Positions 1 to 64,000 of a stretch of DNA of 64,000 bases are shown here, piece after piece. Under the pieces are notes generated by a model that did no database searches, was not told where the DNA came from, and worked only from the letters and a program-made list of their open reading frames with translations. Source of the stretch: Hyphococcus flavus (lineage in GTDB: Bacteria > Pseudomonadota > Alphaproteobacteria > Caulobacterales > Parvularculaceae); assembly GCF_028748065.1 (NCBI RefSeq), contig NZ_CP118166.1, positions 1-64,000 on the forward strand, in the 5' to 3' direction. The number at the start of each line of letters is the position of its first letter. Positions within the stretch are counted from its first letter, which is position 1. Made by a program: the position numbers and the translations under genes.

Positions 1-927
1 ATGAAACAAAAACTGATTGACTTTATTTCCGCCGCGTGGCTTGCCGCCGGGTCGAAAATCCTGCGCACCGTTGCGGCTGACTTCCCCAACATGCCGCGCA
101 GCGCGGCGGCGCTCGACCGGCTCAACATCGTCTTACAGAACCGAACCTATTACCGGCCGTTCATCACGCGCGAGGATTTGCGCGCGCCCTTGCGCGATGC
201 GCGCAACCTGCCGGGCGTGACGCTCGACATCGACGCGCAAATGGCCTTGCTGGCGGCGCTTGAACCATTCATGGGCGAGATTGCGGACCTCCCCGTCACG
301 CCGCCCGACGATCTTTCGTTCGGATACTACAACGGTTGTTACGGCCCCGGCGACGCCGAGATCCTTTACGGCATGATCCGCAAACTGAAACCGAAACGCA
401 TCATCGAAATCGGCTCCGGCCATTCGACCAAGCTGGCAGTCAAGGCTCTGAAAGCAAATGGCGGCGGCGGCCATACCTGCATCGAACCTTATGAAGCCCC
501 ATGGCTCGACCGGCTGGGCGTTGAGACGGTCAGAAAAAAAGCGGAATCCCTCGATCCCGCTTATTTCGACCAGCTTTCAGAAGGCGACATATTGTTCATC
601 GACTCATCGCACATCATCCGCCCCCAGGGCGACGTGCTGTTCGAATATCTCGAAGTGCTGCCCGCCCTCGCCCCCGGCGTCATCGTTCATGTCCACGACA
701 TTTTCACGCCGTTCGACTATCACGAGGACTGGATCATCGATCGCGGCCTGTTGTGGAACGAACAATATTTGCTGGAAGCGCTCTTGTCCGGCGGCGGGTT
801 TGACATCATGCTCAGCGCCAACTGGCTGTCGCGCACGCGCACCGATGAAATGGCGGCGATCCTGCCGGGCTTCGCCAATCATCTTGACGCCGAGCCGTCA
901 TCATTCTGGGTGCGGAAGAAAGGATAA
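1..927 (+). CDS. Class I SAM-dependent methyltransferase (Methyltransf_24-like)
   Basis: This 308-residue protein has a Rossmann methyltransferase core. The glycine-rich SAM-binding motif I (IIEIGSGHSTKLA) is at about residues 135-147, an acidic residue follows in CIEPYEAP, and a DILFIDSSH strand-4 motif and a VHVHDIF segment come after. The family methylates small molecules or sugars, and the substrate cannot be read from sequence. The ATG is the first base of the window, so the upstream region and true start cannot be judged. The next gene's ATG abuts the stop codon, implying co-transcription. It reads towards the phage lysis genes and could be lysogenic-conversion cargo or a host gene at the left junction. 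Confidence 0.75.
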   Translation: MKQKLIDFISAAWLAAGSKILRTVAADFPNMPRSAAALDRLNIVLQNRTYYRPFITREDLRAPLRDARNLPGVTLDIDAQMALLAALEPFMGEIADLPVTPPDDLSFGYYNGCYGPGDAEILYGMIRKLKPKRIIEIGSGHSTKLAVKALKANGGGGHTCIEPYEAPWLDRLGVETVRKKAESLDPAYFDQLSEGDILFIDSSHIIRPQGDVLFEYLEVLPALAPGVIVHVHDIFTPFDYHEDWIIDRGLLWNEQYLLEALLSGGGFDIMLSANWLSRTRTDEMAAILPGFANHLDAEPSSFWVRKKG

Positions 928-1227
928 ATGATGCACAGTAATGCTGACATCGAATTTGCACACCTGTCGAGCACAGAGCGAAAAGACAAAGCACGGCAGC
1001 TTCGTTTCGACTATCTGTTTTTGCAAGCCGTTCTGTTTTTCCTTTTACTGATGATTATCACTGGCGCTGGCGCGGCGGCGATTATGGGAGAATATGAAAA
1101 AGCACGCACCGTGTTGCTGATTTCGATCCCTTTTCCGTTAGCGCTGCTTGTTCACTGGGATAAATTGAAGAACATAAATTCATACCAGAAATGGGCACGC
1201 AACGAGCTAAAGCAAGAACCTCACTGA
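928..1227 (+). CDS. Small two-TM membrane protein, unknown
   Basis: A 99-residue protein whose ATG immediately follows the stop of the methyltransferase gene. A charged N-terminal segment of about 30 residues precedes two hydrophobic stretches at about 32-52 and 62-78, with a positively charged C-terminus. This predicts an inner-membrane protein with a short hairpin. No family is recognised. It converges with the phage Rz1-like gene and overlaps its end by seven bases, with no terminator between them. The tight packing favours membership of the prophage, but this is inference. Confidence 0.6.
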   Translation: MMHSNADIEFAHLSSTERKDKARQLRFDYLFLQAVLFFLLLMIITGAGAAAIMGEYEKARTVLLISIPFPLALLVHWDKLKNINSYQKWARNELKQEPH

Positions 1228-1526
1228 TCCCAGATCCAGTTGACCAGATCGTTATTGTTCACCGCGCACGCCCGATAGGCGTTATCGCGCTGCGTTTCAT
1301 AATCGGCGACGGCGGTTTCGCTCATCTCGCCGCCCGGCAAATCAGCGCGGCGGATCTCGATCGGCGGGCAAATCTTCAACAGATGCGCCGGCGGATCGAG
1401 TGATGTCAGAATTGGCGCGGTGCGTTCCCTGGTTAAGTGCCCGCACGACGGCAGCGCTAAGAGCGGGATAATCGCGGCGGCTCTGAGACAGCGCCCGGCG
1501 CGTGATGTCGGCGATTTCCATGGCAT
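1221..1526 (-). CDS. Rz1-like outer-membrane spanin lipoprotein, nested in Rz
   Basis: The chosen start at 1526 gives a 101-residue protein beginning with a basic segment, then a short hydrophobic stretch ending in a lipobox (LLALPSC) at about residue 29. This predicts a secreted lipoprotein. It starts inside the Rz-like gene in a different frame and runs past its end, the classic Rz/Rz1 architecture. Known role: the o-spanin pairs with the i-spanin across the periplasm and fuses the two membranes in the last step of lysis. The mature part holds proline near its start but is not especially proline-rich. An in-frame ATG at 1682 is less likely because it would place a long hydrophilic segment before the signal peptide. 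Confidence 0.72.
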   Translation of the reverse strand: MPWKSPTSRAGRCLRAAAIIPLLALPSCGHLTRERTAPILTSLDPPAHLLKICPPIEIRRADLPGGEMSETAVADYETQRDNAYRACAVNNNDLVNWIWDQ

Positions 1527-1806
1527 AGCGTTGATCCCTTTCGGCGGCCGCCTGGCGCGCTGTCTGCGCCTCGGCCCGCAATCGTTCCTTTTCCGCTTCC
1601 AGGGCCGCGACCCTGGCGCTTTCCCATTCGGCCTGACCTTCGGAAAAACCCTTGTCGTAATAGGCGCCCACATAAGCGTCATGGATAAGTTTCACCGCCA
1701 ACAGCCCGGCGATCGCCAGCCCGACGCCGGCGACCGGCGCGAATTTCTTCGCCGCCGCATCGGTCAAGCCGATGGCGGACAATAGCTTGATGATGATGGC
1801 GATCAT
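1342..1806 (-). CDS. Rz-like inner-membrane spanin
   Basis: A protein of about 154 residues (start MIAIIIKLL). One N-terminal hydrophobic segment (about residues 17-38) is followed by a long charged helical stretch rich in Ala, Glu, Arg and Gln (about 50-105), typical of the coiled-coil i-spanin. The ATG overlaps the TGA of the upstream small membrane gene as ATGA, which decides the start over an ATG 27 bases upstream. It sits downstream of a holin-like gene and contains the start of the Rz1-like gene. Expected function: inner-membrane half of the spanin complex at host lysis. Confidence 0.75.
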   Translation of the reverse strand: MIAIIIKLLSAIGLTDAAAKKFAPVAGVGLAIAGLLAVKLIHDAYVGAYYDKGFSEGQAEWESARVAALEAEKERLRAEAQTARQAAAERDQRYAMEIADITRRALSQSRRDYPALSAAVVRALNQGTHRANSDITRSAGASVEDLPADRDPPR

Positions 1807-2018
1807 TGGCCGCTCAAGTCTTCCGCCGCGCAATCGTCAGCATGATGGCGGCAGACAATGCGAATTGCGGCCTTGCGCTCCTGGTCCCTGACGGCGATGG
1901 CTTCGCGCGCTTCGGTCCCGGTAAAGCGATCGGTTGTTCTCGCAATACTTAAAATCAGAATGACGCCGATCATCGCCGTTGAAATCCATTTGCGGGCGTT
2001 TTCCCAGGTCATCATCAT
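1803..2018 (-). CDS. Small single-TM protein of the lysis cassette
   Basis: A 71-residue protein with a single hydrophobic segment at about residues 12-25, then a basic, hydrophilic C-terminus containing two Cys. It overlaps the holin-like gene upstream and the Rz-like gene downstream by ATGA, so it is translated as part of the lysis operon. Position and topology suit an antiholin or accessory holin, but no family is recognised and this is inference. Confidence 0.6.
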   Translation of the reverse strand: MMMTWENARKWISTAMIGVILILSIARTTDRFTGTEAREAIAVRDQERKAAIRIVCRHHADDCAAEDLSGQ

Positions 2019-2413
2019 TTCCCGTTCTTTTTATGCAGCACGTCAGCGATCGACTTGAACACCAGCCCCAAATCCCAATCCATGCGGTTCAGCTTCGCTA
2101 GCAACGCCGTGCCGACAAAGGCCATGATCAGCGCGCCGACGCCGACGACGCCTTCGCCGTCCGGCAATTGCGAGGCGAGATAAGGCCCGGCAACAAGACC
2201 GATCACCAGCGACATGGCGCCGGTTGCGATCAGATCCTTGATCAGATATTGCGGCCCGTCCGGCCCCTCGGTTTTGCGTTGCGACCGGAAATAAACCGCA
2301 AAGCACGCCCCGGCGAGCGAGGGGAAAAACGTGTCGCCGGTGATCGCGGTCCAAACGCCCGCCGCAACCATGGGCGCCGAAAAAACTGCCTCATTCGCCA
2401 TTTGTAGTTTCAT
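2015..2413 (-). CDS. Putative holin (multi-TM)
   Basis: A 132-residue protein with about three hydrophobic segments (roughly 10-42 in two parts, 64-83 and 88-106) separated by short charged loops, and a basic C-terminus ending KKNGK. Size, topology and position between the DUF5675 gene and the spanin pair fit a phage holin, which forms membrane lesions at a set time so that a muralytic enzyme can act. No particular holin family is recognised from motif alone. The stop overlaps the next gene as ATGA. Confidence 0.6.
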   Translation of the reverse strand: MKLQMANEAVFSAPMVAAGVWTAITGDTFFPSLAGACFAVYFRSQRKTEGPDGPQYLIKDLIATGAMSLVIGLVAGPYLASQLPDGEGVVGVGALIMAFVGTALLAKLNRMDWDLGLVFKSIADVLHKKNGK

Positions 2414-2431
2414 CTCCCGGCCTCCGGCCTC

Positions 2432-2893
2432 TTACCGATCATTGTCCTGAAACTCGATGGTCAGGTCGCCGCGCTCGGCCGCGCCGATGACAGCGGAATA
2501 AAGCCCGCGATAGGCGGATACCGACTTTTCGATGTACATGCCCCGTTCATTGGCCTGCCGCCCGACCAGCAAACACCCCGCCGTGTCCGTTTCGAAATTG
2601 CCAATGTGAATCAGAATGTATTCAAAGCCCGGCACGTCGAGGATATGAAGCATGCCGCGATGAATGTCGCGGGTGGCCGCCTTGCGCATGTAACGGGAAT
2701 GAAATCCGCCTTCCTTCCGTATGCCGACATTATACCTGCCGGCGGGGATGCGCGTTTCGCCGCGGACTTTCACATCCCGGTATTCGTCCTCAAGACCGAA
2801 ACAGGCATAAACCTCCTGATCGCCATCAAATACGAATATGCGCGACAGCGTTGCATTATCATCCGACTTGTAGCGGTCAACGATGATTTTCAT
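2432..2893 (-). CDS. DUF5675 family protein, candidate lysis enzyme
   Basis: The ATG at 2893 (MKIIVDRY), about nine bases after an AGGAG site, gives a 153-residue protein. An upstream in-frame start would extend deep into the preceding gene. The C-terminal half carries HIGNFETDTAGCLLVG (His96, Asn99, Cys107), recalling the His...Gly-Cys arrangement of L,D-transpeptidase (YkuD) active sites, with the family-typical GETRIPAGRY near 45-54. DUF5675 proteins are common in phages and their activity is not established to my knowledge. It lies between fibre genes and the holin-like gene, where an endolysin is usually found, and no other muralytic candidate is seen in the lysis cassette. Confidence 0.75.
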   Translation of the reverse strand: MKIIVDRYKSDDNATLSRIFVFDGDQEVYACFGLEDEYRDVKVRGETRIPAGRYNVGIRKEGGFHSRYMRKAATRDIHRGMLHILDVPGFEYILIHIGNFETDTAGCLLVGRQANERGMYIEKSVSAYRGLYSAVIGAAERGDLTIEFQDNDR

Positions 2894-2895
2894 GC

Positions 2896-5379
2896 CTAAA
2901 CTCCTGATGCCTGTATTGCCGTTGCGTAAGCGTTCAGCGTCGCCTGATACTCGCCATAGGCCCATGGCTGGCCGTAATCGCCCGCGTCCTGTTCGCTGTC
3001 ATAGGGACCGCCATAAGCCGCCGGCGCGAAGGTCGGGTCTTTCGCACGGATGCGGGAAACGAACGTCGCCCATATCGTTGCTGCCAAATCTCCCGGCCCT
3101 TGCATCTGATTGTAATAGGAGGCGTTGAACCCTGAATGACTGCGGATGCCAGAGGGGATAGAGCCGGAAAAATCATGGCTGCCGCCCTCATAGGACCACT
3201 GGACTTTCGTGTTCCAGTTTTCGGCCTCTGCCTGGCAGGCGTCGTAAAGCTCCGTCACCCAACGAATTTTGTACTTGATGGAGTTTAGGTCTCCGCCTGA
3301 CGCCGTATCGTCGAGATACCAGTCTTCAACGCTTTGCCAGAACGCCGCCTCATCGGCGTCATAAGCGTCCGTCACTTCCGTTACGTGGGTTGCGCCGGTC
3401 TCGCCCGTCAGGTTTGACGCCGCATCGTTTGAAAGAGCATCAGACCAATAATTCGTGATGCAAATTTTCGCCTCAGCCAGCTTGGCGTTGAGCGCCGAAC
3501 CCGTAAGCGATCCGCCTTCGGTCCCCTCCCAAAAGCCGGAGTAGCCCTCCATGCGCGACTCTACGAAATAAGCGCCTACGGAAGTCTGCACGCCCAAGGC
3601 CATAGTGATATTGAACGATAGCGCACGGGCCGTCATGCGGTCGTCCAGCCGCTTTTTCAGCTTGGCTGAGATGTACCCCGCCCCGGAATAGTTGGCCTCA
3701 TGAAACGCCTTTTGAACGCCACAACTGGCGGCGTATTGCGTCGCCACGTCAAACGCCGCCGCGCCGTTCCATAACTCATTGCCAAACTCGATAATGACTT
3801 CATCGCTTGGCGACCAATCAACGGCGACCAGTTGATCCAGTATCCAATCCGCCCATAAGTCCCATGCGCGGTGATCGTCGTAAAACGTCTCGTTGTCTTC
3901 CCAATCGTCCGCACCGCGCCACCAGTAATAATTACCGGCGCCATCGGTGATGACACGCAAGGAACAGGTGAACGTCTGCGGATCGCCGTCAACATCCGTA
4001 TAGGAAACCGTGACCTTATAGATGACGTTGGGGCTGTTACTGCTGTGCGCAAAATTACCGTCAGCATCCAGAACGATGCGCTTGTTCGCCACGTCCAGCG
4101 TCGCCACCCCGGCGACCGACTGGCTGTCGATGGTGACGGTCTCGCCCAAGTCCACTTCGTTCGGATTGAACCAGAGATACCCTAGCTGTGTGGAACCACC
4201 CGACTGAATAGACGTGTATTCTACCACGGGATAAAACGGCGAGCCGACATAGACCGGCATGTTGATCCATGGCGTGCAGCTTGTCTGTTTACAAAAATCA
4301 AGCAGGGGCAGGATGGGGTTGCCCTGACGATGGCCAACGCCTCCATTAGCCGTGTAGTCGTGATCAGGACGCATCTGACCGCAACCGCCGCCAATGGTTG
4401 CATCAGTCAGCAACGCCATATCAGCGGGAACGGATGCGCAATTCCGCATGGGGTCGAACAAATCCATCACGCGCAAATGCGTCTGGAACGTGTAGTAATT
4501 GCGGAACCATGGGGCGAAAAACTTGTACGGATTATTGAAGCGGTCCCGAAAGTCGTCCTCTTCATCCTTCCAGAACACCCGTAGCGGCTTCCAGTCTTCG
4601 ATCACCGAAGCGTTGCCGATATTCGTAACCGGGAAAGGCCCCGCCGAACGAGGCGCGCTCGTTCCCCAATTCTCCGTGTCGATCTCTATTTCGCGGCGGT
4701 GAACCTTGATAAACACAACCTCTCCACCGGACATGGCGCTTTGAAAAGTGACCACAACGTCATCGCCGGATTTTGCAACTGTGTAATCAGTCGTCGGTGT
4801 TTGGCGGTGCGCCTCTCTTAGTCCATCGACAAAAACATGAACCTGATTGTCGTTCCAATCTGCGCCGGAATGCGCGCCGTTAGTGAGCGTGAATTGCGTC
4901 TGCCCATTCGTCGCGGTTTCTTCGCTTTCCTCGTGCCATGTCGTATCGGAAAGCGTCGCGCCTAACTGGCTGATGCCGATAGTGTTGTTAGAGCCGTCCT
5001 TGAACTTGCCCTGGTCGCACTCAAGAACCAGCGTTCGCCCGTTGTAATAGGACGGGTTGTTCGAAAACCCCTGGTAGAGAATTTCATAGCCGGTAATCTG
5101 CGTCAGGCCAGCGGGCGCCGAAGTCATGGTCCCGTCCTGGTCGATGTAGCCGCCCTCGAACAAATCCTGAGAACGCCAGTTGGAACCGGAAACCTTCACT
5201 TCACCGTATGGGGTGCCGTGCGAGGCCACGAGATCAACGTAAGGGTCCGTCTTGAAGTCATAGAAAGAGACGACAAGCTGATCCTGTGAGGCGGGGGCCG
5301 CCGCTGTCATCGCCAGCAATGACCCGCCGATCATGGCTGATGCGCCGCCGATGCTCGGAATCGTCACGCAAGCCCCCAT
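2896..5379 (-). CDS. Tail-associated glycoside-hydrolase-like protein
   Basis: An 827-residue protein. The N-terminal 350 residues look like beta-rich tail/adhesion modules with carbohydrate-binding character. A Gly/Ser/Asp-rich segment with an Ig/cadherin-like strand (about 400-490) follows. From about 500 there is a glycosidase-like region: VIIEFGNELWNG near 530-541, matching the acid/base Asn-Glu motif of clan-A TIM-barrel enzymes, and WSYEGGSHD near 728-736, a plausible nucleophile strand. It lies among fibre genes and overlaps the LamG-like gene upstream by 16 bases. Likely role: receptor binding or degradation of capsular/exopolysaccharide. A hydrophobic N-terminal stretch could mimic a signal peptide but more likely serves assembly. 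Confidence 0.7.
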   Translation of the reverse strand: MGACVTIPSIGGASAMIGGSLLAMTAAAPASQDQLVVSFYDFKTDPYVDLVASHGTPYGEVKVSGSNWRSQDLFEGGYIDQDGTMTSAPAGLTQITGYEILYQGFSNNPSYYNGRTLVLECDQGKFKDGSNNTIGISQLGATLSDTTWHEESEETATNGQTQFTLTNGAHSGADWNDNQVHVFVDGLREAHRQTPTTDYTVAKSGDDVVVTFQSAMSGGEVVFIKVHRREIEIDTENWGTSAPRSAGPFPVTNIGNASVIEDWKPLRVFWKDEEDDFRDRFNNPYKFFAPWFRNYYTFQTHLRVMDLFDPMRNCASVPADMALLTDATIGGGCGQMRPDHDYTANGGVGHRQGNPILPLLDFCKQTSCTPWINMPVYVGSPFYPVVEYTSIQSGGSTQLGYLWFNPNEVDLGETVTIDSQSVAGVATLDVANKRIVLDADGNFAHSSNSPNVIYKVTVSYTDVDGDPQTFTCSLRVITDGAGNYYWWRGADDWEDNETFYDDHRAWDLWADWILDQLVAVDWSPSDEVIIEFGNELWNGAAAFDVATQYAASCGVQKAFHEANYSGAGYISAKLKKRLDDRMTARALSFNITMALGVQTSVGAYFVESRMEGYSGFWEGTEGGSLTGSALNAKLAEAKICITNYWSDALSNDAASNLTGETGATHVTEVTDAYDADEAAFWQSVEDWYLDDTASGGDLNSIKYKIRWVTELYDACQAEAENWNTKVQWSYEGGSHDFSGSIPSGIRSHSGFNASYYNQMQGPGDLAATIWATFVSRIRAKDPTFAPAAYGGPYDSEQDAGDYGQPWAYGEYQATLNAYATAIQASGV

Positions 5380-6224
5380 TTTGTATTGAGATAAGCGCGG
5401 GCGTTCTCGCGGATCGTCTGATCGACAGTGCTGAAGATGATCATTTCGGCGAACTTGCCGTCTGTGTGCAACGTGCCGCGATTGTGCATCACGTCAAGAA
5501 CCGTGCTGGCGAGCGCCGTGGCGTAACCCGGATCATTGCTGTCGCGAAGGACACCGCCCACATAAAGCGCGTTCTCGTCATTGGCGAAGTCAAACTCCAT
5601 CTCAACCAGAACCGGCGCGCCATCGACACCTGTGTCGTAAAACAGATCTTCATTGCTCGCGCCAAACATCTCCACAAAAGGCAGCCAGCCTGTCGTCGTG
5701 CTTGAGCGAAGCTGAAACCATGAGCTGTCACCGCAACGCAGGACCGTATGACCGCCATCAGGATCATCAACCTCAACAACCATCAGGATCGTGATGTTGT
5801 TGTTAGACGCCCACGGGAACGAGCCATTGGTCAGGCGATGGGTTGAACCATCGAAATCAAGGACGTTCAGGCTGTTGATCGTCTCAACGCCCGTATGCGG
5901 CATTTCAGAGGCGGTCGCTTCGGTCAGGTGATAACCGTTGCCGGACTTGTCATTGAGCTGCGAAACATCGGACCCGCTGTCAATCGTGATGCTGTCCGTA
6001 TCCGACGCATCGTACCACGCCAGCAGGCTCGCCTCGTCATCAGGCGACCATGCCCCGCCCCCGCCTGAACCAAGCACATAGCTGCGATAGATAACCGAAC
6101 GCCCGGCCCCCAGATCAATCGTCTTGGTCGCCAATAGCGTCTTGCCGGACTGCGCGCCGGGGTCGCTGTCGCCGCTTTCCAGCCGCGTTTTCTCAATGTC
6201 TCGATTAAGTGTTTCAACCGCCAT
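5364..6224 (-). CDS. Tail protein with LamG/concanavalin-like domain
   Basis: A 286-residue protein. The first 50 residues (MAVETLNRDIEKTR...) look like an attachment segment. From about 57 the sequence WSPDDEASLLAWYDASD, then VSQLNDKSGNGYHL and LNVLDFDGSTHRL, is typical of the LamG-like jelly-roll fold in phage and surface proteins, which often binds glycans. A terminal YLNTKWGLA completes the module. It lies between the beta-helix fibre and the glycosidase-like protein and probably belongs to the same host-recognition apparatus. Confidence 0.78.
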   Translation of the reverse strand: MAVETLNRDIEKTRLESGDSDPGAQSGKTLLATKTIDLGAGRSVIYRSYVLGSGGGGAWSPDDEASLLAWYDASDTDSITIDSGSDVSQLNDKSGNGYHLTEATASEMPHTGVETINSLNVLDFDGSTHRLTNGSFPWASNNNITILMVVEVDDPDGGHTVLRCGDSSWFQLRSSTTTGWLPFVEMFGASNEDLFYDTGVDGAPVLVEMEFDFANDENALYVGGVLRDSNDPGYATALASTVLDVMHNRGTLHTDGKFAEMIIFSTVDQTIRENARAYLNTKWGLA

Positions 6225-6231
6225 AATACAC

Positions 6232-8541
6232 CTAGAACGTCATCGTCCCCATGTTCTCAATTCGAATACGGGCGTCGATGGAGTTAAGGCGCTGGACGAT
6301 GTAAAAGTCGTTGGTTGACGTGTCGGCAATAAGACCAACCCTGTCATCCGTTACGTCACCCATCACCGGAGCGCCTGAAGTTACGGCCTGATTTTCGAGA
6401 TTGCCGCCAATAGCAGTGTCCAGAAGCTTTGCACATTGCGCCGTGCCGCCAATGGTCTCCACAAGGAACAGTTGTTTCAGCAGGTGGTTTGAAAGGCCAG
6501 TGCTGCGGTCATAGACTGTGATTTCAACGATGGAGTCATAATACGGCCAAACAAGGCTAATGATGTCCCCATTTGACTCGACTTCATCCGCATCAAACTC
6601 GAACGCGCCGCCTATGACCCGTACGTTGGAGTTGCCCCCGCCGTCTTCGATCAGACCACGGAAATCGCCGATCAGCTTCAGGTCTGTAATATCAATTTCA
6701 ACATCGGTGCAATTGGAAATCTTGATGGGATGAACTGCCGTGTTGTTCGTATGCTTGGAACCGGACCCTGAAAGCTTGATGTGCGCTTTCGTCATGTCTT
6801 CGGCTTCGAACAAATAGCTGGCGCCAGATGTTACGCCATACTCGCGCGCATCAACATTGATATGGCAATCGGAAATCTCGCTGGTGATGGTCGCGGTGCC
6901 GTCGCCATCCGCCATAATGACGGAGCCATCGGTATAGCGAACCGTGGCGCCCCTGATGTTGGCGTTCTTGTACTCGCCGGGACGCATGAGGATCGCATGA
7001 TCCGGGCGGCGCGACGCCTGTTCAGGGTGGCCGAGAACGGTGTATCCGTTAATCTCAAGGTCTTCTGCGCCATCCAGAACCAGCGGCGCGTTTAATGACC
7101 AAGCGAAATCGGCGCCATTAACAGAGCCGCGAAGGAACCCTTCCCACAACCTGCCGCCAACATCGCCATGGATATTGAAAAGTTTGACGGCGCGGATGTT
7201 TTCCTTGTTCGATCCCGTGTTCTTACCGAGAAGGCCGTTTGCGCCATGGAGACGGAACGGGCCAATCTCGTAATTGCGCATCCCGTAGATCGGACCTTTG
7301 GTCGTGTCGTCGTCTGCCTCTGTCACGTCCGCAAAGGTGAACTCGAATACGGTGCCGCCGCCCTCATGGGTGCCGTAAGCCTTGAGGCCGCGCCCCTTTA
7401 CCAGAACATGAGCATAGGCAAGACCGTCACCGCTGCGCCCTGAAAAGTGACAATCGGCCAGCACCATATCAACATCAGCGTCAGTGGACGGACTATCCTG
7501 CGCAATGATGGTGTTGGCTTCCGTATCCGCCGGCACCTTGAAGTGGATGTTTTCGCACTGGAATGATCCGGCCTGCACGTCGAAAATCGGCAGATCGTCC
7601 GCCGTCATCTCGATGACGGTTTCCTGACCCGCTGTGGTGTTTGACGTGCCGCGCGGGCGTGTCGCGCCCTTAATCGAAATATGGTTTTCAGTTACGTCAA
7701 CCTTGTTATTATTTTGATAATGATCCGCCTTCAAACCAAAATCGACAGCCGTGGTGTTAATGGCCGTGTCAAACATGGTGACGCTTGCGGCCTGACTGGC
7801 TGCTACGGCATAGATCGGCAAGGGTTGCGTATCTTCCAGCGTCGCAACATCAACCGCGAGAGACGCAACAGCCGTATCGTTGTCGGCAATGTCCTGCGCT
7901 GCACTTGACAGCCCCAGCGCTGTCAGCAAAGCGCCCTGACTGATCGCGCCGGTTAATCCGACAACGGATGAAACGAGATCGGAATAATCGGCTTTCAGCC
8001 AGTTCGCCGCATAGGTTGTTGTGGATGCGTCATCGGTCAGCGCGATGATCCGGTCATTGACGCTGAAATCAACGCCGTCAACCGTGCCCGCTGTCGTCAC
8101 CTGATAGGCGTGACCTTCTTCAGCCGAGCCGCCGCCGGGGAACGTGCCGGCAGACGCATCCCAACCGCCCTTTAGAATGACCGCCGCATCGAGTTCGGCG
8201 ACGCGCGTGCGGATGGCGTCAAGGTCCGTCGCCGCTGTCACCGTGATATTGTCGAGACCAGCAGCGGCGATTATCGAATTAACAACCGGCGTGATGACGT
8301 TTGTCTTGAAATCGGAAATCAGCGTTGAAGCCCATTCCGCGCCATTGGCGATGATCAACCGCAAGCTGTCGCCCGGCGACGCTATGTTGTTCTCAGTAGG
8401 GTCTTCGGAGACGACATCAATCAAGTTCTCCGGCGTGATATAGCCGTCCGCCGGCGCGCCGTCTTCGGTCAGCATGTAAAGCCGCGCCAGCGCCGGCGAA
8501 TAGGTCAGGATTTCGTTCCGCGACGGATCGTTCAAATTCAT
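6232..8541 (-). CDS. Tail fibre / tailspike with beta-helix-like region
   Basis: A 769-residue protein. An N-terminal segment of about 90 residues (MNLNDPSRNEILTYSP) resembles fibre attachment ends. Residues about 110-190 hold a short domain of the kind that precedes collar repeats in fibres. From about 270 the sequence consists of short alternating hydrophobic and polar strands with many Asn, Gly and Asp, consistent with a right-handed parallel beta-helix (Pectate_lyase_3-like). Expected function: receptor binding and possibly glycan depolymerisation; no catalytic residues can be assigned. It ends seven bases before the next gene's ATG. Confidence 0.75.
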   Translation of the reverse strand: MNLNDPSRNEILTYSPALARLYMLTEDGAPADGYITPENLIDVVSEDPTENNIASPGDSLRLIIANGAEWASTLISDFKTNVITPVVNSIIAAAGLDNITVTAATDLDAIRTRVAELDAAVILKGGWDASAGTFPGGGSAEEGHAYQVTTAGTVDGVDFSVNDRIIALTDDASTTTYAANWLKADYSDLVSSVVGLTGAISQGALLTALGLSSAAQDIADNDTAVASLAVDVATLEDTQPLPIYAVAASQAASVTMFDTAINTTAVDFGLKADHYQNNNKVDVTENHISIKGATRPRGTSNTTAGQETVIEMTADDLPIFDVQAGSFQCENIHFKVPADTEANTIIAQDSPSTDADVDMVLADCHFSGRSGDGLAYAHVLVKGRGLKAYGTHEGGGTVFEFTFADVTEADDDTTKGPIYGMRNYEIGPFRLHGANGLLGKNTGSNKENIRAVKLFNIHGDVGGRLWEGFLRGSVNGADFAWSLNAPLVLDGAEDLEINGYTVLGHPEQASRRPDHAILMRPGEYKNANIRGATVRYTDGSVIMADGDGTATITSEISDCHINVDAREYGVTSGASYLFEAEDMTKAHIKLSGSGSKHTNNTAVHPIKISNCTDVEIDITDLKLIGDFRGLIEDGGGNSNVRVIGGAFEFDADEVESNGDIISLVWPYYDSIVEITVYDRSTGLSNHLLKQLFLVETIGGTAQCAKLLDTAIGGNLENQAVTSGAPVMGDVTDDRVGLIADTSTNDFYIVQRLNSIDARIRIENMGTMTF

Positions 8542-8554
8542 CGTTTAATCCTTG

Positions 8555-9103
8555 CTAGAGAAACTCGACTGTTTCGCCGTCTAAAAACTGAAACAGTTCG
8601 CTGTCGAGAAAACGGAAGTTGTCCAGCAGCGCGCCGGCGTTGGCGATGGCGACGACGTCCAGCGTGTCGCCCGACTGCACGGCGAGATTGCCGCCGGCGA
8701 GGCTCGCGCCGCTGTATAAAAGCCCGCCCGCGCCGCCTTTGGCGTTGTTCGTGGTCAGAAAAAGACCGCCCACGGTGACGCTCGCGTTAAAGGTGAATTG
8801 CGCCGGCGATGTCTGATTGGCGATCTGATGATCGACCGCATTAGCGGGCGCATAGGCCGGCCGCGACGCCTCGTCATAATCGGTGATTTCCGTCCAGCCG
8901 CCATGGCTCGCCATGGTGTCGCCGGCGGCGATCGTCGGCGAGGCGGCCATGATCCCGACATAATGCGCCGCGCTATAGCCCGCGCCTTTGAAATACTTGT
9001 CCACAAGATCGTCGATCCCCTCATCGACGACCAGGTTAGGCGATAGACTTGCGTGCAATAATCTCCCGCCGCGCCGATGCGCGACCGCATAATAGGTTTT
9101 CAT
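8555..9103 (-). CDS. Tail/fibre-associated beta protein, paralogue of 24875-25405
   Basis: A 182-residue protein whose central region (about 32-150) is clearly homologous to the product of 24875-25405. Shared blocks are DKYFKG, AAHY.G, TIAAGDTMASH.GW, YDEA.R and VGGLFL/IGGLFL. It has no Cys or TM segment and looks all-beta. The C-terminal 25 residues (FRFLDSELFQFLDGETVEFL) are unique to this copy. Its ATG overlaps the stop of the upstream zinc-ribbon-like gene as ATGA. Function is unknown; position between tail tip and fibres suggests a structural role at the tail end. Confidence 0.7.
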   Translation of the reverse strand: MKTYYAVAHRRGGRLLHASLSPNLVVDEGIDDLVDKYFKGAGYSAAHYVGIMAASPTIAAGDTMASHGGWTEITDYDEASRPAYAPANAVDHQIANQTSPAQFTFNASVTVGGLFLTTNNAKGGAGGLLYSGASLAGGNLAVQSGDTLDVVAIANAGALLDNFRFLDSELFQFLDGETVEFL

Positions 9104-9510
9104 GCGCCCCGGCCCTGACTTTGCCGATTGTCACGGCGCCCTTGTCTGCGCGTCCTGTTTTCAATGGGAAAGCGCGCCGCCCGGCGATTGATGATCCCGC
9201 GCGCTTTTTGCACAAAATCGACCGGCGCGCCGTTCATTTCATACATGCGCGCTTCATCGAACGCCTGCCCGGTGCCGTCGTCGCGCCCTTCACGCTCCCA
9301 TTGGGTCCAGCATCCGTCGCAAACAAACGGCGCGCCGCCCGACAGCGCCGCCGGCCAGTGCCGCGCATCGACCAGCACAACCGGCAAAACCCATCGCCCG
9401 CAACATGGCGCCTTGACCTTGACGCCGGCCCCGCTGGCCCGTTCCGGCAAGCGAAGATTTTCGCCAAGCTGATCGCGGATCCCGTCATAGGTTTCGATTG
9501 ACCATCCCAT
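9100..9510 (-). CDS. Small Cys-pair (zinc-ribbon-like) phage protein
   Basis: The start at 9510 (MGWSIETYDGI) is set by a TGATG overlap with the tail-tip gene; a start 30 bases upstream would lie inside that gene. The 136-residue product has two Cys pairs, APCCGRW near 34-40 and FVCDGCW near 62-68, suggesting a metal-binding ribbon, and a strongly basic C-terminus. No family is recognised. It is translationally coupled on both sides, so it is probably a small tail-tip accessory or assembly protein. Confidence 0.65.
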   Translation of the reverse strand: MGWSIETYDGIRDQLGENLRLPERASGAGVKVKAPCCGRWVLPVVLVDARHWPAALSGGAPFVCDGCWTQWEREGRDDGTGQAFDEARMYEMNGAPVDFVQKARGIINRRAARFPIENRTRRQGRRDNRQSQGRGA

Positions 9511-11840
9511 CAAACACCCTCTGCATTGCCGATCAGCCAATAAGGCACGCTTGACGCGCCTGCCGGCGTCGCCGTGACTTCGTTAATCGTTGTTTTTTCG
9601 TATCGCACTTCAATGAACGCGGTGACGTCGTTTGCCGGCAACGCCCCGCTTTCACGGTGAATGCCGAACGCGCTGTCGCTGTCTAGACCGTCAACGGTGA
9701 TCGAATGGATATATGTGCCGCTGACGTTGTATTGTTTTTGATCGCGCTTGACCCATGCGCCGCCGCTTAACGTGCGCGTGTAAAAGCCGACGGAAACCAT
9801 GCCGACGACGGGTTCGCCCTCGACGATTTCACCATCATTGGCGTTGACGGAAAATTCAAACTCGTAATTATCGTTGGTGTCTTCATCATCGCTTGATTTT
9901 TCAATCTGCCATCCGGGCGTTCCGCCGACTAACGATCCCGGCCCGTCGTCATAAGACGTGGTGCCGCCCGACCCCGTTGATTTCAGTTTCAGCGATGCGG
10001 TGAAGCCCGATTTCGTCAGATTTAGCGCCCGGTACACTTGTTGCTGCGGCTCGCTGAGACCGCTTGAATGTGACAACCCGCCGGCGCCAAACCGCACGAT
10101 CGGCGGCGCGTCCCAATCCTGCGAAAACGAAACGCTGTCGCCGTCTCTCACAAAACCGTCTGCCGCGCCGATCGCCAGCGTGCGGCCTGTCTCGCCGCCG
10201 GATTGTTCGGCCATGACGCCGTCGGCCAGGGTCTTGTCGCGCCCCGATGAAATAATTTCATCGATCGACGTCCCGTCAAAAAGGCGCGGCGTATAAGTGC
10301 CGATGCGATCAACCCTGTTAGGGATTGTTGATTTTGCCGGCGGCGTTCCTAACGCCGGCGTGTCGTCATAAATGCTGGCGTCTTCCTCCTGAAAGGTGAC
10401 GATCGAAACGCCATCGATCGACACGGTCTTGTCGATGATCCGCGCAAGCTGATCTTCGTAGTCCGTTTCAGAAATGTTAAGCGTGACGACCGTAAACGGA
10501 TCATATAAAACGCCCTTCCACCCCATCGCCAGCGTCCACAACCGGCCATAGCGCGACCGCTTGATGGCGTAGCGCGCCAGGCGTTCGCATGTTTCAATAT
10601 CCTGCACCCATCCATAATCGATCGTCTGGATGCGGCGCCCGCCGTCATCACTGACAAGCGCGCTTTCTTCAACTTCCGGATAGGGCGCGCCCTGGAACAA
10701 ATCAGCCGCTGAAATGTACCGCCCGCGCACGGTGTTGATCAGTTGGCGCGGATCCGGCCCGGCCTGATGCGAAACGCCGCCGTCGCGCAAAATGTCCGCG
10801 TCGGTGATCGTATCCATCGACGTCAAGTCGTCATGCGGCACCCAACAAAAACGCTTGCCGCCGATGATCGCGACCTTGCCGCCGGTTGACGCCTCCCATT
10901 GATCAAAAAACGCTTCGTGATTGTTCGTGGTCGGAAAATAACCGCCAAGGCGATAGCGCGGCACCCCGTCCCGCGTTTCATCGCAGACATTGGCGGCGGC
11001 GATAAAGCTCGCCAGATCAACATCCGTTTGCGGCTCGCCCACGCCCCATATAATATCGCCATTCGCGGCACGCTCGCCGATCACATAACGCAACAGCACT
11101 AACGCCGCATTGCCGTCGTTATATTCCCACGTTGACGGATCATCATAACGATGCGATCCGGATCCGCCCGCCGTCGTATCAAGGCGCGGATCATACAACA
11201 GCGCGCCGCGCACCCTGATCGTCAACCTGGTCGGCACGCCGCCGGTCAAAATGTCCTGGTCCTTGAAGTTCCAGACAAACGCTGAATGCGCGACGCCCGC
11301 CCCTTCCGCATCGCTCGGCCAGACTGTTGACGGCAACGAAATCGCCGTCTGACCGCTCGCCCCGGTCTTGCGCTTCCAAGTTAAAACGCCGGCATAATCG
11401 CCCGTCGCCGCGTCGCCGGAAAAAGACACAAGCTCGCCGTCAACATGCAAACTCTGATAGCTGTCAATTTCGTGCCAGCAGTGAGCGGCGACGTTCGCGA
11501 CTAGCTCGCTTTCGTCGCCGTAATTTTCTTCAAAAATGATCGCCGCCGGGACCGCCGTTTCGCCGAACGCATAACCGCCAAGCGCATTTGGATCGACAAA
11601 CGCCTGCCCGCGCGCATTCGCGCCGATGTCCTCAAGCTTTGGCCCCTTCGTTAGCGCCGCGCCAAGGGCGCCCGCAACCGCACCGCCGATCGTCACCGCC
11701 GTTGTGATTGTGGAAAGCGTGGTCGTCGTCACGCCGAGAACGCCGGCCAGCGCCGCCGATCCGCCAAATGTGGCGATGGTCGCCGCGACAAAACCGGCAA
11801 CGGCGAGAACCGTGCCGACAACCTTTAAGACCTTCCCCAT
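9510..11840 (-). CDS. Tail tip / host-specificity protein (J-like)
   Basis: A 776-residue protein. A hydrophobic, Gly/Ala/Thr-rich N-terminus (residues about 5-62) is typical of the tail-tip family in which this segment precedes the baseplate-hub domains. The middle (about 65-480) has features of phage tail protein J/TipJ homologues (LIGNVRG-type strands, a DADILRDGGVSH block, and YGR.WTL). The C-terminal 250 residues are beta-rich and may contact the receptor. It lies directly after the NlpC-like peptidase gene, as J follows K/I in lambda-like tails. Predicted location: distal tip of a flexible tail. Confidence 0.8.
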   Translation of the reverse strand: MGKVLKVVGTVLAVAGFVAATIATFGGSAALAGVLGVTTTTLSTITTAVTIGGAVAGALGAALTKGPKLEDIGANARGQAFVDPNALGGYAFGETAVPAAIIFEENYGDESELVANVAAHCWHEIDSYQSLHVDGELVSFSGDAATGDYAGVLTWKRKTGASGQTAISLPSTVWPSDAEGAGVAHSAFVWNFKDQDILTGGVPTRLTIRVRGALLYDPRLDTTAGGSGSHRYDDPSTWEYNDGNAALVLLRYVIGERAANGDIIWGVGEPQTDVDLASFIAAANVCDETRDGVPRYRLGGYFPTTNNHEAFFDQWEASTGGKVAIIGGKRFCWVPHDDLTSMDTITDADILRDGGVSHQAGPDPRQLINTVRGRYISAADLFQGAPYPEVEESALVSDDGGRRIQTIDYGWVQDIETCERLARYAIKRSRYGRLWTLAMGWKGVLYDPFTVVTLNISETDYEDQLARIIDKTVSIDGVSIVTFQEEDASIYDDTPALGTPPAKSTIPNRVDRIGTYTPRLFDGTSIDEIISSGRDKTLADGVMAEQSGGETGRTLAIGAADGFVRDGDSVSFSQDWDAPPIVRFGAGGLSHSSGLSEPQQQVYRALNLTKSGFTASLKLKSTGSGGTTSYDDGPGSLVGGTPGWQIEKSSDDEDTNDNYEFEFSVNANDGEIVEGEPVVGMVSVGFYTRTLSGGAWVKRDQKQYNVSGTYIHSITVDGLDSDSAFGIHRESGALPANDVTAFIEVRYEKTTINEVTATPAGASSVPYWLIGNAEGV

Positions 11841-11843
11841 AGA

Positions 11844-12278
11844 TCAGCCGATCACGAATCCGGCGTCGATATAACGCATGGGCATGATCACGACGCCGTT
11901 TTCCCCCAAAAACGCCGCGCGCTGATGCGCGCCCTCGGTGACAAAAACCCCGACGGCGCGATCATCTTCGATCCAGGCGATGTCGCCGCGCTTCGCGTGC
12001 GCCGGATGCACGGGTACGCCGAACACCCGCGACAAGGCGTCAAGATAGGTTTTATCGCCCTCGCCCCAAAGGGCGCGGATCGCGCTTTCGCGGCTGTCGT
12101 ATTTGCCGCGATAATCCGCTAACGGATCGTCGCCCGTCATTTTCAAGACCCAATCACATGCGAAAGTCGCGCAATCAAACCGCCCCCACGCGAAGCCGCG
12201 CCGGCGAAATTCTGCTTTCGCTTGCGTCACATGTTCGTTTAAAAGACGCGGCCAGCCGGCTTTTCGTTCAAATGTCAT
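11844..12278 (-). CDS. NlpC/P60-like tail peptidase (DUF6950-type)
   Basis: A 144-residue protein. WGRFDCATFACDWV (about 31-44) contains the Cys expected as nucleophile in NlpC/P60-type phage tail peptidases and matches the DUF6950 pattern. HAKRGDIAWIEDDRAVGVFV (about 95-114) corresponds to the second core strand, but the catalytic His usual in that strand is replaced (RAVGVFV), as in other DUF6950 members. The gene stands where lambda gpK stands, just before the tail-tip gene. Role: tip assembly or local peptidoglycan cleavage during DNA entry; activity is uncertain because of the missing His. Confidence 0.75.
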   Translation of the reverse strand: MTFERKAGWPRLLNEHVTQAKAEFRRRGFAWGRFDCATFACDWVLKMTGDDPLADYRGKYDSRESAIRALWGEGDKTYLDALSRVFGVPVHPAHAKRGDIAWIEDDRAVGVFVTEGAHQRAAFLGENGVVIMPMRYIDAGFVIG

Positions 12279-12916
12279 TGCAGGTTCACCAGCGCCGGAT
12301 CAAAACCACGCCCGGCGAAGCCAGCGCCGGAAAACGCCGAGGTCGGCGGCCGGTCGGCGGTGCCGATCTTGCCGTTTGCGGTGTCCAGAATGAAGGATGA
12401 GAACTTATCGGCAGCGTTATACCGGCCATGATCGATCCAGCGCGCCTCGCCGGAAATCGAGCGCCGCAAATCACGGTCCAGTTCTAGAATAATCCGCGCG
12501 CCCTGCCCCGGTTGCCGGTTCGTGTTGGCCTGGATGATCTTGCCGGAAAACATTTGAATGATCGTCGGATGCAAATCGCCATTATCATCGACGAAAAACA
12601 TCCAGATTTTCGCATCGCGCAATTGCCACACGCGCCGGTCGCGCACAATTTGCCGTATGACCTCCTGGTCATTGTCCGTGGCGTTATAGGTCAGCGATAC
12701 CGGCCGCCCGTTAGACATGTTTGTTACAAATTCGGAAATATCGACGGCCGCTTCCACGGGCAAAAACACATTGCCGTCCAAAACCGGATCACCGGTGCCG
12801 GTCGGCTGCAATGCGCCGTTGCCGGTCCAGCCGAAAACCGGCTCGTCGCTAAAATCAAGCCAGCCGACCACAACCGGCCGCACGGTCGGCGATGTAACAA
12901 TGGTTTCGAGGGTCAT
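12275..12916 (-). CDS. Tail-tip minor protein (DUF2163-like position)
   Basis: A 213-residue protein, mostly beta. Blocks include FVTNMSNGRPVSLTYNATD (about 65-83) and KIWMFFVDDNGDLHPTI (about 105-121), followed by GKIIQANT and ILELDRDLRRSISGEARW. This is reminiscent of phage BR0599/DUF2163-type tail proteins that follow the tape measure and precede the peptidase. The stop overlaps the peptidase gene by ATGA. Probably part of the distal tail or baseplate hub. Family assignment is by position and overall pattern only. Confidence 0.65.
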   Translation of the reverse strand: MTLETIVTSPTVRPVVVGWLDFSDEPVFGWTGNGALQPTGTGDPVLDGNVFLPVEAAVDISEFVTNMSNGRPVSLTYNATDNDQEVIRQIVRDRRVWQLRDAKIWMFFVDDNGDLHPTIIQMFSGKIIQANTNRQPGQGARIILELDRDLRRSISGEARWIDHGRYNAADKFSSFILDTANGKIGTADRPPTSAFSGAGFAGRGFDPALVNLQ

Positions 12917-12925
12917 TTAATCCGT

Positions 12926-13546
12926 TTACGGTGCAAATGCTTCGATGAAGTCGATGTCGAAATCTGTCCCGCCGTCCAGGCTGTTTTGCCAGATCATTGT
13001 CGGCGTGGTTAAGCGAAACGCGGTGACGGGCGCATCGATTTCAACCGCCGCATTATCATCGGGCGCATTGCGCAATGGCGGGTAAAATGAAATCGTCGCC
13101 TCGCCGGATCCGTCGGCGGTCGCATCGGCGGTTGCGATCTTCAATTCCTTGACGCCGGCGGCCGTCACCATGAAATAATCACCCGCCGCCAACAGATCCG
13201 CCGCCGCTGTTGCGTTATCAATGTCGATCGACGTCCCTAATTGCGAGCCGCCATTGACCAAAAGGCCCGGCCCCGCATAGCCCGTTGACGGCCCCGATTG
13301 CGCATCAGGCGGCCCCATTTCAAAACGGTTTGACAATTGCGCCAATTGCGCCAGCGCCGCCCGCCATTGCCGCCGCGCCGCGCCGTCAAGTTGCGGCAAA
13401 CTGATCTTTCCCGCCCATAACGCGCGCTGATATTCGGTGACTTGCACGGCCCCGTTTAAAAACTCGCCGACCGCATCGGCGCGCTCAATGCCAAAGGCTG
13501 AAACCCGCCATCCGATCGGCGCTTCGGGCAAGGTGATCATCGCCAT
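12926..13546 (-). CDS. Distal-tail-like minor protein
   Basis: A 206-residue protein that starts with a TGATG overlap with the tape-measure stop. It begins MAMITLPEAPIGWRV, contains a helical segment LDGAARRQWRAALAQLAQL (about 54-72), and is otherwise beta-rich with many Gly and Asp. This pattern is common in unnamed proteins directly downstream of tape-measure genes in alphaproteobacterial siphoviruses. Predicted role: tail tip or baseplate component; no specific function can be assigned. Confidence 0.65.
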   Translation of the reverse strand: MAMITLPEAPIGWRVSAFGIERADAVGEFLNGAVQVTEYQRALWAGKISLPQLDGAARRQWRAALAQLAQLSNRFEMGPPDAQSGPSTGYAGPGLLVNGGSQLGTSIDIDNATAAADLLAAGDYFMVTAAGVKELKIATADATADGSGEATISFYPPLRNAPDDNAAVEIDAPVTAFRLTTPTMIWQNSLDGGTDFDIDFIEAFAP

Positions 13547-15216
13547 CAGGCGTGCCTCGGCCGGGCGCGCGCCTTGTTGAGCGCATCCGTTGTCGCCGCT
13601 GCAATGGCCGGCGTCTGTTTGGCGATCATGTCCGAAACGCTTTCCAGCCCGACATCAAATCGATTTGTCTGATGGATGGTGACGCCGCCGCCCATCCCCG
13701 CCATTTGCGCATTCGACATGATCGATCCGGAAACATTCGGCGCGAAAAGCTCCGGCCCGCGTTCCCCGACAAGATAGGTTTTGCCGCCCGTCACAGGACC
13801 GCCCACGGCCCTGCCGCCGCCGAAACTGAAACCGCCCCCGCCGCCGAAAAGATTAAGACCGCCGAAAAGACTTTCCGCCAGCGGCTTTAAAACGGTCATG
13901 CGCAAAATCAGGATGGCGAAATCTTTCGCAAGGTTCTGGATCGCGCCGGAAATATCGCCGTTCAACAAGGCGTCTAGCGCGGCGTTTTCAAAGGCATATT
14001 GAAACGACAACGATAATTGTTCGTTTTTCGCCGCCAGCATTTCCGCGCTTTTCGCAAGCCGCGCATTGTTTTCGGCGATGCGCAATTGATGCTCTTCGAT
14101 TTCCTTCATTTTCGTCGGCGATAGGCTTGGCGTTCCCGGTATCGCCGCACCGCCGCCGGATCCGCCGCCGGGCGGCGGCGCGGTCGCCGGCCCCACAGCG
14201 CCGATGACGTCGGAAAGCGAAACCGTCGGCGCGCCGCGCAACTCGCCCTTGATGCGTGCGATCTCTGACTTTAATCGCTCGATTTCTTTATTGATTTGCG
14301 GATTTCGCGCCGGCTGGCTTTCAAGCGCGTTTAGTTCGGCCTGCAGTAACTGCAGCCCCGCGCCTTTCGCCAGACCCGACCCCCGCGCGGAAAGATCCCC
14401 GATAGAGGCAGCAAGATCGATGGCGATCAATTGTATTTCGTTCAATAGCTCTTTGAACGCGACAAAACCTTCGATGTTATCGAGAACGGTTTTATTGAGT
14501 TTCGTTGACATCACCGCATCGAGATCGGTGAGACGGTCGGCGGCTTCTTCGGCCTTACGCGCAAGGCTTTCATCCAGCACCGCGCCCATGTCGCGAAACT
14601 CATCGCGCAAGCCTTTCACCTGACTTGCCGAAACGCCGAACGCCGCGCCCGCCTTGCGCCCGAACGCCGCCGCCGCAAGCGCGTTGCGTTCCATGGCGTT
14701 TTCGGTCGCCGCCAGCCGTGTCAAGACAAGCTCAAGCGCCTGATCGACATCGTCGGCGGCGACAACCTCGGCCAGAAAGCCCGGATCCATCTTGTTCAAG
14801 AGCGTGTAAAGCGTGCCGGTTTGCGATCGCGCTTCACCGATCGATTTTGAAAACCGTTTCAGGCTTTCATCTGTCTGATCATAGGCGACGCCGATCCGCT
14901 CGCCGGCGTAGCGCAACTCTTGCAACGCCTCGACGCTGACGCCAATGCGGTCGGCCTGCTTCGCCAGCGTGTCGCCAAACTGGATCGCTTGTTCCGATAC
15001 GCGCTGAAAACCCCGGATCGCCAGCGCCGCGCCGGCGCCGGTAGCAAACAACGCCGCTGCGCGGCCGATCTTGTTAAAGCCGTCCTCGATGCGCTTTAAG
15101 GATCCGTTCATCTTGCGCTGATTGCGCTGCAATGTGGCGTTCGCCTTGTTCATGTTCGCTTCAAATCCGGCGATTTTCGCCGTCAGATCGACGCCAAGGC
15201 TACCGATTGTCGTCAC
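13546..15216 (-). CDS. Tail tape-measure protein
   Basis: The GTG at 15216 (VTTIGSLGVDLTAKIAGFE) is preferred: a GGAG site stands about ten bases upstream and the sequence starts with the conserved phage-tail beta motif. An ATG at 15273 would overlap the chaperone gene by 74 bases. The resulting 556-residue protein has a long helical N-terminal region with coiled-coil character, a Pro/Gly-rich linker (about 345-365), and a C-terminal glycine-rich hydrophobic segment ending RGPELFAPNVSG, the usual tape-measure tail end. At the customary 0.15 nm per residue it would specify a tail of about 80 nm, an inference from family knowledge. Confidence 0.88.
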   Translation of the reverse strand: MTTIGSLGVDLTAKIAGFEANMNKANATLQRNQRKMNGSLKRIEDGFNKIGRAAALFATGAGAALAIRGFQRVSEQAIQFGDTLAKQADRIGVSVEALQELRYAGERIGVAYDQTDESLKRFSKSIGEARSQTGTLYTLLNKMDPGFLAEVVAADDVDQALELVLTRLAATENAMERNALAAAAFGRKAGAAFGVSASQVKGLRDEFRDMGAVLDESLARKAEEAADRLTDLDAVMSTKLNKTVLDNIEGFVAFKELLNEIQLIAIDLAASIGDLSARGSGLAKGAGLQLLQAELNALESQPARNPQINKEIERLKSEIARIKGELRGAPTVSLSDVIGAVGPATAPPPGGGSGGGAAIPGTPSLSPTKMKEIEEHQLRIAENNARLAKSAEMLAAKNEQLSLSFQYAFENAALDALLNGDISGAIQNLAKDFAILILRMTVLKPLAESLFGGLNLFGGGGGFSFGGGRAVGGPVTGGKTYLVGERGPELFAPNVSGSIMSNAQMAGMGGGVTIHQTNRFDVGLESVSDMIAKQTPAIAAATTDALNKARARPRHA

Positions 15217-15530
15217 GTGGTTTTGCTCCGTACGCCATAAACGCGGCTTTGATTTCTTCTGGGCTTCGCCCAAGCTTCACATTTGTCAGCCAGGGCATTA
15301 ATTGATGCGGCTTGATAGCCGGCGACTTTGGCGATCGATGCGCATTCGCCAGGATCACCGCCATTTCACTTAGCAAGTGCGTTTGCTTGACTTCTTCGCG
15401 TGGCGCATGGGCGCGCAACGCGTGCATCCATTCGCGCAATGTCAGGCTGTAAAATGTCTCGGGTGAATAGCCGATGACGCCAAAGGCGATTTCATGCCAA
15501 TAGGCCCAGGGCGTCGGCTCGTTCTCTAGT
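15200..15530 (-). CDS. T-part of the tail assembly chaperone, reached by -1 frameshift
   Basis: This frame has no ATG suited to start it. It is open from the A8 run at the end of the upstream G-like gene down to 15200. Decoded from the slip site it reads PTPWAYWHEIAFGVIGYSPE, then TFYSLTLREWMHALRAH, which is the form of C-terminal extensions made by ribosomal frameshifting in tail chaperones. The product is the extension of a G-T fusion, not a separate protein. A shorter product from TTG at 15439 is possible but has no support. It overlaps the tape-measure start by 17 bases. Confidence 0.8.
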
Positions 15531-15891
15531 CTTTTTTTTCGTCATTGGTGAGTGGCGACGCCCCCGGATCCTCATCCGGATAGGCGTTGCCGACAATATT
15601 GCCGATCTCGATCATCTTTTCGACGCCGATTTCCGCCGCGCCGATTTCTTCATCGGTCAACGGATTATCGTCACGCGCTGACAAATGTTTCAGCATCACC
15701 CGAAACAGCTTGAAACGCGGCGTGATCATTTCGCCGGTTTCGGGATCTGTCTTGATCTGCATGCGCATCAATATTTGATTGATCGAAAGATCAAGATCCT
15801 CCTCAATAGCCTCAACCGCGCGCATGTCAAAGGTCAGTTTAACGTCGCGGCCGTTAAACTTGATCGTTGAAATACCCCTGGCCTTGCCCAT
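15526..15891 (-). CDS. Tail assembly chaperone (G-like)
   Basis: A 121-residue protein between the tail tube and tape-measure genes. FNGRDVKLTFDMRAVEAIEEDL (start near residue 12) is the usual beginning of phage tail assembly chaperones, followed by acidic helices and a poorly conserved acidic tail (PDEDPGASPLTNDEKKD). Chaperones of this class coat the tape-measure protein and recruit tube subunits. The short form ends at 15526, and the fusion form extends to 15200 through the A8 slip site. Confidence 0.82.
   Translation of the reverse strand: MGKARGISTIKFNGRDVKLTFDMRAVEAIEEDLDLSINQILMRMQIKTDPETGEMITPRFKLFRVMLKHLSARDDNPLTDEEIGAAEIGVEKMIEIGNIVGNAYPDEDPGASPLTNDEKKD
15532..15539 (-). promoter_or_regulatory. 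Programmed -1 ribosomal frameshift site (A8)
   Basis: On the minus strand the G-like gene ends GAA AAA AAA GAC TAG. The eight consecutive A residues form an A-AAA-AAA slippery heptamer. Slipping back by one base bypasses the stop and enters the T frame, which then stays open for 110 codons. This matches the known arrangement of G/GT genes in many long-tailed phages. Confidence 0.85.
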
Positions 15892-15895
15892 GGGA

Positions 15896-16333
15896 TTACG
15901 CCGGCGTGACGGTTACGTCGCCAGAGATTTCAAAATCGATATTGGCGTCATACGCCTGATCGATCCCCGACGTGACCTGAAACCGGCGGCAAAACGCCTT
16001 GAAATCGAACACCGTGCCGTCGGACAGTGTCACTTTCACATTGCGCAATTGTCGGTTTGTCCGCGCCGTCTGGCATGATTGCTGGCCCGTATCGCCCGGA
16101 ATGTAGTTGGCGACGACGTTAAATCCGCCCTCATCTTTCGTGCCGGCGCGCTTTTCTTTCGCTGTAGACTGAGAATGCGTCACGTCAAAAATCGTCGTGT
16201 CGCCGCCCGGACCGTCGGTTGATTTGACTTCGCTGATCTCATCGAAAGTGTCCGCACCTTCATCGACGGTGACGGCGTTGCCTTGCCCGATTTCGACCTG
16301 GCTGCCTTCAAAGTTAATCGCATTTGATGTCAT
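15896..16333 (-). CDS. Major tail tube protein
   Basis: A 145-residue, beta-rich protein located between the tail-terminator gene and the tail chaperone. It begins MTSNAINFEGSQVEIGQGN and contains ISEVKSTDGPGGDTTIFDVTH (positions about 33-53) and KVTLSDGTVFDFKAFCRRFQV, which resemble the lambda gpV/TUD-type tube fold. It is expected to polymerise around the tape measure into the tail tube. Its ATG overlaps the preceding stop as ATGA. Confidence 0.82.
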   Translation of the reverse strand: MTSNAINFEGSQVEIGQGNAVTVDEGADTFDEISEVKSTDGPGGDTTIFDVTHSQSTAKEKRAGTKDEGGFNVVANYIPGDTGQQSCQTARTNRQLRNVKVTLSDGTVFDFKAFCRRFQVTSGIDQAYDANIDFEISGDVTVTPA

Positions 16334-16719
16334 TGCAATTGCCTCACTGTTAGACGGAAATCGAGCGAGACCCGGTGAAGCTCCGTCGCGGCTTCAAAGA
16401 GGTCTTGTTTGTTCTGCAGTGCGCAATAAAGGATCTCGACGCCGGCGGTTGTTCCCCGATAGCCGTCAAGCAAGCCATGGATGGCGCGCGATAATTGTTT
16501 CGCCGCAAGCCATGTTGGCGCATAGCTGTCCACTTGCCAGCGAAAGACGTTAAGACCCGGCCCGGCTGCATGATGTTGATCCGTAAACGAAATAACTGTT
16601 GCGACGACATAAGGCGCCGCCTCGCCTTGCCTCGCGATCGTCGGCGAAACCCGGTCGCCGGCGAGCGCGGAAACCCCGGCGTCGGCCAGTAAGAGGGCGA
16701 TCAATGCTTCCTCAATCAT
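16330..16719 (-). CDS. DUF3168 tail completion / terminator protein
   Basis: A 129-residue protein of the DUF3168 family. It has a short N-terminal helix (MIEEALIALLLADAGVSALA), then VSPTIARQGEAAPYVVATVI and RWQVDSYAPTWLAAKQL, followed by C-terminal strands. This family includes tail-completion proteins such as HK97 gp10-neighbour and SPP1 gp17-like factors that cap the tail and join it to the head. It overlaps the HK97-gp10-like gene by ATGA, a standard order. Confidence 0.85.
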   Translation of the reverse strand: MIEEALIALLLADAGVSALAGDRVSPTIARQGEAAPYVVATVISFTDQHHAAGPGLNVFRWQVDSYAPTWLAAKQLSRAIHGLLDGYRGTTAGVEILYCALQNKQDLFEAATELHRVSLDFRLTVRQLQ

Positions 16720-17150
16720 CGCCGCCGCGACGCCCCCGTTTCACTGGCAAGCTTCGCCGCTTCCTTCGCCATGCCCTCGGCGACTTTTTCGGTGATCGCC
16801 TGGATCGCCGCCTCGCCTTTCGTATCAAGCGCCGGGCGCATGAATGGTTGCGCGGCTTGCGTCGATGTTCCGTATTCGGCCAAATGAGCGCGCCGCGATG
16901 TTGGTTTTTTAAAGCCGACCCTCACAAGACTGTTTTCGTTGCGGCGTTTTTTCTTGACCGTTGCGACGGTGATCGATCGGGCAAGTTCGCCGGTGTCGCG
17001 CGGCGCGCGCGCCTTGGCTTCGTTGCGGATGACACGGCCGCCGGCGCGCACCGCGTTCAAGATCACTTTTGTCCGCAGCTTTTCCGGCAACCGCTTGAAA
17101 ACTTTTTCAAGCTCGTCAACGCCTTCAAGCCGAAAGGTTTTGCGCGCCAT
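16716..17150 (-). CDS. HK97 gp10-like neck/tail protein
   Basis: A 144-residue basic protein with the typical HK97-gp10 beginning GVDELEKVFKRLPEKLRTKV and the conserved RVIRNEAKARAPRDTGEL segment (about 40-57), then HLAEYGTSTQAAQPFMRPAL. The family acts at the head-tail junction. The gene overlaps the head-closure gene by about 26 bases, which suggests translational coupling. Confidence 0.88.
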   Translation of the reverse strand: MARKTFRLEGVDELEKVFKRLPEKLRTKVILNAVRAGGRVIRNEAKARAPRDTGELARSITVATVKKKRRNENSLVRVGFKKPTSRRAHLAEYGTSTQAAQPFMRPALDTKGEAAIQAITEKVAEGMAKEAAKLASETGASRRR

Positions 17151-17460
17151 TCAGAATTAATCCTTTGCGGTGACGGATTTGCTGCACGTCATGAATGCGA
17201 AACGTGATGGCGTTCCAGATAAAGCGCCATTTCACATCGACATCGGTTCGAAAATAGATCTTTGCCCGGATTTTCTTTTCCGCGTTCAACTTGTCCGCGC
17301 CGTAAAACTCGCGCCCGCCGCCTTCCTCAATCTCGGCGCTGACAGTCGCAAATGCTTCGAACGTCGTGACGGTTTCGTTTCCGGCGTTTTTTGTTTCTGT
17401 CGGCTTCAACAGCGTGATGCGTTCGCGCAACTGGCTGGCGCGGATCTCCATCGACTTCAT
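17125..17460 (-). CDS. Head closure protein (HK97 gp7/SPP1 gp16-like)
   Basis: A 111-residue protein starting MKSMEIRASQLRERITLLKP, the usual beginning of head-closure proteins, followed by a beta-barrel pattern with VSAEIEEGGGREFYGADKLN and FIWNAITFRIHDVQQIRHRK. It closes the portal pore and forms the interface for tail docking. The stop of the connector gene upstream overlaps as ATGA. Confidence 0.87.
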   Translation of the reverse strand: MKSMEIRASQLRERITLLKPTETKNAGNETVTTFEAFATVSAEIEEGGGREFYGADKLNAEKKIRAKIYFRTDVDVKWRFIWNAITFRIHDVQQIRHRKGLILNGAQNLSA

Positions 17461-18062
17461 TCGTCAAAGCCCCATTGATCGACCCTGAAAGGCCGCAACA
17501 AGTTTTTGACCGCCGGATTTTCCGTGATCGCCCCGCCGATCATGGCGCTTTCGCGATTTTCAAAAAGCCAGCCGATCATCAACAGCGCCGCCGCGCGTAT
17601 AGGATGCGGCACGTCAGACGCCGCGCCATAACCGCATGTGAATGCGATTGAAACGGCGCCGCGCGCCTCGCTCAAATCCCCCGGCCAGCTTTGCCCCGGC
17701 GCCAGCAACAGCGTTGATCGGTCGTGACGCTCGGAAATCTGATAGACCGATGACGCGACCGTTTGTTCCTGATCGTCATCATCAGTATAGGTGACGCTAT
17801 CGACGGAAACCGTCGGCGCCAGCGGCAGGCGCAAACCGCAGACCCCCGGAAAGCAATCGATCGTCAGCGTCCATTCCTGCGTCATCAACGCGCGGTTTAA
17901 GACGCCGTCCGGCCCGTCAAGATGTCCCTCGACCGCATAATAAAGCGCCGTCAGCAATGCGTCGTCATCGCCGGTGACAATCCGCAAATGGGTGCGGATT
18001 TCATCAAGCGACAAGAACGGCGCGGCGGGCGCGGTTGTCCTGGTCAGGCTGTAGGTTTTCAT
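17457..18062 (-). CDS. Head-tail connector (gp6-like adaptor)
   Basis: A 201-residue protein with FLSLDEIRTHLRIVTGDDDALLT (from about residue 17), the diagnostic helix-rich start of the gp6-like/phiE125 gp8 connector family. LRLPLAPTVSVDSVTYTDDD and a C-terminal helical segment VPHPIRAAALLMIGWLFENR follow. It forms the ring that binds below the portal. It lies between a small protein and the head-closure gene. Confidence 0.87.
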   Translation of the reverse strand: MKTYSLTRTTAPAAPFLSLDEIRTHLRIVTGDDDALLTALYYAVEGHLDGPDGVLNRALMTQEWTLTIDCFPGVCGLRLPLAPTVSVDSVTYTDDDDQEQTVASSVYQISERHDRSTLLLAPGQSWPGDLSEARGAVSIAFTCGYGAASDVPHPIRAAALLMIGWLFENRESAMIGGAITENPAVKNLLRPFRVDQWGFDE

Positions 18063-18065
18063 TGA

Positions 18066-18281
18066 TTAACCGATAAGATCGCGGGTTTCGCGCGCGCCGG
18101 CGGTCGCCGTTTCGGGACCGGCCGTGTTGCGCCGCGTTTGCGCTTTTGTGACTTTTTCCGCCTGATCGCTGTCGATCATGCGTTTCGCCGTTTCTTTATC
18201 GACGGTGATGATTTCGCCGGCGGCTTGCGAAAACCGAACGCCGGCGCGGTGTGTTTTCAGTCTGATTTTTACTTGCGTCAT
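18066..18281 (-). CDS. Small basic phage protein after major capsid
   Basis: The ATG at 18281 (MTQVKIRLKTHRAGVRF) gives a 71-residue basic protein. An upstream start at 18332 would place a hairpin terminator inside the coding sequence, so it is rejected. Its KTHRAGVRFSQAAGEIITVDKETAKRMI segment (start near residue 9) resembles small proteins often found directly after capsid genes, sometimes annotated as head-fibre or DUF-type proteins. No function is known. Confidence 0.6.
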   Translation of the reverse strand: MTQVKIRLKTHRAGVRFSQAAGEIITVDKETAKRMIDSDQAEKVTKAQTRRNTAGPETATAGARETRDLIG

Positions 18282-18288
18282 GAAATAA

Positions 18289-18314
18289 AACGGCGGGCGT
18301 TGCCGCCCGCCGTT
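18289..18314 (-). terminator. Intrinsic terminator after major capsid gene
   Basis: A perfect 11-bp stem (AACGGCGGGCG / CGCCCGCCGTT) closes a four-base loop that reads GCAA on the minus strand, a stable GNRA tetraloop. It is followed by TTATTTC. It lies 22 bases after the capsid stop and immediately before the next gene's ATG. It probably lowers transcription into tail genes relative to capsid, or is overcome by an antiterminator. Confidence 0.78.
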
Positions 18315-18336
18315 CCTAACTGTGATTTTCAAGCGA

Positions 18337-19647
18337 TTATGACGACGCTTGTTTCAGGTGTTTGATCGCCGCGCCATCGGCCAGTTCGCCGTCGAGACGG
18401 TTCCAGCCAAGGAAACCGACCTGCAGCAATTCGGCGAACCGCTCGCGCATGACAATCAGGTTAAACCCGCGCACCATGCGCACGATATATTTGCCATGAT
18501 CACCGAACACCATCGAGCGCGCATCCGCCGCCGGCGTCGCAATGGCGTTGTTGATGCGGTAATTATAACCGAGCAATGTCGGCGCCGCGCCAGTGCGCGC
18601 GTCGCGACCCTGCCAGATATAATTTCCTTCGCTATCTTTGATCTTGCGCAACAGTTTCAAGGTGGTGTCGTGAAACTGAAAGCGGCATTTCGGCGACATG
18701 CGATAAGCCATATCGACCGAATGTTCGAGGTCCAGCACTTCATCAAGGGTGATGGCCGCGACGGCCGCCGCTTCGACGCCCTCGGCGGTCGCCGTCATGA
18801 TGCCGTTCGGATCGCCGGTGCCGTCGCCGGTGGTCAGCGCTGCGTTGCCCGATCGCGCCAGGCGTTCGCCCAATAGCTCATTTAAAAGCGACTGCATATC
18901 GAACGCGCTGTCCTGCAACAATTCCAGCGGGACTTGCACGACCCCCGAGCGGTAGACATAAGCGTCCAATTGTTTTTGCCCGAAGGTCACGTCGTCGGTG
19001 CCGTCGGTGTGTGACGCGGCGTTCTCGGCGAATTTTGCGCCGGTGTTGGCCGTGTCGTTGACGGTCGGCCATGGCAACGGATTGCCGCTGTCGGTCGTGA
19101 TAAGCCGGCACATATCGGGATCCATCATTGGCCCCCAAATCGCCATGGTTTTCGTGATCTCGTTGAGGAAACCCGTCGGCACCATATAGCCGCCTTCGGA
19201 CGGCGTGCCGACCGATTGCGCGCGAATTTCCGGCGGCAAATTGCGGCCCATGATTTCGCTTTGGAAAACCGAACGCTCCTCCACATTCAGCGCACTGGCG
19301 CCAAACTGGCAAAGCTTCGTGAACACGTCATTGACGCTCGGCGCTTCGTCGCCGGCGCTGCGTTCTTCACGATCGCCAGGATCCGGGCGCCGGTTGCGCC
19401 GTTCTTTTTCTTCCTGCTGGCGCGCGCGGTCTTCACGCTCGGCCTGCTTCGCCTCGCGTTCTTCCTGCGCTTCCTGTTTTTCATATTCAGAATCGAGACG
19501 ATCCCACTCGGCCATCATGGCGTCATGTTCTTTTTCGATCTCTTTCTGACGCGCTTCGGGCGTCTTGTCGGTGATTTCTTCGCGTTTGGCGCGGGCGTCG
19601 GCCAGCAACTTGGCTTGCTTCTCCCGCAATTCCTTCAAAGTCGGCAT
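18337..19647 (-). CDS. HK97-family major capsid protein
   Basis: A 436-residue protein. The first ~95 residues are highly charged and helical (KELREKQAKLLADARAKREE, then Glu/Arg-rich), matching the scaffolding delta domain that the phage protease removes. The HK97-fold core follows, with GTPSEGGYMVPTGF (about 146-159) and a C-terminal FGDHGKYIVRMVRGFNLIVM (about 387-406). The ATG is preceded by a GAGAAAGG site. The gene follows the protease and precedes the connectors, the standard HK97-like order. It encodes the icosahedral shell. Confidence 0.95.
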   Translation of the reverse strand: MPTLKELREKQAKLLADARAKREEITDKTPEARQKEIEKEHDAMMAEWDRLDSEYEKQEAQEEREAKQAEREDRARQQEEKERRNRRPDPGDREERSAGDEAPSVNDVFTKLCQFGASALNVEERSVFQSEIMGRNLPPEIRAQSVGTPSEGGYMVPTGFLNEITKTMAIWGPMMDPDMCRLITTDSGNPLPWPTVNDTANTGAKFAENAASHTDGTDDVTFGQKQLDAYVYRSGVVQVPLELLQDSAFDMQSLLNELLGERLARSGNAALTTGDGTGDPNGIMTATAEGVEAAAVAAITLDEVLDLEHSVDMAYRMSPKCRFQFHDTTLKLLRKIKDSEGNYIWQGRDARTGAAPTLLGYNYRINNAIATPAADARSMVFGDHGKYIVRMVRGFNLIVMRERFAELLQVGFLGWNRLDGELADGAAIKHLKQASS

Positions 19648-19694
19648 GATATAACCTTTCTCATGTTTGGTTAATGCGCTGGCCTATGGCGCGT

Positions 19695-20309
19695 TTAGGC
19701 TTGCGATGCTGCGGGATTTCGCCGCCTCGCTTTTCGGATCCTGAGATCCAAATCCATATCCATCGTTCGCATGATGTTGCTGGAAACACTGGCGCGCTCT
19801 TGCTGTAGCGAGCGCAAAGCGATTTCGGTTGACGGAAACGCCGGAAAGGTGACGATCGATGCGTCCAGCAATTCGCCGACTTCGACGATCGTGCGCAGCG
19901 GGTTTTCTTCGTCGCTGTCGTCCCATTCCTGCACGCCGCCACGCATGGAAAACCCGATCGACATCTGATTGAGATCGCCGCGTTTCATTTTCGGCACGAT
20001 GCGCTTGACGTCCGGATCCTCTGCGTCAAGGTCCGCATCGATGCGCAAGCCCTTGCGGTCTTCGACAAGTTTCAGGGTTCCCGATGCGGTGCGCGCCAGC
20101 GGCAAGTCGCGATGTTCCAGCAACAACCGCACATCGTCATTTAGCACATTGCGGAATGCGCCGGCGCGGATCGTCTCGCGAAACATGCCGCCAATATCGG
20201 CGATCTCGCCAAACACGGCCGCATAGCCCGTTACGCCGATGGCGCCATCGGCGCGGCGTTCCATATTCACCGCGCTTGCGACGCGGATCTCTAAGTCTTC
20301 TCGCTTCAT
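19695..20309 (-). CDS. HK97-family prohead protease
   Basis: A 204-residue protein of the U35/HK97 prohead-protease family. It begins MKREDLEIRV with VTGYAAVFGE, followed by LLEHRDLPLART containing the catalytic His (about residue 66) and DLNQMSIGFSM containing the catalytic Ser (about residue 117). It cleaves the capsid delta domain and itself during head maturation. The basic C-terminal extension (RIRKARRRNPAASQA) may be removed by autocleavage. It lies between portal and capsid genes. Confidence 0.93.
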   Translation of the reverse strand: MKREDLEIRVASAVNMERRADGAIGVTGYAAVFGEIADIGGMFRETIRAGAFRNVLNDDVRLLLEHRDLPLARTASGTLKLVEDRKGLRIDADLDAEDPDVKRIVPKMKRGDLNQMSIGFSMRGGVQEWDDSDEENPLRTIVEVGELLDASIVTFPAFPSTEIALRSLQQERASVSSNIMRTMDMDLDLRIRKARRRNPAASQA

Positions 20310-20324
20310 GATTTTCGCCTTTGT

Positions 20325-21647
20325 CTATTCGTCGGCGTTGTCGCCGGCGCTATCGTCGCCCTCGCCGCCGTCATCATCGGCCGGCTCATCATCATTCGCC
20401 GCCGGCGGCGTGCCTGGCGCGTTTTGCGCGCCCGCCTGATCAAGCGGCACGGTCGCGCCCTGAATGAACAGCCTGTCGCTGCCTTCGATAAACGGCATGT
20501 TTTCGCGACGGCGGATCTCCGCCGGCGTTGAAATGCTGTTCTGGATCGCTTTCGCGTAAGCCTCCATGCGGTTTTTCAAATCACCGCGTAAAAGCCCGTC
20601 CATGTTAAATTCGATAAAGCGTTTATTATCGCCGCGCTTGAAAAATTTGAGATTGATTTCGGCTTCGATCTTGCGAATTAATCCGCTCAATGAATGTTTG
20701 ACTAAATGCAAGTCTTGCTGTTCGGTGTTCGAAAATGTGCCGTGCGTTAAATCCTGCAGAAAAACCGGCGGCAAATTAAACCCGCGCGCCATCTGTTCGA
20801 TGATGAAACGCTGCACGTCGATCATTTGTCCCTTTTCGGGTTCAAACGCCAGCTTTTCCAGTTTGTGATTATTCGGCAATGGCAGGACGTTGCGCCCCTT
20901 TTCCTGCGCTTGCTTCATCGCGCGTTCAACATCTTCCGACGCCCGCGTCACGGCCTTTCCCGTATCGAAATCACCAAACAACGCCATCGGCGGCATGCCG
21001 CCGTTTTTAAAATAACCCGCCCCATAATTTTCAACCGCGATCGCCAGCCCGATCGTGTTGCGCAAGATGTCATAAGGCGTGACCGTCGAAATCATGTCCT
21101 CTTGCAAGTGCCAGTAAATGTCGAGAACGTCGCGCGCCTGGTAAACCCGCGTGCGGTTGTCGTCGATCTTATACCGATATTCTTTGGCGAACCCTTTTAG
21201 CTTGACCTCGACTTTTGTCGGATCCATGGGATAAAGATTGATCGGCCGATCGTTGGCGTCGCGTTCGATATAGGTCAGCCAGCGGCGGCGCTTCATCAGG
21301 CAATTGACGCCATATTCACGCCAGTCATAAGACGACCAGTCATCATTGATCTGATCATGAACCAGTTTGTGCAACGGCGATCGCGGCTTTCGCGTGTTGC
21401 CGTCATTATCGCGTTGCATCAGATCCAGCGGCAGTTTTGCGATGGTTTGCGCGTAGAAATTACAACCCGCTGCAAACGCCGGATTGCGCATCGCCTTTTC
21501 AACCGTGACGTTTTCACCCGCTGGCGTGGTGTAAGCGTCCATAATCGTTTTCAGGATTTCATTTGTCGTCAGCGGCGTCGCGGGATTTTCGATGCTCCGC
21601 GTTTCCGCAACGCTGCGCGCCCTGATTTCCAAAGGTCCGATTTTCAT
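20325..21647 (-). CDS. HK97-family portal protein
   Basis: A 440-residue protein of the HK97-type portal family. PAFAAGCNFYAQTIAKLPL (about 59-77), an IYWHLQEDMISTVTPYDIL segment (near 174-192), and ARGFNLPPVFLQDLTHGTFSN (near 288-308) are the usual conserved blocks. The last ~50 residues are a disordered Asp/Glu/Ala-rich tail. It forms the dodecameric channel for DNA entry and exit. Its start overlaps the terminase stop by one base (TAATG). Confidence 0.94.
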   Translation of the reverse strand: MKIGPLEIRARSVAETRSIENPATPLTTNEILKTIMDAYTTPAGENVTVEKAMRNPAFAAGCNFYAQTIAKLPLDLMQRDNDGNTRKPRSPLHKLVHDQINDDWSSYDWREYGVNCLMKRRRWLTYIERDANDRPINLYPMDPTKVEVKLKGFAKEYRYKIDDNRTRVYQARDVLDIYWHLQEDMISTVTPYDILRNTIGLAIAVENYGAGYFKNGGMPPMALFGDFDTGKAVTRASEDVERAMKQAQEKGRNVLPLPNNHKLEKLAFEPEKGQMIDVQRFIIEQMARGFNLPPVFLQDLTHGTFSNTEQQDLHLVKHSLSGLIRKIEAEINLKFFKRGDNKRFIEFNMDGLLRGDLKNRMEAYAKAIQNSISTPAEIRRRENMPFIEGSDRLFIQGATVPLDQAGAQNAPGTPPAANDDEPADDDGGEGDDSAGDNADE

Positions 21648-23368
21648 TAAACTGCGATCCTAAAATCTTCATCGTTCCACGGCGACGTCGTCACCGTTTC
21701 GATCCGCGCTGAAATGCCGATGGCGCCGCACGCGGCGGCGATGCCGTCAATGCGCTTTGTCGATTTGTCTTTCGACGGTTTGATGTTTTCCGCTGCGTCC
21801 TGTTCGATTGCGACGGCTTTCGCATGTTCGCGCAAAAGCGGTTGCCCGCCATGATGAAAGCCGTTTGACATGACCAGGCGTTCAAGTTCTTTCGCGGGCG
21901 CCGACATCGACGCATATCCCTGACCATAAAAAGCGACGGGGATCCCCTCTTGCTGCAACTTGACCGCCGTTTCCGTCGCGTTCCATCGGTCAATCGCAAG
22001 GCCGCCCTCATGCGGTTTACGATTGAGATTGTTCGTATGCGCTACTTTAAACTTTGTCGCGTCCTCGATGACCTGACGCCGCAAGAACGCATAGTCGATG
22101 ACGTTGCCGGGCGTTGTCAGCAAAGCGCCGTTTTCAACGTGACCCGCATAATCGATCCGGTCGCGCTTTGTGTGTTCCTCGACCAGTAATTCCGGCTTCC
22201 AAAACCGGGCAATCATCACTGGCGTTTCAAGCATTTCTTGCTTAGGAAACCACCAGATCAGCGCCGAAAGGTCCGCCGTCGATGAAATATCGAGACCGCC
22301 ATAACAGGTTTTCCCGACCAGCCCCGCTTCAATCGCACGCCAGTCGATCGGTCCTTTACAATGGTCCCACCCATAGCGATTGCCGGCGTCATCAACACTG
22401 TCGATCGGCAACCATAAGACCGCCTGATCGGTCCAAAGGTTCAAGTGATAATTCTTGAAATGGTTTTCGAGGCGGGGAAGCCGAGCGGCGCGTTTGGCGT
22501 TGGCGCGCATGGCTTCCAGTTTTTTCGATACGCCTAAATTTGGGTTTGCCTTCCGCCAGGTTTCTTCGGCCTGCCAATCGTCTTCAGGTTCGGCTGCATA
22601 GATCACGACCAGCGTTTCAGGGTCTTCGATTTCACCCTTGGCGATCGCCTCGCATTCGTCGAAAACTTCCTGGCCGTATGTGCCGCGCTTGCCGGCTGTC
22701 GAAATCAGAAACTCGATCGGTTGATCGCGAGCATCCGCGCTATCGTGCACGAATAGATAAAGCTCGCCGTCCTTCCATTCGTGAATCTCGTCGCCGATCA
22801 GCCCGGACATGTTAAAGCCGTGCTTGCCGCTGGCCTTTCCGGAAAGAGGCTTGAAGCTCGCTAACAGTTCCGGGCAATAGATCGACGCCTTGTATGGCTC
22901 TAGCGCATCCTGCAATTCAGGCGAGTGCGCGATCATCATGGTCGCCTGATTGAAAACCAGTTCGGCTTGATCTTTATTTGACGCGATCGAATAGACCTGG
23001 CCGCCGATCTCGCCATCACCCAACAGCGCGACCAGCGCGACGCCGGCGGCGAGTTCCGTCTTGCCGTTCTTGCGCGGCACCCAAACGAAAACCCGGCGAT
23101 AACGGCGCGTCCCGTCCTCACGCTTCCAGCCATACATCGGCCGGATGATGTCGTTAGCCTGCCACGGCTCAAGGATGAAAGGCTTGCCGGCCCATCGGCC
23201 GGTCGTCAGTTTGAGTTTGTTCGCGAAAAAATCGACGACCCGATCGGCTGCTTTTTCGTCGAACCAATAGGCCCCGTCGATCCAGCGGCCGCCATCGTGA
23301 TCATAGACCGCAGCGGCATGAACGCCCGGCGGCCTTTCCGGCGTCGCCATGTCCGCCGCAACCGCCAT
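21647..23368 (-). CDS. Terminase large subunit (HK97-like TerL)
   Basis: A 573-residue protein with both terminase activities. The ATPase has a Walker A-like VPRKNGKT (97-104), a Walker B IGDEIHEW (Asp193, Glu194) and a coupling segment FLISTAGKRGTYGQE (near 220-234). The nuclease has the GGLDIS aspartate (Asp360) and a late DGIAAACGA aspartate near 544. It packages DNA into the prohead and cuts the genome. The Terminase_1 type together with the neighbouring HNH gene suggests cos-type packaging. Confidence 0.95.
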   Translation of the reverse strand: MAVAADMATPERPPGVHAAAVYDHDGGRWIDGAYWFDEKAADRVVDFFANKLKLTTGRWAGKPFILEPWQANDIIRPMYGWKREDGTRRYRRVFVWVPRKNGKTELAAGVALVALLGDGEIGGQVYSIASNKDQAELVFNQATMMIAHSPELQDALEPYKASIYCPELLASFKPLSGKASGKHGFNMSGLIGDEIHEWKDGELYLFVHDSADARDQPIEFLISTAGKRGTYGQEVFDECEAIAKGEIEDPETLVVIYAAEPEDDWQAEETWRKANPNLGVSKKLEAMRANAKRAARLPRLENHFKNYHLNLWTDQAVLWLPIDSVDDAGNRYGWDHCKGPIDWRAIEAGLVGKTCYGGLDISSTADLSALIWWFPKQEMLETPVMIARFWKPELLVEEHTKRDRIDYAGHVENGALLTTPGNVIDYAFLRRQVIEDATKFKVAHTNNLNRKPHEGGLAIDRWNATETAVKLQQEGIPVAFYGQGYASMSAPAKELERLVMSNGFHHGGQPLLREHAKAVAIEQDAAENIKPSKDKSTKRIDGIAAACGAIGISARIETVTTSPWNDEDFRIAV

Positions 23369-23384
23369 CGCGCGACGCTGTTTT

Positions 23385-23933
23385 CTAGTTCAAAAATCCG
23401 ACGGTCGGCGAGCGTTCGCCGGCCTCCGGTTTCTTGTCTTGCGTTGGCGGTTTTGCGCCATCGCCGGCGGCGCCGAACAAATCGCCCGGCACGCCTTGGG
23501 CCGCACGCGCCGCAAAAATCCGTTGACGCTCAGCCGGATTAAGACCGAAACGATCCTCGGTTCTTTCCAGAACCGGCTCAAGCCTGAGCGAAATCATCAT
23601 CGCCGATCGGATCCGGTCATAGCCGGTTTCCGTTTCATAGTGCGTGCCGTTGTCATCAAGAAATTTGTTGACGTCCAGCCATCGCTGATAGTTGCGGCAA
23701 TAGCGCGCAAACGTATCGACGTCGGCGTCGCTCAACAGTTTCAACCTGATCAGCTTCGGCGCCAGGCGATCCCAAATCTCGCCGCCTTTCTTTTTCGCCA
23801 TCCAGGACGGTTTCGTCACTTTGGCTTTTTGGTCGGCGACGGCTGCAATCGGATCTTTCCCGATCGGCCGCCGCGATGTTCCCTTGGCCTCTTTTATCGC
23901 CGCTGGCTGCGGCGTTGGTCCGCGCTTCGCCAT
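23385..23933 (-). CDS. Terminase small subunit, P27 family
   Basis: The start at 23933 (MAKRGPTPQPAAIKEAKGT) is chosen because a GAGG site lies eight bases upstream; ATGs six bases and further upstream are in frame but too close. The 182-residue product matches P27-type small terminases: the RGPTP N-terminus, WDRLAPKLIRLKLLSDADV and FARYCRNYQRWLDV helices (about 65-100) and a Pro/Lys/Gly-rich tail. It recognises the packaging site and stimulates TerL. Confidence 0.92.
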   Translation of the reverse strand: MAKRGPTPQPAAIKEAKGTSRRPIGKDPIAAVADQKAKVTKPSWMAKKKGGEIWDRLAPKLIRLKLLSDADVDTFARYCRNYQRWLDVNKFLDDNGTHYETETGYDRIRSAMMISLRLEPVLERTEDRFGLNPAERQRIFAARAAQGVPGDLFGAAGDGAKPPTQDKKPEAGERSPTVGFLN

Positions 23934-23998
23934 GGTCATTGCCTCATCAAAAAAAAATTCTCGAAAACTTGCGCGCAAAAAAAATCGCTTCGTTCGTT

Positions 23999-24463
23999 TT
24001 AGAGATCCGACCCGCCCCCCCGGCGTGCGCGCGCTGAAAGGTGACGCGCGACATGGTCGGCCAATTCTGGCCGAACCTCGCGCAAAGGCTGCTTGCCTAG
24101 CCTGATTGCAAGCTGGTCGATCGCTTCAATGCCGTCGCTCTCGATCCGCGCTTTGAAACCATCATGCATCGCCTTTGTTGACGACACCCAATAGTCACGC
24201 ATCCAGAACAATTCGCGATTGCCGCAGTGCGGATACAGGTGATCGGTCAACTCTCGCGCAGCGACAACGCCGTCAAGCTTGGAATACTGACAAAGCGGCT
24301 CGCGTTGCCCGTGCTCTTTCGATGCTTTCGCCCATCGCGCATCATAACCGCGCTCATGTGCCGAGCCGCGTTCGGCGTCGTGACGCTCTTGCGCTTCACG
24401 CTTTGCTAAACTCGACATGCGCTGTTGCGCCTGACTGCGAAATGTCGGCGGCATCATCGCCAT
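23999..24463 (-). CDS. HNH-like endonuclease beside terminase
   Basis: A 154-residue protein of the type found just upstream of terminase genes in HK97-like phages. A helical basic N-terminus is followed by EPLCQYSKLDGVVAARELTD, HLYPHCGNRELFWMRD and WVSSTKAMHDGFKAR (about 55-105). The DH pair in TDHLYPH and a distal HD make a plausible HNH centre. The usual first Cys-pair is reduced to a single Cys (PLCQYS), so metal ligation is not standard. Such HNH proteins are needed for cos cleavage by terminase in related phages. Confidence 0.75.
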   Translation of the reverse strand: MAMMPPTFRSQAQQRMSSLAKREAQERHDAERGSAHERGYDARWAKASKEHGQREPLCQYSKLDGVVAARELTDHLYPHCGNRELFWMRDYWVSSTKAMHDGFKARIESDGIEAIDQLAIRLGKQPLREVRPELADHVARHLSARARRGGGSDL

Positions 24464-24465
24464 GA

Positions 24466-24762
24466 TCAGCCGATGATGATCGTGCGTTGCTGTATGTCGA
24501 TCCGCGAATAGTTGGTTGTGATCTTGTTCCGCACGACATACCGCCGGCCCTTGATGCCGCCTGACAGAAACGGCTGCACAATCTGCGCATTGTCTTGCGT
24601 CACTTCATCCCCGCCGCTCGTCACGACCAGGCCGCCCGCCTCAACCGGCTCGATCGTGGTTTCGACCGCCTCGATTGTCTCACTGTCCTGCAGGACTTGC
24701 GACCAATCGAAAGGATAATCGAGACTTTCATCGGCGCGCTTGAGCAAGAATTGCGCTGTCAT
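24466..24762 (-). CDS. Phage fiber-tail adaptor-like small beta protein
   Basis: The ATG at 24762 (MTAQFLLKRADESLDYPFDW) follows an AAAGGC site by ten bases. A TTG six bases earlier is a less likely start. The 98-residue product has the sequence style LDYPFDWSQVLQDSETIE ... QPFLSGGIKGRRYVVRNKIT ... QRTIIIG, seen in small phage proteins annotated as fiber-tail adaptors with an Ig-like beta fold. It overlaps neither neighbour and lies next to HNH and terminase. The assignment is from pattern memory, and position near the head genes leaves its role open. Confidence 0.62.
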   Translation of the reverse strand: MTAQFLLKRADESLDYPFDWSQVLQDSETIEAVETTIEPVEAGGLVVTSGGDEVTQDNAQIVQPFLSGGIKGRRYVVRNKITTNYSRIDIQQRTIIIG

Positions 24763-24783
24763 CGTCAAAGCCTTTCGTGATTA

Positions 24784-24825
24784 GCCGCCGGCGTCTGCAA
24801 ACCAGCCAAAACAAACGCCGGCGGC
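24784..24825 (-). repeat. GC-rich inverted repeat in 106-bp intergenic gap
   Basis: Perfect 11-bp arms GCCGCCGGCGT (24784-24794) and ACGCCGGCGGC (24815-24825) enclose a 20-base A/C-rich loop. The arms could form a stable RNA hairpin on either strand, but neither side is followed by a T run. It lies between the tail-like gene at 24875 and the adaptor-like gene. It may be a transcript-stability or processing element, or a degenerate terminator. Confidence 0.5.
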
Positions 24826-24874
24826 CGAGCGCGCCAGATCCGGAGGGATAAGCGGCCGGCAGCGCAACCGTTTG

Positions 24875-25405
24875 TTATGCCGCCGCTGCGGTCGCCGTTG
24901 CTGTCACGTTCAACGTGTCGCCGTCATCGACGGCCTTGTCGCCGCCGGTAAAGGCCGCAACGCCGTACAAAATGCCCGACGTGCCGCCTTTTGTGGCGTT
25001 GGTCGCCAGGAACAAACCGCCGATCGTGTCAGATGCGTTAATCGAAAACGATGCGACGTTGCCTGAGTTATCAACCGATCCGGCCGCGACCGTGCCGGGC
25101 GTGAAATCCTGCCTTGCGGCTTCATCATATCCCGTCGCTTCCGCCCAGCCGGCATGGCTCGCCATAGTGTCGCCTGCGGCAATCGTCGGGCTATCGTCGG
25201 TCAAGCCGATATAATGCGCCGCCGTATAGGCCGACCCTTTGAAATACTTGTCGAGCAAATCGTTAAGGCCCGTCGTCACGACAAGGTTGTCGGCGACGTC
25301 ACGCCATTTTTCGTTGCCGTCCTTGTCAACGCAAACGATGTCATAGCGCGTGCATGCCGCCGCAGCCATCGCGATTTGATGCTTATTCATGGTCTCGCCT
25401 TTCAT
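24875..25405 (-). CDS. Phage beta protein, paralogue of 8555-9103
   Basis: A 176-residue protein homologous over about 120 residues to the product of 8555-9103 (shared NLVV, LLDKYFKG, TIAAGDTMASHAGW, GGLFLATN blocks). The N-terminus differs (KHQIAMAAAACTRYDIVCVD) and the C-terminus is Ala/Thr-rich. The ATG at 25405 overlaps the upstream stop as ATGA; an internal ATG at 25390 has a better ribosome binding site (AAGGCGAG). It lies among head-packaging genes rather than tail genes. Function is unknown; a structural decoration or fibre role is possible. Confidence 0.7.
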   Translation of the reverse strand: MKGETMNKHQIAMAAAACTRYDIVCVDKDGNEKWRDVADNLVVTTGLNDLLDKYFKGSAYTAAHYIGLTDDSPTIAAGDTMASHAGWAEATGYDEAARQDFTPGTVAAGSVDNSGNVASFSINASDTIGGLFLATNATKGGTSGILYGVAAFTGGDKAVDDGDTLNVTATATAAAA

Positions 25406-26625
25406 TGCTGATCGATTCTGACTGTTAAGGTGCGCCCGCCGGCTTCGACGGTGATTGTCCGTGTACTGTTTGGCGTCAGCGGGACTTGCGTCGCGATCGC
25501 ACTCGCCGCCGCCGCCAGACCCGCGCCAAGGCTCGCCGCGCCTTCCATGACGCGCCCGGCGTTGCCTTGCGTGTCCATGGCCGCCGCGATTGTCGCCAGG
25601 GCGTTCATGATCGCCGTTGCGTTTGCGCTTTGCGAAGCCGCAGCGCCGAGTGTTGCGAATGCCTGAAACTGCGCCTGATTGGCGGCCGTCAATCCAAGCG
25701 CTGCGGCAAGATCGCCAGAAACGCCGATCGCGTTCGATTGCGCGGCTGAATAGTCCGCATCCAGATCAAGCGAAACCGAAACATCAAAAACAACGCCTGA
25801 CTGCCCGGCCTGTGCCGCGATCGCATCGAACGCCGCCTGGCCGGTAAAATCGACCTGTCTCGCGCCGTTGAGTCCGGCAAGGCTCGCCAGATCCGCCGCG
25901 CCATTGAATGTGACGATATTCGCGCCCGTTGCGCCGGCGTTGACGGGAAAGGCGCCAGAAACATTCACGATGCCGCCTTCGATAAACGCCGCCGTGATCG
26001 CAGCCGTCGCCTGAATGCTCGCCGCTGCGTTTCTCAACGCCGCCGGCGTGACGTCGGCGCCCGCCTGCATCAACATCGATGCGGCGGCGTTTAGCTGCGC
26101 ATTCCGCGTCGATGAAACATCCATCACCGCCGAAAGCGCCGCCGATGCGGCGACAACGCCGCTCGCCTCAAAATCGCCTTCAAAACCGGAGACCGCCGCC
26201 AGTAAGGCGTCGGCGATAAACGCCGCGCTATTGCCGCCGGTGATGCTTGCGTCAAAACCCAAACTGGCCGCCGCCAGGGCGATCGCCGAGCGCTGCGATT
26301 GCAGCCCCAACAGCGCGCCGACATCGCCCGCCGCATCACGGTTGGCCGCGCTTTGCGTGCTTGCGGCAACATCAACAGCCATAAGCGCGATCGCGTTCAT
26401 GATCGCATCACGTGACGCCTGGTCGCCGGCGTCGATGCCCATGGCCGCCGCCGCATTCATCACGGCTGAAACCCCGGCGCTGTCGCCGGCGCTCGCCGCC
26501 ATGATTTCATTGATGTTGATTGCGCGTTGCATCGCCGCGTTCACTTCCGGCGAAACGCCAGACGACGCGACCGCAGAATAAGCGGCCATGCTCTCACTTG
26601 CTGATTTCAGGGAAGCGGCGAACAT
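25402..26625 (-). CDS. Ala-rich repetitive phage protein, unknown
   Basis: A 407-residue protein dominated by Ala, with Ser, Asp, Val and Gly. It consists of imperfect repeats of roughly 22-27 residues, for example ASRDAIMNAIALMAVDVAAS, NAQLNAAASMLMQAGADVTP and ATAIMNALATIAAAMDTQGN, which look helical with conserved Asn-Ala-x-Ala cores. The C-terminal ~25 residues (TRTITVEAGGRTLTVRIDQQ) switch to a beta pattern seen in phage structural proteins. The first gene of the late operon. The start is ambiguous: ATG at 26625 or 26589 (MAAYSAVASSG). No family is recognised; a fibrous or spacer-like structural protein is suggested. Confidence 0.65.
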   Translation of the reverse strand: MFAASLKSASESMAAYSAVASSGVSPEVNAAMQRAININEIMAASAGDSAGVSAVMNAAAAMGIDAGDQASRDAIMNAIALMAVDVAASTQSAANRDAAGDVGALLGLQSQRSAIALAAASLGFDASITGGNSAAFIADALLAAVSGFEGDFEASGVVAASAALSAVMDVSSTRNAQLNAAASMLMQAGADVTPAALRNAAASIQATAAITAAFIEGGIVNVSGAFPVNAGATGANIVTFNGAADLASLAGLNGARQVDFTGQAAFDAIAAQAGQSGVVFDVSVSLDLDADYSAAQSNAIGVSGDLAAALGLTAANQAQFQAFATLGAAASQSANATAIMNALATIAAAMDTQGNAGRVMEGAASLGAGLAAAASAIATQVPLTPNSTRTITVEAGGRTLTVRIDQQ

Positions 26626-26775
26626 AGTTCGCCAATCGCGGTTAACGATAAAGCCTTGAAACCCGGTCGGCTCTCTCGCAACCCAGTCTGGCCCGGTTTA
26701 TCATCCTCTCATATCGCCACAAAGCAACACGGCGACGGGTAAACTCGGATCGGCCTCGCTGTTAGGGCAAGCGTG

Positions 26776-27378
26776 CTATGCCGCTTTACAAAGCGCGTCA
26801 AGGCTTATTTCAAATTCTATTTCTTTTCCCAACAACTCACCCAAAACGCGAGCCTTGGACTCCTCAATGGCTTGAACCCGCAAAACCTGACCCGACCAGG
26901 GATTTTCCGTTTCTATGGTCCTCACCATGTCGCCTTCGCCGAAAGCCGGCAATCGGCGGCGCAATTGTTCCGGCCTGAAATTTCCTTTTCGCTGCCGCGC
27001 CATCGCCCCGTTGACCACATGCGGCGCAACCGCAAACGGGCGCGGCCCGTCGGCGGTCTCGATCGCGACCATGGCGCGCACGTAATTCGTCTGAAAAAGC
27101 GCCCGCCAATGCGATGGATCGGAAATGCCGACAAACAGATAATTGAAAAACGCCGGATGATCGACCGGGCGATGGCGCACCCGCATACGGTTCGGCCCGA
27201 TCTTGATCCAGCCCGTTTGCAAGGGCGCCCACGCTTTCAATCCGCATTTTTGTAAAATCGCCGCGACCGTGAACACCTTATCGATCTGCACCCTGATCAA
27301 ATGCCACTGCGGCGTCGCCCAAACATCGCAAGGCGCAAGCGTGTCGGCGGCGGTGTAACGATTGGCGCGTTTGTACAT
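26776..27378 (-). CDS. NusG-family transcription elongation factor, phage-encoded
   Basis: A 200-residue NusG paralogue. The NGN domain runs WHLIRVQIDKVFTVAAIL (from about residue 25), then PAFFNYLFVGI and W..LFQTNYVRAMVAI. The KOW-like domain runs FGEGDMVRTIETENPWSGQV ... LGELLGKEIEFEISLDALCK (about 148-198), matching the F.xGDxVR...G.V...V.V...FGR.T..E...... pattern. Specialised NusG paralogues change RNA polymerase processivity. It is the last gene of the early operon, with its start overlapping the initiator stop (TAATG), and sits 150 bases before the late operon, the position of a Q-like late antiterminator. That role is inference. Confidence 0.85.
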   Translation of the reverse strand: MYKRANRYTAADTLAPCDVWATPQWHLIRVQIDKVFTVAAILQKCGLKAWAPLQTGWIKIGPNRMRVRHRPVDHPAFFNYLFVGISDPSHWRALFQTNYVRAMVAIETADGPRPFAVAPHVVNGAMARQRKGNFRPEQLRRRLPAFGEGDMVRTIETENPWSGQVLRVQAIEESKARVLGELLGKEIEFEISLDALCKAA

Positions 27379-28514
27379 TAAGCGGCGTCCTCTTGTTGTT
27401 GACGATCGCGCTTATCGCGTTCGGCTTTGACTTTTGATTGCAAGCGTTCGATGCGCTCATCGCGCGCGCCATAGACCGGGGTGCGCTGCAGATCGCGCAA
27501 TAGCGGCCAGAAGCCTTCGTTCGGTTTTGTGTGATCCTCACCGTCGATGTACCGCCTCAGCCAGTCGACAGCACGCGCAAAGCCGTTGCGATGGGTGAAC
27601 GGCAAGGCGGAAATGAAATCATCCGCTGTCTGACCATCGAGAGAACACCCCGGCACGCGAAAGTCTTTCAGCTCTTCGAACATGGGTTTGAGAATGAGGG
27701 CGTCAAGCCGGTCGATCTCACCGCGCACAATCCAGTTCACGATCACGTCACGCGTCCTGCGCCGTATCGTGTCCGCTTCCAGAGCCTGCGGTCCATCCTT
27801 GCCCGCTTTCCCTCGATCGGGTCCGGATCTGTCGGCTCGGCTCCCGGCGGTGCGAGGCGTCGCCCCATCAGGGGCGGCGGCGCCTCGCACGCGCGTTTCA
27901 GAATAAATGTTTATCTTACGTTTAGGGTCCGCCCCCCGGACGGTTTCCATATCCCCGCCTGGACGGTTTTGCCCCCCAGCCGGACGGTTTTCGCCTTCAA
28001 ACCGTCCGCACCCCGGACGGTTTTGGATCTTCGCGATCATGGCGTTTTGGATCGAGCGTATGGCGTTTTCTTCTAAATCCCGATCCATTTTTCGCCGCTT
28101 AACCCATGCCGTCGCTGACACGGCGCGATCAATCACCCGCTCAATGAAATCGCGCGCCATGATCATCGATTCCATCGGATCGCAACCCTCGCGCACGGCG
28201 TCGCGCTTGGCCTCCCGCACATGGTCCTTGCATAAAGAAATCAATTCGATATTGACGCGATAGCGGTTAGGCCGCCGGCGCCCGCCTTTCGTGCCCTCAA
28301 TCTTTTCAACAAAATTAACCAGGATTAGCGCTTTTAATGCATCCGCCGCCGTTGAGCGCGCGCGCCCCGATATAAACGCGATATATTCATAAGACGGGAA
28401 GCACTCGAACGTCTCGGGATCCGCCGCATTCGCCAGCGCCCGCAACACGTCGCCCCTGGGCTTTCCCGCAAAAAGCGCGCTTGTCATCAACGGCCCCAGC
28501 GCTTCAATGCTCAT
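27378..28514 (-). CDS. HTH replication-initiator-like phage protein
   Basis: A 378-residue basic protein. Residues about 30-105 form a winged-helix region (ECFPSYEYIAFISGRARSTA, then ALKALILVNFVEKIEG and GGRRRPNRYRV), the HTH_36-type domain common in phage replication proteins. A helical stretch and a disordered Arg/Gly/Pro-rich middle (about 165-250) follow, then a C-terminal helical domain containing ADDFISALPFTHRNGFARAV and a Lys/Arg/Glu-rich tail. No primase, helicase or polymerase motif is present. It likely binds the phage origin and recruits host replication proteins, an inference from domain and operon position. Confidence 0.65.
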   Translation of the reverse strand: MSIEALGPLMTSALFAGKPRGDVLRALANAADPETFECFPSYEYIAFISGRARSTAADALKALILVNFVEKIEGTKGGRRRPNRYRVNIELISLCKDHVREAKRDAVREGCDPMESMIMARDFIERVIDRAVSATAWVKRRKMDRDLEENAIRSIQNAMIAKIQNRPGCGRFEGENRPAGGQNRPGGDMETVRGADPKRKINIYSETRVRGAAAPDGATPRTAGSRADRSGPDRGKAGKDGPQALEADTIRRRTRDVIVNWIVRGEIDRLDALILKPMFEELKDFRVPGCSLDGQTADDFISALPFTHRNGFARAVDWLRRYIDGEDHTKPNEGFWPLLRDLQRTPVYGARDERIERLQSKVKAERDKRDRQQQEDAA

Positions 28515-28692
28515 GACGCTCTAACTCCCGTTTCCGCGCCATTGCGGCGGCCGTGCAAAACCCGAAAAAAGAAATGATCGGCGGCGCCGCGCCAACAATG
28601 TCGCCAATCCAAAACAACATCAGGAAACACAACAGCGCCGCCGCCGCGAACAACGCGCAAATGATTTGCACAAAGATCAACAGCATTTTCAT
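28504..28692 (-). CDS. Small two-TM phage membrane protein
   Basis: The start at 28692 (MKMLLIFVQIICALFAAAAL) is fixed by an ATGA overlap with the zinc-finger gene. It gives 62 residues with two hydrophobic segments (about 3-28 and 31-48) and a basic C-terminus ending RKRELERHEH. It overlaps the initiator gene by 11 bases. No family is recognised; small early membrane proteins of this kind may affect superinfection or host envelope, which is speculative. Confidence 0.6.
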   Translation of the reverse strand: MKMLLIFVQIICALFAAAALLCFLMLFWIGDIVGAAPPIISFFGFCTAAAMARKRELERHEH

Positions 28693-29039
28693 GCGCCGCC
28701 CTCCTTTCCGTTTTGACCGAAAAGATCGCGTGTTCTCGCGTCTCGCCGCGACGTGATGATCGTTTCCATGAATTGCACCGCGCGCGGCATCGCGCACCGC
28801 TCGGCCTCACAGACAAGATCAATCATGTCGCCCTTTCGCTTACAGGCATCGCAGAAAAACCACTTTCCATCCGCACACGGCATAAGCGTCAGGCCGTGGC
28901 AGAAAGGGCATTCATCACCCATATCAAAGGAAAGATTGAGCGCCGGCACGACGTCGCTATAACGCGCTTTTTCCTTCACATCGCCTTTGCGATGTTCAAG
29001 ATCCTGACGCCGCGCGGCTCTGTGTTCATAGCGCGTCAT
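28689..29039 (-). CDS. CHC2-type zinc-finger protein, primase-like fragment
   Basis: The start at 29039 (MTRYEHRAARRQDLEHRKG) overlaps the preceding stop as ATGA. The 116-residue product contains ECPFCHGLTLMPC and KWFFCDACKRKGDMIDLV (about 43-80), closely matching the DnaG/CHC2 zinc-ribbon core that binds single-stranded template DNA. No TOPRIM or helicase domain follows, so it is a stand-alone ribbon. It probably works with the neighbouring initiator in origin recognition or primer synthesis by the host primase. Confidence 0.75.
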   Translation of the reverse strand: MTRYEHRAARRQDLEHRKGDVKEKARYSDVVPALNLSFDMGDECPFCHGLTLMPCADGKWFFCDACKRKGDMIDLVCEAERCAMPRAVQFMETIITSRRDARTRDLFGQNGKEGGA

Positions 29040-29431
29040 GCGATCCGCCAAACCCGGACAGACTGCATGCGGACGCTTCGCGGCGATTTCGAAACGTCAC
29101 GACGCTCTATCGTAAATGTTACCTTTTCATCCTTTAACAACTGCGAAAGGCACTGGTTTGTGTAACACTTTTCAACATTCAGTGCGGCGGAAATTTGCGG
29201 CGCCGGTTGCGCACCGCGCGCCAAAAACTTTAAAATCTCTAATTTCAGGCCGCGATATTCCGGCGCCGGCGACCGCCGTTTAACCGGCGTTATGGCTGGT
29301 CGCTTGTGCGCCGACCGGCTGGCGCGCGAAACAATCTCGCCATCGCGCCCGGCGCGCGCATCGATCGCGCCCAAACCACGCGCGCGTCGTGCGGCGTTGA
29401 TTTTTTCGGCGAGATCTTCCGCGCTGCTCAT
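29036..29431 (-). CDS. Small winged-helix-like phage protein
   Basis: A 131-residue protein. The N-terminal ~55 residues are basic and probably disordered (Ala/Arg-rich). The C-terminal part (YRGLKLEILKFLARGAQPAP, then QISAALNVEKCYTNQCLSQL, then DEKVTFTIERRDV) has the helix-turn-helix-wing pattern of a winged-helix domain. It overlaps both neighbours by ATGA in the early operon. It probably binds DNA; its target is unknown. Confidence 0.65.
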   Translation of the reverse strand: MSSAEDLAEKINAARRARGLGAIDARAGRDGEIVSRASRSAHKRPAITPVKRRSPAPEYRGLKLEILKFLARGAQPAPQISAALNVEKCYTNQCLSQLLKDEKVTFTIERRDVSKSPRSVRMQSVRVWRIA

Positions 29432-29817
29432 GCGTCACCGCCCAAAATCTCATTGATCATCTTGTCGAGATCCGCCGGCGCGATCTCGAACGCCGGCCCG
29501 GTTAATAGGCTGCGCAACGGCCGGATGCGTTCGGCAAGCACGCTCTCCATGGCTTTGCGGGCGGTGTTTAAAATGTCCGCTTCGCTAAACCCTAGAACAT
29601 TCGGATGATAGGATTTGCCGCCGGAAATCAGCGCCGGCGGCGCTTCAAATCGATCGGCGTTTTCGACCAGCCGCCGCGCCCGTTCGATTTCCGCATAGGC
29701 GATCACCGTCGCCGCCGCTTGGCGTTTGGCCGATAGGCCATTGAGGCCCGCCGGCAAGTCATGCGGATTATAGATTTCAGGCCCGGCTGCGCCCACGTCA
29801 AACGGCTTTTTGTTCAT
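29428..29817 (-). CDS. Unknown early phage protein
   Basis: The start at 29817 (MNKKPFDVGAAGPEIYNPHDL) is chosen because it makes an ATGA overlap with the upstream gene; an ATG 12 bases earlier is also in frame. The 129-residue product is largely helical with the segment SAKRQAAATVIAYAEIERAR (about 29-48) and an acidic end. No motif or family is recognised. It belongs to the coupled early operon. Confidence 0.6.
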   Translation of the reverse strand: MNKKPFDVGAAGPEIYNPHDLPAGLNGLSAKRQAAATVIAYAEIERARRLVENADRFEAPPALISGGKSYHPNVLGFSEADILNTARKAMESVLAERIRPLRSLLTGPAFEIAPADLDKMINEILGGDA

Positions 29818-30173
29818 ATTTGCTCGCAATTTTGCTGGTTTTCACGTGAAACGGGCTCGCCCTGCGGTTGATTGGCTAATCCCGATTTCCCTGTTTGCGC
29901 GTGATCTGTTGCATATTTCGCAACATTCGAGGACAATTCCACCAGATCACTTGGCGAAATGGGGATTTCATGGGCGCGGGCATATTGCAGGATCAATGGA
30001 TGGTGACGCTGCGGGATCACCCCGCCGCCGCCATTGCGCACGCCGCGCGGTCGCTTCCAACGTCCTGGCTGAGAACGATAAACGCCGCAGATGCGCGCCG
30101 TTTGCGCATCCCCGCCCAAAAGCTGAATGATTGTCGCCGCCGGATCGCAAAGATGCGCGCTTGTTTCGGTCAT
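29814..30173 (-). CDS. Cro-like regulator (carph-isopro HTH)
   Basis: The start at 30173 (MTETSAHLCDPAATIIQLLG) gives 119 residues. IIQLLGGDAQTARICGVYRS (14-33), then QPGRWKR and GVIPQRHHPLILQYARAH, matches the small HTH type (carph-isopro or YdaS-like) used as Cro in many prophages. A Gln/Asn-rich C-terminus follows. It diverges from the cI-like gene over 95 bases that contain GCAAC/GTTGC repeats, and leads the early operon. It is expected to repress the lysogeny promoter and switch on lytic growth. Confidence 0.78.
   Translation of the reverse strand: MTETSAHLCDPAATIIQLLGGDAQTARICGVYRSQPGRWKRPRGVRNGGGGVIPQRHHPLILQYARAHEIPISPSDLVELSSNVAKYATDHAQTGKSGLANQPQGEPVSRENQQNCEQI
29838..29853. other. 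Imperfect parS-like site
   Basis: GTTTTCACGTGAAACG differs from the standard parS TGTTTCACGTGAAACA at three outer positions. Its 12-base core TTTCACGTGAAA is a perfect palindrome. It lies in the 3' end of the cro-like gene, 1.3 kb from the perfect parS-like site. The mismatches at the ends make ParB binding weaker or absent, and it may be chance. Confidence 0.4.
29908..29924. promoter_or_regulatory. Candidate operator GTTGC-N7-GCAAC (copy 1)
   Basis: A perfect 5-base inverted repeat GTTGC ... GCAAC with a seven-base A/T-rich spacer (ATATTTC) lies inside the cro-like coding region. The same arrangement recurs at 31225-31241. Related but imperfect GCAAC/GTTGC half-sites crowd the cI/cro intergenic region. 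It is a good candidate for a binding site of the Cro-like or cI-like protein. Confidence 0.55.
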
Positions 30174-30268
30174 GCCGCAACATGTTGAGTGATTTGCAAC
30201 ATAACGCAACACGCCCGTTGCAATATTCGCGCTCTAGCCATTTCGCGGCGCGCCGTAGGCATGGCATT
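30174..30268. promoter_or_regulatory. cI/cro divergent regulatory region
   Basis: The 95 bases between the two divergent regulator genes hold a perfect 10-base palindrome CAACATGTTG (30178-30187). They also hold three GCAAC or GTTGC half-sites in TTGCAACATAACGCAAC and GCCCGTTGCAATATT. They must contain both promoters. No unambiguous -35/-10 pair was identified. Confidence 0.7.
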
Positions 30269-30901
30269 ATGCGATCTGACGTTGGCTGGATAAGGCGCGG
30301 TCTCGCGCAACCTGGAAAAACTCAAATGGGTCTTGCCGACGCGCTCGGGCGCAATCGATCCGTTGTGACACGCATCCTCAAAGGCGATCGTCCACTGAAA
30401 GACTATGAAGTGTCGGCGATCGAGGAATATTTAGGCATGCGCAGAAACGGCTCGCCCATCGGTCAGCAACTCAATATGGACAAACCAGCGCCGTTGGCCG
30501 CCGCGCCATCTGACATCGGGTTTATTTATGTGATGCAATCGGCGCCGGGCGGACGCTGGTGCATAGATCTCGAAAGCCCGCCGGCCGAACGGGCGCCGAA
30601 ACCGGCCAGTCACGCCAGCGTGCGCGGCCTTTACGGCGTTATCGTGTCCGATCCCGCCATGGCGCCGCGTTTTAAACCTGGCGAAATCGCCTGGATCAAC
30701 CCGCATCGACCGCCCCGACCCGGCGACGACGTCATGTTTGTTGAAACCGACGCACCCGATTTCGGCCCGGCGGAAATCGCCTTCGGCGAGCTGATAGAAA
30801 CAACAATCAGTCTTTATAAGGCGCGCACCTATACGCCGCTTGAGATATTCACCCTGAAGCGCGCCGCCTTTCGCCCGTTGATGATCTTGCCCCGCGACTA
30901 G
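30269..30901 (+). CDS. cI-like repressor with S24-type domain lacking catalytic residues
   Basis: The ATG at 30269 (MRSDVGWIRRGLAQPGKTQM) gives 210 residues and leaves the 95-base operator region free. An XRE-type HTH (GLADALGRNRSVVTRIL) occupies about 21-37. The C-terminal LexA-like S24 domain is recognisable by VSDPAMAPRFKPGEIAWINP and PRPGDDVMFVE (about 126-159), but the nucleophile Ser of the usual G-D-S-M motif is Ala130. No Lys lies where the general base is expected (about 167-175). The protein should dimerise and repress but not self-cleave, so RecA-driven induction is unlikely by this route. Confidence 0.85.
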   Translation: MRSDVGWIRRGLAQPGKTQMGLADALGRNRSVVTRILKGDRPLKDYEVSAIEEYLGMRRNGSPIGQQLNMDKPAPLAAAPSDIGFIYVMQSAPGGRWCIDLESPPAERAPKPASHASVRGLYGVIVSDPAMAPRFKPGEIAWINPHRPPRPGDDVMFVETDAPDFGPAEIAFGELIETTISLYKARTYTPLEIFTLKRAAFRPLMILPRD

Positions 30902-31125
30902 ACCAGCCAAAAAACCGGCCATAACAGCGCCGCCAGGGCGATCAAAACCAGCGCACCCGCAATCACCGCCAGCAATCCGGCGACGCATCCGCCGCCCTCC
31001 ACCCCGTGTTGAGGGCGCGCGCTTTCCCGCCGCCGGCGGTCGTCGCGGATCTCGCGCCGCACCGAAAGATAAAGCCCGACGCCCCCGGCGATCAGCGCTA
31101 AAAGGATGAAAATGTCGCCGATCAT
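30898..31125 (-). CDS. Small two-TM membrane protein beside repressor
   Basis: A 75-residue protein on the minus strand converging with the cI-like gene (stops overlap by four bases). Two hydrophobic stretches (about 4-21 and 48-74) flank a strongly Arg-rich segment RREIRDDRRRRESARP. No clear ribosome binding site is seen, and the orientation away from the early operon is unusual. If real it may be expressed from the prophage, for example for superinfection exclusion, which is speculation. Confidence 0.45.
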   Translation of the reverse strand: MIGDIFILLALIAGGVGLYLSVRREIRDDRRRRESARPQHGVEGGGCVAGLLAVIAGALVLIALAALLWPVFWLV

Positions 31126-31180
31126 GCCGACCCCATAGCTTCACGTTGATGCATTTTAACGGTGAAACGCGACCGCGAAA

Positions 31181-31196
31181 TGTTCCACGTGGAACA
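31181..31196. other. Perfect parS-like site (TGTTCCACGTGGAACA)
   Basis: The 16-base palindrome is identical to the parS sequence known from pseudomonads and matches the bacterial ParB-site consensus. The palindrome extends to 22 bases (31178-31199). It lies 176 bases before the ATG of the small HTH gene and upstream of the whole xis-int operon. No parA or parB gene is seen in the prophage, so if bound, the host ParB would be the binder. It could instead be an operator, but identity to parS over 16 bases is hard to dismiss. Confidence 0.75.
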
Positions 31197-31224
31197 TTTT
31201 TCGCAACACGAACGCTTCACATTT

Positions 31225-31241
31225 GTTGCGATTTATGCAAC
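31225..31241. promoter_or_regulatory. Candidate operator GTTGC-N7-GCAAC (copy 2)
   Basis: A perfect inverted repeat GTTGC ... GCAAC with a seven-base A/T-rich spacer (GATTTAT), the same form as at 29908-29924. Another GCAAC follows at 31247-31251. It lies between the parS-like palindrome and the ATG of the HTH gene at 31372, where the promoter for the integrase operon must be. It probably links lysogeny control to integration. Confidence 0.55.
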
Positions 31242-31371
31242 AGACTGCAACAGCCCGCCACGCATCCACACCCTTTGCACGTGCGGCGGGCGGTCCAAAA
31301 GGCAGCGAAGCCGGCGGGATTGCACCCCCCTTATCCCGCCGGCGTTCGATAAAAATGAGGAGCAAAAAACA

Positions 31372-31647
31372 ATGCCTTCAAAACTCGGTGAAGAATTTTG
31401 GAGCGGTGAATTTGAACCGCAAAAAACGCGCGATGACCTGATGCGCCTCGGCGCCGCCCAAGGCATGTCGGCGCAGAGCCTTGGCGATCGGTTTGGCGTT
31501 TCGCGCTCAACAGTGATCAAACGCGCCGAGAAAATCGGCGTCGAATTTCATCCCGCTTATGACCGACAGAAACAAGGGGGAAGCGCCGGCGGCCAAAAAT
31601 CAGCCGCCATGCGCGCTGAATTGACCGTATGCGGATCGCCGTCATGA
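31372..31647 (+). CDS. Small HTH DNA-binding protein
   Basis: The ATG at 31372 (MPSKLGEEFWSGEFEPQ) stands seven bases after a strong GAGGAG site, which decides against the long upstream extension of this frame. The 91-residue product has a helix-turn-helix AQSLGDRFGVSRSTVIKRAE (about 35-54) and a Gly/Lys-rich tail. The first gene of the rightward xis-int operon. It is probably a regulator of integration or lysogeny; it does not match a named family. Confidence 0.65.
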   Translation: MPSKLGEEFWSGEFEPQKTRDDLMRLGAAQGMSAQSLGDRFGVSRSTVIKRAEKIGVEFHPAYDRQKQGGSAGGQKSAAMRAELTVCGSPS

Positions 31648-31733
31648 AACGCACGAGCCTTGCAAACATAATCGCCGCCGTCTTGTGGATCGGCGTCTTT
31701 TTCTTCGCCGGCGTGCAACTGGCCGCTTTATGA
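31644..31733 (+). CDS. 29-residue single-TM peptide in int operon
   Basis: A very short open frame (MKRTSLANIIAAVLWIGVFF ...) that overlaps the stop of the HTH gene as ATGA and whose own stop overlaps the next ATG as ATGA. It consists of a basic N-terminus and one hydrophobic segment, ending FAGVQLAAL. Two exact coupling overlaps and a TM-like sequence support a real gene, though it is too short to prove by sequence alone. Confidence 0.55.
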   Translation: MKRTSLANIIAAVLWIGVFFFAGVQLAAL

Positions 31734-32050
31734 AACCGTTACTGCAATATCATGCCGACGACGATTTGTATGTGGCGCTTTGTCAATACAAATCATATTG
31801 TCAGTCATCGGAGCAATTCACAAAAGGCGCCATGAATGAACGCGCGGCCCTTGATTTTCTATCGCGCGCCTATGGCTGGAAAATCTTTCGTCTTGATACT
31901 GATGACGGGCGGAAACAAATACTTGCCTGTCATAATTGCGTCCGCGATCACCGCAAAGCGATTTCGGATGCGCGGCTGAATGACTGGCTGAAACGCAAGG
32001 CGATCGAACATCGCGTCGCGTCGCAATTCGGAAAGGCGGTGAGACCATGA
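31730..32050 (+). CDS. Unknown protein with Cys pair, int operon
   Basis: The start at 31730 (MKPLLQYHADDDLYVALCQY) is set by ATGA coupling. The 106-residue product has DERAALDFLSRAYGWKIF-like helix content (NERAALDFLSRAYGWKIF, about 37-54) and LACHNCVRDHRKAI (about 68-81) with a CxxC motif near a basic segment that may bind metal or DNA. It is not recognised. Its stop overlaps the excisionase-like gene. Confidence 0.6.
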   Translation: MKPLLQYHADDDLYVALCQYKSYCQSSEQFTKGAMNERAALDFLSRAYGWKIFRLDTDDGRKQILACHNCVRDHRKAISDARLNDWLKRKAIEHRVASQFGKAVRP

Positions 32051-32268
32051 GCGATCCGATCCTTTTCACCCATGACGGCGCCCGTGAATATCTCTCTGGC
32101 GCGAATCCGGACACGCTGACGCCGCCTATCATTCTCGGGCGCCGGCGGTTTTATTCCCGCGCGGCGCTTGACCGAGCGGTTAAGGAAAAGGCAGGCTTGC
32201 CGATTGATGACGGAGGGCGACCGGCCCCGGCTGATGTTTATGACCAATGGAAGAAAAATTGCGCTTAA
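32047..32268 (+). CDS. Excisionase-like small winged-helix protein
   Basis: A 73-residue protein directly before the integrase. LFTHDGAREYLSGANPDTLT and PPIILGRRRFYSRAALDRAV (about 6-47) resemble the AlpA/MerR-like winged helix of excisionases, where a recognition helix is followed by a wing and a second helix. Its 3' end overlaps the integrase start region. Expected role: directing excision from attL/attR. Confidence 0.68.
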   Translation: MSDPILFTHDGAREYLSGANPDTLTPPIILGRRRFYSRAALDRAVKEKAGLPIDDGGRPAPADVYDQWKKNCA

Positions 32269-33280
32269 AGGCTTGGCCGTGTCCCGCGCCAAGGGGCGGA
32301 CATATTATTACGCCTGGCGCGGCGGCCCGCGCCTCACGGCGCCCTATGGCAGCGCGGAATTTTTGAAGCAATTCGCCGACGCCCATGCGGCCCGCAAGGC
32401 CCTGCCCGAAGCCGACACGATCGCCGGTCTCATTCTCGCCTTTCGCGCATCGAGGGAATTTAAAGCGCTGGCGAAAGCCACAAAAAAAGATCATGAGCGC
32501 GCCTTTCCGCACATATTGCGGGAATTCGGCGGCGCGCCCGTGGCCGCGTTTGACGATCCCCGCATCCGCCGGGACATCCGCAAATGGCATGACGGATTTG
32601 ATCTTGACCGCCAGGCCGACAAGATGCTGGGCTCGCTGTCGCGCCTGTTAAGCTTTGCCGAAGCGGACGGCTTGATCGCCAGAAACCCGGCGCTCGCCAT
32701 TAACAACCGCTACCACCGAGCGCCCGCGCCGGCGCCGTTGACCGAAGCCGCGCTTGAAACCGTGTTGACGGCGGCGACAACGCCGCCAGAGGCCGCGTAT
32801 GCGATTTTATTGTGCGCACGGTCCGGTTTTTCCCGCACCGACGCCGCAAGCGTGACATGGGCGCATGTGAAACACGACCGCATCGACAAGCGCCGCGACA
32901 AGTCAAAGATCCGGGCGACGCCGCCCATGACGCCAGAGTTGAGACAGTGCCTTGACGACATGCCTCGCCCCGATGACGTCTTGACGATCCTGACAAACGC
33001 CGACGGGCGACCGTGGCCGTCCGCTGATGCACTGGGCAAGATTGTAAACAAGGCGCTGCATGACGCCGGCCTAGATCATACCATGCACGATTTGCGCGCC
33101 ACCTACGCTTGTTTTCTGATGCGCAAGGGCGCCACCGATGAAGAGGTCGCCGACGCTCTTGGATGGTCTATCGACACCGTGCGCTTCATCCGCCGGCACT
33201 ATGTGGACGATGAAGCCATTTTCGCCGGCCGCATCGCAAAATTCGCCGCAACGGCGAGCGCCAAAAAGAACGGAAATTGA
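32240..33280 (+). CDS. Tyrosine-family site-specific integrase
   Basis: The probable start is the ATG at 32240 (MTNGRKIALKGLAVSRAKGR); earlier in-frame starts lie inside the excisionase-like gene. The 346-residue protein has an N-terminal beta arm-binding segment, a SAM-like core-binding domain (about 80-165), and a catalytic domain with the first Arg in SGFSRTDAASVTW, a Lys in the DKSKIRATP hairpin, H-D-L-R, Trp at the second His position (ALGWS) and the nucleophile Tyr in RRHYV. All catalytic residues are present. Its 3' end lies 86 bases from the tRNA-Met 3' end, the likely att site. Confidence 0.92.
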   Translation: MTNGRKIALKGLAVSRAKGRTYYYAWRGGPRLTAPYGSAEFLKQFADAHAARKALPEADTIAGLILAFRASREFKALAKATKKDHERAFPHILREFGGAPVAAFDDPRIRRDIRKWHDGFDLDRQADKMLGSLSRLLSFAEADGLIARNPALAINNRYHRAPAPAPLTEAALETVLTAATTPPEAAYAILLCARSGFSRTDAASVTWAHVKHDRIDKRRDKSKIRATPPMTPELRQCLDDMPRPDDVLTILTNADGRPWPSADALGKIVNKALHDAGLDHTMHDLRATYACFLMRKGATDEEVADALGWSIDTVRFIRRHYVDDEAIFAGRIAKFAATASAKKNGN

Positions 33281-33366
33281 ACAGATTTTGCAAAACCGGC
33301 TGCAAAACTTTGCAAAACCGCCTAGCCGAAACGACCAAAAACAGCGCCTAACCCATTGATTTTGCT

Positions 33367-33443
33367 TGGTAGCGGGGGCGAGACTTGAACTCGCGACCTC
33401 AGGGTTATGAATCCTGCGCTCTCACCAACTGAGCTACCCCGCC
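33367..33443 (-). tRNA. tRNA-Met (CAT)
   Basis: A 77-base tRNA with acceptor arms GGCGGGG/CCCCGCT, discriminator A and encoded CCA. It has D-loop GTAGCTCAGTTGGTGAGAGC, anticodon CAT in loop TTCATAA, and a T-arm with TTCAAGT. A31-C39 in the anticodon stem is a mismatch. The elongator Met type is likely; Ile2 (with modified CAT) cannot be excluded. The 3' end faces the integrase, so it is the probable phage attachment gene. Confidence 0.95.
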
Positions 33444-33450
33444 AAAAGGG

Positions 33451-33478
33451 TCCGGCGCGGATTTTCGCCCGCGCCGGA
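33451..33478 (-). terminator. Hairpin terminator of FAD-oxidoreductase operon
   Basis: A perfect 10-bp stem TCCGGCGCGG / CCGCGCCGGA with an eight-base loop, followed on the minus strand by CCCTTTT. It lies between the end of the oxidoreductase gene (33518) and the start of tRNA-Met, so it probably ends the mnmA operon. Confidence 0.65.
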
Positions 33479-33517
33479 GGGCGGTCTATAGCCGCGCCGG
33501 CTCGCGCCCGCAAGGGC

Positions 33518-34633
33518 TTAACGACTGGATTGACCGGTCAACAAAGCCGCATGTTCAGCCACGGCGAGACAAGTAGTAAGTCCCGGCGATTCAATGCCGT
33601 AAAGGCCGAGATAGCCTGAAACGCCATGCGCGCGGGCATCGGAGAATAGAAAATCCCCCTCTTCGCCCGGTCCCTTTAATTTCGGACGAATACCCGCATA
33701 GCCGGGCTGCAGCTTTTCCGCATCAAGGTCCGGCCAGAAACGCCGCGCCGCAGCGGCGAACGCATCCCGCCGCGAAGCATCCACGGAATAATCCGTATTC
33801 GTATCAATGAAAGTAATATCGGGGCCCAGCTTGCCTTGCCCGCCAAGATCGCGCGTATAATGCACGCCCTGACTGTCCGCCGAGGGCAGCGGATAGATCA
33901 ATCGCTTGAACGGCGCCGCGCCGGAATAGGTAAAATACTGACCTTTTCCATAATTCAGTGTAGGAATGGTTTCCGGCACCAACCCATTAATCGACCGCGC
34001 GACACGATCAGACCAGAGCCCGGCGCAATTCACCACGGTCTTCGCTTCAAGCGTCATCGGGTCGGCGCCGCCGATATTTAACGTAATAGCATCACTCTTT
34101 ATGCTGCCGGAAACCACCGGAGATGAAAGCGCCAGGACACCGCCCGCGTTTTCCACTTCGCCCAGCAACGCCAGCATAAGTCCATGACTGTCAACGATGC
34201 CGGAAGACGGCGATAAAATCGCCGCATCGCAGAACAAGCCAGGCTCCAGTTTCCTGGCAGTTTCACCATCGATGATCTTAAGATCATCGACGCCGTTTCT
34301 TTCCGCATTGGCTTTGAGCGCTTCCAGATCGGCAACCTCTTTTTCGCCGATGGCAACCAACAGCTTGCCGCAGCGCGAATGATTCACATTATGATCGGCG
34401 CAGAACCGGTAAAGCGCATCGCGCCCTCTAACGGCCAGCGATGCGCGCACGCCATCCGGCTTGTACTGGATGCCGGCATGTATGACTTCTGAATTCCGGG
34501 CGGAAGTTTCCTCGCCAAACGCGCCGTTCTTTTCAAGGACAATGACCTCCCGGCCTTGCTTGCCAAGTGCGCGCGCAACCGCGAGACCGATTACGCCGGC
34601 ACCGATGACGACGGCGTCGACACGCTCAGTCAT
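33518..34633 (-). CDS. FAD-dependent oxidoreductase, LhgO/DAO-like
   Basis: A 371-residue flavoprotein. The FAD-binding Rossmann motif VVIGAGVIGLAVARALGKQG (about 8-27) is followed by EKNGAFGEETSARNSEVIHAG (from residue 34), typical of the L-2-hydroxyglutarate dehydrogenase/DAO group, and a C-terminal YAGIRPKLKGPGEEGDFLF and GLYGIESPGLTTCLAVAE. It oxidises a 2-hydroxy acid or amino acid, passing electrons to quinone or oxygen. The last gene of an apparent leftward operon after YkgJ-like, GNAT and mnmA. Confidence 0.85.
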   Translation of the reverse strand: MTERVDAVVIGAGVIGLAVARALGKQGREVIVLEKNGAFGEETSARNSEVIHAGIQYKPDGVRASLAVRGRDALYRFCADHNVNHSRCGKLLVAIGEKEVADLEALKANAERNGVDDLKIIDGETARKLEPGLFCDAAILSPSSGIVDSHGLMLALLGEVENAGGVLALSSPVVSGSIKSDAITLNIGGADPMTLEAKTVVNCAGLWSDRVARSINGLVPETIPTLNYGKGQYFTYSGAAPFKRLIYPLPSADSQGVHYTRDLGGQGKLGPDITFIDTNTDYSVDASRRDAFAAAARRFWPDLDAEKLQPGYAGIRPKLKGPGEEGDFLFSDARAHGVSGYLGLYGIESPGLTTCLAVAEHAALLTGQSSR

Positions 34634-34639
34634 TTCGGG

Positions 34640-35014
34640 TCAGTCGGTGGTCGCCACCCATTCCGGATCGTCCTGAACTTCGCGTTCCCAAATCAGGAAC
34701 TCATAATAACCGCAACGCTTTTGCGTTGGAAATTCACGGCATATTTTCGGGCGCGCTTCATAAATCGTGCAGTTACGGGTTTCCTTGTCCAGGAACATGC
34801 ACGACGTGATAAAATGCTCGTCATCTGTATGACGTAAAACGCGCGGATTTTCCTTGTCGCCTTTTTTGGTATATTTCTTTTCCGCCTGCTCAGGCGTTAA
34901 TTCAAAATATTTCGCAAGACGCTTTACGTCCGTCTTCGTTGTCGGAATGTGCGTGTAAGAACAGCAATAGGCTGAACATTCCAGGCAATCATATAACTTC
35001 TTTTTGGCCATCAA
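34640..35014 (-). CDS. YkgJ-family cysteine-cluster protein
   Basis: A 124-residue protein of the YkgJ/CxxCxxCC family. It has CLECSAYCCSYTHIP (about 10-24), CMFLDKETRNCTIYEARPKIC (from residue 72) and REFPTQKRC, a set of Cys that would bind an Fe-S cluster or zinc. The function of the family is unknown. An ATG three bases later (MAKKK) is an equally likely start. It lies six bases before the oxidoreductase gene. Confidence 0.85.
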   Translation of the reverse strand: MMAKKKLYDCLECSAYCCSYTHIPTTKTDVKRLAKYFELTPEQAEKKYTKKGDKENPRVLRHTDDEHFITSCMFLDKETRNCTIYEARPKICREFPTQKRCGYYEFLIWEREVQDDPEWVATTD

Positions 35015-35030
35015 GCTTCCCGCATAACAG

Positions 35031-35471
35031 CTATACTGAAACGCGGTAGTGAACGAATCCGCTTAGGGATGCAACCTTGTCATATAACTTTCGCGCGGTC
35101 GCATTGCCTTCCTGCGTCAGCCAGTAGACGCGATCGCAATCCTTTTTTTGTGCCTCGTCATAGACCTTTTCAATCAGCGCGCGTCCGGCGCCGCTTCCAC
35201 GCGTTTTCCGATCGACAAACAGATCTTCAAGATAGCAAGCCGATTTCAATGACCATGTGACGGGATGGATAACGCAATGAACGAAACCGATGACATCGCC
35301 GTCTTTCTCCGCAACAAAGGCGAACAGCCTGTCGTCATTTAAAAGCCGATCAAATGTCGCTTTCGTTACCGCTTCAGGCAGGCTTTCAACCTCATAAAAC
35401 TCAAGATAGCCGCGCCATAACTCGCGCCAGCGCGGTTCATCTCCCGCTTCCAGGGGTCTGATGCGTGTCAT
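35031..35471 (-). CDS. GNAT-family N-acetyltransferase
   Basis: A 146-residue protein with the GNAT fold. The central AcCoA-binding motif is [20 protein letters not shown] (about 80-99; R/Q-x-x-G-x-G/A type), and [20 protein letters not shown] lies near the C-terminus. Substrate is unknown. Its start overlaps the mnmA stop as ATGA, so the two are translationally coupled. Confidence 0.88.
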
Positions 35472-36640
35472 GCGGCAGTCCGCGTCCCAGCAATCCAGCC
35501 GCCGCCAAGAACACGATCATTGGCGGCGTCGTTTGAATAGAAAACACAGGCCTGCCCCGGCGCCACGCCCTCCTCCGGTTCGGCCAGTTCCACCGCCCAA
35601 CCCGTCGGGCTCGTCTCATCCCACAAGAGTGAGGCTGGCGCTGGCGGACGCGTTGAGCGCACTTTCACTGCTACGCCGGTTCCGGCGCGTGCGGCGTCCG
35701 CACCCTCGCCATCGCCCAGCCACGTGACATCTTTCAGATGCATGCGCGAGACCAGCAACGCCTCTCGCGGACCAACGATGACACGCCGATTTTCAGCATC
35801 GAGCCTGACGACATAGAGCGGGTCGCCAGTTGCCACGCCAAGACCACGGCGTTGACCGACCGTGTAATGAATAACGCCCGGATGACGGCCCATCACTGCG
35901 CCATCCACATGCACAATCTCACCGGGTTCGGCCGCGCCCGGACGGAGACGCTCAACGACGGATGCGTATTTGCCTTCCGGTACGAAACAGATGTCCTGGC
36001 TGTCCGGTTTGTCGGCGACAACAAGGCCCAATTCGCCAGCAATACGGCGCACTTCGGCTTTTGGCATCTCTCCCAACGGAAAGCGCAAATAGTCGAGCTG
36101 GTCTTTCGTGGTCGAGAACAGAAAATAGCTTTGGTCTTTCGAAGCGTCTGCGGCCCTTCGCAACTCCGGCCCATTCGGCCCCACAACGCGGCGGATGTAG
36201 TGGCCCGTCGCCATTGCAGCGCCGCCAAGGTCGCGGGCGGTCTCAAGCAGATCTTTGAACTTCACCCGTTCATTACAGCGCACGCATGGTATCGGCGTCG
36301 CGCCGGCAAGATAGGTATCAGCGAAGTCCTCCATCACCGCTTCGCCGAAACGGCTTTCATAATCGAGGACGTAATGTGGAAAGCCCATGGCTTCGGAAAC
36401 ACGCCGCGCATCCTGAATATCCTGCCCCGCGCAGCAGGCCCCTTTTTTCTGGATGGCGACGCCATGATCATAAAGCTGCAAGGTCACGCCGACGACATCG
36501 TATCCGGAAAGCTTGCAGAGCGCCGCTGTCACCGATGAATCAACGCCGCCCGACATCGCCACGATGACGCGCGCGCCCTTGGGCACGCCAAGGTCGATTA
36601 TCGGCGCGTCGATAGCGGATATGTCGGTCAAAACACTCAT
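35468..36640 (-). CDS. mnmA: tRNA-specific 2-thiouridylase MnmA
   Basis: The start at 36640 ([20 protein letters not shown]) is preferred to one 33 bases upstream. The 390-residue protein has the PP-loop [16 protein letters not shown] (about 30-45), [14 protein letters not shown] with a catalytic Cys (about 123-136), a GHYIRRV segment, KDQSYFLF, and [13 protein letters not shown] with the second Cys. It thiolates U34 of Glu, Gln and Lys tRNAs with sulfur delivered from IscS. It leads a four-gene operon with GNAT, YkgJ-like and oxidoreductase genes. Confidence 0.93.
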
Positions 36641-36844
36641 TTCGTGCGGAACATAGGGATTTGGCCGTCCCAACGCCAGCCCGGATTGTTGAACGAAGTT
36701 GTGCGACGGCTCTTAATTAACGGCGCTCGATCCTCTAAGTGTAGCAGCATCAATTATATTCCAACGCGAGTCCCGCTTTCAAACGGCTGGAGTCGCGCGA
36801 ATTCAAAAGAGACAAACAACCAATTTTACCAGGAGAACCCATTA

Positions 36845-38659
36845 GTGCTGGACGCCATAAACGCCACCATCCTCATAGGAGCAAGTCTGGTGGTGTTGAG
36901 CGTTTTAACCAGCCTGGTGTCGCAACGTATTGGCGCGCCATTGCTCCTGGTTTTCCTGGCGATTGGGCTTTTGGCTGGCGAAGACGGCCTGCTTGGGATT
37001 GAATTCGACAGCGATGCATCAGCCTACTTCGTCGGCTCATTGGCGCTTGCGATCATCCTTTTTGACAGTGGTTTTCACACACCGTTCAAGAGTTACCGCC
37101 AGGCTGCCGCCCCGGCGCTTGGTCTCGCAACGCTCGGGGTCATCCTAACGGCTGGCGGCGTCGGTACGGCGGCGCATTTTCTTTTTAATTTGCCCTGGAT
37201 CGAAAGCCTGATGCTCGGGTCCATTGTAGCGTCCACAGACGCTGCTGCGGTTTTCTTTTTGTTGCGGGTTGGCGGTCTCAACTTGCGCGATCGAGTGAAA
37301 TCCACCCTTGAGATCGAATCCGGCGCGAACGATCCGATGGCGATATTTCTTACGGCCAGCCTCGTCGAACTCGCCGCCGCACGCGGCGATGGCTCTGCTG
37401 CTTTTAGTCTTTCTTTTTTCGCGACATTCGTTGCTCAAATAGGTCTCGGCGTAATTCTGGGCGTTATTGGCGGCGTCGCTATCGCAACACTGCTGAACAG
37501 GCTGAGAGGCATAGATGCAGGCCTTTACCCGATTGCAGGCTTGGCGGCGGCGCTAGTGGTGTTTTCAATCACCGGGCTTGTTGGCGGCAGCGGTTTTCTC
37601 GCCGCTTATGTAGCAGGCCTTATAGCCGGCAATCGAAAAATTGCGTTTTCTCACCGGTTAAAACGGTTCCAGATCGGCATGACCTGGCTGGCGCAGATCG
37701 GTATGTTCCTGACGCTCGGCCTGCTCGCCACACCATCCGAATTCGGCAGCGTCATGCTGCCGGCGGTCGCATTGGCTTTTGTCCTTATCTTCTTGGCGCG
37801 ACCCATCGCTGTTTGGCTGTGTCTCGCGCCGTTCAAATTCAAATGGCGTGAAATTCTGTTTGTCGGATGGGTGGGCCTGCGTGGGGCCGTTTCTATTTTG
37901 CTGGCGATTTTGCCCGGCCTTGGCGGCGTTACTGGCGACAACATTTTTTTCAATATCGTGTTTATGATGGTCATCGCGTCGCTCCTTGTTCAAGGATGGA
38001 CCATCGGCATCTCTGCACGTCTATTAAATATGAACGCGCCTCATGAGCCTGGCCTGGTCGATAGGCTGGAACTGGAACTGCCCGGAAAGGCGGAACTTGA
38101 GTTGATCGGCTATCGTATTCACCCTGAAAGCGCGATAGCCAAGGGTCAACGCGTACCGCGCTGGGCGCGACCTTCCATTATTATTCGGGACGACCGCGCG
38201 CTCTCAGTGCATAAAGCCGGCCGCCTTGTAGCCGATGACAGGGTTTATCTCTTTGCCACAGCCGGTCAGGCGGACATACTAGATACGATTTACGCGCGCG
38301 CCGCAGATACGGAAGACATGCGCCGACTGAGTGACTTCTTTATTGATGGCAACGCCAAAATTTCCGACCTGCGGTCTTTTTACGGTCTTGATCAAATTGC
38401 CGATGAAACAGATGCAAGCGTCGCAGAATTGTTTGAAAAGGCATTTGGCGGCGAGGCAGACCTTGGAGACCGCCTGACCTTTCTCCACATGGATCTTATC
38501 GTCACAAGGTTGGATGAGCATGGCGGGGTAGAAAAGGCCGGATTGATTATCGATCCCGTCAAACGCGTTCGTGAGAAATTTTCCGAACGAGCCGCAGCGT
38601 ATATTCGTAACAAGCTTCGGGCTGTACGATATAAACTGCGCCAAAAGCAGTCTTCCTGA
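36845..38659 (+). CDS. nhaP2: K+/H+ antiporter, CvrA/NhaP2 family
   Basis: The GTG at 36845 (VLDAINATILIGASLVVLSV) follows an AGGAG site by about ten bases; the frame extends further upstream without a convincing start. The 604-residue protein has about a dozen TM segments (about 5-390) with CPA1-type motifs such as SIVASTDAAAVFFLLR and LEIESGANDPMAIFL. A cytosolic TrkA-C-like domain (LELPGKAELELIGYRIHPES) and a C-terminal regulatory region follow. The order and length match CvrA/NhaP2, which exchanges K+ (or Na+) for protons. Confidence 0.85.
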   Translation: MLDAINATILIGASLVVLSVLTSLVSQRIGAPLLLVFLAIGLLAGEDGLLGIEFDSDASAYFVGSLALAIILFDSGFHTPFKSYRQAAAPALGLATLGVILTAGGVGTAAHFLFNLPWIESLMLGSIVASTDAAAVFFLLRVGGLNLRDRVKSTLEIESGANDPMAIFLTASLVELAAARGDGSAAFSLSFFATFVAQIGLGVILGVIGGVAIATLLNRLRGIDAGLYPIAGLAAALVVFSITGLVGGSGFLAAYVAGLIAGNRKIAFSHRLKRFQIGMTWLAQIGMFLTLGLLATPSEFGSVMLPAVALAFVLIFLARPIAVWLCLAPFKFKWREILFVGWVGLRGAVSILLAILPGLGGVTGDNIFFNIVFMMVIASLLVQGWTIGISARLLNMNAPHEPGLVDRLELELPGKAELELIGYRIHPESAIAKGQRVPRWARPSIIIRDDRALSVHKAGRLVADDRVYLFATAGQADILDTIYARAADTEDMRRLSDFFIDGNAKISDLRSFYGLDQIADETDASVAELFEKAFGGEADLGDRLTFLHMDLIVTRLDEHGGVEKAGLIIDPVKRVREKFSERAAAYIRNKLRAVRYKLRQKQSS

Positions 38660-38769
38660 AAATTAAGAGAGCGTGCGCCTTCAGGAAAAAATGACGATCC
38701 TGCATACACCCCTATTGAAAGATCGTGTTGCGCCGCCATTTTAGAACCTTCGCTAGGGGAACACTGAAT

Positions 38770-39072
38770 ATGCAAAGTAAATCTGTTTGGGCCTCCGCCG
38801 CGACGGCGTTTCTTGTGGGCGTTGAATCTTTTGTGGTCGCCTTTACAGCGGCATGGGTTAGCCTGACGCTGGCTTTTCACATGCAATCATGGAAAACGCC
38901 AACGCTCATTATTGCCGCCGCATTCTCATTTTGGTCAGCCGCGAGTGTTTTTCAAATGTCTGAAAATGCCGCCCGTGCAGAGCTTGAACTACAGAGAATT
39001 GCACTGGAAACGGCCACTCGAAGCTCCAACAAACGAAAGGAACTGACAACGCCGACGGATATTGACGCGTGA
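38770..39072 (+). CDS. Small two-TM membrane protein
   Basis: The start at 38770 (MQSKSVWASAATAFLVGVES) is preferred to one 45 bases upstream. The 100-residue protein has two hydrophobic segments (about 9-35 and 45-60) and a helical charged C-terminus (NAARAELELQRIALETATRS). No family is recognised. It ends 22 bases before the convergent hemA gene. Confidence 0.6.
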   Translation: MQSKSVWASAATAFLVGVESFVVAFTAAWVSLTLAFHMQSWKTPTLIIAAAFSFWSAASVFQMSENAARAELELQRIALETATRSSNKRKELTTPTDIDA

Positions 39073-39093
39073 ATAGTGCGGCAGAGTGCAAGC

Positions 39094-40323
39094 TTAAGCG
39101 GCGCGTTTCAGTTTCAGCACCGTCCAGGCGTCATCAAGAGCCTTCAACAGCTCGCCCATGTGATCGTCCGTATGGAGCGGCGTCGGCGTCAGGCGCAAGC
39201 GTTCGGTCCCCTTCGGAACGGTCGGATAATTAATTGGCTGGACGTAAATGTTGTGTTCTTCGAGCAGATAATCGGTGACGCGCTTGCACTGCACCGGATC
39301 GCCAACCTTGATCGGCACGATGTGGCTCACCGATGGCATAACCGGCAACCCTTCTTCGGCGAGCAATGTTTTCAACCGCGCCGCGCGTTCCTGATGTTTT
39401 TCACGCAGATGGTTCGATTCTTTTAATGTCTCGACGCTCGCCAGCGCGCCAGCCACCAGCACAGGCGACAATGCTGTCGTGAAAATAAAACCGGATGCGT
39501 AAGAGCGTATCGCATCGACGATAGCGGCGCTTGCGGTGATATATCCGCCCATAACGCCAAACGCCTTGCCGAGCGTGCCTTCGATGATGTCGATACGGTG
39601 TGCGATGCCGTCACGTTCAGAAACGCCGCCGCCGCGTGGGCCATAAAGACCAACTGCATGCACTTCGTCCAGATAAGTGAAGGCATTGTACTTTTCTGCG
39701 AGATCGCAAATTTCTTTCAACGGCGCGATATCACCGTCCATGGAATAAACGGATTCAAACGCGATGACTTTCGGGCGTTCAAGCGGCAATTCCGAAAGCA
39801 GCTCTTCAAGATGTTCAAGATCATTGTGGCGCCAGATGCGTTTGATCGAACGGCCGCCGCGAATGCCCTCAATCATCGAAGCGTGATTAAGTTCATCGGA
39901 AATAATCACACAATCAGGCAGGATGCGCGAAATGGTTGAGAGCGTCGCCTCGTTCGAGACGTAGCCTGACGTAAACAACAGCGCTGCTTCCTTGCCATGC
40001 AGATCCGCCAGCGCGCTTTCAAGACGCACATGATAGTGGGTTGTGCCTGCGATATTGCGAGTGCCGCCAGCGCCGCAACCGACCCGGTCGACCGCGTTTT
40101 GCATAGCCTCAACCACGGCAGGATGCTGGCCCATGCCCAGATAGTCGTTGGAGCACCAGACGGTGATCTCGCGCGGTTCAACGCCGCTTTCATTATGGCC
40201 GCCGTGATAGAGCGCTGTCGGGAAACGACCCCGCATGCGCTCAAGATCAGCGAAGACCCGGTAGCGGCCTTCCGCGCGTACCGCGTCGACAGCCGCGCTG
40301 AATGCTTTGTTGTAATCTACCAT
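39094..40323 (-). CDS. hemA: 5-aminolevulinate synthase
   Basis: A 409-residue fold-type I PLP enzyme. It starts [20 protein letters not shown], has [19 protein letters not shown] (about 53-71), [24 protein letters not shown] (Asp in the PLP pocket) and [13 protein letters not shown] with the Schiff-base Lys (near 247). It condenses glycine with succinyl-CoA, the C4 route to heme used by alphaproteobacteria. It is convergent with the small membrane gene. The LdtR-like regulator and hemB lie on its other side. Confidence 0.95.
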
Positions 40324-40437
40324 CGGCTATGACTTGCGCTGCGCGCCCCCGTTCGGTCTTAGACGAACATAATCAAGACGCGCCGAAAAACACCAGCCTT
40401 TATGGAAAGAATGCGGCGGACTGAACGCCGCAGATGC

Positions 40438-40473
40438 TAAAAAGAAACGCGCCCGAGTAAACAAGCGCGTTTC
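40438..40473 (-). terminator. Terminator of LdtR-like gene
   Basis: On the minus strand a perfect 9-bp stem GAAACGCGC / GCGCGTTTC with a 12-base loop is followed by TTTTTA. It lies 50 bases after the stop of the MarR-type gene and before hemA, so hemA is not read from that gene. Confidence 0.75.
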
Positions 40474-40522
40474 GATCTCGTAATTGCGAATGATTATTAA
40501 AAACTCTGGCTACTAATGAGTC

Positions 40523-41050
40523 CTAGAGCCGAAAGCGGACCTGATCCGCCCAGAAGCGCTCCAGGCGTTGTAGCGTCTTGTTCGTGGATTCGATTAACTC
40601 ATTGTTGACGCCGCCAACTTGCTCAACCGAGGAAAGCTGACGCTCAAACAGCGCGGAAATGGAATCGCGAACCTCGAGGCCCGTTTCCGTGAGCGACACC
40701 CGTTTTGAGCGGCGATCCGTATTGGAGCGCTCGTCACGGATATAATTTTTTTCAACCAGCTGCTTGAGGTTGTAGGAGACGTTGGAGCCCAGATAGTGAC
40801 CGCGGGAGCGCAACTCGCCCGGCGTCAGCTCAGCATCACCGATATTATAGAGGAGAAGCGCCTGTACGGAGTTGATATCCGTCTGGCCGATCCGCTCCAG
40901 TTCGTCCTTGATCACATCCAGAAGCTGGCGGTGAAGCCGCTCAACCAAATGCAACAGCTGAAGATAGCCGGTTTCCAGCGCCTCCGGGTCTTTCTCTACC
41001 GCGCTCGCGCTTTCGCCAATCACTTCTCGCATCGCCCCGTTTACCGACAT
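40523..41050 (-). CDS. MarR-family regulator, LdtR-like
   Basis: A 175-residue winged-helix regulator. LHLVERLHRQLLDVIKDELE (from about residue 33), INSVQALLLYNIGDAELTPG and GELRSRGHYLGSNVSYNLKQ (recognition helix), then NTDRRSKRVSLTETGLEVRD form the MarR fold. It closely resembles LdtR, described in Rhizobiales, where it controls an L,D-transpeptidase and stress genes. Here it diverges from hemB over 147 bases, so heme control is also possible. Confidence 0.82.
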   Translation of the reverse strand: MSVNGAMREVIGESASAVEKDPEALETGYLQLLHLVERLHRQLLDVIKDELERIGQTDINSVQALLLYNIGDAELTPGELRSRGHYLGSNVSYNLKQLVEKNYIRDERSNTDRRSKRVSLTETGLEVRDSISALFERQLSSVEQVGGVNNELIESTNKTLQRLERFWADQVRFRL

Positions 41051-41197
41051 TATTTCTACTCACTCAGCACAAAACCAGTCTCATGCTATAAACAAGAGGT
41101 CTAAAAGCGCCGTTAAGTCAGACTGTTCAATTTGAAATCAAATTCTAACGAGGGCAGTAATGGGACACATGGCCAATAAGGGATTTCCTAACGAGTT

Positions 41198-42199
41198 ATG
41201 AACAAGCGCCCCCTCGCCCGCTATCCAGCCCTTAGATTACGCCGGCCTCGTATCTCCGACTGGTCGCGCCGTCTCTATGCGGAGACACATATTTCTCCGA
41301 GCGATTTTCTCTGGGCTATCATATTAAAAGACGGCAAGGATATTCGCGAGCCGATCGACGCCATGCCCGGCGTATTCCGGTTGTCGCCTGATCAGGCCGT
41401 CAAGGCGGCGCAAGAAGCAAAGTCACTGGGCATTCCCGCTCTCGCGCTCTTTCCGTACACGGATGCGGACGGGCGAACCCCGGGCGGAGAAGAAGCGTTC
41501 AATCCGGACAGCCTCATGTGCCGCACAGCAAAAGCGATCAAGGACGCTGTTCCCGACATAGGCCTGATGGCGGATGTCGCGCTCGACCCCTATACGGATC
41601 ACGGTCACGACGGGTTGATGCGCGACGGCGAAATCCTCAACGATGAAACGCTCGAAATTCTGGTGCGCCAATCCATCGTTCAGGCGCGCGCCGGCTTTGA
41701 TATCATAACGCCATCAGACATGATGGATGGGCGTGTCGGCGCCATCCGGGCGGGACTGGATGGTGAAGGCTTTCAAAACATTCAGATCATGGCCTATGCG
41801 GCGAAATATGCGTCTGCATTTTACGGGCCCTATCGCGAAGCGATTGGGTCGGCTGGCGTCCTAAAAGGCGACAAACGCACCTATCAAATGAACCCGGCTA
41901 ATTCCGACGAAGCCTTGCGCGAAGTGGCGCTTGATCTCGCCGAGGGCGCGGACAGCGTCATGGTGAAGCCGGGGCTTGCCTATCTCGACATTGTTGCACG
42001 TGTGAAAGAAGAATTCGGCGCGCCGACTTTCGTCTTCCAGGTCTCCGGTGAATACGCGATGATCAAGGCGGCAGCTCAGAACGGCTGGCTCGACGGAGAA
42101 CGGGCGATGCTGGAATCCCTCCTCGCCTTCAAACGCGCCGGCGCCAATGGGATCATTACCTACTTTGCGGCGGACGCGGCCAAGGCGCTGCAGCGTTAG
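41198..42199 (+). CDS. hemB: Porphobilinogen synthase (5-aminolevulinate dehydratase)
   Basis: A 333-residue aldolase-class enzyme. It has LPALALFPYTDADGRTP-like motif IPALALFPYTDADGRTPGGE (about 79-98), LMADVALDPYTDHGHDGLM (from residue 122), the first active Lys in YQMNPANSDE context and the second in DSVMVKPGLAYLDI, with the Lys in VKPG as Schiff base. The zinc-Cys triad is absent (DVALDPYTDHGHDG), which indicates a Mg-dependent enzyme as usual in alphaproteobacteria. It makes porphobilinogen from two 5-aminolevulinates, using the product of hemA nearby. Confidence 0.95.
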   Translation: MNKRPLARYPALRLRRPRISDWSRRLYAETHISPSDFLWAIILKDGKDIREPIDAMPGVFRLSPDQAVKAAQEAKSLGIPALALFPYTDADGRTPGGEEAFNPDSLMCRTAKAIKDAVPDIGLMADVALDPYTDHGHDGLMRDGEILNDETLEILVRQSIVQARAGFDIITPSDMMDGRVGAIRAGLDGEGFQNIQIMAYAAKYASAFYGPYREAIGSAGVLKGDKRTYQMNPANSDEALREVALDLAEGADSVMVKPGLAYLDIVARVKEEFGAPTFVFQVSGEYAMIKAAAQNGWLDGERAMLESLLAFKRAGANGIITYFAADAAKALQR

Positions 42200-42331
42200 A
42201 GTTTCCAAAACTCGCTGTATCGCATCTAAAAAACAACTGATCCTGAAATCATGCCTCGTCAGCTTGCCAATAGCGGCGCGCAATATTAGCCATTTATTTG
42301 TTTGCAGATTAACGGTTGACTGGGGCTTTCA

Positions 42332-43489
42332 ATGAATACGTACCGCGCATTTCTCCAATCGCAGATGAATCCTTTTGGCGTAGTGGCCCTGGCGATATGT
42401 GTTTTGCTCACCTGCCCCGCAACAAGTTTTGCAGAAGACAACGCCAAAGACGAGTTCACCACAACGCGTGAGATTATTGGTGACTATCAACGCATCACGA
42501 CGCCAAATGGCGTTGAAGAAAGTTTCATCGTCAATCTGAACGGCGCAAGGCAGTATGTTTCCGTACGGGGAAATGATCGCGCAAACCCCATCATTTTATT
42601 TGTTCACGGCGGGCCCGCGGCGCCGGAAATGCCGATTGCCTGGGCGTTTCAAGATCCATGGGAAGAGTTCTTTACCGTGGTGCAGTGGGATCAGCGCGCG
42701 GCCGGCAAATCGTTTCCGCTGAACGAGCCGCAAGACATGCTCCCCACCCTGAAGCCGGAACAATATCGCGACGACGTTATCTCATTGATTGAACATCTCA
42801 ATGAAAGATACGGAAAGCGCAAAGTCATTCTCATGGGACATAGTTGGGGCTCAATACCCGGGTTAATGACAGCCGCTGAACGCCCTGACCTGCTCCACGC
42901 CTATGTCAGCCTTGGCCAGATTATCGACTTTCGAGAGGGCGAAAGAATTGGCTTCGAGCAAATCCTGCGGGTAGCCCGTGAAGATGGAAATAGTGAGGCT
43001 ATAGCAGAGCTCGAGGGGCTTGAACCTTATCCGGGCGATGGCGATTTCAGTATCGAAAAAATTGGCGTCCAACGGAAATGGTCGATCCAGTATGGCTATC
43101 TGTCTGCTGGACGCAACAGCGCCCGGGCCTATTTCAGGGCGCATCGCCTTTCGCCGGAATATGGTCCGGCCGACGTTATGGCGTGGCAACAAGGCAGCGC
43201 CTTTACGATTCAAAACCTGCTGCCAAAACTTGCAGACGTTTCGTTCAAAGACGTAACTGCCCTTGATGTTCCCGTTTTCATGTTCATGGGACGCCATGAT
43301 TATACGACGCCGAATGAACCGGTTGTTGAGTGGCTGACAAAGCTAGATGCGCCTCACAAGCAAGAAGTTTGGTTCGAAAATTCGGCGCATGTTATTCCCG
43401 CTGATGAACCGGGAAAAGCTCTGTTTAAGCTTGTGACGCAAGTACGCCCCTTTGCCGTCAACGCAGGCGATGGCGCGCCGATTGAGTAA
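42332..43489 (+). CDS. Secreted alpha/beta hydrolase, proline iminopeptidase-like
   Basis: A 385-residue protein with an N-terminal signal peptide (hydrophobic [15 protein letters not shown], cleaved near SFAED). Alpha/beta hydrolase motifs: oxyanion-loop [13 protein letters not shown] (about 89-101), [13 protein letters not shown], nucleophile elbow [11 protein letters not shown] (about 167-177), acid in [10 protein letters not shown] and His in [12 protein letters not shown]. This matches the prolyl-iminopeptidase-like S33 family with a periplasmic location. Substrate is not predictable. Confidence 0.87.
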
Positions 43490-43767
43490 TAAGCAATCAT
43501 TTCCCCGCCCCAAGACCAACAGCATTACTAATTTTACCAAGGGTTCCTAGAGAAAGTCCCCTTGCGACTAACATAGTTAAAATTCGCCAAAGGCGGGAAT
43601 ACCTTTTTTATAATTCCGCCCGCGGTGTAATTAACTATAAATAAATCCGTCTAAGGACGATTATTTCAGGCGGCGCTCTTCCTTCTATTTTTTCAGGATG
43701 ATACATCAATTTTGCGGTGCGGAAGTTGTTACGCCCGCCAGTTGTGTAAAGCGTAGGGGATTCTCTC

Positions 43768-44451
43768 GTGAAAGTTTTCAAAGCATCAACCGCGGGCGTT
43801 TTTGCAGCAGCGTCCTTCATGGCGGCATCAGCCGCGAATGCAGCGGTTATCGGCGTCACTGTGGACCCGAGCGACAATAGCCTTGTTGGCGAAACCGAAT
43901 TTCGCTCATCACTTGGCGCGGACGCCATCCGGTATTTCATTCCGCTTGAGAATGACAGCGGCGTTTACGGTGTTGATGAAGGCGGCGATTTTGGCCTGAG
44001 CGCCGATAGCGGCGATGGCGGCGGCACGCTGTCCATGTATATCCTGTTCGATAATTTGAATGCCGGCAGCGAGTATGTTTTGGACGTTATGTTCGAAGAC
44101 CTAGACCTTGCTGGCGCAAACGATCCGAACGGTTTTTTTGAATCGCTACAAATATTCAGCGCTGACGGCGCAACCAGTTTGACGGGACTGATCTTAGATA
44201 TCTCCAACCCGCTGATGTCAGGGGACGCCGCTACACAACAATTGTTATCGATTGCGCTCGGCGCCGTTTTAACCGACTCGCTGGTGTTACGATTTGATTT
44301 CATTGCTGACGCCTCAAGCCGCGGCACGAACACGGCGGAATTCCTTGTCGCTGAAGTCCAGGAAGTGCCGCTGCCCGCAGCACTGCCGCTCTTTATCGCA
44401 GGACTCGCAGGACTTGGGTTTGCGGGCCGCAATAAAAAGAAAACGAGCTGA
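43768..44451 (+). CDS. VPLPA-CTERM exported protein
   Basis: The GTG at 43768 follows an AGGGG site by eight bases. The 227-residue protein has a signal peptide (GVFAAASFMAASAANA), then a beta-rich body, and a C-terminal VPLPAALPLFIAGLAGLGFA followed by GRNKKKTS. This is the VPLPA-CTERM sorting signal, processed by exosortase-type machinery, so an exosortase is expected elsewhere in the genome. Function of the body is unknown; the preceding 278 bases contain an imperfect AT-rich inverted repeat. Confidence 0.88.
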   Translation: MKVFKASTAGVFAAASFMAASAANAAVIGVTVDPSDNSLVGETEFRSSLGADAIRYFIPLENDSGVYGVDEGGDFGLSADSGDGGGTLSMYILFDNLNAGSEYVLDVMFEDLDLAGANDPNGFFESLQIFSADGATSLTGLILDISNPLMSGDAATQQLLSIALGAVLTDSLVLRFDFIADASSRGTNTAEFLVAEVQEVPLPAALPLFIAGLAGLGFAGRNKKKTS

Positions 44452-44480
44452 TCTGTTCGATAAACGCCAAAGCGTTTGGA

Positions 44481-44510
44481 AAGCCCCGGCCAGCCGGGGC
44501 TTTTTTATTT
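44481..44510 (+). terminator. Intrinsic terminator after VPLPA-CTERM gene
   Basis: A perfect 10-bp stem AAGCCCCGGC / GCCGGGGCTT with a two-base loop gap (CA) and a T run TTTTTTATTT. It lies 30 bases after the stop and just at the end of the convergent VUT gene. Confidence 0.88.
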
Positions 44511-45203
44511 TCCGCCGTACCCGCCCTTTGGCTTGAGCGAGCCGCGGAGCAAACCGTAAACAGGTAAAAAGGCAAGCGCCACGAGCGCCTTTACAGCGAA
44601 GTCGCCGATCAGCCAGTTCAGCCATGGCGCGCCCGAGCCCGCATAGACGCCCGGGAAATAAATGATGGCATACGTGAAGTAAGCGCACAGCGCCGCATAA
44701 AGCGGCGCGCGCCACCAGCGCAGCGATCCGCGCACAACGTCGTAAATGCTTGCCGCCATATATTGCGCCGCCATAGCGCTCGCTGTGAAAAAGACGGTGT
44801 AACGAACGCCCGGCAGATCGCCGTCTTCAAGGGATGGCGCGAGGTAGGAAAGCTCAGCAAACACGGCGATGGCGGCAAGCCCCCAGGACGCCGTAACGGC
44901 TCGGGATGCTTCGTCGCCTCCATACTTCCTTGCGAAGATGATCACCAGAAACGGCGCCAGCGCCATGATGAACCCGCCGCGTGTAAGCCAGTTTGACGGC
45001 CGCGAGCCAACCGCCTCGCCGGCCATCCAGTCAAATGCATGCATGGGAATGTCGACAGTCAAGATTGCGGCCAGCAACAATGGCGTCAGCATCATCGCCA
45101 GCATCACCATGCGCGTAAACGCCGTGGCGAATTCGCCCGACTTGCGCGCCAGGCGTTCTACCGCTGTTTCGCGAGGTTGCCTTTTTTCGACTGCCGCTTC
45201 CAT
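44505..45203 (-). CDS. VUT-family transporter (queuosine-precursor type)
   Basis: A 232-residue membrane protein with about six TM segments. The C-terminal half, AMAAQYMAASIYDVVRGSLR ... WWRAPL and WLNWLIGDFAVKALVALAFL ... PVYGLL, resembles the VUT/YhhQ family (COG1738), which imports queuosine precursors or similar bases. The N-terminal 30 residues are hydrophilic. Family assignment is from this C-terminal pattern, and substrate remains open. Confidence 0.75.
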   Translation of the reverse strand: MEAAVEKRQPRETAVERLARKSGEFATAFTRMVMLAMMLTPLLLAAILTVDIPMHAFDWMAGEAVGSRPSNWLTRGGFIMALAPFLVIIFARKYGGDEASRAVTASWGLAAIAVFAELSYLAPSLEDGDLPGVRYTVFFTASAMAAQYMAASIYDVVRGSLRWWRAPLYAALCAYFTYAIIYFPGVYAGSGAPWLNWLIGDFAVKALVALAFLPVYGLLRGSLKPKGGYGGK

Positions 45204-45248
45204 CGACCCTGCCTTAACGGCCGGGGCAAAGAATCGTCACGGCCGTGT

Positions 45249-45527
45249 TTAAGAAGCTTTCGCCAGTTTGCGCTTCAGTTTCAAGGCATTCGGCGCCAAT
45301 TGCCCGTCATCAGCCTTGGAAAGGAAGACATCAAGGCCGCCCATATGATCGACGGAGCGCAGCGTAGAGGCCGCCACCTTGAACTTGAAACCCTGGCCGA
45401 GCTTGTCCGAATGTAGCGTCACATTGCACAGATTCGGCAGAAAACGCCGCTTGGTCTTGTTATTCGCGTGAGAGACATTGTTGCCTGTCGTGGGGCCAAC
45501 GCCTGAAAGATCACACCGCCGCGCCAT
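45249..45527 (-). CDS. rpmB: 50S ribosomal protein L28
   Basis: A 92-residue basic protein with the L28 N-terminus [20 protein letters not shown] and the usual [20 protein letters not shown] and [15 protein letters not shown] blocks. It is a component of the large ribosomal subunit. It diverges from the helicase gene over 194 bases that should hold both promoters. Confidence 0.97.
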
Positions 45528-45721
45528 GGGTCTAGCCTTTTACATGTCGGGACGTCGCGCCGGCAGCCGGCAGCGTCTGCACCCGTGTTAAAACCTTGAA
45601 ATCGAGCGGCGTGACCTAGCCGAGGAAACCCGGGACGTCAAGCGATTTGGGGCTTTTCATTGAGCCGAAACGCCAACGGTTTATATAAGGGGGCTGATGC
45701 GTCCCGAAAGCCAGTATTTCC

Positions 45722-48747
<3,026 letters not shown>

Positions 48748-48751
<4 letters not shown>

Positions 48752-49176
48752 CGGGCGCCGCATCGGCCAACGATACCGGAAAGTGTTCCGCGCAAGTCAG
48801 TCAGCGCATTGATCAATGGTTATGGCGTGCGCGTTTTTTTAAAACCCGCACGCTTGCATCAAAATTTGTAAACGATGGCAATGTTCGCCTTACGCGCAAC
48901 GACAACACAACGCGTATTGACAAATCGAGCGCCAACATACGCGCTGGCGACACGCTTGTTTTCACACGTAACGACAGGCTTCGCATTATTGTTATTCTGG
49001 AATGCGCGTCACGGCGAGGCCCGGCAAGTGAAGCGCAAGCGCTTTACGACGACAAATCACCACCACCGCCAACAAAACCTGCTCGGCCTGTTGCTCCATT
49101 CGAACGGGAAAAAGGCGCCGGCAGACCCACGAAGAAAGATCGCCGCGCCCTGACCGCGCTAAAAACCCGCGATTAA
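48748..49176 (+). CDS. S4-domain RNA-binding protein (Hsp15-like)
   Basis: A 142-residue protein. SQRIDQWLWRARFFKTRTLA and SKFVNDGNVRLTRNDNTTRI (about 18-57) form the S4 RNA-binding domain as in Hsp15/HslR, followed by a basic Pro/Lys/Arg-rich tail. Hsp15 binds stalled 50S-nascent-chain complexes. The gene is translationally coupled to the helicase by ATGA overlap. Confidence 0.88.
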
Positions 49177-49186
49177 AAGGAAAATC

Positions 49187-49636
49187 ATGCTTGATAAACT
49201 TTTCGACCGTTTCAAACAGCAAACTCCGTCAGATGAGGCGCAAGAAATTGACGCCTTGCAACTTGCATTCGCTGCTCTGCTGGTGGAAGCGGCGCGCGCC
49301 GATGAGATCTATGCCCAACATGAAATCGAGATCATCGACCGGGCGCTGATGAACAAATTCTCCATCGACGCCGGTTCGGCCGCGGCGCTGCGCACCAAAG
49401 CGGAAGCGGTCCAGGAGAACGCGAATGACATTCAGCGCTTTACCCGGGTCGCCAAGGAGATGAGCGAGGATGAAAAAATCAGCCTGCTCGAGGAGATCTG
49501 GGAAATCATCCTTTCTGACGGGGATCGCGATTCCTTTGAAGACACGCTGGTGCGCCGGATTTGCGGGCTCATCTATGTAGATGACCGGGAAAGCGGTCAG
49601 GCCAGACAGCGTGTCGAGGCCCGGCTAAAAAGATAA
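49187..49636 (+). CDS. TerB-family protein
   Basis: A 149-residue acidic helical protein. [20 protein letters not shown] (about 30-49) and [20 protein letters not shown] (about 96-115) match the TerB/DjlA-type helical repeat with conserved acidic residues that may bind a metal. It starts after an AAAGGA site. Its role in this context is unknown; the tellurite name does not imply tellurite resistance. Confidence 0.85.
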
Positions 49637-49725
49637 TGAGAATTATTGGCGAACTCGCCGCTTGCGTCACCGCCGCCAGCAGTTATGAAGAGCCAAAGAC
49701 TAGAGAATTCAAGGAGCCTCGCCCG

Positions 49726-50064
49726 ATGACTTACGTGGTGACTGAAGCCTGCATCAAATGCAAATATACCGACTGCGTGGAGGTCTGCCCCGTCGATTGT
49801 TTTTATGAGGGCGAGAATATGCTGGTGATTCATCCGGATGAATGCATCGATTGCGGCGTCTGCGAGCCTGAATGCCCGGCTGAAGCCATCATCCCCGATA
49901 CCGAGGACGGCGCTGACAAATGGGTGGAACTCAACACCAAGTACGCGGCTGTCTGGCCGAATATCACTGAGAAAGTCGATGCGCTGCCTGGCGCGGATGA
50001 TGTTGCTGAGGAAAAAGGCAAATTCGAGAAGTACTTCAGCGATAAGCCAGGAGAAGGTTCCTGA
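49726..50064 (+). CDS. fdxA: Ferredoxin FdxA, 7Fe type
   Basis: The ATG at 49726 ([20 protein letters not shown]) follows AAGGAG. The 112-residue protein has [18 protein letters not shown] (about 9-26) and [16 protein letters not shown] (about 40-55), the 3Fe-4S plus 4Fe-4S pattern of FdxA-type ferredoxins. It carries electrons in the cytoplasm. It lies between a TerB gene and the CarD gene, an arrangement usual in alphaproteobacteria. Confidence 0.95.
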
Positions 50065-50344
50065 TCGCTTCTGACCTGAGGCAACATTCGCCCGTAGCAT
50101 CAGTTGAAATTTTGTGCTAATATCCTAGTTAAATCTTAGGTTCTCTTGCGGCGCGCGCTTTCAGCCGGAGCATTCGAAAAACTGCACAAGCTCCTGAATT
50201 TAAAGTATTATTTCCCTGTGAGTCTTCCTCATAGCGAAAGCCTGTTCAGGTTGCTTCTGAACTGCGCGCAAAAACCAGCGAGGCCTTGAAGACAAAATTC
50301 GCCGCCGACGGGTTCCCGACGGCGTAAAACGTGAAGGTCAAGGA

Positions 50345-51445
50345 ATGGCGACGAAAGCAAAAAAAACAGCGGCCAAGAAAACCACCGCGAAAAAGGCCGC
50401 ATCAAAAAAAGCGCCAGCGCGCAAAACGACCGCCAAAAAGGCGACCGTGAAGTCCACAGCCAAAAAGAAAGCGACCGTTAAAACGTCCGCTAAAAAGGCC
50501 GTCAAAAAAGCGCCAGCCAAGAAGAAGGTCGCAGCAAAAAAGACTGCCCCGAAAAAGACGGTTAAGAAAAAAGCGACCGTTAAAACATCTGCCAAAAAGA
50601 AGGCGACCGTAAAGACTACGGCGACGAAAAAGAAAGCCGCCAAGAAAACCACGGCTAAAGTCGCACCAAAGAAAAAAGCTGCGACGAAAACCACCGCCAA
50701 GAAAGCAACCGCCAAAAAAGCCGCCCCATCAAAGGCTAAGGCGACAAAAAAGACTGCGGAAAAACCGAAACCAAAGCCAAAGCCCGCCAATGTGGGCCAG
50801 GCCCCGCGTAAAACCACCCTCGCCGCTTCAATCCCGACGCCGACGACGGTGATGCCAAAGGATGCGCCTCAAGCCGATGCTGACGCTTCGGAAAACGTTC
50901 AGGCGTCAAAAACGGCGAAACAGGATTTCAAGGTCAACGACCAGATCGTCTACCCCGCTCATGGCGTCGGCAAGATCATGAGCCTTGAAAAGCAACAGGT
51001 CGCTGGCATCCCGATCGAGCTTTTCGTCATCAATTTCGATCAGGAAAAGATGAAGCTCCGCGTCCCGACCGGCAAAGCGAAAGCCGCCGGCATGCGCCCG
51101 CTTTCAGACGATAAAACCGTCAAGGACGCCATTGGCACCCTTAAAGGCCGGGCCCGCATCAAGCGAACCATGTGGTCGCGCCGCGCGCAGGAATATGACG
51201 CAAAAATCAACTCCGGCGACATCAAGCTTGTTGCTGAGGTGGTGCGTGATCTCTATCGCGGAGAGGACCAGCCGGAACAAAGCTATTCTGAACGACAGCT
51301 TTTTGAAGCTGCGCTTGACCGCATGGCGCGAGAAGTCGCAGCGGTTCGCAAAGTCGATCTCGGCAAAGCCATTGAAGAGCTTGAAGGCGTTCTCAGAAAG
51401 AAAGCCGGCGCAGCAGCAGCAGCTGCTGCCGCCGCCGCCAATTAA
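50345..51445 (+). CDS. CarD/CdnL-family regulator with H1-like Lys/Ala tail
   Basis: A 366-residue protein in two parts. Residues 1-150 are almost entirely Lys, Ala and Thr in KKTTAKKAA and KKKATVKT-type repeats, like a histone-H1 tail. A Pro/Ala linker follows. From about 196, FKVNDQIVYPAHGVGKIMSL begins the CarD RNA-polymerase-binding domain, then a helical DNA-binding part (EVVRDLYRGEDQPEQSYSER, YSERQLFEAALDRMAREVAA) and an Ala run at the end. CarD stabilises open complexes at rRNA and other promoters. Family members are usually about 160-170 residues, so the tail is an addition. Confidence 0.92.
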   Translation: MATKAKKTAAKKTTAKKAASKKAPARKTTAKKATVKSTAKKKATVKTSAKKAVKKAPAKKKVAAKKTAPKKTVKKKATVKTSAKKKATVKTTATKKKAAKKTTAKVAPKKKAATKTTAKKATAKKAAPSKAKATKKTAEKPKPKPKPANVGQAPRKTTLAASIPTPTTVMPKDAPQADADASENVQASKTAKQDFKVNDQIVYPAHGVGKIMSLEKQQVAGIPIELFVINFDQEKMKLRVPTGKAKAAGMRPLSDDKTVKDAIGTLKGRARIKRTMWSRRAQEYDAKINSGDIKLVAEVVRDLYRGEDQPEQSYSERQLFEAALDRMAREVAAVRKVDLGKAIEELEGVLRKKAGAAAAAAAAAAN

Positions 51446-51447
51446 AC

Positions 51448-52203
51448 TCAAGCTGTTCTCGCGTGTAACAACTCAATCTGTTTGGGGTGAATGAGATCAA
51501 TGGATGGTCCGTTGATCTCCTCTACAAATCCGCGAACGCGAACCCTGACGCCCTCAAGCGCTGCTAAATCGAATTCGTCTTTCGCCCAGCGGCGGTAAAT
51601 CCTGCTGACGGCACCGGCGGTAAAATCTGTTCGATAGTCATCGCCGAAATTCAAATAAAACCTGCTACGCGTTTTTGCAGCCCGAACGACTGTCCCCTCG
51701 ATGATGTTATAAGCGCCAATCGCGCCGTTCGCGGATGTCGCTTTGTAGACGCTGTATGAATCCAGAGACCACAAGCCTTTCCGGCCGTCTCGCGTTGTCT
51801 TTTCAGCGGCTAGCAGCCGGTCGATGTGATCATGGTTTTCCGTTTGCGGCGCGACACGCACGGCTCCTGCCGCGCACAATATTTCCTGAAGGGTTCGCGA
51901 CGAGGCTTGCATTGTGGCGATAACGGGCTGTACGCCCCAGCGAGATTTGGGGCTGGCCTCTTTAATATTAACGCCCTGCCTCAACAAACTATCGAGCGTT
52001 TGACGAGCAGCCTCAAAATAGGCTGGCGGCGTTTTTTTCAATGTGTATAGCGGCGGCGCGATAACATCCGCTAACTGATATTCGTCATCACCGACCGTAA
52101 ACCGGTCGCCGGATAGGGCTGTTGCATTGACGACAGGTGTTTGCGCATTTGCACGTATAGCACAAAAAGATGCCGCGCCTGCAATGAAGGCGCGCCGTTT
52201 CAT
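51448..52203 (-). CDS. Secreted SNase-like (thermonuclease) protein
   Basis: A 251-residue protein. A twin-arginine-like signal MKRRAFIAGAASFCAIRANA starts it. The body has SNase-fold features (LSGDRFTVGDDEYQLADVIAP near 30-50; a LLAAEKTTRDGRKGLW block near 131-146), with a C-terminal beta domain VVRAAKTRSRFYLNFGDDYR and RVRVRGFVEEINGPSIDLIH. Complete catalytic Arg/Glu/Arg cannot be confirmed. It overlaps the pbpC stop as ATGA and is convergent with the carD gene. A periplasmic or extracellular role is likely. Confidence 0.75.
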   Translation of the reverse strand: MKRRAFIAGAASFCAIRANAQTPVVNATALSGDRFTVGDDEYQLADVIAPPLYTLKKTPPAYFEAARQTLDSLLRQGVNIKEASPKSRWGVQPVIATMQASSRTLQEILCAAGAVRVAPQTENHDHIDRLLAAEKTTRDGRKGLWSLDSYSVYKATSANGAIGAYNIIEGTVVRAAKTRSRFYLNFGDDYRTDFTAGAVSRIYRRWAKDEFDLAALEGVRVRVRGFVEEINGPSIDLIHPKQIELLHARTA

Positions 52204-54251
52204 CCTGAAACCACGCGTACCTTTGAACGCGCTGATAACCCTGCTTCATCCACGACCACCACATCGTAAAAGCCCGCCCGTTGAGGTTTCCAGACATGGC
52301 GACCGCTTGTTTCCTCGATAGCGACAGGTTCCCCATTGACGTACCAGCGATAGTCGCTGGCGCCGCCCCTTGCGGCGAGGGAAAAGCCCCGTGACGCAGC
52401 AGACCCAAGATAAACCTCCACGCCATTACGCGGGAAAATAATCTGCGGCGGCGTTTCCGTTACCGGTTTTTCAAATCGCGCCAGCGCCAGAACCGGAGCA
52501 TCGTCTGCATTTTCATCGATATTGTCTTGCGTATCTTCCTCACGTTCGATGAGGTCAAAAGCGTCAAACAACAACGGCGCTGCCGTCTTGCGACCTGTAT
52601 GGCCTGGCCTAGGCGCGCCATCGGCGCGGCCAACCCAGACGACAACGGTGTAGCCGCCGCCATGGCCAGCCGCCCAGGCGTCACGGAAGCCGTAGGACGT
52701 GCCTGTCTTGAACGCAATTTCCGTGGCGTTTTGCGTGAGCGACGCTGGCGCTCTTCCCTTTAGCGAGGGCGCACCGGCAAGGATTGCGCTGATACGCGTC
52801 GCAGTTTCTTCCGAAAACAAATGATACGCGTGTTCAGGTTCTGCTGCTTCGTCTTCTGTCCAGCGAAGCGGCTTCACTTCACCACCGCTGCCTAAAGCGG
52901 CGTATAAAACAGCCAGTTCCTGAGCCGTAATGCCCGCACCGCCAAGCGCCAACGCCAATCCCGGTTTACTGTCAGCCCGCTCCGGCGTTCTCAGACGTAC
53001 CCCTGCTGTTTTCAGCAAGGCCGCAAAACGCGACGCGCCGACACGGTTCAGCGCACGCACCGCAGGCACGTTCAGGGAATGCTGCAATGCTTCGCGTACT
53101 TTTACTTCGCCGCGAAAACCACGATCAAAATTTTCCGGCGCGTAATCGCCGAAAGCACGCGGCATATCTTCGATGACTGTCTCAGCGCTGGCATAGCCAT
53201 CTTCAAAAGCAAGGCCATAAATAAAAGGCTTCAAGGCTGACCCTGGCGAACGCGCCGCGGCCGTCAAATCAATCCATCCCCCTTGCGCCTTCAGCCCTGA
53301 TGACCCGACAAGCGCGCGCACTTTGCGTGTTTCGTTTTCAACAATGATCATTGAAGCGGTCGCGTCATCGTCGAATTGTTTCACATACTGGCCTAGCAAC
53401 GCCTCTGCGCGATTTTGCAGTTCTCTGCTGATAGACGAGCGAACAACACTTGGTTTTTCATTGCGAGTGAGTTGATAAGCGGCGTGGTAGGCGTGTCTCG
53501 GCAAATCATGACGATGCGCAGGCAGCCGCGCTTCTGCTGCTTCACCCGCCAGTTTATCGCTAAGCGCGCCAGCATCGACAAGCTTTGTAAGAACAAGCCG
53601 CCGTGCGCTTTTCGCAGCCTCGGATCGCAAATCCGGGCGCCGCGCTTCGGGGGCCTGTGGCAAAGCAATGAGCAACGCTTGTTCCGCATCGGTCAGGCGC
53701 GCCGGCTCTTTATCGAAATACAAGCGGCTTGCCGCACGGACGCCCTCTATATTCCCGCCATAAGGCGCGAGGGTAAGGTAGAGCTCCAGAATTTCAGTCT
53801 TAGAAAGCCGGCGTTCAAGTTGAAACGCGCGCAGCATTTCAATCGCTTTTGATCCGTATGTACGCGGACGCGGCTCAAGCAATCTTGCTGTCTGCATCGT
53901 AATCGTCGATGCGCCGGATACGATGCGTCCAGACATTACCGCTGATACGCCAGCGCGAACGACCGCCAGGGGATCAACGCCCCAGTGCGTATAATAACGC
54001 TTGTCTTCTATGGCGATTAGCCGCTCAACAAAAACAGGATCGATATTTTCAAGGTCGGCCGCGAACCGCCAGCGTCCCTCCTCCGTCGTAAAGCCGTGCA
54101 GCCATTCGCCGTTGCGGTCGATCACCAGCGGCGAGAGTTCACGCGCTTTGTCAACCGGCGGTGGCAAGACAAGGTCAAGCGTTACAATACTGCCCAGAAC
54201 CGCCAGTACCGTAACGCCAACTTTAATCGTTATGCTTTCAAGGCGAATCAT
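52200..54251 (-). CDS. pbpC: Penicillin-binding protein 1C
   Basis: A 683-residue bifunctional enzyme. A TM segment (residues about 8-27) is followed by the glycosyltransferase domain with FVERLIAIEDKRYYTHWGVD (catalytic Glu, about 73-92) and ASTITMQTARLLEP. The transpeptidase domain follows with AARSPGSALKPFIYGLAFED (Ser of SxxK near 343), and IAFKTGTSYGFRDAWAAGHG (KTGT, near 512). A C-terminal beta domain (PBP1C-like, about 585-680) completes it. It overlaps the alpha-2-macroglobulin gene by ATGA, the usual pairing. Confidence 0.93.
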   Translation of the reverse strand: MIRLESITIKVGVTVLAVLGSIVTLDLVLPPPVDKARELSPLVIDRNGEWLHGFTTEEGRWRFAADLENIDPVFVERLIAIEDKRYYTHWGVDPLAVVRAGVSAVMSGRIVSGASTITMQTARLLEPRPRTYGSKAIEMLRAFQLERRLSKTEILELYLTLAPYGGNIEGVRAASRLYFDKEPARLTDAEQALLIALPQAPEARRPDLRSEAAKSARRLVLTKLVDAGALSDKLAGEAAEARLPAHRHDLPRHAYHAAYQLTRNEKPSVVRSSISRELQNRAEALLGQYVKQFDDDATASMIIVENETRKVRALVGSSGLKAQGGWIDLTAAARSPGSALKPFIYGLAFEDGYASAETVIEDMPRAFGDYAPENFDRGFRGEVKVREALQHSLNVPAVRALNRVGASRFAALLKTAGVRLRTPERADSKPGLALALGGAGITAQELAVLYAALGSGGEVKPLRWTEDEAAEPEHAYHLFSEETATRISAILAGAPSLKGRAPASLTQNATEIAFKTGTSYGFRDAWAAGHGGGYTVVVWVGRADGAPRPGHTGRKTAAPLLFDAFDLIEREEDTQDNIDENADDAPVLALARFEKPVTETPPQIIFPRNGVEVYLGSAASRGFSLAARGGASDYRWYVNGEPVAIEETSGRHVWKPQRAGFYDVVVVDEAGLSARSKVRVVSG

Positions 54252-57200
54252 TCAGCCGCAGCAATTGAGACATCGGCGACACTCGTGCGGGCGAACACGC
54301 CGGGCCGATACATATCTTCGATGACAGCGCCCGGCATCACGAACTCGCCTGGCGTTACTGCACGCACCACATAGGCTAGCGTGAAACGATTGCCACCCCG
54401 TATGTCGACAGCCGCCACGAACCGGTCGTCGCGCGCTTCAGCCACACGCGGGAACGAAAGCTCGCCAATCCATTTGTAGGGACCGCTATTGTTGCGCCCG
54501 CCGCCGTCTTCAGGTTTGAGGATCGTTTCAATTTCAAAACCCGCAGGGAGCAAGTCTGCAATCACGGTTGGATGTAAGCGCTGGTCCGCCGCCGTGCCTG
54601 TAATAACAACTACCAGCCTGTCATTTTGCCGGACGGCAGCAAGATTCGCCGGGCGGCCATCGCGCGTAGCGACACGCTTGGTCAACGTGAGACCCTGGTT
54701 GGCCGCAGGCGGAGCAGAGATAGGCGAACCCGATACGGTCAGAGAGCGGAAGATCTGTCCTTCCCCGTCATTTCGGTATGACACGCCATCAGCGATATCG
54801 TTTGCAGCCAGCGTGAAAGACGGCGCCGGCGGCAAGTCAGAAAGGCCTTGGTCATTAACAGAAAGCTCAACTTCGCCGCCTTCGCGCAACAGCGCCTGCG
54901 CCGCTAGCAGCGTGAAAGCTTTTTCCTGCGTGTGCATCCGGTTCGGGTCCTTCATGACCGAAATAAATTGTTCGGTTAGCGCTTCCGTCCTGCCGGATTG
55001 CCCAGCTTCAACTGCAAGCGCCAACACGCCGGCTACATCGCGCAAGTTTGTTTGATAATAATCGCCGCGATTCTGCCAGCCAAAAGCTGCGACTGCTTTT
55101 TCAAACGCGCTGCTCGCGCGCGCTTTATCGCCCATCATCGCCAGTGCCGCACCGATGTGTGCGCGAGCAAGCGGGCTTGGCGTTTCCTCCAGAAGCGCGT
55201 CATGGAAATAACGCAAGTCGGAAAGGTCAGCCTGACCAGCCCGCGCTAACACGTAAAGCGCATAGGCGGCTGACCGGCGACGCAGGTAGTCACGCGTATC
55301 ATTGTTATTCGTAAACTCCGGCACCGTCGTCTGGTAGCTCGCGAGATACCAGCGATCGATACGAGCCATGTCCTGCAGCGAGGAATAGGCACGCTCCAGC
55401 GCTTCGCTCGGCACGCCGTAGCCTTCGGCTTTTGCACGATAGAGGAAGTCCGTCACATACGCGCCAAGCCATGGCGAGGCCCAGCGATCATTAACCCGCC
55501 ACAAGCCAAAAGCACCGTCCGTCCCCTGACGGTTCAAAAGCTCATTCACGGCTTTTTGCACGCGCGGACGCACTTGACGTTCAGGCCCCCGGCCGATCTC
55601 GCCGCCAAGGACATCGACGAACAATAGCGGCATTGCGGAACTAGTTAGCTGTTCAGAGCACCCGTAAGGATAGCGGTAAAGCGCATCGAGAAGCGGCCCG
55701 GGTTCGACACCCCGCAGACGAGAGAATGAGACCGCAACCTCAGCCGAACCAGGCACGAATGGGTCCGTCACCGCTTTCGTCAGTTGGAAGGTCTCGCCTG
55801 GATCGAGAGCGGCTGTACGCACTTCGGTGACCGGGAAATACGGCGTGCGCGACTGGATCGGATAGGACCGTGAAACGCTGAACCCGCCTGGTCCGTCGAC
55901 GTTCATACTCACTGCGCCAATGCCCACCGCGCCGGTGGTGAAAGTGAACGCATGTGTCGTCTTCTCGCCTTGCGCGAGCGTAAATGTTTCGCTTGCCGAA
56001 AGGTCGACCGGCCCGTCGCCTGTAAGCGAGACGACATAGTCGCCAGCTTCGCCATCGACATTGTCAATCAATAACGTTGCTGTCGCCGTATCGCCGGGCG
56101 CGAGGAAGCGCGGCAATGCGAGTTCCGCCGGTACTGGATCGCGCACGGTTAACGGTTCCGACGTAGAGCCGAGCTTGTCTTTCGACCAGGCAACCGCCAT
56201 CAGGCGCAGTTCGCCGTTAAAGTCAGGCACTTCGATTGGGACTGTCGTCCGGCCGCCCTCACCGACCGTTACAGGACCTGAAAACAGCGCCACCGACTTT
56301 GTCGGCACAACCGTCAGGCCCTCGCCGCCGATGCCGTCGCCGCCGAACCGGGCGGCAGCGCCCAGATTGGCGTCGAGAATTCGTCCGTAGTCGTCACGAA
56401 TTGCAACGCCTAGGCGTTTTTTGCCATAGTAATAATCGACAGGATCGGGCGATGGGAATTTCGTCAGACGCAGGATGCCTTCATCCACCGCCGCCAGCGT
56501 CATCATCACGGTCGAACCAGACGCAGCGCCAGCCACGGTCACCGGCAGGTCCAGTTGCTGACGGGGGCGGAATACCTCGGGATCGTCAATGGATACTTCC
56601 AATTTGCGAGCCTTCATGTCGAACGGCACATAGGTAACCGCCATGGCGCGTCGCGGCACGGGACGGTCGCCCGGATCGCGCGGCGTCACAACGGTGGCCA
56701 TCACATAAAAGCCTGCGCCCCAACTCGGGTCCGTATCTATGATAATTTCCCGACCATTCGCGCCGACCTTCATGCGTTGAACAAGATGCACCTTGTCCGT
56801 TGCAATGGCGACGGTCGCTTCGCCCTCATAAGGAGGGTTGAGGAACAACCGCGCCCGCGAACCCGGCGTTACGTTGTCTGTCTGCAACGTCACAGCAGCC
56901 TGATCGGGAGTATCAGCGCCCGATGCATAGGAGCGCCAGCCCACATAAAAACGGATATCGCTCGCGGCTTTACCGCCTGCTTGCGTGACGGAAAGACGGT
57001 ACGTGCCCGGATCAACACGCTGATTGACGAGTGTAGCGATCTGCTCTGCGCTGGATGTGCCCCGTCCCTCAGCGATCAGGACATCACGGAAAGACCGGCG
57101 CCACCGCCACTGACCGTTTTCACGATACCAATCGAACCAGTAGTCTTCCTCGACCAGCTTCCATTCCAGCTCGCCTTCAACCGGCTGGCCTTGCCAGTCG

Positions 57201-59194
57201 AGCAGTACGGCGTTGACCGCCACTGTCTCACCCTGACCGAAACTACCGCCATCGCCGGCAAGCTTCAGCCCCACATAATGATCGTCGGGACGGACAGGAA
57301 TGCGCGCGGACTCGCGAACAACACGGCCGCCGGGTTCGACAACGCCGACGACAACATCTGCCCGCATGGGCGCGCCGTAATCTTTTGGCGCCGAGTCTAC
57401 GTTCAGCGCGACACTCGCCCTGCCTTCAGCGTCCGTCGTGGTGTTTGGAAGCGTCAGGAACCGCTCATCGAACCGGCCATTCACCGGTCCAAAACGGTAT
57501 CCTGAAAAATCCGGAAACGGGTTGGGGTCGAGGCGCAGACGCGCTTCCGCTTCCACAGCCAGACCGCTGGCCGGCGCGCCGTAAAGATAACGGCTTTCGA
57601 TGTTTAGCTCCCGCGCCGTACCCGGGCGAATGGGTGTAGTCTCTTCACCTTCGAGCGTGACTTCCAAACGCTGCGGGACAAAATCCTCTACCGAGAACTG
57701 CTCGGTTCCGACGAAGCCGTCGAGGCCATCCGCCGCCACCTGAATTTGCCACATACCGCGCGGCGCGGACGCCGGGACTTCATAATCAAAACTAAATCCG
57801 CCGATTTGGGTTTCATCGATACGAAGCTTTTGCGCTTCCGTATAATTAGGCCGGCGAATAGTGACCGTGAGCGGACGGTTGTCGATCGCGCGCCCAGCAT
57901 CATCTCGCAACAGTCCCGAGACGTGCACTGTTTCTCCCGGACGATAAATGCCGCGATCAAGATAGACATATGCATCGACTTTTGATGGCGCGTTGCGTCC
58001 GCCTACATCCCGGTCAGAAAGGTCAAGCGGCGCACGCGTCAGATCAAGCGCTGCGAAATCGTCCTGCGGCCCGTAGGCCATCAACATGTGCGGGGTCAAC
58101 GGATGGTCGCCATTGACTGCGGCGCCCTCAAAACGGACGCGCCCATCGGCATTGCTGACAGCACGCGCCAAAACTTCGTTGTTGTAAGCTATGAGCGACA
58201 GCTCCACGCCAGCCATGGCGCGCGCCGATGAAATTGAGCGGACAAAAACGTCAATGCCGTCGGAACCGGAATATGTCGTCAACGCCATATCGGTGAAGAC
58301 TACCCAGCGCCAGGCTTGCGCTGCCCGATATTCATCGGCGCCGGCGGAAACGTCTTTGATATGAACGAAATAGGCGCCTGGCTTTAACTGCTCCAGAGCC
58401 GCGCCTAGCGAAAAGACCGTAGTCTTCGTTTCGTTGCGCTCGCCTGTGGTGTCGAGTTTGCCTGTCCAGATTTTTACGCCGAGGTCTTTGCCGTCTTCCT
58501 GATCCCAGACATAGGAGTATTGTCCCTCGCCGCTGGCTTCTCCCGCAACGATATTCTTGCGCGCGAGTGTTCGATCAGAGACGCGGTAAACAGAAACTTC
58601 AACCTCTTCGACATTGACTGTTTCAATGCCCATGCCGTCAGCTTCCAGACGCGGAAGAATAACGCCGTCCCCCGCGAAGCCCGCATATGACGGTTTATCG
58701 CCAAACGCGACCACAACCTCTTCCGAGCGCTCAAGCCTTTCGTTCTTGCCGCTTGGCAGCCCGGCGCGCAAACGCACGCGATAATCCTTGTCGAATTCAA
58801 GACCGGCAAGGCAAAGTGAAGAACCGTCAACCTCGATCGCTGCGCCATCATCTGGCGTGATGCGCACAAAATCGCCGTAGTTAATGTCTCCGCTGTCGTT
58901 CAACTCGCGAGTAAACTGCAAGCAAGCCTTGGGGCTTTCCGTCCCGGTATCAAGGCGGAGCCGTCGATAAGCGAACGTCTTAATAACTTCTTCTTCCGGC
59001 CGCTCGGCCTCATCGCTCCTTCGTTCCTGGAAAGAGCGCCTGGGAGCGTCACCGCGGGTTTCACCTGTGACTACCTGCTGGGTGTTCGGCGCGCCTGACC
59101 CGGCGTCCGGGGCGATCGCCCTGCCGACCAGCAAACCAACGGCGAAGACCGCCAAAAATCCGCCCGCTAAAATAGCCCCTTGTCGCCGCGCCAT
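54248..59194 (-). CDS. Bacterial alpha-2-macroglobulin (YfhM-like)
   Basis: The start at 59194 (MARRQGAILAGGFLAVFAVG) lies seven bases after GGGAG; an ATG 51 bases upstream is less suited. The 1648-residue protein has an N-terminal TM segment but no lipobox Cys, unlike the E. coli lipoprotein. MG-type beta domains fill the first 1100 residues, including a DRGIYRPGETVHVSGLLRDD block. The thioester motif YGCSEQ lies near 1185, and a helical thioester domain (QDMARIDRWYLASYQTTVPE) follows. It traps attacking proteases in the periplasm, next to PBP1C, which repairs the wall. Confidence 0.93.
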   Translation of the reverse strand: MARRQGAILAGGFLAVFAVGLLVGRAIAPDAGSGAPNTQQVVTGETRGDAPRRSFQERRSDEAERPEEEVIKTFAYRRLRLDTGTESPKACLQFTRELNDSGDINYGDFVRITPDDGAAIEVDGSSLCLAGLEFDKDYRVRLRAGLPSGKNERLERSEEVVVAFGDKPSYAGFAGDGVILPRLEADGMGIETVNVEEVEVSVYRVSDRTLARKNIVAGEASGEGQYSYVWDQEDGKDLGVKIWTGKLDTTGERNETKTTVFSLGAALEQLKPGAYFVHIKDVSAGADEYRAAQAWRWVVFTDMALTTYSGSDGIDVFVRSISSARAMAGVELSLIAYNNEVLARAVSNADGRVRFEGAAVNGDHPLTPHMLMAYGPQDDFAALDLTRAPLDLSDRDVGGRNAPSKVDAYVYLDRGIYRPGETVHVSGLLRDDAGRAIDNRPLTVTIRRPNYTEAQKLRIDETQIGGFSFDYEVPASAPRGMWQIQVAADGLDGFVGTEQFSVEDFVPQRLEVTLEGEETTPIRPGTARELNIESRYLYGAPASGLAVEAEARLRLDPNPFPDFSGYRFGPVNGRFDERFLTLPNTTTDAEGRASVALNVDSAPKDYGAPMRADVVVGVVEPGGRVVRESARIPVRPDDHYVGLKLAGDGGSFGQGETVAVNAVLLDWQGQPVEGELEWKLVEEDYWFDWYRENGQWRWRRSFRDVLIAEGRGTSSAEQIATLVNQRVDPGTYRLSVTQAGGKAASDIRFYVGWRSYASGADTPDQAAVTLQTDNVTPGSRARLFLNPPYEGEATVAIATDKVHLVQRMKVGANGREIIIDTDPSWGAGFYVMATVVTPRDPGDRPVPRRAMAVTYVPFDMKARKLEVSIDDPEVFRPRQQLDLPVTVAGAASGSTVMMTLAAVDEGILRLTKFPSPDPVDYYYGKKRLGVAIRDDYGRILDANLGAAARFGGDGIGGEGLTVVPTKSVALFSGPVTVGEGGRTTVPIEVPDFNGELRLMAVAWSKDKLGSTSEPLTVRDPVPAELALPRFLAPGDTATATLLIDNVDGEAGDYVVSLTGDGPVDLSASETFTLAQGEKTTHAFTFTTGAVGIGAVSMNVDGPGGFSVSRSYPIQSRTPYFPVTEVRTAALDPGETFQLTKAVTDPFVPGSAEVAVSFSRLRGVEPGPLLDALYRYPYGCSEQLTSSAMPLLFVDVLGGEIGRGPERQVRPRVQKAVNELLNRQGTDGAFGLWRVNDRWASPWLGAYVTDFLYRAKAEGYGVPSEALERAYSSLQDMARIDRWYLASYQTTVPEFTNNNDTRDYLRRRSAAYALYVLARAGQADLSDLRYFHDALLEETPSPLARAHIGAALAMMGDKARASSAFEKAVAAFGWQNRGDYYQTNLRDVAGVLALAVEAGQSGRTEALTEQFISVMKDPNRMHTQEKAFTLLAAQALLREGGEVELSVNDQGLSDLPPAPSFTLAANDIADGVSYRNDGEGQIFRSLTVSGSPISAPPAANQGLTLTKRVATRDGRPANLAAVRQNDRLVVVITGTAADQRLHPTVIADLLPAGFEIETILKPEDGGGRNNSGPYKWIGELSFPRVAEARDDRFVAAVDIRGGNRFTLAYVVRAVTPGEFVMPGAVIEDMYRPGVFARTSVADVSIAAAE

Positions 59195-59373
59195 ATTCTT
59201 CTCCCGCCTAAAACGCTTCGCCCCTTGCCGGACACTGAACGCCAATTATGGCGGTTAATCAGCGGAAGGAAAACGATTTGAAGGAGAAATCGGGAAAATT
59301 CGGGCGTTTAGATGATTAAAGCCGGTTTAGGTGCGCTGCAAGATTGGCTAAGGTCGCCACGCGAGCGCATTCC

Positions 59374-59450
59374 GTCCCCGTAGCTCAGCAGGATAGAGCA
59401 CCAGATTCCTAATCTGGGGGCCACAGGTTCGAATCCTGTCGGGGACGCCA
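59374..59450 (+). tRNA. tRNA-Arg (CCT)
   Basis: A 77-base cloverleaf with acceptor GTCCCCG/CGGGGAC, discriminator G and encoded CCA. The D-arm is GTAGCTCAGCAGGATAGAGC, the anticodon loop TTCCTAA, and the T-arm TTCGAAT. The anticodon CCT reads AGG. Ten bases separate its 3' end from the stop of the convergent cupin-like gene. Confidence 0.96.
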
Positions 59451-59459
59451 AATAACCAC

Positions 59460-60725
59460 TCAAGCAGCGCGAGGAGCCATAATAGGTTGATAGATCGGCG
59501 CTTGCGTCAGCGCCGTGTAAAGCGTCTTGATGTTGTTAATATACTCATCTATCCGCGGATCCTGAGCATGATTTTCATGCACTTGTTTGCATATAGTCTC
59601 GATGTCGTGCTGGCCTGCAATCAATTTCAGGAAGAAATCACGAAAAGGCTGCGGTGTTTGCTCGCCTGTGTTTGGGTCTTTATTCAGTAAAAGGAGACCC
59701 ATCCAGTCAGCAATGAGAGCCGACGCATCATTATCAGCGCCAAGTTTCTGGGCGACAATATCGATAAGCTCTTCGATATTATCGCAGACATAGAGCGCGC
59801 TCACAAAAAATTTCAATTCCGGGTCGAGTTCCCCTTTATCCATTCGCTCGCGAAGCATGACTGTCATTTCATGCCGTGGAACGCTTATCAGCGAACGGCC
59901 AAGCAACTCCCACTCTTCGCCATACCGTTCCGCCATGATCGCCTGCGCGTGTTGCGGAATAGCGTGCCCTCGCTCGGCCAGTGTTCGAAAAAGGTAGTAT
60001 GTCTCCGGCAAGTTCGCCGTATTGGAAAACCCGGCTATCTCATCTGCAAACTTCAGTTCATCAACATAAAGCAACCATTCGAACGCGCGATAGCGCTCCA
60101 TCATGTTGCCATTGCTCATCTCACTCGGCTGGGAAATTGTCTCATAGGCGGCATGTGGCCGGTCAAACGTGAGTGTCAAACGCGAGCTCGGCGCTACGCT
60201 GTCCCTGCGAATGCTTACAGCAGCGCCCAATTTTCCGCCGTATGCCAGCGCATGGATAGTTCCCCCCGGCCCCGCTTCAACCTTTTGCACAAAACCGGCG
60301 CGCTGAATGCTGAGCGTCTCTGTTTTTACCTGACCGATACGAAAACTATGAGAAACATGGCGCGCCGTTTCAAAGCAATACGTTTTGTGCAGCGATTCAC
60401 CAGAGAGAACCTGATACGCTCCGTCCCATTCATGACTATGCGGCGCAGCGACGCGTGAATTCCAAAAGTGAAAAAATATCAGAAAATTTTCATACGATCC
60501 GCCGATAAATATACTCGGCGCGCCATGCGCTCTTGAAAGGCTTGCGCGCGCGCCTCTACGATTACAGAAATGCCGCAGAATATCTTCCGGTGACGTACGT
60601 TCATGAAATCCGATATTTTCGAGCGCTTGTACAGCACAGCCCGAAAAGTCCGTATTGCTGTATTTTGCTACAGCCCACTCTTTTTCCGTTTCTGCAGCCA
60701 GCTCGTCTATTAACGTATCCACCAA
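59460..60725 (-). CDS. Cupin-like 421-residue protein of peptide cassette
   Basis: No ATG opens this frame; a TTG at 60725 or GTG at 60722 follows a GGAG site. About residues 60-165 look cupin-like: IFIGGSYENFLIFFHFWNS, APHSHEWDGAYQVLSGESLH (HxH with adjacent Glu) and GTIHALAYGGKLGAAVSIRR (second His). This would bind Fe(II) or another metal. The C-terminal ~210 residues are helical (RYRAFEWLLYVDELKFADEI; FVSALYVCDNIEELIDIVAQ) and match nothing I know. It lies 87 bases downstream of the repeat-peptide gene in the same direction. A modifying enzyme or binding partner for that peptide is a reasonable inference. Confidence 0.7.
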   Translation of the reverse strand: MVDTLIDELAAETEKEWAVAKYSNTDFSGCAVQALENIGFHERTSPEDILRHFCNRRGARASLSRAHGAPSIFIGGSYENFLIFFHFWNSRVAAPHSHEWDGAYQVLSGESLHKTYCFETARHVSHSFRIGQVKTETLSIQRAGFVQKVEAGPGGTIHALAYGGKLGAAVSIRRDSVAPSSRLTLTFDRPHAAYETISQPSEMSNGNMMERYRAFEWLLYVDELKFADEIAGFSNTANLPETYYLFRTLAERGHAIPQHAQAIMAERYGEEWELLGRSLISVPRHEMTVMLRERMDKGELDPELKFFVSALYVCDNIEELIDIVAQKLGADNDASALIADWMGLLLLNKDPNTGEQTPQPFRDFFLKLIAGQHDIETICKQVHENHAQDPRIDEYINNIKTLYTALTQAPIYQPIMAPRAA

Positions 60726-60750
60726 CAGGCTCCATTCACGCGTGAAGAAT

Positions 60751-60778
60751 AGGAGGAAAGGGTGCGGCCTTTCCTCCT
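60751..60778 (-). promoter_or_regulatory. Hairpin between peptide gene and cupin-like gene
   Basis: Perfect 11-bp arms AGGAGGAAAGG and CCTTTCCTCCT with a six-base loop. It lies 34 bases after the peptide stop and 25 bases before the start of the cupin-like gene. On the minus strand it is not followed by a T run, so it is more likely an RNA-stabilising or attenuating hairpin that raises peptide over enzyme expression than a full terminator. Confidence 0.68.
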
Positions 60779-60812
60779 GAGCCTTCAGAATTTAAAAATC
60801 CTGATGATAAAT

Positions 60813-60947
60813 TTACGCGTATTCAAAGCTCGTGGAGCCGACTTGTGGTGCTGCAAAGTCGCACGATTGAGCGCTATCTGCGTATTCGAAGCTTGTTGAA
60901 CCAACATTTGTGGAACCGCTGAAAAGCAGCGAAACTAGGTTGATCAT
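60813..60947 (-). CDS. 44-residue repeat peptide, candidate RiPP/secreted-peptide precursor
   Basis: The ATG at 60947 follows GGAGG by five bases. The peptide starts MINLVSLLFSGSTN, a mildly hydrophobic leader-like part. It then carries VGSTSFEYA at residues 15-23, DSAQSCDFAAPQ as a linker with one Cys (residue 29), and VGSTSFEYA again at residues 36-44, ending at the C-terminus. It is the first gene of an operon with the cupin-like protein and diverges from an ABC exporter. A short coding gene with duplicated core-like motifs beside an exporter is typical of modified-peptide precursors. I know of no family with this motif. Confidence 0.75.
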   Translation of the reverse strand: MINLVSLLFSGSTNVGSTSFEYADSAQSCDFAAPQVGSTSFEYA

Positions 60948-61293
60948 TAAATCCTCCGTTTGTTGTTGGGAATGTCTAAGGCTCCTGGCATCAAGATAAA
61001 ATCTGCCCTTTTCAAAACCTTACGATTCGTACTATCTATCATTATACATGACCAAGTCAATAGGCTAAAGTGCACATAACGAGTATAGCCAAATATTGTT
61101 TACGCCTACCACCAGTGCGCTTCGCGACTTCCGAGCGGCACGCGTGTAACGATATTTTGATTATACGAATTGCAATTTCAGGACATTTCATAAGCAGGCG
61201 GAACTTCAGTCAGGTTTTTCGTTAGATGTTTCATTTTCCTGACATCGACTGACGAGAGCTCAGCATTCCGGCTGGCAGAAAAAGGCGAAAAGT
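60948..61293. other. Divergent intergenic region, peptide gene and ABC exporter
   Basis: These 346 bases are A/T-rich compared with flanking genes. TATAAT (61041-61046, minus strand) lies 94 bases upstream of the peptide start. TTGACT (61055-61060, minus strand) lies only eight bases further up, so they are not a standard promoter pair. Nothing coding was recognised. Both promoters, and possibly a shared regulator site, must be here. Confidence 0.55.
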
Positions 61294-63102
61294 ATGACTG
61301 TTCATCAAAGGGGGCGCCCGCAAGGCGATAATATAAAATCGGTTCAGTCGCTCTATCAGTTTTTCAAGCCATACAAACGCCTGATCGTATTCACGCTATT
61401 GCTCGTACTTCTTGCTGCAGTTTTCCCACTACTTGTGCCGCTTGCTGTCAGATTTTTTGTCGATTGCGCGCTTACCCCCTCTACGACCGCTGAGGCCTGC
61501 CGGCTTTACCCTGGCGGCCCAATCCAAACGCCGCAGTCCTTGTTGATGATCATATTCGGTGTCGCCGTTGTCACCGGCGCAGTCATGGCGGCCCGCATCT
61601 ATGTTGTGGAAAAAGCGGGCGCCAAGATAGCGCTCGGCCTACGCGACAAAACCTTCACCCACGTCATTGGGCTGCAACGCAGCTTCTATGATCGTTCTAA
61701 CCCAGGCGAATTGCTTTCACGCATAATCGTTGACCCAGGCGGTGTTCAGGTGGTGATAGTCAACGCTATCGCCGGAGCAGCGGGCAGCATTATTTTGTTT
61801 ACTCTCGCTGTCCTCTTGATGCTCATTACCCATTTGCAACTCGCCACGCTGGCTTTAGCTACAGCCCCAGTAATCTTGTTGCCCGTCATCATACTTGGCA
61901 AGCCGTTTCGAGACTTGGCCCGCGAAGCACAAAACATGGCGGCCGAGGCAAGCCGTATCGCCAGTGAAAACCTGAACACAATGGATGTCGTGCGTTCATT
62001 CGCGGCAGAAAATACCGCACAACGAAATTTCCGAAACGTACTCAACGCAACATATAAACTGACTTTAAAAAGAGGGGCGCTAAACGCCTGGATGAATGCC
62101 GTAGCACGGCCCATTTTCTTTGGTTGGGTAATCGGTCTCTTGTGGTTCGGGTTTTCACTAATAGAACAAGGTAAGTTAACGCCCGGCCTACTCGCTCAGT
62201 TCGCAATCCTCGCTGTTATGGCCGGAAGCGCTGCCGCTTCACTAACCAATGTCTGGGCTGAACTACTCCGTCTTGCCGGCGCTACGGAACGACTTACAGA
62301 GTTGTTAAGCGAACAGAACGACATCAAGCCGCCAAATAAACCGCATTCTCTCCCAGCTACCGTAACAGGCGCTATCACTTTCCAGAACGTTATATTTCAT
62401 TACCCCTCTCGGCCAGACCGGACTGTCTTTGATCAACTATCGCTCGAGATAAAAGCTGGCGAAACTCTCGCCATTGTGGGGCCCTCGGGAGCAGGCAAAA
62501 GCACGTTGTTTCATCTACTCTTACGCTTTTATGATCCGGTGAGCGGCGTCATTACATTGGACGGGATCGACCTTCGCCATTTCGACCCTGGCGCGTTGAG
62601 AAAGCAGTTTGCTGTAGTTCAGCAAAACGCTCCGCTTTTTTCAGGCAGCGCTTACGAAAATATTCGCTACGGTCGCCCTGACGCCAGCGATAGCGACGTT
62701 ATCGCAGCCGCGAAAGCCGCTATAGCGCATGATTTTATTGAAGCCCTGCCCCAAGGATACCGGACTAATCTCGGCGCCATGGCCAGCAATCTTTCAGGCG
62801 GACAAAAACAGAGAATCGCAATTGCAAGGGCTCTCATTTGCGACGCTCCTATCGTACTCCTTGATGAAGCCACAAGCGCGATAGATTCCGAAAGCGAAGC
62901 GGCATTTCAAAAAGCATTTGAAACGTTGCAAGAAAACAAAACCACCCTAGCCATCGCTCATAAGCTTTCCACAATCCAGAATGCAGACAGAATTATTGTT
63001 CTAGAGCATGGCGCCGTCGTGGATAGCGGTGCACACAAAACGCTTCTGCAACGAAAGGGGCTATACGCCAAAATGGTCGAGGCGCAGCTTTTAAAGCCCT
63101 GA
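61294..63102 (+). CDS. ABC exporter, MsbA-type (TMD-NBD fusion)
   Basis: A 602-residue half-transporter. Six TM segments occupy about residues 28-330. The nucleotide-binding domain has Walker A IVGPSGAGKSTLFHLLLRFY (about 391-410), Q-loop VVQQNAPLFSG, signature NLSGGQKQRIAIARALICDA (near 505-524), Walker B IVLLDEATSAIDSESEA and H-loop IAHKLST. No N-terminal peptidase domain (C39) is present, so any leader must be removed by another enzyme or not at all. Type B exporters of this form carry lipids, drugs or peptides. Divergence from the repeat-peptide gene suggests it exports that product. Confidence 0.87.
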   Translation: MTVHQRGRPQGDNIKSVQSLYQFFKPYKRLIVFTLLLVLLAAVFPLLVPLAVRFFVDCALTPSTTAEACRLYPGGPIQTPQSLLMIIFGVAVVTGAVMAARIYVVEKAGAKIALGLRDKTFTHVIGLQRSFYDRSNPGELLSRIIVDPGGVQVVIVNAIAGAAGSIILFTLAVLLMLITHLQLATLALATAPVILLPVIILGKPFRDLAREAQNMAAEASRIASENLNTMDVVRSFAAENTAQRNFRNVLNATYKLTLKRGALNAWMNAVARPIFFGWVIGLLWFGFSLIEQGKLTPGLLAQFAILAVMAGSAAASLTNVWAELLRLAGATERLTELLSEQNDIKPPNKPHSLPATVTGAITFQNVIFHYPSRPDRTVFDQLSLEIKAGETLAIVGPSGAGKSTLFHLLLRFYDPVSGVITLDGIDLRHFDPGALRKQFAVVQQNAPLFSGSAYENIRYGRPDASDSDVIAAAKAAIAHDFIEALPQGYRTNLGAMASNLSGGQKQRIAIARALICDAPIVLLDEATSAIDSESEAAFQKAFETLQENKTTLAIAHKLSTIQNADRIIVLEHGAVVDSGAHKTLLQRKGLYAKMVEAQLLKP

Positions 63103-63177
63103 CACGGCTACTGACGCCAGCCACGCGGCCGTAAACTTCATTTTCAAGGTGACTGCTATAACCGCTTATGACTACGC

Positions 63178-63376
63178 ATGCGTTTTCTAGAAACGCACGC
63201 CGCCTTGCTATCGATAACCTCAGCTTTGCTATTTCTAATCCCTATTGCTTTTTTTAGGCGGTATCGCGCTGATCGCATTTTTCTGGTCCGTAAAATCTGG
63301 TCAATGTGACGACAAAGACAGCGCCGCTGAACAGGTTCTGTTGGACGACGGTCTGGATGAAGACCGAAACGCTTAG
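63178..63376 (+). pseudogene. ccoS: cbb3-oxidase assembly protein CcoS, frameshifted at T7
   Basis: The ATG at 63178 starts MRFLETHAALLSITSALLFL, ending in IPIAFF at a run of seven T (63249-63255). From there frame 0 becomes RRYRADRIFLVRKIWSM and stops. In the +1 frame the protein continues GGIALIAFFWSVKSGQCDDK ... VLLDD, an exact CcoS/FixS pattern. With six T the reading would be IPIAFLGGIALIAFFW, a continuous CcoS. It is either a sequencing/assembly error or a true inactivating slip. The N-terminus is longer than usual, so the start may be later. No other cco genes are in view. Confidence 0.78.
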
Positions 63377-63434
63377 ATAATAGCCGTTTTCGTGTATATA
63401 CGTCGCGTAGAAACGTTAACCCGAGTATGCCCGA

Positions 63435-64000
63435 ATGCCGACTTTGCATGACATTGAAACTCCTGCCCTTATCCTTGATGAAGATAGGATGATGCGGAAT
63501 ATAGCCCGAATGCGGAAACGCTTTTCTGGTATCGAGGGCGTATCATTTCGTCCTCACCTGAAAACCGCCAAGTCCATTGATATTGCAAGGCGTATTTTCC
63601 CGGATGGTCCTGGAGCAATTACAGTTTCCACCTTGCTTGAAGCGGAGCATTTTGCTGAAGCAGGGTTCAAAGATATTCTTTACGCTGTTGCTCTGTCGCC
63701 AGACAAGCTGCCAAGAGTTCAAAAAATAAGATCGTCTGGCGTAGACCTGTGCGTGATAGTGGACAGCGCGGAAGCTGTTCATCATATGCAAGATCATTTT
63801 TCACAAGCGCTCACCGGCGTACCGTTTCTTATTGAAATCGATTGTGATGGATGCCGTGCCGGCGTGCCCCATAGGGACGGCAAAAGCCTGTTGGCAATTG
63901 CAGATTGTCTTACCAATGCGGGCGCCGAACTACGCGGCGTGATGACCCATGCCGGCGGATCTTATCTTGCAACGTCATCTGCTGAAATTGAACGTACTGC
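63435..64000 (+). CDS. DSD1-family PLP enzyme, 3' end outside window
   Basis: The ATG at 63435 gives MPTLHDIETPALILDEDRMM and an open frame of 188 codons to the window end. SFRPHLKTAKSIDIARRIF (about 37-55) contains the PLP-binding Lys of the alanine-racemase-like fold type III D-threonine aldolase/D-serine dehydratase group (RPHxKT), followed by IEIDCDGCRAGVP and MTHAGGSYLA. It acts on a D-amino acid. No clear link to the peptide cassette is shown; position downstream of the exporter makes it a weak candidate. Partial. Confidence 0.87.
   Translation, partial: MPTLHDIETPALILDEDRMMRNIARMRKRFSGIEGVSFRPHLKTAKSIDIARRIFPDGPGAITVSTLLEAEHFAEAGFKDILYAVALSPDKLPRVQKIRSSGVDLCVIVDSAEAVHHMQDHFSQALTGVPFLIEIDCDGCRAGVPHRDGKSLLAIADCLTNAGAELRGVMTHAGGSYLATSSAEIERT

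What the first reader, a model, noticed from the sequence alone, without database searches (positions are those of the whole stretch)
59460..63102. Unrecognised peptide cassette: repeat peptide, cupin-like protein, ABC exporter
The 44-codon gene with a strong ribosome binding site, the cupin-like gene downstream and the divergent MsbA-type exporter form a compact set with no known family name. Short peptide plus possible metalloenzyme plus exporter is the gene logic of modified secreted peptides. What is seen: the gene arrangement, the duplicated motif and the exporter motifs. What is inferred: modification, export, and any signalling or antibiotic activity. Lack of a C39 peptidase, YcaO, lanthipeptide synthetase or radical-SAM gene nearby means it does not fit standard RiPP classes.
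Basis: partly seen in the sequence, partly recalled or inferred. Interest (0 to 1): 0.9.

Follow-up and report, generated by a model that had tools for sequence, protein, structure and literature searches.

The report
Peptide cassette with cysteine-oxidase-like enzyme
A small gene set, probably acquired from elsewhere, encodes a short repeated peptide, an unnamed enzyme shaped like proteins that oxidise cysteine, and a pump; two relatives of the enzyme sit among genes for other kinds of modified peptide, which hints at an undescribed way of decorating peptides.

Summary
The 44-codon gene has a GGAGG ribosome site and two VGSTSFEYA copies whose six DNA differences are all silent third-position changes. 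A 421-codon gene follows behind an 11-bp hairpin; an MsbA-type exporter is divergent. The set lies beside a tRNA-Arg gene, in a slot whose content varies within the genus. The peptide is an orphan, and the trio was seen nowhere else.

The "cupin-like" protein belongs to a family without Pfam or NCBIfam name, mostly Verrucomicrobiota. Three histidines (HxH...H) and an arginine are invariant in 82 of 82 rows. Models of two members match thiol dioxygenases (CDO, ADO, PCO) in 48 of 50 and 50 of 50 listed PDB hits. Their Ser-His-Tyr triad is missing.

Of 82 other loci, two lie in modified-peptide clusters: one beside a class III lanthipeptide synthetase (the only one over cut-off in 239 genomes of the order), one in a lasso-like cluster.

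Best reading: a minimal RiPP-type cassette with a thiol-dioxygenase-fold tailoring enzyme. Oxidation of the peptide's single cysteine is inferred. Against it: most family members showed no peptide cluster.

The parts
59374..59450 (+). tRNA-Arg (CCT), border of the variable slot
   Evidence: ARAGORN; stretch with the neighbouring gene matched in 27 of 28 same-genus genomes, some only by tRNA genes
59460..60725 (-). 421-codon gene of the 3-His cupin, thiol-dioxygenase-fold enzyme (start TTG 60725 or GTG 60722)
60751..60778 (-). perfect 11-bp hairpin with 6-nt loop between peptide and enzyme genes; no T-run after it
   Evidence: z -4.18, 0 of 200 shuffles as low
60813..60947 (-). 44-aa repeat peptide gene, candidate precursor
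60816..60842 (-). second VGSTSFEYA copy (codons 36-44)
60852..60878 (-). DSAQSCDFA (codons 24-32), a looser repeat unit by eye, with the only cysteine
60879..60905 (-). first VGSTSFEYA copy (codons 15-23)
60953..60957 (-). GGAGG ribosome binding site of the peptide gene
61294..63102 (+). 602-aa MsbA-type ABC exporter without C39 peptidase

Best explanation
A minimal, probably horizontally acquired modified-peptide (RiPP-type) cassette. The 44-aa gene is a precursor: a short hydrophobic start, then repeat units (VGSTSFEYA, DSAQSCDFA, VGSTSFEYA). The next gene encodes a 3-His cupin enzyme of thiol-dioxygenase fold; its helical C-terminal half may bind the peptide. It oxidises the precursor, most likely at its single cysteine (Cys29), to a sulfinic acid or a related form. 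The divergent MsbA-type pump exports the product; cleavage, if any, is by an unlinked peptidase. The hairpin may keep precursor mRNA in excess. Shown: the genes, selection on the repeat, the three-histidine motif, the predicted fold, two relatives in RiPP clusters. Inferred: that the enzyme acts on this peptide (about 0.55), at the cysteine (about 0.3), that the pump exports it (about 0.5). Biological role unknown.
For: Silent-only differences between repeat copies. Adjacent same-strand peptide and enzyme genes, 87 nt apart, with a strong hairpin. HxH...H and Arg invariant in 82 of 82 rows, no Glu ligand (Gly at that place in 82 of 82). Model pLDDT 89.2: 48 of 50 listed PDB matches are thiol dioxygenases; a stand-alone relative's model, pLDDT 91.9, gives 50 of 50. 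A relative in G120 lies 62 bp from a LanKC gene over its cut-off with a precursor-like 77-aa ORF, and LanKC over cut-off was in 1 of 239 genomes of the order, that one. Another relative closes a lasso-like cluster in L095. The peptide has exactly one Cys.
Against: Of 82 other family loci, 80 gave no match to four RiPP query proteins, though many contigs are short and other RiPP enzymes were not tested. The peptide is an orphan. The Ser-His-Tyr triad of MDO/CDO-type enzymes is absent (Arg in place of His in 82 of 82). Sequence searches do not link the family to CDO or ADO; the link is by predicted fold, with modest E-values, and the PDB hits are many copies of a few proteins. The exporter belongs to a family common in the order (30 of 30 genomes matched). 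The tree puts the RiPP-linked members on long, unsure branches.
Confidence: 0.4

Rival explanations
1. Same cassette, other chemistry: the enzyme is a 3-His cupin that hydroxylates, decarboxylates or otherwise alters repeat residues (for example Glu-Tyr or Asp-Phe), the invariant Arg holding a carboxylate.
For: The repeats conserve Glu-Tyr-Ala while Cys occurs once. The triad is missing and an Arg is invariant. A cupin-like enzyme, PbsQ, hydroxylates ornithine in a RiPP (PMC12257519, passages). SbzM, a cupin acting on cysteine, does more than dioxygenation (PMC6331615, passages).
Against: Nearest folds are thiol dioxygenases in both models.
Confidence: 0.15
2. Chance neighbours in a variable tRNA slot: the enzyme oxidises a small thiol or serves an unrelated task, as its stand-alone relatives may, and the peptide and pump are separate genes.
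For: Most relatives show no peptide cluster. The slot after the tRNA holds varied genes in the genus. The trio was not seen elsewhere.
Against: Two relatives lie in RiPP clusters of different classes, one beside the only LanKC over cut-off in 239 genomes. Peptide and enzyme are adjacent on one strand with a hairpin between.
Confidence: 0.28
3. An unmodified secreted peptide (bacteriocin or signal) with its pump; the enzyme gives self-protection or regulation.
For: Peptide and pump are divergent neighbours; acidic residues 4, basic 0.
Against: No double-glycine leader by eye and no C39 domain; the enzyme's relatives lie in modification clusters.
Confidence: 0.1
4. Oxygen-linked turnover: the enzyme oxidises a cysteine of the peptide as ADO and PCO do with N-terminal cysteines, marking it for degradation rather than building a product.
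For: ADO and PCO are among the nearest folds and oxidise N-terminal cysteines of proteins (abstracts of PMC8503633, PMC11406360 and PMC12630348 as listed).
Against: The cysteine is internal in the encoded peptide; a pump gene is beside it; relatives lie in RiPP clusters.
Confidence: 0.07

Closest known systems
Thiol dioxygenases (ADO, PCO, CDO, mercaptopropionate and mercaptosuccinate dioxygenases)
   Same: Predicted cupin barrel; HxH...H motif without Glu ligand; nearest PDB folds in two models.
   Different: A helical C-terminal half of about 200 residues; no Ser-His-Tyr triad; no detectable sequence match; activity unknown.
PbsQ, cupin-like hydroxylase of the biphenomycin-like RiPP cluster (PMC12257519)
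   Same: A cupin-fold enzyme acting on a ribosomal peptide (passages).
   Different: Described there as related to a JmjC protein; works with MNIO, arginase and B12 radical-SAM enzymes, none of which was noted in the window cassette.
Class III lanthipeptide clusters (LanKC)
   Same: A relative of the enzyme lies beside one in G120.
   Different: The window genome has no LanKC over the cut-off.
Lasso peptide clusters
   Same: A relative lies in a B1/B2/cyclase-like/kinase-like cluster in L095; a pump without peptidase domain is also usual there (recalled).
   Different: The window genome has no lasso B2 match.

Membership tests
Thiol dioxygenase superfamily (CDO/ADO/PCO/MDO) | Cupin barrel closest to known thiol dioxygenases | tested here: met
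   48 of 50 and 50 of 50 listed PDB hits, counting chains titled only YubC, recalled as B. subtilis CDO; prediction only
Thiol dioxygenase superfamily (CDO/ADO/PCO/MDO) | 3-His metal site, strictly conserved (PMC8503633, passage) | tested here: met
   HxH and third His in 82 of 82 rows; metal binding itself not tested
Thiol dioxygenase superfamily (CDO/ADO/PCO/MDO) | Ser-His-Tyr triad of CDO/MDO (PMC10966181, abstract; spacing recalled) | tested here: not met
   Arg in place of His in 82 of 82; Ser in 6 of 82
Thiol dioxygenase superfamily (CDO/ADO/PCO/MDO) | Sequence match to a known family model | tested here: not met
   No such match for the window protein or six relatives
Thiol dioxygenase superfamily (CDO/ADO/PCO/MDO) | O2-dependent oxidation of a thiol | not testable with these tools
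   needs an assay
RiPP biosynthetic cassette | Translated short precursor gene beside a modifying-enzyme gene | tested here: inconclusive
   Precursor-like gene with selection on its repeat; that the neighbour modifies it is inferred
RiPP biosynthetic cassette | Enzyme family found in known RiPP clusters | tested here: inconclusive
   2 of 82 other loci (G120, L095) with four query proteins
RiPP biosynthetic cassette | Class-defining enzyme of a known RiPP class | tested here: not met
   No lasso B2 in the genome, no LanKC over cut-off; other classes not searched genome-wide
RiPP biosynthetic cassette | PqqD-like recognition domain in the cassette | tested here: not met
   No such Pfam match in the three cassette proteins
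Lasso peptide cluster | B2 (Transglut_core3) leader peptidase | tested here: not met
   0 matches in the window genome
Peptidase-containing bacteriocin exporters | N-terminal C39 peptidase | tested here: not met
   No C39 in the exporter's Pfam list

The most novel reading that the evidence does not exclude
An undescribed kind of ribosomal peptide product defined by a thiol-dioxygenase-fold enzyme that makes peptidyl cysteine sulfinic acid or a related oxidised residue, recruited separately into lanthipeptide, lasso-like and stand-alone peptide cassettes.
Probability: 0.25. Interest if true: 0.82.

Novelty: new variant of a known kind. Interest (0 to 1): 0.6.

Why it matters
If right, a broad unnamed enzyme family gains a first functional lead as a peptide-tailoring enzyme, and a new handle for finding modified peptides that lack any recognised RiPP enzyme. 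No case of a thiol dioxygenase tailoring a RiPP appeared in the rows listed by my searches; those lists were capped except, and the library holds only open-licence papers.

Tried and rejected
Lasso or class III lanthipeptide core genes in the window genome: none. Peptide relatives: 8 of 60 genomes matched at E up to 10, the best other than itself at E 0.26; none in plasmids. Enzyme relatives in plasmids: none with four queries; in viral contigs 49 pattern matches, none confirmed. First public genome scan with the single protein: none confirmed. Wider draws: 2 of 60 relatives; 1 of 385 of the class, the window itself; 2 of 398 of the phylum, the window and one weak partial match in G786 that was not followed up; 0 of 368 in the class of G786, a search without positive control; 1 of 29 in the genus of G120, itself. 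Small repeat-bearing ORFs beside 80 relatives: 13 rows, all with 4-residue repeats, judged chance. Lasso precursor in L095: not identified. Repeats flanking the cassette: no exact match of the tRNA stretch over 12 nt. Promoter and terminator scans: 10 against 4.2 and 9 against 5.3 in shuffles; above the mean but consensus only, not used. One origin of the RiPP-linked members: the tree forces three placements, but all three are very long branches. Five exporter relatives (L150-L154) have no peptide-enzyme pair beside them by eye. A family-wide neighbour of the enzyme: none; the largest neighbour groups are in 10 and 7 of 80 loci. Viral fold library: one match under 0.001, unnamed; two matches named as cysteine dioxygenases just above that.

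Rows dropped: one search kept 80 of 110 relatives. The tree and one search used 82 rows: 79 of these 80 (L059 too short), the window, G120 and G169; the G120 row lacks its first four codons. Alignments A1, A2, A3, A5 hold 7, 15, 45 and 41 hand-picked rows; A4 was made and not used.
Full report
1. What is there. The window is the first 64 kb of a 3.47 Mb single-contig genome. On the minus strand lie a 44-aa ORF (60813-60947) and a 421-codon ORF (59460-60725); on the plus strand a 602-aa ABC exporter (61294-63102). GGAGG lies 5 nt before the peptide's ATG. The peptide holds VGSTSFEYA at residues 15-23 and 36-44. The copies differ at 6 of 27 nucleotides, each in a third codon position and silent; of 1,000,000 random sets of six substitutions a fraction 3.9e-5 was all silent. 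That is good evidence for a translated peptide with selection on the repeat. A looser unit, DSAQSCDFA, sits between them and holds the only cysteine; there is no Lys or Arg. Calling it a third unit is my reading.

2. The 87 nt between peptide and enzyme genes hold a perfect 11-bp stem (60751-60761 with 60768-60778). The stretch folds at -36.9 kcal/mol against a mean of -23.2 for shuffles (z -4.18, 0 of 200 as low). No T-run follows. A role in keeping precursor mRNA in excess is inference.

3. Setting. A tRNA-Arg gene (59374-59450) ends 9 nt before the enzyme ORF. A stretch with the start of the alpha-2-macroglobulin-like gene (name recalled) and the tRNA matched 27 of 28 same-genus genomes, the window's own included, some only through tRNA genes. 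Of 30 loci compared, only the window's own held the enzyme and peptide; none held the exporter, the window's own locus ending before it. These loci reach at most about 1.5 kb past the match. In the 14 loci printed the ORFs after the tRNA vary, with a few pairs alike by eye and an integrase-like one in L113. In G012 (L115) the methyltransferase gene that follows the window's set lies directly beyond the tRNA, so about 5 kb (enzyme, peptide, exporter, BhcC-like gene) is extra in the window genome. G+C of the cassette genes is 0.48-0.52 against 0.59 for the gene to the left and 0.57 for the window, but the genes to the right are also near 0.51. Horizontal gain fits and is not proved.

4. The enzyme family. 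Pfam and NCBIfam gave no meaningful match, nor did PDB sequences. The window protein found 7 of 398 genomes of its order, itself included: five of one genus, G120 and itself. A profile found 110 relatives in public genome contigs, 80 kept, mostly Verrucomicrobiota, with Acidobacteriota, Planctomycetota and a Legionella record. In 82 aligned rows HxH, the third His, a Trp, Gly-Ala after the HxH and an Arg 15 residues after the third His are invariant. The AlphaFold2 model of the window protein (pLDDT 89.2) shows strands over residues 69-193 and helices over 204-414 (numbering of the 419-residue query). Of the 50 PDB matches listed, 48 are thiol dioxygenases, human ADO and plant PCO2 first; the others are auxin-binding protein and D-lyxose isomerase. 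A model of the stand-alone relative L017 (pLDDT 91.9) gives 50 of 50. I count chains titled only YubC as CDO from recall, and many hits are repeats of a few proteins. E-values run from 9.9e-6 to 5.7e-4 and from 2.7e-7 to 5.8e-5, TM-scores on the target from 0.40 to 0.67, so this is kinship of fold, not proof of reaction. The 3-His site, described as strictly conserved in thiol dioxygenases (PMC8503633, passage), is met; the Ser-His-Tyr triad (PMC10966181, abstract) is not.

5. Neighbourhoods. There are 83 distinct loci: 80 contigs, the window, G120 and G169. With four RiPP queries (LanKC, lasso B2, Asn synthetase, PqqD) only G120 and L095 matched, each its own genes (87 loci with duplicates). 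Other RiPP enzymes were not tested this way and many contigs are short. In G120 the enzyme gene is 62 bp from a convergent LanKC gene scoring 576.5 against a cut-off of 575, with RamC_N, kinase and LANC-like domains; a 77-aa ORF ending EPSSSSCSC precedes LanKC. LanKC over cut-off was in 1 of 239 genomes of the order, G120; the next match had 81.8 bits. In L095 the enzyme gene follows PqqD (Pfam over cut-off), lasso B2 (61.7 bits, cut-off 33), an HPr-kinase-like gene (26.3, under 33.3), a lasso-cyclase-like Asn synthetase (286.2, under 525) and an ATP-grasp gene; no precursor was found. Five Hyphobacterium-type loci lie between an M28-like peptidase gene and a typA-like gene (names recalled). 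Verrucomicrobiota members lie in several unrelated contexts. Exporter-like matches occurred in 6 of the 80 contig loci; the fullest (L062) is 2 kb from the enzyme gene.

6. Tree. The window, G120 and L095 are three long branches at separate places; starred branches force three changes. This fits separate, fast-evolving recruitments, but the program warns that long branches make placement unsure.

7. Mechanism. I favour a RiPP-type cassette whose thiol-dioxygenase-fold enzyme oxidises the peptide, most simply at Cys29, and whose pump carries the product out. Best carried by the data: the peptide is real, and this enzyme family is sometimes tied to ribosomal peptide pathways. Substrate, site and product are inference. 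Strongest results against: the majority of members without a peptide cluster, the orphan peptide, the missing triad, and an exporter of a common family (30 of 30 genomes matched, best relative 45% identical).

8. Literature. Searches joining thiol or cysteine dioxygenase, sulfinic acid or cupin with RiPP terms gave no such case in the rows listed (several lists were capped). Only two papers hold both 'cysteine dioxygenase' and the RiPP phrase: PMC6331615, of which I saw passages (SbzM, a cupin acting on free cysteine), and PMC12763843, seen in the listing only. I saw passages of PMC12257519 (PbsQ), PMC10783134, PMC9426513 and PMC8503633, and the outline and passages of the lasso review PMC9266682, whose text holds neither 'cupin' nor 'dioxygenase'. 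Cupin enzymes in RiPP clusters are therefore known; this family in them was not found.

Noticed in passing
window 63178-63376 (+): The 43-aa ORF at 63245 matches FixS/CcoS (cbb3 oxidase maturation), 49.8 bits from profile position 10 on; the missing start seems to lie in another frame just upstream, so it may be a broken gene.
   Followed up: partly
window 63435-64000 and beyond: A BhcC-like type III PLP enzyme gene (Ala_racemase_N plus D-ser_dehydrat) follows the exporter on the same strand, in the same extra stretch.
   Followed up: partly
window about 1-29000: A run of mostly minus-strand ORFs looks by eye like a tailed prophage (tape-measure, capsid and terminase-like proteins); not searched.
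   Followed up: no
L013:4195-8388: A class III lanthipeptide cluster with a 77-aa precursor-like ORF ending EPSSSSCSC, the only LanKC over cut-off in 239 genomes of the order.
   Followed up: partly
L095:4589-11191: A lasso-like cluster with PqqD, B2, HPr-kinase-like, Asn-synthetase, ATP-grasp and cupin genes and no precursor found.
   Followed up: partly
L026, L034, L036, L041, L053, L069, L083: In seven Verrucomicrobiota contigs the enzyme gene is followed by the same three gene families (by eye a START-like protein, a permease and DnaG primase), a stable but clade-limited context.
   Followed up: no
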